The notes under the pieces are model-generated. The model was not told the DNA's origin. It saw only the letters and a program-made list of their open reading frames with translations, and did no database searches. From a virus, in IMG/VR virus record IMGVR_UViG_3300031772_000324, positions 1-21,951 of that record: a stretch of 21,951 nt of DNA. One strand, 5' to 3'. Both the position numbers and the translations under genes were made by a program. The first letter of the stretch is position 1; every line of letters starts with the position of its first letter. This document shows, in pieces, positions 1-21,951 of this stretch.

Positions 1-3000
1 TGCATTTCTTATACCAACAGTTTGAGCTACAATGAGTGGGCCTGTTAGAGCATTGACTATTGCATAGTTAAAGTTTGGAAGTCCTAATCCACCAAGCAAA
101 CCATTCTTTGCTATGTTGGCAGTTCCGTCATAGAGAGTTCCAATCGTATCCATAATAACTCTTCTGCCTAATACATCACCAGATTGTTTCCCTAAATCAT
201 TTAGCACAGCTTCTTTTCTTTGTGCAAGAGCAATAGCTTCTGGACTTAACTCTTTGTCAATAATCCTTCTTAAAGCATCTTCTGCTTCTGTTATTTCATC
301 TGCAATCTTTGTTCCATCCTTCGCAACATATTGGTCAAGTTTGGAAGCAGCAGAAGAAAGTTGAAGTGCTTGTATAGTTTCTGTTGTTCTCTTGATGTTA
401 GTAGCATTAAAGAGCGGACGTTTCAATCCAGCTTGTGCTTGTTGAAGTAATGGAATAGTTCCTACTTTTTCTGCAACACCTTGAACGGAAGCAGAGAAAG
501 GTGACTTCAACTGATTCTTAACATTAGTCAAACTTGTTTGATAAAATAGCGTAGTAGCATCTGCTCTTGCTTGACTATCAAAAATAGATTTGTAAACAGA
601 TGCTGGGGGAGAATCAAGTTCGTCAAGACCCGCTGTTAATATTCTACTAATGGCTGATTTTTCTGTGGCAGGTAAAAAAGATAGTGCAGTTTCAGTTGTA
701 AAATATTCAGCAAGTGTTTGTTTATATTTTACTGATTTACCTACGCCACCAGAAATAGATGCAACATTATCTGTAATACCAGCAATCAATAAATCTTGTG
801 ATAAACGTGCAGTTCTTACGTCTGATAATACATTTACCTGTTGCGGAAGTTTAATAATACCAGTTTGTCCTACAAGTTCTGGTCTTAACTTTTGATAGGT
901 TGCTATTTCTAATGCAGTTAATCCACCAGATGCTGCCTGTTCATCTAATGTTTTTATTAAACCATTACGAATAACTGACCAATCATCTTCTGCTATTTGT
1001 TGAAGAGTATTATATGATGGGAATAGTTCTGGATAATCTGTTTGTGCTTTATATAAAACATCATCAACAACATTTGCTTGACCTCTTAAATAATAGTTTC
1101 CAAGTAGAAGTTCTTTAAAGTTGTCTGGTTTAAATAATGGGCCTTGTTGTGATGCTGCTTTATATGTTTCATCAATACCTCTACTTCCTCCTCTTGGACT
1201 ATAAAAGTTAATATCTGTATTGCCAGCATAGTTAAAGTTTAAATATTCTTTGCCTGCTGGAAGTGGTCTGGTATTAACAAACATACCATTTCTTGCATAA
1301 GCATACCCATTTTCTAATAGTTGTGGTATTTGATTTTCTTGAATACCAGACAATCTGGTAAGTGATTGCTGAATAGAATAACCAGAGAGTTCTATATGTA
1401 ATCTTTGTAATACGTTGAGTGCGCCAATGTTGTCACCGTTAGAAACTCTTAATGCAAACTCAATAAATCTTTCACCAAATATTGTTCCATCTGTATGCAT
1501 AAGAACTGTAATAAGGTCACGCATTTCTTTTGTTGCGACAGCCATCTTATCAAGTTCAAGTGTGCGACCAGTAGTTGCTACTGCGTCAATAGCTTGTTCG
1601 TAACCACCATACATAGAAGCTACATATGAACGATACATTTCATATGCTCCCATTTGTTGTTTAAATCTTACTTCTGCACCTAATAATGGAGCACCAGCAG
1701 GAGCAGCTTCAAATGGTTTCTGTGTTGCCTTACCTACGTTAAGTTTAAGTCCAACTGCTCTCTCTGCTATTATTGGTTTGTAAAGACCTTCTTTTGTAAA
1801 CTCCTCTACCATAGTATCGGCAAATGCTTGGGGTCTACTGACCTTATCAACATTCATCTTCCTACGCATCTTACCTTTAAATCTTTCTCCCAATGCGCCG
1901 AACCTTGCATTTACTTCACTAATAATATTATTTGCTATTGGGCTTTTAGTAGGTGGAGCATTAAGAAGTTTCTTGCTTTTATCAATAAGAATAGCAGCCA
2001 AACCAGATTCTTGTAAATCTTTTGGTGTCATTACATTACGAACAAAATAAGAAAGCTCTGATGCTTTATCTGGTTCTCCACCTAATCTACCAGCAATACC
2101 AGCAATATCAGTTGGAGATTTTGCTGTAATCTTTGGAGAGGCTTCTAATGCTACTGCTCCTTTAACTAACTCATTAAACTGTTCTGCTGATATTTCTTGT
2201 GTTTTTCCAACTCTTGTAATAGTAGGTGCAGTTTGGAATGGAGAATAAAGTTCTGTTGGCTTAATATAAAAAGCACCAGATGGAGGCTCTACTATTTGTG
2301 CTGTCTTTCCAAACTGTTTTTCTTTTGCAAATGGTTCAATAAAATATTGCTTTAACTTATTAAACTCTTTTTGTGTAACTGAAACTGGATTACCATTATT
2401 ATTAATCAAGCGTTCTCTAATATCTGCAAGTATTTTATTTTGTTTAACCTTTGCGATTACTTCTTTTGCTTCTGTTGGAGAAAGAATAACATTACCTACT
2501 TTTACAGTTTGACCTGTAATGCCAGTTCGTGCTGCAAAATCATTAATAGTTTTTCTTCCAAGTTCAATCTTGTAAGATTTGTTTAATGATTGTTCTATTT
2601 TTGGTGTAAGAACTAAACCTGTTTCTAATGCTGCACCTTTTACTGCACCAGTTATTCTACCAGCAGGTATTTTTATTCCTCTTCTTAACAAATCTTGTTC
2701 AAGAGCAAATAATACTCCTGCTATTTGTTGAGGCGATGTACCCGCTGCAATCGCCTCACGACGAATAGCATTTACATATTCATCCAATGCTGGTAAAAAC
2801 TCATCTCCCTTTACTGACCCACCAGCAAGCAATCTGCCTTTTGTTGTAGGAGAGAGATTATCAATAAAAGCGTTAAAGTATAAACTCTGACGATTACCAG
2901 TAGCAACATCATCAAAGTAATCAACAGAGCTTTTACCTTCTCTTGTCTTTTTAATAGAATCTTCTACTTCTTGTAATCTAACGTTTGGTGGAGGGTCACC

Positions 3001-4689
3001 TAATACTTTGGTTCTTTTACCAGCAGAGTTGTAAACATCAATACCGTGTCTCTCTGCATTAGCAGCCCATTCATCAAAGTCAGCATATTTGGTAATAGGA
3101 TGGTTAGTTCCTGCTGCTACTTCTGCTGCCTTAATATCATCAAACCTTTGACGTAGAGCATCAAGGTAAGGCTGTTGGTCATAAGCACCTTTTGTTTCTG
3201 CTGCAACTTTACCAGCTTCTTTGTCTGCTCTAACTGCTGCTTGAACACCATCGTCCCCTGCAAGTTTAATAGTAGTAGCAGAAGCATTAGATACTGATGG
3301 ACTGTTCAACCAGTTTCTTGTAGCAGTTTCCATTTCTTTGGTTACTGTTTTTAATCCACCAGTTCTTTGACCTGTTATTCTCCACGCATCTACAACACCT
3401 TCTGTAAGCCCACCAATGGCACCTCTGCCTGCTGCTCTCGCTGCGCTTGTGCCAAACTCCCCTGCAATATCTACGGCTGTTGCAGCGGTTCTGGTGGCGG
3501 TTGCTGCGCCTTGAATAACACCAAGGTCAAGAGGAATACCAATACCACCAATAAATCCTAATGTTCCACCAGCATAACTTAATAGGTCTTGTGTTTCTTT
3601 ATCTGCTCCGAACAACTCACCAGCTTTGGAAAATGATTCAGCACCAGCACCCATTAGACCTGTGCCTTTGGATACTTGTTTTTTAAACTCTTTTCTTAAT
3701 GAGATAGGTTTATCAACCGCTGCTTCATACTCTGCTTTCATTTCGGGAGTAAAGTTTGCTGGTGGTTTTCCTGTGGCTTGTAAATATTCTTTACCAATCT
3801 TTTGACCAATGCCAGCAGCAAGAGTAACCGCACCAGCTTCTGATGCAGACAACACTTTACCAGCAGTAGTTAATGGAGATTCAATAACTTGACCTGTTGG
3901 ACTTACAGATGTAAATGCTGCTCTTGCTGCTTTGTCTGCTCCACTTCTTTTCATTATAGAAGCCATAAACCCATCTGGGTCTTTACCTCCATAGAAACGA
4001 TAAGAGTCATAAACCTTTTTAAACTCTTCCCCTGTTGGTGTTTTACCAGCATTGAATGATTTAAAGAAAGTTTGTGTGGCTCCATAAGCCTCTGTATCTC
4101 TTGCTTTCTTTTGCTCTGCTGTTTCGATTACCTTTGGTGCTACGGCTTCAAAGAAGTCAGCAACAACATTATCTCCTAATACCTGTCTGTATGTAAAAGG
4201 TGTTGGAGATAGTGGGCGTGTTTCACCAGATGGAGTTCTTGGAGTAGTAGCAATCTGTTGTCCTCTTTCTATTAATCTTGCACCTTGTTCTGGTGACAAT
4301 CTTGTTTCTGCTGGACCTGTAAAAGAACGTGCAGCAATATCTCTTCTTCTTTGCTCTAATGCTTTATCAAGTTGTTCTTGACCAGACGTAGCAGCAGTAG
4401 GGGGAAAGCGAGGAAGCATACCAGATTCGGGTTGAATACCACTTCTAAAAGTAGATGCTCTTCTTGCATCTGTCTCTGTTACTTTTGGAGTAGGAGCAGG
4501 AGTTGGTCTTGGAATAGCAGTAGGAATAATAGCAGTTGGAATAGTAGAAACAGGTGCTCCTACTAATCTCATAACTCCATCTTCCGACATACTATTATAG
4601 ACCCAAGATATATCTGCATCTGGGTTTAGTTTAAGCTTTTCTCTGATTGCTGTTTCTTGTGCTGGGGTAATGTCCGCTGGTTTAGCCAT
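1..4689 (-). CDS. Giant putative internal virion / DNA-ejection protein (partial, C-terminus beyond the left edge)
   Basis: I read every codon of this frame from the ATG at 4689 to base 1. There is no stop, so at least 1563 residues are present and the end lies outside the window. AAGGA sits 8 bases before the ATG, just after the previous gene's stop. The N-terminus (MAKPADITPAQETAIREKLK) is followed by a Pro/Thr-rich linker at about residues 44-70 and an Arg/Gln/Ala-rich region. A Gly/Ala-rich hydrophobic stretch lies at about 374-403, and another (GLLGGLGLPNFNYAIVNALT) at about 1530-1549. The rest looks mainly helical. In podoviruses the largest ejection protein (T7 gp16, about 1300 residues) spans the cell envelope during DNA delivery, and that role is inferred from size, position and hydrophobic patches. 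I found no lytic transglycosylase motif. A giant polyvalent-type protein with unseen C-terminal domains is an alternative. Confidence 0.85.
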   Translation of the reverse strand, partial: MAKPADITPAQETAIREKLKLNPDADISWVYNSMSEDGVMRLVGAPVSTIPTAIIPTAIPRPTPAPTPKVTETDARRASTFRSGIQPESGMLPRFPPTAATSGQEQLDKALEQRRRDIAARSFTGPAETRLSPEQGARLIERGQQIATTPRTPSGETRPLSPTPFTYRQVLGDNVVADFFEAVAPKVIETAEQKKARDTEAYGATQTFFKSFNAGKTPTGEEFKKVYDSYRFYGGKDPDGFMASIMKRSGADKAARAAFTSVSPTGQVIESPLTTAGKVLSASEAGAVTLAAGIGQKIGKEYLQATGKPPANFTPEMKAEYEAAVDKPISLRKEFKKQVSKGTGLMGAGAESFSKAGELFGADKETQDLLSYAGGTLGFIGGIGIPLDLGVIQGAATATRTAATAVDIAGEFGTSAARAAGRGAIGGLTEGVVDAWRITGQRTGGLKTVTKEMETATRNWLNSPSVSNASATTIKLAGDDGVQAAVRADKEAGKVAAETKGAYDQQPYLDALRQRFDDIKAAEVAAGTNHPITKYADFDEWAANAERHGIDVYNSAGKRTKVLGDPPPNVRLQEVEDSIKKTREGKSSVDYFDDVATGNRQSLYFNAFIDNLSPTTKGRLLAGGSVKGDEFLPALDEYVNAIRREAIAAGTSPQQIAGVLFALEQDLLRRGIKIPAGRITGAVKGAALETGLVLTPKIEQSLNKSYKIELGRKTINDFAARTGITGQTVKVGNVILSPTEAKEVIAKVKQNKILADIRERLINNNGNPVSVTQKEFNKLKQYFIEPFAKEKQFGKTAQIVEPPSGAFYIKPTELYSPFQTAPTITRVGKTQEISAEQFNELVKGAVALEASPKITAKSPTDIAGIAGRLGGEPDKASELSYFVRNVMTPKDLQESGLAAILIDKSKKLLNAPPTKSPIANNIISEVNARFGALGERFKGKMRRKMNVDKVSRPQAFADTMVEEFTKEGLYKPIIAERAVGLKLNVGKATQKPFEAAPAGAPLLGAEVRFKQQMGAYEMYRSYVASMYGGYEQAIDAVATTGRTLELDKMAVATKEMRDLITVLMHTDGTIFGERFIEFALRVSNGDNIGALNVLQRLHIELSGYSIQQSLTRLSGIQENQIPQLLENGYAYARNGMFVNTRPLPAGKEYLNFNYAGNTDINFYSPRGGSRGIDETYKAASQQGPLFKPDNFKELLLGNYYLRGQANVVDDVLYKAQTDYPELFPSYNTLQQIAEDDWSVIRNGLIKTLDEQAASGGLTALEIATYQKLRPELVGQTGIIKLPQQVNVLSDVRTARLSQDLLIAGITDNVASISGGVGKSVKYKQTLAEYFTTETALSFLPATEKSAISRILTAGLDELDSPPASVYKSIFDSQARADATTLFYQTSLTNVKNQLKSPFSASVQGVAEKVGTIPLLQQAQAGLKRPLFNATNIKRTTETIQALQLSSAASKLDQYVAKDGTKIADEITEAEDALRRIIDKELSPEAIALAQRKEAVLNDLGKQSGDVLGRRVIMDTIGTLYDGTANIAKNGLLGGLGLPNFNYAIVNALTGPLIVAQTVGIRNA

Positions 4690-4699
4690 TCTTTATTCC

Positions 4700-7384
4700 T
4701 TATGCGTTTATCTTACCGCTGGTCGAATCTAATGCTGCCAATGAAGAAAGTATTTCAACTGCTTTCTTTTGTTTCTCTGGGGTTCCAGCATACTCTCTTA
4801 TTATAGTTTGTGTCAACTCACCAAGAGGTTTTGCCTTTTGTCCCTTGATTTTATTCTCATCATAGAGAGCGGCAATATATTTACCCATCGCATCTTTGTT
4901 TACAAGTTTACCAGCAGCAGCGGGATTCTCTGTGGCAAGTTTAGTTCCCGAAAGAATAGCTAATGTCTTTGCTGTTACGTCTTTCTTTTCTAATGAAGCA
5001 CCTTCTTCTGGCTTTCCTATCTCACCAGCTTTCTTCATAAACTCTCTACGAGATTTAAATGAATCAAGTTGGTCTTGAAGTTCTTGCTTCTTTCTTAAAC
5101 TTTCTTGTCTTGCTCTATCACCAGCACCCATATCTCCACCAAGAACTTCACTACCCATAATGTCTCCAACAGGAGTTTCTGGTATACCAAGTGCTGCTCT
5201 ATCTAACTTATTAAGTTTAGGTGGAAGCTTATCTTTATAGCCGGGAAACTCTGATGCTGACATAGGACGGAATACTTCGCCACCAACTTCTCTTGGATAA
5301 GGTGGACGCATACTCTCTGGGAAGTTCTCGTATTGATTTAATCCACCTCTGGTAATACCAGCAATAGCTTCTGCCCTATCTGGACCAGACATTTGTGGAG
5401 TGATTAGTTCACCTGTTCTTCTATCTAACTCTGGTCTAAATCCACGAAGAAGAACATCACCTATTGAACGACGAGCTTCTGGTGTAGGAGTTGGGCCTAT
5501 TACACCTTCTGGTTTAACTTCTATTGCTGGTGCTCTACGCTCACCTTGCATAGAACGTTTACGCAAATCATCGCTTTCAATACGCTGGCGTTGTGCATCA
5601 AGCATACCACGAATATCTACATTAGGAGATTCAGCAGTAGGAGCGGGAGGCATTACTCTATCTCTGAATAGTTTTGCATATTCAGATTCAGCAACAATCG
5701 GTGCTCTTAATCCAGATGTATCTGGTAGTGGTGCTCCTTCGGGAATATCATCCAGATAAGGAAGAATACCAGAATCTCTTGCAATACGATAATCTGATAT
5801 TAGCTTTGCTACTTCTTCATTTGGGACAGCTTCTTTATTATATGTAGCTATTCTATCTTTAACTACTTGAAGGTCTTGTGGTTTAATACCTTGTGTAGCA
5901 GCCCAAGCTTCTTTGGAAACTTGATAAGCGGCAGCATCGGCAGCAGCATTACCCGTGTTAGGTTTTACAACACCAACAGAATCCCATCCTCTTTCATCGG
6001 AAGGAGCAACTACATTTGCAGCAGCAGAAGTAGCACCAGCAACGGCTGTCTTGGTTGAAGTAGCAGCAGCATACTGTGGGTCACGGGCAGCTAATCCAGA
6101 GAATAGAACAGTCCTTGCTCTTTTCTTTCCTTCTTCAACAGCAGCATTAAAAATGTCCGTAGTAAATGCTTGTCCAGCATCGAAGGCCGCTTTCTTTGCT
6201 AATCTTACTTCTTCTTCAATATAGTTTCCAAAGAAAGTTTTAACCTTACCTAATGCATTTGTAAGTTCATAAGGCATAAGGTTTTTATATTTACCAATAG
6301 TTTCTCCACCCATTCGTAGAGTAGTTCCTGTTGGTGCCTCACCAAACTTCTGCATATATTCATCGCGTGTAGCTGTGATTATATCAATAGGTTCAAGAAC
6401 TGGCTTTGGTATTACTTTATCTTCTACTGCTTTTATTTGTTCTCTAACTGCTGCTTCGGCATCATCTAATGGTTTAAGGTCAGTATCTTGTGCAGTAAGT
6501 GCTCCCATCGCAGGAAGTTCATAATCTTTGTAATAACTTCCTCTTGAAGCACTATTAGAAGATGACATAGATTCTTTATCAGCAGCACCAGAACCTTTCT
6601 CTGCTCTATCTTTTACTTTCTGTGCGCCTCTAACAACATCACCTTGAATCTGTCCGTCAGAAAGTTGTGCATCTAATAGTGTTCTTGCCGCATCTTCTGA
6701 TATGCCTTGTTGCTGTGCAAGTTTAGAAACCATATAACGATGTGCTGCATATAAAGTAACTGCTGCGCCATATTCTGTATTATCTATCTGTCCAGAGTTT
6801 TGCCTTGCCTTTAAATCTTTAAGTTGAGCGGCAGCAGTTACATAGTCAGTAGCTCCCGCAGCAGCAGCACTAACGGCTTGTTTAGCGGTTAAACCTTGGT
6901 CAGCACCTACTTCATCCATCGCTTCATCTAATGCATCTCTACCACCAGCGGCTCTTACTTTCGCACCAGCTCCTGTTGCAAGTGTATTGGACCAACTATG
7001 AGAATAAGAAGAAGAAGCAACATAAGCATCATCACGAACTTGTTTGGATTTTGCTTTGTATTCTTCTCTTAATCTTGTGTTTTTTTCTTTCCACTCTGCA
7101 TCTTCTCTTTTGATTTTAGCAGAAGCTTTCTTTACATAAATATCTGATAAGCGTTTTTCTAAATCACCTCTACGTTTTTCAAGAGCAGCAAGTTCTTTCT
7201 GATACATATCTGATGCTTCTTGAAACTGTAACTTTTCTTCCGCTATTCTCTGTGCGACAACGGCAGCAGAAATATCCCATCTCTGCCAACCCATATCTGT
7301 ATAGTAAGAACTATATTGTGAAGCTCTTGTCTTACTATCTGCTTCTAACATTTTTTTAAGTTCTGCTTCTGCTGTTTTTGCCAT
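4700..7384 (-). CDS. Putative internal virion (ejection) protein, 894 aa, with N-terminal coiled coil
   Basis: I do not recognise a named family. The protein is hydrophilic, Ala/Lys/Glu-rich and has no signal peptide. Residues about 40-118 form a long charged heptad-like stretch (YQKELAALEKRRGDLEKRLS within it) that should be a coiled coil. Residues about 150-250 are Ala-rich and helical, and the C-terminal third is rich in Pro, Arg and Glu. AGGAG lies 9 bases before the ATG inside the end of the upstream gene, and only one base separates that gene's stop from this start, so translation is probably coupled. It is second in a series of three genes of increasing size (272, 894, at least 1563 residues), as with T7 gp14 (196), gp15 (747) and gp16. 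I infer an ejectosome or core-stack protein. A non-ejection structural role cannot be excluded. Confidence 0.85.
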   Translation of the reverse strand: MAKTAEAELKKMLEADSKTRASQYSSYYTDMGWQRWDISAAVVAQRIAEEKLQFQEASDMYQKELAALEKRRGDLEKRLSDIYVKKASAKIKREDAEWKEKNTRLREEYKAKSKQVRDDAYVASSSYSHSWSNTLATGAGAKVRAAGGRDALDEAMDEVGADQGLTAKQAVSAAAAGATDYVTAAAQLKDLKARQNSGQIDNTEYGAAVTLYAAHRYMVSKLAQQQGISEDAARTLLDAQLSDGQIQGDVVRGAQKVKDRAEKGSGAADKESMSSSNSASRGSYYKDYELPAMGALTAQDTDLKPLDDAEAAVREQIKAVEDKVIPKPVLEPIDIITATRDEYMQKFGEAPTGTTLRMGGETIGKYKNLMPYELTNALGKVKTFFGNYIEEEVRLAKKAAFDAGQAFTTDIFNAAVEEGKKRARTVLFSGLAARDPQYAAATSTKTAVAGATSAAANVVAPSDERGWDSVGVVKPNTGNAAADAAAYQVSKEAWAATQGIKPQDLQVVKDRIATYNKEAVPNEEVAKLISDYRIARDSGILPYLDDIPEGAPLPDTSGLRAPIVAESEYAKLFRDRVMPPAPTAESPNVDIRGMLDAQRQRIESDDLRKRSMQGERRAPAIEVKPEGVIGPTPTPEARRSIGDVLLRGFRPELDRRTGELITPQMSGPDRAEAIAGITRGGLNQYENFPESMRPPYPREVGGEVFRPMSASEFPGYKDKLPPKLNKLDRAALGIPETPVGDIMGSEVLGGDMGAGDRARQESLRKKQELQDQLDSFKSRREFMKKAGEIGKPEEGASLEKKDVTAKTLAILSGTKLATENPAAAGKLVNKDAMGKYIAALYDENKIKGQKAKPLGELTQTIIREYAGTPEKQKKAVEILSSLAALDSTSGKINA

Positions 7385-7385
7385 G

Positions 7386-8204
7386 TTATTGTGCTCCTAC
7401 TACGCCAGCATTGCCCTGTTGTAGCATTTCATTAAGTATTTGTGCTGATTCTGGATTAGATGCAAAGTATTCTAATGCAGGTCCAAGCTGGTCCTCTGAC
7501 ATACCTGTATAGTTTGAAAGTGCTGTTAGTTGTTCTGGACTTGGTTTAGCACCACGAACTGTCTTGATACGTTCTGCTTCTGCTGCGGCTTGGCTCATAG
7601 CTGAATAAGCAGTATCTTCCATTGACTTTCTGTTGGCTGTCTGTTGGTCAGAGATAATACCAAGTCGTGTTTCTATTTCAGCAATCTGTCTATTCTTTTC
7701 TTCTATGTCTTTTGCTGCGATAAACCTTTCTGCTGTTGCTCTGCTACGAGTAACTGATTCTTCTTGGATTGCTCTATCAATAGCGGCTCTGCCTGCTCCC
7801 TGTGCAAGAGAAGCAGCAACACCAGATTGTTCTGCTCTTACATCTCTTGCAGCTTTTGATACTGCTCCAAGTTGTTCTTCATATAAAGTTTGTTTAGCTT
7901 CTTCTGATAGGCCAAGTTGGTTTAACTCTTCTTTGCGTAGGAGTTCTTTTAACTTTGCAGCATTTCTTTTTTCTTCTGATGTAGCGGCATTAGAAACACC
8001 GCCAGCAATAGCACCACCAACAAGTCCAACAGCACCACCAACAATAGTTCCGATAGGTCCAGCAACAGAACCAACAGAAGCGCCAGTTGTAAGACCTGTT
8101 AGGGCACCTTTACCAACACCAGCGGCAACCTTACCACTTTGGGCTTTCTTAATATCTTTATAGTATTGTTCGTAATCTTCCGAAGTGTATGGGTCTGTTG
8201 CCAT
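7386..8204 (-). CDS. Putative pore-forming internal virion / ejection protein, 272 aa, glycine-zipper
   Basis: The N-terminus is charged and Tyr-rich. Residues about 24-73 then form a strongly hydrophobic Gly/Ala stretch with repeated small-residue spacing (IGTIVGGAVGLVGGAIAGGV at 51-70), the pattern of glycine-zipper membrane segments. The rest is a long Ala/Glu/Arg-rich helical region (about 75-225) and a short Gly/Gln-rich tail. Small podoviral ejection proteins of this build (T7 gp14, P22 gp7/gp20 types) insert into the host envelope at the start of DNA transfer. The role here is inferred from that segment and from the two larger probable ejection proteins downstream. The start is supported by AGGAG 8 bases before the ATG. 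A holin is unlikely: there is one broad Gly-rich segment rather than two or three defined membrane helices, and a long soluble domain. Confidence 0.85.
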   Translation of the reverse strand: MATDPYTSEDYEQYYKDIKKAQSGKVAAGVGKGALTGLTTGASVGSVAGPIGTIVGGAVGLVGGAIAGGVSNAATSEEKRNAAKLKELLRKEELNQLGLSEEAKQTLYEEQLGAVSKAARDVRAEQSGVAASLAQGAGRAAIDRAIQEESVTRSRATAERFIAAKDIEEKNRQIAEIETRLGIISDQQTANRKSMEDTAYSAMSQAAAEAERIKTVRGAKPSPEQLTALSNYTGMSEDQLGPALEYFASNPESAQILNEMLQQGNAGVVGAQ

Positions 8205-8234
8205 TAGCTATTCTCCTATTATTATTGTGTTTGT

Positions 8235-9065
8235 CTATGCGTAGAATACTTCATACTGCATTATTCTGTGGTTTACCCAGCCTAAATCTACTGTTGGTTC
8301 TACAACAATAGCAAATCTCCAAGCAAGATTCTGTGGCATAGGTTCTGGGGAAATGTTTGCCCATAGATTTGGAATGTCTACTTGATATAAAAATGGAATA
8401 ACTCTTCTATCTTTTAGATAGTTTGTTTTAAACTCTGCTGTTGAGTTTTGAGTCCCTTCAAAGCCACATACTTTACCAAGAGAGTTTAATACACGAACCC
8501 AACCATCAGTTAAACCTTCTATCTTAAATGCTAAATGAAAGCGTGTTCTTTCTCTTAATGGTGGAGTTGTTGTTATTTGTGAGTAATCATAAACGCTTGA
8601 TGTCGCTGCACCATTCTTGTTGGCAAATACATATTGATTATAGTTTCTAACACCAATATGTCCTGTGATTATTAACTTTGCAGCAAGGTTGTTATTGATT
8701 GTGCTTCCATTATTTCCTTCAAAGTAAATAGATTTGCCAGTATCCATAACGGTTTGGAACTGACCTACTTCTGACCATTGAGAATAAAGTAATGGTTTAT
8801 ATGAAGAGGTATACCAACTTCTTTCTGTTGCATTATTAGCAAGTTTATTCTGTGTATAAACATCACCAGTAGTAAACTGATGGTCTTGAACAACATTTGA
8901 ATATTCACCTTTTAGAATATCTGTTGTTCCAAAAGTATCCCCTGACAAGTCAGCGGGTATTACATCTCTATTTATGTATTTGCGAAGAGCATCGTTGTTG
9001 TTATTTAAATCATTAGCGGTTACTGGTGTTGCCGTAGTAAATACTACTGGTGGTGTATATGCCAT
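8235..9065 (-). CDS. Putative virion appendage protein, 276 aa (third of three similar genes)
   Basis: I do not recognise a named family. The start MAYTPPVVFTTATPVTANDL followed by an Asn-rich LNNNNDALRKYIN resembles the short N-terminal segment seen in many phage tail-fibre and baseplate-associated proteins (an upstream strand, then an x-N-x-L-N helix). The remainder is rich in Thr, Asn, Tyr and alternating hydrophobic residues, consistent with beta structure, and ends in a probable strand (HRIMQYEVFYA). GGAG lies 9 bases before the ATG, and one base separates it from the previous stop. Together with the two preceding genes it forms a set of similar size and style between the nozzle and the ejection genes. 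A tail appendage, host-contact or capsid-surface role is inferred from position. Confidence 0.8.
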   Translation of the reverse strand: MAYTPPVVFTTATPVTANDLNNNNDALRKYINRDVIPADLSGDTFGTTDILKGEYSNVVQDHQFTTGDVYTQNKLANNATERSWYTSSYKPLLYSQWSEVGQFQTVMDTGKSIYFEGNNGSTINNNLAAKLIITGHIGVRNYNQYVFANKNGAATSSVYDYSQITTTPPLRERTRFHLAFKIEGLTDGWVRVLNSLGKVCGFEGTQNSTAEFKTNYLKDRRVIPFLYQVDIPNLWANISPEPMPQNLAWRFAIVVEPTVDLGWVNHRIMQYEVFYA

Positions 9066-9066
9066 T

Positions 9067-9828
9067 TTATCTCACTCCCATTGAAACAAACTCAAACTCT
9101 TTTAGTGTAATGGTATTTGCTGTGGCTGTTCCGTTAGGAACTTGAACTCTTACTCTTGGTTTTGTTTCTGTAATAGTTTGGTCGTTTGCTGTTTTGTTTA
9201 TGTAAATATATGATTGTGCTACTCTGACTTGAACAATAAGTTCTTGATTTGCAATATCTGAAAAGGATGCACCAGCTTCTGTTTGACTTGGTGCCCATCC
9301 ATTTGGCCCACCACCACCAGCAGAAGGTGTTGCATCTGCTAATAGGGAGTATCCGTATTCTGGTGATACTGCTGTTAATACACCATTGATGTTTACAAAG
9401 AAGCGAAAGTAATAGTTATTTGTTTCTAACGCACGGGCAGTTCCATTTGCTCCTGCGACAGCAGCTTCTACCATTACAGAGAACTGTAATCTGATTGCTT
9501 CATTTGGTTTTAAAACTATTGAACCGGGAGGAGGAGTAATAGAAGCAGTAACACCGTGGGTTATGTCAACAAAGGTTGTTGAGTTATAGTTTCCAGAAGC
9601 AAGGTGTTGACCTACTTCTTTAAGATAAGTAAATGTAACGTGAACATTTGCTGGAAGTTCTGACATATCATACAGATGCCTTCTTGAAATAGCTTCTGTT
9701 CTTGTATTATCAGCATTAATAGTTGTAGAGGCAGTATTAATATTTGCATAAAGATTGTTTGCATTAGCAGAAGATATTGTTTCTCCAACATTAGCTTTAT
9801 ATGTATATACTGTTGTGACTTGTGACAT
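9067..9828 (-). CDS. Putative virion appendage protein, 253 aa (second of three similar genes)
   Basis: The family is not recognised. Residues about 11-32 (KANVGETISSANANNLYANI) have the same G-x-x-I/V-x-x-x-x-x-N-x-L pattern as the start of the next gene. A beta-rich body of Thr, Val and Asn follows, including NNYYFRFFVNINGVLTAVSP near residues 137-156 and a Gly/Pro loop (PSAGGGGPNGWAPSQ). It closes on LKEFEFVSMGVR, a final strand. AGGAG lies 8 bases before the ATG and overlaps the upstream TAG stop, a layout favouring coupled translation. I infer a structural protein of the tail or capsid surface. No catalytic or adhesin motif is visible, and the receptor-binding module could equally lie outside the window. 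Confidence 0.8.
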   Translation of the reverse strand: MSQVTTVYTYKANVGETISSANANNLYANINTASTTINADNTRTEAISRRHLYDMSELPANVHVTFTYLKEVGQHLASGNYNSTTFVDITHGVTASITPPPGSIVLKPNEAIRLQFSVMVEAAVAGANGTARALETNNYYFRFFVNINGVLTAVSPEYGYSLLADATPSAGGGGPNGWAPSQTEAGASFSDIANQELIVQVRVAQSYIYINKTANDQTITETKPRVRVQVPNGTATANTITLKEFEFVSMGVR

Positions 9829-9838
9829 TTATCTTCTC

Positions 9839-10588
9839 CTATCTATATTGGTTTCTAACCCAAAGATTTCCACCATTGTATTGCATACCTTGTTCTCTGA
9901 ATAAAGTATATCCAGTTTGAGTAAACAAAGTAACCGTATCTGCAAAGCCAATCTTAAAACGAATATCTATCTTACAAAGCTTGGAAGATACAGGAGCATT
10001 AAATGGAAGATTAAGTGTGGTTCTTCTGGGCCACATTAAACCAGATTGACTAACACAAACATCATCAATAAATACTCCCCACTCAATATAGTAGGGTTCG
10101 TCATATGCTATTAATCTATCAGCAGTTCCAACGTTTTCAATAAATATTTCATATTCTCCGGGGTCAAAGAAGAAATCTATAACTGCATTTCCAACAAGCA
10201 TACCTTCAAGAGCATTAAATGTAAGCTGGGCACCACCAACATTTACACTATCATCTATTAAAACATCTCTTAATCTTATCCAAGAGTTTCCTCCCTGCCA
10301 TAATGCATTATTATATTCCAGACGAGCTAATACATTTCCAACAGTATGTTCTGTCTGATGATAAGATTGAGTAGTCATATAAGTAGAATAGGTTCCATCA
10401 AGACTAACATACTGGGTAGAAGCTGTTGGTTGTTTAATATGAGAAGCAGTTATTTGCTGAAGAGGAAGTTGGTGACCATCAAGTTGACCATTGAACTCTT
10501 GAACAGCACCCATTATTTCAGAGTTGAAATCTTCTTCCTTTGCTTGACCCAGAGGAAGTAAAGTTCTTGTTGTGTAAGTTCTTGCCAT
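9839..10588 (-). CDS. Putative virion appendage protein, 249 aa (first of three similar genes)
   Basis: The family is not recognised. The N-terminus (MARTYTTRTLLPLGQAKEED, then FNSEIMGAVQEFNGQL) matches the strand-plus-helix opening of the next two genes only loosely. The body is beta-rich with many aromatics (YYIEWGVFIDDVCVSQSGLM around residues 168-187, then a run of short strands). It resembles in layout the YYFRFFVNING segment of the following protein. AAGGA lies 9 bases before the ATG. This is the only one of the three with a sizeable untranslated region ahead of it (about 107 bases), so it may begin its own translational unit. A tail or head surface structural role is inferred only from position between the nozzle-like gene and the ejection genes. 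Confidence 0.8.
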   Translation of the reverse strand: MARTYTTRTLLPLGQAKEEDFNSEIMGAVQEFNGQLDGHQLPLQQITASHIKQPTASTQYVSLDGTYSTYMTTQSYHQTEHTVGNVLARLEYNNALWQGGNSWIRLRDVLIDDSVNVGGAQLTFNALEGMLVGNAVIDFFFDPGEYEIFIENVGTADRLIAYDEPYYIEWGVFIDDVCVSQSGLMWPRRTTLNLPFNAPVSSKLCKIDIRFKIGFADTVTLFTQTGYTLFREQGMQYNGGNLWVRNQYR

Positions 10589-10695
10589 TCAGTTTTTCCT
10601 TTATTGTTTACTTGTTGGAACCTTAACCCTCTACGAGTATAAGGGTGCCAGATTCCGATTTTGTCTAAATCTATTTTCAGTTTCTTTAAAAAAGA
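10589..10695. other. 107-base intergenic region with weak hairpin
   Basis: This gap separates the nozzle-like gene from the three appendage-like genes. On the minus strand it contains ACCCT...AGGGT (10646 to 10626), a 5-bp stem with an 11-base loop. Looser outer GGAA/TTCC pairing may extend it. A TATACT hexamer lies in the loop region but I see no convincing -35 box at the right distance. No T-run follows the hairpin, so it is not a standard terminator. It may be a processing site, a weak promoter, or simply spacing. Confidence 0.3.
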
Positions 10696-12972
10696 TTATT
10701 GCCTTGATGTTGCACCATTCTGGTTCAGCGTCTTGTTCTGTGAGCCAACTGCTTCTATCTGATAAGATATTACTTGGAATAGATTTGCAGAAGATAAACG
10801 AAACTTAAACTGCGAGATTAGGGAAGTTCCTATGTCCCATCTTATTCTGGTTATTTGTGTTTGGCTCCATACAGATTTATCCCAAATGGCACTATTAAGT
10901 TCTGTTCCTGTTGGGACTGATGCATAGATAGGTTCAGAGAAAGAAGTTAATACTGTCTCTGGACGTAATGGTATTTGAGTTTTGGATGATGTATAAGAGT
11001 AGCCCCAATCAGTAACCCAATCTAATGTGATAGGATTATTACCAGTTGTGATAATCTCTACCTCAACAGATATAACTCTTTTCTTTTTAGAATCATCACC
11101 AAAGTCAGTCCAGACAGATTCCCAAACATCTGTTTCTTTTGCTATGTAGTTTACGTTGAAGGTTGTGTTGGCGTTATTTACTACTGGATTAGAAAGATAT
11201 TGTCCAGCAAATCTGGAAGCAGACCATACTTGTAAACCAATACCCGGAACACCTCTTCTACCTTGAATATCTGGTCCAACGTTGGGAAGTAATCCAATGA
11301 TTATCCAGCCGCTTGGGTCAGTAGCTAAACAAGAGAAAGGCATACCATTACCATTCTTATAAAATCCATCAGCCCAACGGAATGTCCATTCTTCATTAAA
11401 TGTATGGAATACTGAACCACGACTATTCTCTGTATCTCCATCAACAGGGTAATGAACCCAATATTCTTTTTCTCTTTCTGAATAAGTAGCAGTTGCTCTT
11501 GGTAAGGCAGAGATTGAGATACGGTTCATTTCTCTTTCAATCATAGGAGACATTTGTTTTACAGCATAAACAGCACCACCACGAACAGAGCCAGAGATTG
11601 TAAAGATGCCATCTTTGGAAAGAAACATAATACCGTAGCCAGCCACTATCTTAATAGTATTAGTAGCCGTAGTTCCAATGTTAGAGTCAAGGGTAGAGAT
11701 TACATATCCGTTTGTTCCCACAGTAACTATTTCTATGGCACGCTCACGGAATACTACCAGCACATCGTAGAAGGGCACCAAAGCCGTAATAGCACCACCT
11801 TCACGCAAGCCTACATCAAAGTAGTCAGCAATCCCAAACTGCTCTGGAAGCCCTGCTTTGGAGAAGATAATGCCATAGGGGTTTTGTTCACCACCACCTA
11901 ACCAAATAGAGTTATTCCAAGTTGCACAGTATTTCCATTGAGAAGAAATAACAGATGATTCAATAACTGATGGAGCTTCGGTAAATAAATCTTGGTCTGG
12001 TGTAACATCAATATAGTTATTTTCACTATTATTATCTATCTGTGCTACAAGATAATAGATTTCACCAGCACCAGCTAAACCATCTTTTCTATTTTTAGTT
12101 CTATATAATCTTCGTGCTACTGTTCCCTTTGGGCCAATAGGAAGGTCTGATATTACTACACCATATTTACCTTCGGCATAATCTGTTCTTACAGGTCTAT
12201 ATGCTCCTGTCATTGTTGTTGTGTTTTCAGAAGATATAGTCCAACTTACTGTTGCTGTATCTGATAAGGGAGATTCAGAACCTGTATCTGTAACAAAAGA
12301 AATCTTATAATCATAACGATTTTTATCTCCTTTGATTGCTGTTCCTAATCCTTCGTAAGCATCCTTACTAAATCTAATAACAACATCACCAGAATCTTTT
12401 AAGGATACTTTTTGCTCTGGAACAATACCATCACGATAAACAATATATTTTGTATCTACACCAGAAATAGAAGGAGCGGGAGTTGCAGAGATAAAACCAA
12501 AGTCAGAGTATGCTTCTCTTCCCCACCACTTAATCATTTTATCAAAACCATTTATGATTAGATTAAATCTACCATAAGTTGTAATCTGTGTTCCGCAATC
12601 ATCTGGCTTTGGGATTTTTCTACCAGAAGAAATAACAGAAGTTTGTCTTACACCAGCGGAGGTTCCTTTATTACCCATATCATATTTAAGGTCACCAGCT
12701 TGTTCGTAAAGATAATATGTCTCTGCGCCTTGGTGTCTGGATATGACAGACAGAAATCTAACAGGCTGTAATCTTTTACTTATCTCTGCTGTTGGAAAAG
12801 TAACAGTAGCGTCAAGAGGAATAAGAGGTTCAATACCTCTATCATTAATCCATCCACCACCATTAGGGTCTGGATGAAAATGTCCTTCTACATTCGATGC
12901 AGCATTGGGTCTTGCTTTATATCGTTGGTCAACACCCTTTGCTTCTATCTCTAATGTGCTGTCGGTTTTCAT
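10696..12972 (-). CDS. Putative tail nozzle/hub protein (beta-propeller type), 758 aa
   Basis: Likely the second tail component, below the adaptor, comparable in place to P22 gp10 and T7 gp12. The N-terminus has a Gly/Asn/Asp-rich segment (about 28-48). Residues about 218-330 read like an Ig/FN3-type beta domain (DYKISFVTDTGSESPLSD, then RRLYRTKN and EIYYLVAQI). Residues about 345-460 contain repeated propeller-like blade motifs (TWNNSIWLGGG, ITALVPFYDVLVVFRERAIE, IKIVAGYGIMFLSKDGIFTI). This 'silly question of which blade' pattern, with short strands alternating with turns, is typical of podoviral nozzle proteins. AAGGA overlaps the upstream TAA stop, 7 bases before the ATG. The propeller assignment rests on recognisable sequence style rather than a profile match. 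A stopper or stabilisation protein is the same functional idea. Confidence 0.8.
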   Translation of the reverse strand: MKTDSTLEIEAKGVDQRYKARPNAASNVEGHFHPDPNGGGWINDRGIEPLIPLDATVTFPTAEISKRLQPVRFLSVISRHQGAETYYLYEQAGDLKYDMGNKGTSAGVRQTSVISSGRKIPKPDDCGTQITTYGRFNLIINGFDKMIKWWGREAYSDFGFISATPAPSISGVDTKYIVYRDGIVPEQKVSLKDSGDVVIRFSKDAYEGLGTAIKGDKNRYDYKISFVTDTGSESPLSDTATVSWTISSENTTTMTGAYRPVRTDYAEGKYGVVISDLPIGPKGTVARRLYRTKNRKDGLAGAGEIYYLVAQIDNNSENNYIDVTPDQDLFTEAPSVIESSVISSQWKYCATWNNSIWLGGGEQNPYGIIFSKAGLPEQFGIADYFDVGLREGGAITALVPFYDVLVVFRERAIEIVTVGTNGYVISTLDSNIGTTATNTIKIVAGYGIMFLSKDGIFTISGSVRGGAVYAVKQMSPMIEREMNRISISALPRATATYSEREKEYWVHYPVDGDTENSRGSVFHTFNEEWTFRWADGFYKNGNGMPFSCLATDPSGWIIIGLLPNVGPDIQGRRGVPGIGLQVWSASRFAGQYLSNPVVNNANTTFNVNYIAKETDVWESVWTDFGDDSKKKRVISVEVEIITTGNNPITLDWVTDWGYSYTSSKTQIPLRPETVLTSFSEPIYASVPTGTELNSAIWDKSVWSQTQITRIRWDIGTSLISQFKFRLSSANLFQVISYQIEAVGSQNKTLNQNGATSRQ

Positions 12973-12982
12973 AGTTTATTCC

Positions 12983-14551
12983 TTATGGTGCCAACTTCAA
13001 ACTTGCTGGGTCATAGAATGGAAAACCATCTGTGCCAATAGTGAAGCTTCCTCTAACAAAGGTTGTGTCTACTGAATCTACATAACGCTTTTCAAGACCA
13101 AGAATAGCTTTCTCAATCTTCTTTCTATAAGTAGCTCCAAGTTCAAGATTTCCAGATTTATTATATATATCTTCCAACACACCATAGACAACAAGTTGAT
13201 GAAACTCGTAAGGCATTTGTGGAGTATCAGTTGCTAAACCCATACGAAGTGGTTTCTTCATATAACGAACTTCTAATCTACGGAAATATTCTTCATCTGC
13301 TTTGGGTAATATCTCTCCACCAGCTTGTGCTGGGTTATAGAAGTCAAAAGCATTGATACGAGGATAAGGTCTAATGCGTGGAATACTTCCATCCCATTCA
13401 ACATAACGAGGATTACCACCATTAAAACTATTAATAAACTGTAAAACAACTTGTGAGTTTTCATCACTAACTATTATTGGTTTATGAGAATCAACGGTAG
13501 AACCTTCACTACTTGCAATAGAACCAAATGTAATAGCTCTCCATACAGGAAGTCCTAATCTTTTTCCTGTTGCTGGATTAAAGTTAGAGTTGTAAAAAAG
13601 AACTTTACGAAGTCCTTCAAACTTATTTGGTGCTATATCTACGATGTTATTAAATGCCTGTGCTGCGATTGGCTTATCATCAAAAGTAGAAAACTGTAAA
13701 GTAATAATAGAAGTTGATGGTCCTCCTTGATTTGTCCCTTGTGATTTAAAAAGTAAAGGTTCAGAGAGTGGACCTATCTTTGCTCCAAGATAATAGAAAG
13801 CCCAGCAGATTTCAAAGTATGTATTAGGTGGTATAGTTGCCCCTGCATCATAAACCTGTGATAGTTCTTTTAGTTTCTCTGCTGGTGGAACATTGATTGG
13901 AGGAGTGTCAACATAGCACTCTGCATAGTTGGCAGTATAATCTTCACGAAGGTTTATATCTTCTTCTCTTCGTTTAGCCAATCCATTTACTTTTCCAAAG
14001 GGAGGACGCTGACCACTTACAGCAGGAACATCACGATGAGATAGATTAAGAAGTTCAAGACAATCTTCTGGTAAGTCATAAAAGCGTTTCTTAACTACCC
14101 AAGATGTATTGTCTACAACATTTCCACCACGATAAGGTTCTGCCAATCTTATTTCAGTATCTGAAACTATTTTAAGGATTGTGTATTCTCTACCATTTAT
14201 CTGGATAAGTTCTCCTTCATAAGCAGAACCAGTAGAGCCATATGATTTAGAAGTGTCGTGAGAGGAGAATGGCCCAAGTGATACTTCGGCAAGAAGCGAA
14301 GGAACAGAACCAGAGAAGGTTACTCTGCGTGAACCATTTAAAACGTTAATGTTTTTGCCTGTCCGACCAAAGTTTAGGTCTGGATATATTTTAATAAAAT
14401 CTTGGACTTGTGAGAACTTCCAGCGTTTTGCTGTCCATATAGAATAGAAAGCATCATTAACCAAATCATCAACTTGGTCTTGATAAGTTTGTAACTCTGG
14501 TGTGTAGTCCGTTATGTTTTTAACTTTACTTCGTAGGTCTTGTAGATTCAT
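12983..14551 (-). CDS. Putative head-to-tail adaptor (tail tubular A-like) with inserted beta domain, 522 aa
   Basis: The N-terminal helix-rich segment (MNLQDLRSKVKNITDYTPEL, then VDDLVNDAFYSIWTAKRWKF) and the C-terminal part (YMKKPLRMGLATDTPQMPYE at about 430-449, HQLVVYGVLEDIYNKSGN, then a Lys/Glu helix) are the two halves usual in podoviral adaptor or tail-tube A proteins that bind the portal. T7 gp11 is about 196 residues and P22 gp4 about 166, so this protein is far longer. The extra material, about residues 215-360, reads as an FN3-like domain (YFEICWAFYYLGAKIGPLSE; FEGLRKVLFYNSNF). AGGAG lies 11 bases before the ATG. It is the first gene after the terminator at 14575-14610, so its expression probably depends on read-through. 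Position directly before the nozzle-like gene supports the call. Confidence 0.75.
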   Translation of the reverse strand: MNLQDLRSKVKNITDYTPELQTYQDQVDDLVNDAFYSIWTAKRWKFSQVQDFIKIYPDLNFGRTGKNINVLNGSRRVTFSGSVPSLLAEVSLGPFSSHDTSKSYGSTGSAYEGELIQINGREYTILKIVSDTEIRLAEPYRGGNVVDNTSWVVKKRFYDLPEDCLELLNLSHRDVPAVSGQRPPFGKVNGLAKRREEDINLREDYTANYAECYVDTPPINVPPAEKLKELSQVYDAGATIPPNTYFEICWAFYYLGAKIGPLSEPLLFKSQGTNQGGPSTSIITLQFSTFDDKPIAAQAFNNIVDIAPNKFEGLRKVLFYNSNFNPATGKRLGLPVWRAITFGSIASSEGSTVDSHKPIIVSDENSQVVLQFINSFNGGNPRYVEWDGSIPRIRPYPRINAFDFYNPAQAGGEILPKADEEYFRRLEVRYMKKPLRMGLATDTPQMPYEFHQLVVYGVLEDIYNKSGNLELGATYRKKIEKAILGLEKRYVDSVDTTFVRGSFTIGTDGFPFYDPASLKLAP

Positions 14552-14574
14552 AGTAGATGATGCTCCTGTTTATT

Positions 14575-14610
14575 AAAAAACCCTCCCTCCCGTTTATTTG
14601 AGAGAGAGGG
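14575..14610 (-). terminator. Intrinsic terminator after the capsid/decoration genes
   Basis: Read on the minus strand: CCCTCTCTCTC (14610-14600), loop AAATAAAC, GGGAGGGAGGG (14591-14581), then TTTTTT (14580-14575). All 11 stem positions pair, nine Watson-Crick and two G-U. The stem begins 23 bases after the decoration gene's stop codon (14633-14635). It separates the head genes from the tail genes, much as T7's late terminator follows gene 10. The complementary strand shows an A-run before the stem and a weak CTTCTTTT after it, so orientation favours the minus strand. Confidence 0.9.
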
Positions 14611-14632
14611 CTTCTTTTACCTTACAGTTATA

Positions 14633-15106
14633 TTAGAAGGATTTAAGTACCCAAACTGGTGCAAAACCAGCAACCGAAGCTGCAAGTGAAACACCACAGG
14701 GCTGTGCTATATTAGCAGCAACATTCGCAGCAGCTTCGCCAGTAACTGCGACAACTGCGAGTGGAACACCAGCAGCAGCAACACCAGCATTTACGGCTGC
14801 GACAGGTGCCAAACCCGAAATAACAACTTCGACTTTTCCGCCGACTGTTGCTTGTGCGGCTCTGGCAACACCAACGGTAAGAGCATTACCAAGGGCTGTT
14901 AGAGCAGCAGGAACAACGAAGAGAACTCTATCAGCACCAGTTTGAGTTACATCGAAAGCAACCCATTGACCAGCAGTAATAGCAGAACCAGCAAGAAAGA
15001 TTTCTGACTGTGAACGATTGAGTGTAGTAACAGTTGAACCAACAGTTCCAGAAACCAATGGGTCTGTAACTCGGTCTAACTTTTGTAGTATATTAGTAGT
15101 AGCCAT
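14633..15106 (-). CDS. Putative capsid decoration/stabilisation protein, 157 aa
   Basis: A small Ala/Val/Gly/Thr-rich protein right after the major capsid gene. From about residue 40 it shows short hydrophobic strands separated by Gly turns (SAITAGQWVAFDV, NALTVGVARAAQATVGGKVE, VEVVISGLAPVAAVNAGVAA, CGVSLAASVAGFAPVWVLKS). The G-x-A-x-x-V-G-V-A / G-x-V-x-V-x-I-x-G pattern is like small beta-barrel decoration proteins of the DUF2190 type. Residues about 98-136 are almost wholly small aliphatic. AAAGGAG stands 9 bases before the ATG in the 26-base gap after the capsid stop. The strong terminator downstream means it is made at capsid-like levels, which fits a protein needed in many copies. Family assignment is by resemblance only. 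Confidence 0.75.
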   Translation of the reverse strand: MATTNILQKLDRVTDPLVSGTVGSTVTTLNRSQSEIFLAGSAITAGQWVAFDVTQTGADRVLFVVPAALTALGNALTVGVARAAQATVGGKVEVVISGLAPVAAVNAGVAAAGVPLAVVAVTGEAAANVAANIAQPCGVSLAASVAGFAPVWVLKSF

Positions 15107-15132
15107 TTTATTTTAACTCCTTTTAAGTTAGA

Positions 15133-16146
15133 TTAGAATACATCGCCATTGATTAGAACGCCTTGGGAACCAAGATGGTCAGCGATAAGTTGTCCCTTGA
15201 AGTATACGGTGGCTGCGCGAGCAGTAGTACCAGAGATATATTCAAATGGTGAAACAGCGAAGTCACCATCTTTGTGGATTACCATTTTGACACCATCAAA
15301 GTTGAGGAAGTACATTGAGTAAACAGCAGCACCACCACCGTTAAGTGGCATATCACTATCTGCTGAAACCATAGCTCCTGCATAAGCAAGTGCCATACGT
15401 CCACCATCAAGAGTTTTTTCATCAATGTATCTTTCGTTTACGAAGAGGGTTCTCTTGTAGTTTGAGAAAGCTGCGGTTGATGCTATGACGGAGTTGATTT
15501 CGCCCATTGGGGTAATAACGTTTGAAGCAGTATAGATGTTATGCATCGCTCCAAGTCCACCAGTACCGAAGGCACCAGCAGCAGTTTGGAACTGATTGAA
15601 GAAACCGGGAACGTTAAGAGTTGCCTTGTTTAATCCACCAACAACAGAGGTCTGTGTAGCACCGGGAACACGGGGTTCAAGGAACTTGTTTGCACCAGCG
15701 GTTGAACCATTGAGAGTATTCATAGTAGTAAGAGAAGCAGAAGTTCCAGCAAGGATTTGCTTGTTAAGCTCTCTGCGAAGAAGAGACATAACGGAACGCA
15801 TACGAGCTTCGACAATCTTAACGATTGCTTTCTCACCAGAGTTTTCAAGCTCTTCTTTCTTGCTGATTACGATTGGAGCAGCAAAGTCACACCAGTCATA
15901 AATGGCTGGTTTAAGAACGTCAGCTACTGCAAGTGATACTGGCTCATAACCAGTTGTCATTAGAGAAATGCTGGAGTGTTCTGCTACGGATAGTGGGCGT
16001 TGAATCTTGATGCCACCATCTTCGTATTCAATACCACCGTGTTTTTTAGCGTCGTCAAGGAAGGGGACTTTCTTGAAGAGTTCATCTACTTCGCCATCTC
16101 TGATTGAGTATAGGGTAGATGATAAGAGGTCATTAGTTATTGCCAT
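15133..16146 (-). CDS. Major capsid protein (HK97-fold type), 337 aa
   Basis: The protein that builds the icosahedral shell. Length, location between scaffold and decoration genes, and composition agree. The N-terminal arm is charged and helical (LFKKVPFLDDAKKHGGIEYE). A beta-extended region has IQRPLSVAEHSSISLMTTGY. A long 'spine' type helix follows (KAIVKIVEARMRSVMSLLRR at about 106-125, then ELNKQILAG). A Gly-rich P-domain-like stretch and a final strand segment (AVSPFEYISGTTARAATVYF) close it. No separate protease gene is visible nearby and the protein shows no obvious delta domain, consistent with a scaffold encoded separately. AAGGAGA lies 7 bases before the ATG. It is preceded by a 166-base leader with unusual structure and followed by the decoration gene and a terminator, a layout suited to high, separately controlled expression. 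Confidence 0.9.
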   Translation of the reverse strand: MAITNDLLSSTLYSIRDGEVDELFKKVPFLDDAKKHGGIEYEDGGIKIQRPLSVAEHSSISLMTTGYEPVSLAVADVLKPAIYDWCDFAAPIVISKKEELENSGEKAIVKIVEARMRSVMSLLRRELNKQILAGTSASLTTMNTLNGSTAGANKFLEPRVPGATQTSVVGGLNKATLNVPGFFNQFQTAAGAFGTGGLGAMHNIYTASNVITPMGEINSVIASTAAFSNYKRTLFVNERYIDEKTLDGGRMALAYAGAMVSADSDMPLNGGGAAVYSMYFLNFDGVKMVIHKDGDFAVSPFEYISGTTARAATVYFKGQLIADHLGSQGVLINGDVF

Positions 16147-16153
16147 TTTCTTA

Positions 16154-16161
16154 TCTCCTTA
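16154..16161 (-). promoter_or_regulatory. Ribosome-binding site of the capsid gene
   Basis: Minus-strand TAAGGAGA, 7 bases before the capsid ATG at 16146. Its TAAGGAG is perfectly complementary over 7 bases to CTCCTTA at 16264-16258 in the same leader. Confidence 0.85.
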
Positions 16162-16180
16162 TGGATAGTTTAGTTAAATA

Positions 16181-16191
16181 CATTTAGTTGT
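16181..16191. repeat. 11-base direct repeat, copy nearest the capsid gene
   Basis: CATTTAGTTGT on the plus strand (ACAACTAAATG on the transcribed strand), identical to 16271-16281 with starts exactly 90 bases apart. This copy forms the 3' arm of the hairpin at 16185-16242. Confidence 0.7.
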
Positions 16192-16242
16192 TAATCTTAC
16201 TTGATAGTCCCGTAGGTTATTATCTGTAAGGGTCAACAACTA
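16185..16242 (-). other. Long imperfect RNA hairpin with C(UACG)G tetraloop
   Basis: On the minus strand TAGTTGTT (16242-16235) pairs with AACAACTA (16192-16185). After a small internal loop CTTAC (16230-16226) pairs with GTAAG (16200-16196). Then GATA pairs with TATC, and at the tip CC-TACG-GG. UNCG-class loops closed by C-G are unusually stable in RNA, and the tetraloop reads as such only on the transcribed strand. Its 3' base is 38 bases before the capsid ATG. Confidence 0.55.
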
Positions 16243-16270
16243 ATGTAAAGTATTCCGTAAGGAGGTTTAG

Positions 16271-16281
16271 CATTTAGTTGT
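16271..16281. repeat. 11-base direct repeat, copy nearest the scaffold gene
   Basis: CATTTAGTTGT on the plus strand, second copy of the repeat at 16181-16191. On the transcribed strand its ACAACTA can pair with TAGTTGT at 16242-16236, competing with the downstream copy for the same arm. Confidence 0.7.
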
Positions 16282-16312
16282 CTGTCCTATTAGATAAAGA
16301 GAACGTCAAGTA

Positions 16313-17122
16313 TTATCGTCTAATCTTATTGCTGTTCTTATTTACTGATGCTGATGCTTCTGGGTTATTCTTAAACCATTGGTAGGATTCCCAAGCATCC
16401 TTAAACTTTGGCACAGTAACACCATTTACATTTTGTCCTGTCGAGGTTTTGTTAGTAGCAGATACTCTTGCCTTGGCAGCTTCTTTTTCTTTACCAGAAT
16501 ATTCAGCAGCCTTCTGTCCCTTGACAATGTAGTAAGCATCTTCAAGTTTTAAATCTTCTCTTGAAATAAGAAGTTTAGCAATATCATCTTTGTAACTTAA
16601 TAGGTCTGGGTTTGCAGATTTAAATGCTTCTAACTGTGCTCCACGTTTAGCTTGCTCTAACTCCATCTGTAAAGGATTAAGCATTTGCTGAAACATCTTC
16701 GCAGCTTCTTGCTGGATACGTTGCTGCATACCTTCTTCTGACCAAGCATCGTGTTCTATTGGTTTAGAAGCCAACTCATTTATCTGTTTTTGAAATCCAC
16801 CACCAAGAAGAAGCTCACGTTCTTTTATTAGGTTTGCTCTTTCAGCATCTAATGCTCTTCGTTGGTCTGCTACTTCTTGTGTTTTCTGTGTGGACATAGC
16901 TCGTAAGTTAGAGACAAGCTTTCTTGCATCCTCTGGTAAGTGCTGTAAGATTTCGTTATATGGTTTTAAACCTTTGTGGGTTTGTCCCATGATAGGGTCG
17001 TCACCAAAATCTGCTGACATTAACTCTTCAAGAGTTATTTGATAATCTCCCTCAACTACAGGAGCAGCTTCTACTACTTCGGGAGTGGTGCCTACTTCGG
17101 CAGTTCCATTTACTTCTTCCAT
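16313..17122 (-). CDS. Capsid scaffolding protein, 269 aa
   Basis: Guides capsid assembly and is normally expelled or degraded before DNA packaging. It shows the usual plan: an acidic disordered N-terminus (EVNGTAEVGTTPEVVEAAPV), then long charged helices at about 75-108 (STQKTQEVADQRRALDAERA) and 128-168 (MQQRIQQEAAKMFQQMLNPL), both coiled-coil-like. A conserved-looking patch (PKFKDAWESYQWFKNNPEAS at 238-257) and a basic tail (KNSNKIRR) follow. In P22 the basic C-terminus binds the coat protein, and the same is inferred here. AAGGA is 8-9 bases before the ATG. It lies immediately upstream of the capsid leader. Confidence 0.85.
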   Translation of the reverse strand: MEEVNGTAEVGTTPEVVEAAPVVEGDYQITLEELMSADFGDDPIMGQTHKGLKPYNEILQHLPEDARKLVSNLRAMSTQKTQEVADQRRALDAERANLIKERELLLGGGFQKQINELASKPIEHDAWSEEGMQQRIQQEAAKMFQQMLNPLQMELEQAKRGAQLEAFKSANPDLLSYKDDIAKLLISREDLKLEDAYYIVKGQKAAEYSGKEKEAAKARVSATNKTSTGQNVNGVTVPKFKDAWESYQWFKNNPEASASVNKNSNKIRR

Positions 17123-17143
17123 TTTGTTTTTCCTTTTTTATTG

Positions 17144-17686
17144 TTACATACGAGAAGCAAAAAGTGCTTCTATATTTGGTGATTGCTCTTCTGTCTTTGC
17201 CATAGCCATAGGGTCACCCATTGGCTCTTGGTTAGATGGTGTTTCCATCTCTGTTGGTTTGCTCTTTAAGAACTTTTTAAATGCTGGAACTTTGGATAGA
17301 CGGTCAAGCTTTCCAGCAATAACTATGACAGAACCATCTCCACCTTTCATTTCTTCAAGAGAGTATTCAAGCTCTGCTGGAACTTCATCCATTCCAACAG
17401 CATCGGTTACTGCTTGTGCAATCATAGCAAGAGCACGAACTACTTCTGGTGTAAGTGCTTTTTCTTTTATTGGTGGTAATCCAAAGAGAGGAAGAACTTT
17501 ATTAAGAGCATTTGACAATCCTATCAAAGCTTTGGGTGATACATTGACACCTTCAAGAAGAGACATATATCCTGCGTCCTCTTCCTGTTTAGCCATATCA
17601 ATATCACCTTTTAGTTTCTCTCCCATACCCTTGATGGATTCTTCTTCTCCACCTTCAATCTCTATTTCTATCATTGGTTTTGCCAT
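17144..17686 (-). CDS. Acidic head-cassette protein of unknown function, 180 aa
   Basis: Not recognised. The N-terminal 45 residues are strongly acidic (MAKPMIEIEIEGGEEESIKG). Two moderately hydrophobic helices follow (KALIGLSNALNKVLPLFGLP at 52-71; EVVRALAMIAQAVTDAVGMD at 81-100), then a short basic patch (LDRLSKVPAFKKFLKSKP) and a Met/Pro/Glu-rich disordered tail. AGGAG stands 8 bases before the ATG, 3 bases after the zinc-ribbon gene's stop. Its place between portal/zinc-ribbon and scaffold suggests an assembly helper or minor head protein. A second scaffold-like factor is plausible given the charge pattern, but nothing visible proves it. Confidence 0.75.
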   Translation of the reverse strand: MAKPMIEIEIEGGEEESIKGMGEKLKGDIDMAKQEEDAGYMSLLEGVNVSPKALIGLSNALNKVLPLFGLPPIKEKALTPEVVRALAMIAQAVTDAVGMDEVPAELEYSLEEMKGGDGSVIVIAGKLDRLSKVPAFKKFLKSKPTEMETPSNQEPMGDPMAMAKTEEQSPNIEALFASRM

Positions 17687-17689
17687 AGT

Positions 17690-18184
17690 TTATTCTCCTG
17701 TGTTTATGTTTGCTGAAAGTGTTTTAACTGCACCTGTTTCGCCAATACAATCTTTGGCTGGCAGGACTTCTTCTATTGCTCTTACTTTTGCTTGAACCGA
17801 ACCACCATACTGTTCAACTTTATCTTTATATGATTGTAGGATTTTATCCTGTTCAGCTTTTATATTAAGTTCTGCTGACATTCTTTTCTCAACGAATGAA
17901 TCTCCACCAACATCTTCAAGAGGAATAAGACCTTTGCTTTTGGCAATCCTTTCTCTATCCATCGAGTTATAGTAAGTAGCTCCAAGTCCTCTATCAAAGC
18001 AACCATTAACTCCCCACTTACCAGTTTGGTCGCCCCACTTACCAGCAGTTTTAGCTGGTGCAGATACTAACGAATGAAGGGGAGAGTCACAATCTTTACA
18101 GGTCTGTGCATCTTTATTCTCAAACTTGCATAATCTGTCTGTTTGTTTTTTACAGGTGTAGCAAATGAAATCATACATAGGCAT
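17690..18184 (-). CDS. FmdB-type zinc-ribbon protein in the head cassette, 164 aa
   Basis: The start MPMYDFICYTCKKQTDRLCK, with C8-x2-C11 and C29-x2-C32, matches the FmdB-family zinc ribbon (consensus MPxYxYxCxxC...CxxC). A second segment at about 48-95 has a repeated GKWG, then RGLGATYYNSMDRERIAKSK and GLIPLEDVGG. That second block is the form seen in phage-encoded members. The rest is Lys/Glu/Ala-rich and probably helical. Four cysteines are placed to bind one zinc. The function of the phage family is not established. FmdB was named as a regulator, but its position between portal and scaffold argues for a role in head assembly or DNA packaging. GAGGG lies just before the ATG, 3 bases after the portal stop. 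A second ATG at codon 3 is possible. Confidence 0.85.
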   Translation of the reverse strand: MPMYDFICYTCKKQTDRLCKFENKDAQTCKDCDSPLHSLVSAPAKTAGKWGDQTGKWGVNGCFDRGLGATYYNSMDRERIAKSKGLIPLEDVGGDSFVEKRMSAELNIKAEQDKILQSYKDKVEQYGGSVQAKVRAIEEVLPAKDCIGETGAVKTLSANINTGE

Positions 18185-18187
18185 AGA

Positions 18188-19858
18188 TTAAACCCTCTCT
18201 GGTGTTGGTGCGCTTGTTGGCATAGTAGGAACGGACTGCGATAGTTGCTCTGCAAGGGCAGCAGAAGGCAGTTGTGATGGGTCGTCAGGCATTGGCATAG
18301 GTGCTTGTGGTAAAGCGGCTGGAGGGGCAGGAGGAGCGGCTGGCATCTCTTCTCCAAATGACTTGGGTAAATCAAACTGACGAATGATTTGTTCCTTAAT
18401 CTTTGCTGGGTCAATACCTAATCCTTGGAGAACAGGAAGAAGTTGGATAAGCTCGTTACGTTTCATTACAGAAGCAACAGGAGTATTGGATTGGTCAGAA
18501 GCAGCAAAGCGGAACTTACCTTCCAGTTTCTCTGCGGTGACACGGAATACTTCTCCATCAGCAATAACTGTATCTTCCACATCTTCTGATTTAAGAAGGT
18601 CAACCAACATACGAATATAAATCTGTGACATTAGTTCGATTGCTTCGTCACGTTCTCTTGCCATTTTACCAATCTCTGATGCAGTATAGTTGGCAAGTGC
18701 AGCTACTTCTGTCGCAGTTGCTTTGGTTGCTTCTCCTCTGGTAAAGGGAGCTAATACTGAACCTCTCTGCAAGTCGGATTCAATAGCAAGTAAGTATCGG
18801 TCAAAGTTTGTGGAGAGTGGCGGAACTTCTACAATCTTAATAAGACCATCAAGAGAATCAGCATCAACAGCAATCATCGCACCATCTACACCAGCAGTAA
18901 TCTTGGCTAATGCATCTTCGTCAATCTTACCTTCTTTGTAAAGGTATTGTCTGCTGTCTCTACGAATAGCATTTGCCCAGAACGAACGAACAATATTCTT
19001 TTCAAAGATTTGGTCGTAGATACGGAAGAGAGAAGAATATCCTTCCATTGGAGAGTCGGGGATGCGTGAGTAATAAAGAGGAACAATAGGAGGAAGTGGA
19101 ACATCATCATAACTTCTTACAGGAATGGGAGATACTTCATCAAGTAGTTTTTCTCCGCTGGAATAGTTAGGTGACCAGAAGTATAAGCAATCATACACAA
19201 GGTCATAGAGTTCTACAACTTCAATATATTTATATTCATCTGGAATATCTTCATCTTGTGCTGTCTTGTAAGGATGGGCTTGCTGCTCAAAGTAATCAGC
19301 CTTAACTACTGCTTGGTATTTCTTACTACCAAATATACCTTTTGCTTTGGAAACAGGACACCAATAAACGTGACCAACAAATCTTTGGTCTTGCCACTTG
19401 GAAGCATCATTATCTACAATGACTTCCCAAGGAGGAACAGGTCTAACAGAAACCTTATCAAAGACGATTGAGGATTCTTTGGGTGCAAGCTTAAAGAAAG
19501 AGTTAGGATAGATAAGAGCAAGTCGAGATGCGTTCTCTAATACTTGTCTTTGGTCATAGAGCCAACGATTAGCAAGAGCTTTAACTACTGCATCGTTTCC
19601 TTTACGAACTGAATCCTTACCTACTTCTACTGCTGGAAACTTGGAGAAGAGAGAAGCAATATACCCTTCAATGAAAGCATAACCATCAGCAATCTCTACA
19701 CGAATATTGGTAGGGTCAAAGGTTATATCCTCAAACATTCTTGTTTCATAAGTATTCTTTAGCTTACGCATAAGAGAAGCAGAGTTATTCCAATAGTTCT
19801 TATGGTTCTGGTAGATTGCTCTGACAAGATTGACTGTATCTTTTTCTGTTCTTGACAT
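18188..19858 (-). CDS. Portal protein, 556 aa
   Basis: Forms the dodecameric ring at the capsid vertex through which DNA enters and leaves and to which terminase and adaptor bind. Typical features: a helical N-terminus with NHKNYWNNSASLMRKLKNTY, clip/stem-like beta regions (SVRPVPPWEVIVDNDASKW at 137-155), and RGEATKATATEVAALANYTA at 374-393, a motif common in podoviral portals just before the long C-terminal helices (EIGKMARERDEAIELMSQIY). Residues about 504-556 are a Pro/Ala/Met-rich disordered tail. GGAAG is 9 bases before the ATG. It sits between the large terminase (31-base gap) and the zinc-ribbon gene (3-base gap), the usual packaging-head order. Confidence 0.88.
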   Translation of the reverse strand: MSRTEKDTVNLVRAIYQNHKNYWNNSASLMRKLKNTYETRMFEDITFDPTNIRVEIADGYAFIEGYIASLFSKFPAVEVGKDSVRKGNDAVVKALANRWLYDQRQVLENASRLALIYPNSFFKLAPKESSIVFDKVSVRPVPPWEVIVDNDASKWQDQRFVGHVYWCPVSKAKGIFGSKKYQAVVKADYFEQQAHPYKTAQDEDIPDEYKYIEVVELYDLVYDCLYFWSPNYSSGEKLLDEVSPIPVRSYDDVPLPPIVPLYYSRIPDSPMEGYSSLFRIYDQIFEKNIVRSFWANAIRRDSRQYLYKEGKIDEDALAKITAGVDGAMIAVDADSLDGLIKIVEVPPLSTNFDRYLLAIESDLQRGSVLAPFTRGEATKATATEVAALANYTASEIGKMARERDEAIELMSQIYIRMLVDLLKSEDVEDTVIADGEVFRVTAEKLEGKFRFAASDQSNTPVASVMKRNELIQLLPVLQGLGIDPAKIKEQIIRQFDLPKSFGEEMPAAPPAPPAALPQAPMPMPDDPSQLPSAALAEQLSQSVPTMPTSAPTPERV

Positions 19859-19889
19859 ATATAGTGCTTCCTATTGTTGTTGGTTTTGT

Positions 19890-21395
19890 CTAATAACGTC
19901 TAATGTTTAGAGCGTTGGCGTTTGCTACTATTCTTTCTGCTCGCTTTTCTTTTACCCATTGAGGAAGAAAAGCCTTCGTGGGTAATCTTACTTGCTTCAT
20001 ACATTGATAGGCTAATGCCAATGCTACTGCACTATCGGCGTGTGCTCCATTGGCTCTGATTAAAGATATATTATACTTGCTGTCCAGTTTAATAGAACGC
20101 AACTCTCCCAAGGTGACAGTATCTATTTGATGTAGAGTTCCAGAACGTATAGCTTCTTTTAACTCTTCAAACATTACTCGCTTATTTGTTTGTGTTGTTG
20201 TCCAATACTTATCATCTGCTGACTTCCATAGATTAGAACCAGAGAGACATTGTAATACCACGATGCCTACGTTATTACTTTCAACTAATATCTTTGCCCC
20301 ATTATACTCTTGGGAGATAGAGAATAACTCTTGTGCTAAATCTGTGGGTGTTGTCATATTACATCTAAATATTCCAACAGGTTGACCAGTAGTTTTAGAT
20401 AGAACAAATGCTACTGAATAATCTTTACCTGTTCCAGAACCTACGTCAACTCCAATAGCATAAGTATCATTAGGACTTACATCAGCGAGAGGGTTCCATC
20501 TATCCATATCTATATCAAGTTCTTCAACATAGGACAAATCATCTTCTGTTAGGTAAGCATCACCCGATTGTGCGTAAGCATCTTCTAATGAAGCAGGATA
20601 TTCTCTTTTAAACTTTGAGTAATCTCCTAACTTCTGTATCATTAATCTACGCCAAGCCAGTTGAGATAGAGATAAGTCCCAATCAGATGCTAATACTATC
20701 TCATCTTCTGTTGGTGCGAAATCGTGAGGAGGTTCAATATTATATTCCTTATGCTTCCACCAAGGAAAGAATAAATGATTGTAATCTCCTTCTCCTCTGA
20801 TTGCAGTTTCTATTTCTAAATGTAATGGGTCACCCCAATAGTTTGCAGTAGATTCAATAATCATTTGTCCGTTGTTGACTGCGGATACTGCTGTTGCTTT
20901 AAGTTCATCAGCGTTCTCACTAAAAGCAAACTCTGACAGAAGAAGATAAGAACAAGTGAAGGAACGAAGCCCACCCTTTGATGAAGCTGATGCACACAGA
21001 ATAGTTGCGCCATTATGAAAGACAAGTTTTGATGCACTATCTTCTTTAAGAGGTCTGCGTAGGAAGGCTGGAAGATTATCATAGAAGGTTTTAAATATCC
21101 GTAGTATGTGTCGTACTGAATCTATCTTGTGTGATAGTAGTGCAACTGTTATAGGTTCAGATGATGTGTATGCTTTCCAGAATAGATAAGCAGCAACGAT
21201 TGTAGTAGACCCTATTTGTCTGGGCTTACATACAATCAAATCCTTTCCTTTCTCTAACGCTTCTATAACTTCTACTTGTTCATCATTAGGATATAGAAAA
21301 ACAATAGCTCCTTCTTTATCCTTAATCTTTAAACGAGAGATAAACTTAACAGGGTTATTTAGTATCCCAGATATATCTGTTGCTGAATGTGACAT
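19890..21395 (-). CDS. terL: Terminase large subunit, 501 aa
   Basis: ATPase-nuclease that pumps DNA into the prohead and cuts it. N-terminal ATPase: Walker A KPRQIGST (57-64); Walker B region SYLLLSE (149-155), with the catalytic E155 kept but Ser at 154 where Asp is common; coupling motif ESTA (181-184). C-terminal RNase H-like nuclease: D317 in GVDVGSGTGKDYS, E372 in ILVESNNVG, D454 in AHADSAVAL, the three acidic residues expected for metal binding. The length is normal. The ATG shares one base with the preceding gene's TAA (TAATG), so translation is almost certainly coupled. The portal gene follows. Packaging type (headful or cohesive ends) cannot be told from this. Confidence 0.93.
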   Translation of the reverse strand: MSHSATDISGILNNPVKFISRLKIKDKEGAIVFLYPNDEQVEVIEALEKGKDLIVCKPRQIGSTTIVAAYLFWKAYTSSEPITVALLSHKIDSVRHILRIFKTFYDNLPAFLRRPLKEDSASKLVFHNGATILCASASSKGGLRSFTCSYLLLSEFAFSENADELKATAVSAVNNGQMIIESTANYWGDPLHLEIETAIRGEGDYNHLFFPWWKHKEYNIEPPHDFAPTEDEIVLASDWDLSLSQLAWRRLMIQKLGDYSKFKREYPASLEDAYAQSGDAYLTEDDLSYVEELDIDMDRWNPLADVSPNDTYAIGVDVGSGTGKDYSVAFVLSKTTGQPVGIFRCNMTTPTDLAQELFSISQEYNGAKILVESNNVGIVVLQCLSGSNLWKSADDKYWTTTQTNKRVMFEELKEAIRSGTLHQIDTVTLGELRSIKLDSKYNISLIRANGAHADSAVALALAYQCMKQVRLPTKAFLPQWVKEKRAERIVANANALNIRRY

Positions 21396-21658
21396 TAGCT
21401 ACTCTTCTTTGTTTCCTGTTGAACCCAAGCATCAAGCTCTATAAGATTAGGTTTACCCTTTGTCTCCCTCTCTCCTTCTATCTTCTGTGCTTGCATATCT
21501 TTAAGTGCTGTCACTAATGAGGTTAAAGCATTTGCTCCTAATCTATTCTCTGTATTACCTGCTTTCGCCATACGGTATTCATATAATAGCATCTCCCATA
21601 TAGTTCCTTCATAGTCACGGGCTTTCATAGAGTTGATTACTTTATTCGGTCTGGGCAT
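21395..21658 (-). CDS. Putative terminase small subunit, 87 aa
   Basis: Called by position: it sits immediately before the large terminase and overlaps it by one base. The sequence is basic at the start (MPRPNKVINSMKARDYEGTI), then helical (WEMLLYEYRMAKAGNTENRL; ALTSLVTALKDMQAQKIEGE), ending in a charged tail. At 87 residues it is shorter than most small terminases (about 100-200) and I see no clear DNA-binding helix-turn-helix. GGAG lies 7 bases before this ATG. The ATG at codon 11 has no comparable site. It overlaps the end of the upstream HTH gene by 17 bases. The HTH protein upstream might itself be the DNA-recognition partner. Confidence 0.6.
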   Translation of the reverse strand: MPRPNKVINSMKARDYEGTIWEMLLYEYRMAKAGNTENRLGANALTSLVTALKDMQAQKIEGERETKGKPNLIELDAWVQQETKKSS

Positions 21659-21950
21659 TTATTACTCCTTTTAGTTTCTCTAATGCAATAGTATATATCT
21701 GGTGTATCCTTTGCTTTGATAAGTTCATCTCAGCCCCTGTTGCTTCAAAGGTCTTACCATCATAGCATATACTTTCTACTACTCTCCTTTCTTTTGCTGA
21801 AAGGTTATTCAGTATCTCATATGCAGAGAAGTCCGCTTCTTCTTCTTCCTCACCATCTAATCTTCTAATCATTTCATCTTCTGGATTCGTGCTTATTAAA
21901 CTATCTATTATATAATCTGGGAGGTATACATATCTCCATTTGTCACGCAT
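21642..21950 (-). CDS. Sigma region-4-like helix-turn-helix protein (possibly partial at its N-terminus)
   Basis: Residues about 50-95 (LSAKERRVVESICYDGKTFE, then ATGAEMNLSKQRIHQIYTIA and LEKL) follow the sigma-70 region 4 pattern L-x-x-x-E-R-x-V...G-x-T-x-x-x-x-G-x-x-x-x-x-S-x-x-R-I-x-Q-I...A-L-x-K-L, which recognises -35 DNA. Before it lies an acidic patch (GEEEEEAD at 33-40). No region 2 core-binding domain is visible. The ATG lies one base from the window edge, so the start and upstream signals cannot be judged; more protein may lie upstream. It overlaps the putative small terminase by 17 bases. Options: a truncated or stand-alone late-gene activator, the C-terminal part of a phage sigma factor, or a small-terminase-like DNA-binding protein. 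Confidence 0.65.
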   Translation of the reverse strand: MRDKWRYVYLPDYIIDSLISTNPEDEMIRRLDGEEEEEADFSAYEILNNLSAKERRVVESICYDGKTFEATGAEMNLSKQRIHQIYTIALEKLKGVINAQTE

Positions 21951-21951
21951 A

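Follow-up and report, generated by a model that had tools for sequence, protein, structure and literature searches.

How much capsid protein a tailed phage makes is usually ascribed to promoters and gene order, and the locus analysed here raises the question of whether the RNA preceding a capsid gene may also take part. The window, that is the whole stretch of DNA analysed, corresponds to a virus record (G000), 21,951 bases long, in which terminase and portal-like genes lie upstream of the capsid gene. The capsid leader, at 166 nt, is the longest among 14 computed gaps (Table 1), and the open reading frame (ORF) which precedes it is without a Pfam or PHROG match. The DNA between 14000 and 18000 has no match among annotated phages. 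The capsid protein matches seven records of named phages with an identity of 22.9-26.3% and, in the five of these which were examined, the gap 5′ of the capsid gene measures 16, 29, 27, 141 and 163 nt.

Table 1. Features of the capsid leader and its surroundings (window coordinates)
Feature	Position	Strand	Remarks
Major capsid protein ORF, 337 aa	15133..16146	minus	phrog_9953 (major head protein), E 1.6e-25
Capsid leader, 166 nt	16147..16312	minus	between ORF 16313-17122 and the capsid ORF
Capsid Shine-Dalgarno (SD), UAAGGAG	16155..16161	minus	
X'dn, downstream copy, AACAACUAAAUGU	16180..16192	minus	X:down duplex matched by 0/1000 shuffles in the window leader
Hairpin 2 core, CUUAC..GAUA..CC[UAC]GG..UAUC..GUAAG	16196..16230	minus	fold and RNAalifold
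X, putative switch strand, CAUUAGUUGUU	16235..16245	minus	complementary to X'up and X'dn
Hairpin 1, UAAA-CC-UCC[UUAC]GGA-AUAC-UUUA	16246..16269	minus	contains part of the anti-SD
Anti-SD, CUCCUUA	16258..16264	minus	
X'up, upstream copy, ACAACUAAAUG	16271..16281	minus	up:X duplex matched by 3/1000 shuffles in the window leader
TTGACG-N11-TAATAG block	16287..16309	minus	promoter-like, short spacer
ORF	16313..17122		position of a scaffold gene; bounds the capsid leader upstream

A preliminary description of this DNA had drawn attention to the complementarity between CUCCUUA in the leader and the capsid SD, with a hairpin between the two, and these coordinates were confirmed. Together with its flank the anti-SD reads ACCUCCUUA, which we take to be the 3′ tail of 16S rRNA and which occurs once on the minus strand. 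Also as described, the capsid gene is the only one of 16 minus-strand starts (126 nt upstream of each) to have a perfect 7-base complement to the SD stretch; the next-best perfect complement is 6, at three of the 16. Since 11.8% of 500 dinucleotide-shuffled window leaders contain seven or more bases perfectly complementary to the capsid SD stretch, the 7-mer match alone is not significant. The predicted fold of 16120-16312 (z -3.73, 0 of 200 shuffles as good) does bring the two ends together: its minimum free energy (MFE) structure pairs CUCCUUA.GGA with UCC.UAAGGAG around the long hairpin. In the window, this extended SD duplex is matched by 30 of 1000 shuffles in which the pre-SD bases were shuffled and the SD was kept.

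Capsid searches of IMG/VR gave 68 loci and then the best 80 of 280 relatives. The resulting 104 leaders, with the window and duplicates counted, include 19 recognised by eye as class A, to which the window leader belongs; among the other 85, simple sequence patterns assign 43 to class B and 19 to class C, and 23 are left. Common to the family are one or two hairpins with an asymmetric internal loop, called here A/YAC, located 5′ of the capsid gene and found across classes A, B and C. Their form is stem, then A, AC or CC, 3-5 bp, a loop of 3-7, (N)(C/U)AC, and stem. A strict descriptor of this form finds at least one such hairpin in 28 of 51 non-redundant leaders (<85% similarity), five of which have two, against 0.55 of 51 in shuffles and 1.45 of 47.8 in random 200-nt segments of the same contigs; the descriptor was devised after inspecting these leaders and the figures therefore denote an enrichment and not an independent test. 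It misses 23 leaders, including four of the eight in class A (L007, L011, L014 and L015), matches five places in the whole window on both strands, among them hairpin 1, and matches nothing in the two long named-phage gaps, those of BUCT555 and Mx9. Judged from sequence comparison, a structured RNA occupies the stretch 5′ of the capsid gene. By eye, the 141-nt pre-capsid gap of BUCT555 (L220, 560-700) has a TTGACA-N17-TAGAAT sequence with an inverted repeat spanning the spacer. At the 5′ end of the L018 leader (192 nt before 6001), which has one A/YAC hairpin at -55, is a long hairpin, rich in GC and followed by a pyrimidine-rich tail, that resembles a terminator by eye.

Fold strength alone does not set these leaders apart, their ensemble-energy z (50 leaders, mean -1.15, 16 below -2) being only a little better than that of 50 control gene starts (mean -0.76, 12 below -2). 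SD accessibility in 50 leaders is not below that in shuffles (mean rank 0.54) and is similar to the 0.55 obtained for 50 of 128 control starts, which indicates that hiding of the SD is not family-wide. CUCCUUA was considered as the conserved core of the family and rejected on these grounds and because CCUCCUU is not kept in classes B and C; retention of this sequence among related phages, on which the preliminary description had made its proposal depend, does not extend to those two classes. Genome contigs scanned for prophages with a capsid pattern gave 213 matching stretches, none encoding a relative.

In class A, a strand called X sits between hairpins 1 and 2 and is complementary both to X'up, before hairpin 1, and to X'dn, after hairpin 2. 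RNAalifold recovers hairpins 1 and 2 in this class and, from a second alignment, hairpin 1 with just the tip of hairpin 2. Compared with shuffled partners, the up:X duplex is matched by 0-30 of 1000 in 11 of 13 class A leaders (the exceptions are L016 with 141 and L015 with 75) and the X:down duplex by 0-31 of 1000 in all 13, a set which includes near-duplicates. In a small set of eight related leaders, of which L014 and L016 are especially close, anchoring by eye gives 67 of 96 paired cells in up:X and 76 of 96 in X:down, compared with 24-48 and 19-46 when the strands are slid by 1-3. In these eight, both helices have A-U, C-G (L011) or U-A (L015) as the pair adjoining the fixed GUU/AAC. X:down has further matched changes at -2, +3 and +4 (7 or 8 of 8 leaders paired); up:X is weaker, with +3 and +4 paired in 4 of 8 leaders and -5 in one of 8. 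An unanchored two-partner scan places 11 of 51 leaders at a shuffle fraction of at most 0.05 and is weaker than the anchored comparison for the eight class A leaders (0.00, 0.05, 0.52, 0.05, 0.42, 0.13, 0.05 and 0.12). Complementarity and matched changes thus support the retention of both helices. These putative helices are mutually exclusive and, in class A only, both appear conserved, and the class A leader looks able to switch between two shapes.

The reading which we favour, with a probability of about 0.5, is that the leader is a cis-acting two-state RNA regulator of capsid expression. In one state (S1), X would pair with X'up, hairpin 1 would form and the anti-SD would be locked within it. 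In the other (S2), X would pair with X'dn, releasing hairpin 1 and freeing the anti-SD; pairing of CUCCUUA..GGA with UCC..UAAGGAG could then close the capsid start. The state adopted would set capsid translation, and the bias between the two might come from a factor bound to A/YAC (a virion protein or a host factor) or from the order of co-transcriptional folding. The SD:anti-SD pairing, with which the description of this locus began, would then be a possible output arm of the two-state leader; what is conserved is instead the A/YAC hairpins, joined in class A by the two-partner strand X.

How closely the two states are coupled to the SD differs among class A leaders. In computed folding ensembles of 12 of them (L015 was left out), the SD pairs predominantly with the anti-SD region in seven, with a mean pairing of 0.69 in the window, 0.67 in L064, 0.73 in L007, 0.70 in L013, 0.93 in L014, 0.92 in L016 and 0.57 in L058. 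It is lower in L009 (0.35) and L011 (0.29) and about nil in L003 (0.01), L004 (0.01) and L010 (0.00). The earlier suggestion that the hairpin would hide the capsid start is partly supported: such hiding is predicted for those seven, is predicted to be out of use in the last three and is not general in the family. Five of the 12 MFE structures are S1-like (L003, L004, L010, L011 and L058) and seven contain the anti-SD:SD duplex. At most 7.1% of pre-SD shuffles reach the extended duplex in 9 of 13 leaders; it is no better than the shuffles in L003, L010, L015 and L016 (528, 960, 735 and 115 of 1000, respectively). Swapping SD regions between phages makes the duplex only slightly weaker (11 leaders, own -12.1 against a mean of -11.5, p 0.095).

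In class A the UCC of the anti-SD can alternatively pair with the GGA of hairpin 1. The C:G pairing of hairpin 1 is 0.07 in the window leader and 0.97-0.99 in L003, L004 and L010, and the SD is unpaired at 0.04 in the former, where 0.69 is pairing with the anti-SD, and at 0.24-0.35 in the latter three; in the folding model, the window SD may pair elsewhere in S1. With each state enforced on the full leader, the energy of the SD duplex minus that of hairpin 1 is -0.6 kcal/mol in the window, 1.4 in L064, 0.0 in L009, 3.8 in L004, 4.6 in L003, 11.3 in L010 and -1.0 to -8.0 in the other class A leaders. Removal of 25 nt of 5′ sequence leaves the SD duplex favoured in 12 of 13. When the hairpin-1 core is enforced on the shortened leader, X pairs with X'dn and not with X'up in four of the five structures printed (the window, L007, L013 and L014). 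For class A, taken separately for this purpose only after its structure had been seen, the eight non-redundant leaders have SD accessibility ranks of 0.12, 0.33, 0.50, 0.29, 0.08, 0.04, 0.00 and 0.04.

Scanned over viral contigs, the class patterns, which derive from capsid leaders and are hence blind to distant members elsewhere, are located ahead of capsid genes. All 34 class C stretches lie 36-42 nt 5′ of a capsid relative, 23 of 28 class B stretches lie 77-95 nt 5′ of one (the remainder being one at a contig end and four without a capsid, judged by eye to be chance), and all 10 class A matches fall on contigs which the capsid searches had already supplied. Class B includes a covarying pseudoknot formed between the loop GCAA-N7-C and a GG(N)G stretch downstream of it. 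Among 27 leaders with the 5′ anchor, six are without the 3′ anchor and 21 were tested: all seven pairs form in 18 of these (better of two registers), the exceptions being L100 (5) and, probably through mis-anchoring, L045 (4) and L028 (2). The leaders' own mean is 6.5 pairs, against 6.0 when swapped, and the U-G present at pair 5 in 19 of 21 favours RNA over DNA. Class B may be two-state as well. The unanchored two-partner scan marks a GGNGAAGG strand in the class B leaders L019, L021, L034 and L042 (shuffle fractions 0.02, 0.00, 0.03 and 0.05).

The alignment of 20 distinct class C leaders gives a three-way junction in which 5 of 22 pairs are changed on both sides and kept; the constancy of its second hairpin is by construction, the search pattern having fixed much of this sequence. 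The closing stem GCCUA/UAGGC is changed on both sides in 3 of the 20. A putative promoter of canonical form, TTGACA-N17-TAMAMT, lies directly upstream of the hairpins, and the 5′ strand of the closing stem, which directly follows its -10, should be absent from the transcript of that promoter. By eye, the promoter is flanked by an inverted repeat, CATAGG ahead of the -35 and CCTATG following the -10, in many of the 20 leaders (for example L174:386-463), though not in every one. Run over 55 sources, the class C model R1 returned the four class C sources and, beyond these, only capsid-leader matches in L131 (E 0.05) and L140 (E 0.61) together with a match outside the leader in L015 (E 2.9); it reached no class A or B leaders. 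Class C leader searches of phage DNA gave chance-like matches only.

One of two promoter patterns picked after inspection, TTGACR-N9-11-TANTRR or TTGACA-N16-18-TANNNT (the second being the canonical sigma70 type), occurs in 20 of 50 leaders against 16 of 2000 random segments. The TTGAC-block pattern is in mild excess over 593 kb of loci (27 matches, 14.3 in block shuffles). The short-spaced block of class A is not a canonical promoter and, since the homologous block in L004 pairs in the predicted extended fold (MFE), the promoter and RNA readings are not separated in this class. In L048, L051 and L068, a TTGAC-N11-TATTAG block with a GGGAGG hairpin was seen by eye 5′ of a short Lys/Arg-rich frame which separates the upstream gene from the capsid leader.

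The same observations can be read in other ways. It is possible, though unlikely, that the leader has no switch and is a structure serving to bind a protein or to stabilise the mRNA, the SD match and the repeats being by-products of AU-rich helices. This would suit a family in which the A/YAC hairpins occur in all three classes but SD hiding is not general, and the class C promoter would put the hairpins near the 5′ end; it sits less well with two alternative class A helices which both beat shuffles and change together. If SD:anti-SD pairing alone mattered and the intervening hairpin were inert, there would be no explanation for hairpin 1, the upstream copy or classes B and C. The window MFE and the nine leaders whose extended pairing beats pre-SD shuffles argue for this simple form, but with the near-zero pairing in three leaders and the swap result we hold it to be improbable.

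Modification of RNA polymerase for late-gene read-through by a put-like RNA seems more improbable still. HK022 putL is described as about 70 nt long with two stem-loops just downstream of PL (PMC9378689), and the likeness would be to class C, with its two bulged stem-loops adjoining a putative promoter; unlike putL as described there, the present leaders are capsid-linked and the branch to which the window belongs adds an anti-SD. The location of the scanned patterns ahead of capsid genes argues against such a role, as do the four minus-strand terminator-like matches downstream (14000-18000), all inside ORFs, and the A/YAC descriptor has one match on both strands of a 13.8-kb HK022 stretch in which put is unannotated and its site was not located. 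The two-state regulator also admits a more specific version, in which the A/YAC hairpins would sense capsid or scaffold protein, and so the assembly state, and class A would flip X to open or close the capsid start, making these leaders an undescribed RNA family in uncultivated podovirus-like phages. We consider this version distinctly unlikely; if true, it would give tailed phages a counterpart to the coat-protein operators known from RNA phages.

Rfam 15 at its gathering cut-off has no match in the window or in 16 related loci, a permissive scan of 16100-16400 gives two matches far below the cut-off (E 2.6 and 5.5), and no such capsid-leader element was found in the open-licence literature among the matches listed. 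The proposed two-state leader resembles riboswitch-type translational SD/anti-SD switches, in which a strand has two alternative partners and one of the two pairings can hide the SD; it differs in lying 5′ of a phage capsid gene, in hairpins which share the A/YAC loop and in having no recognised ligand site. The A/YAC loop itself may be similar to the C-loop of the thrS operator, an asymmetric internal loop whose longer strand contains C and A. The T7 gene 10 leader is also structured and immediately 5′ of a capsid gene; it is of the protein-binding or mRNA-stabilising type and is not known to have a two-state design. Given a conserved structured RNA which is tied to the capsid gene and has an apparently two-state branch, post-transcriptional control of the amount of capsid would become open to testing; such a leader would also be a compact natural RNA switch.

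Elsewhere, PF00940 (single-subunit RNA polymerase) was matched in 0 of 10 records but also in 0 of 14 controls. On the minus strand of the window, an ORF of at least 1563 aa (1-4689) continues past the left end and adjoins an 894-aa ORF (4700-7384) without a Pfam or PHROG match at E 0.001. A 164-aa protein encoded between the portal-like gene and the pre-capsid genes (17690-18184, minus strand) has an N-terminal zinc-ribbon match (PF09723, E 1.1e-6) at 28.9 bits, below the curated 34.4.
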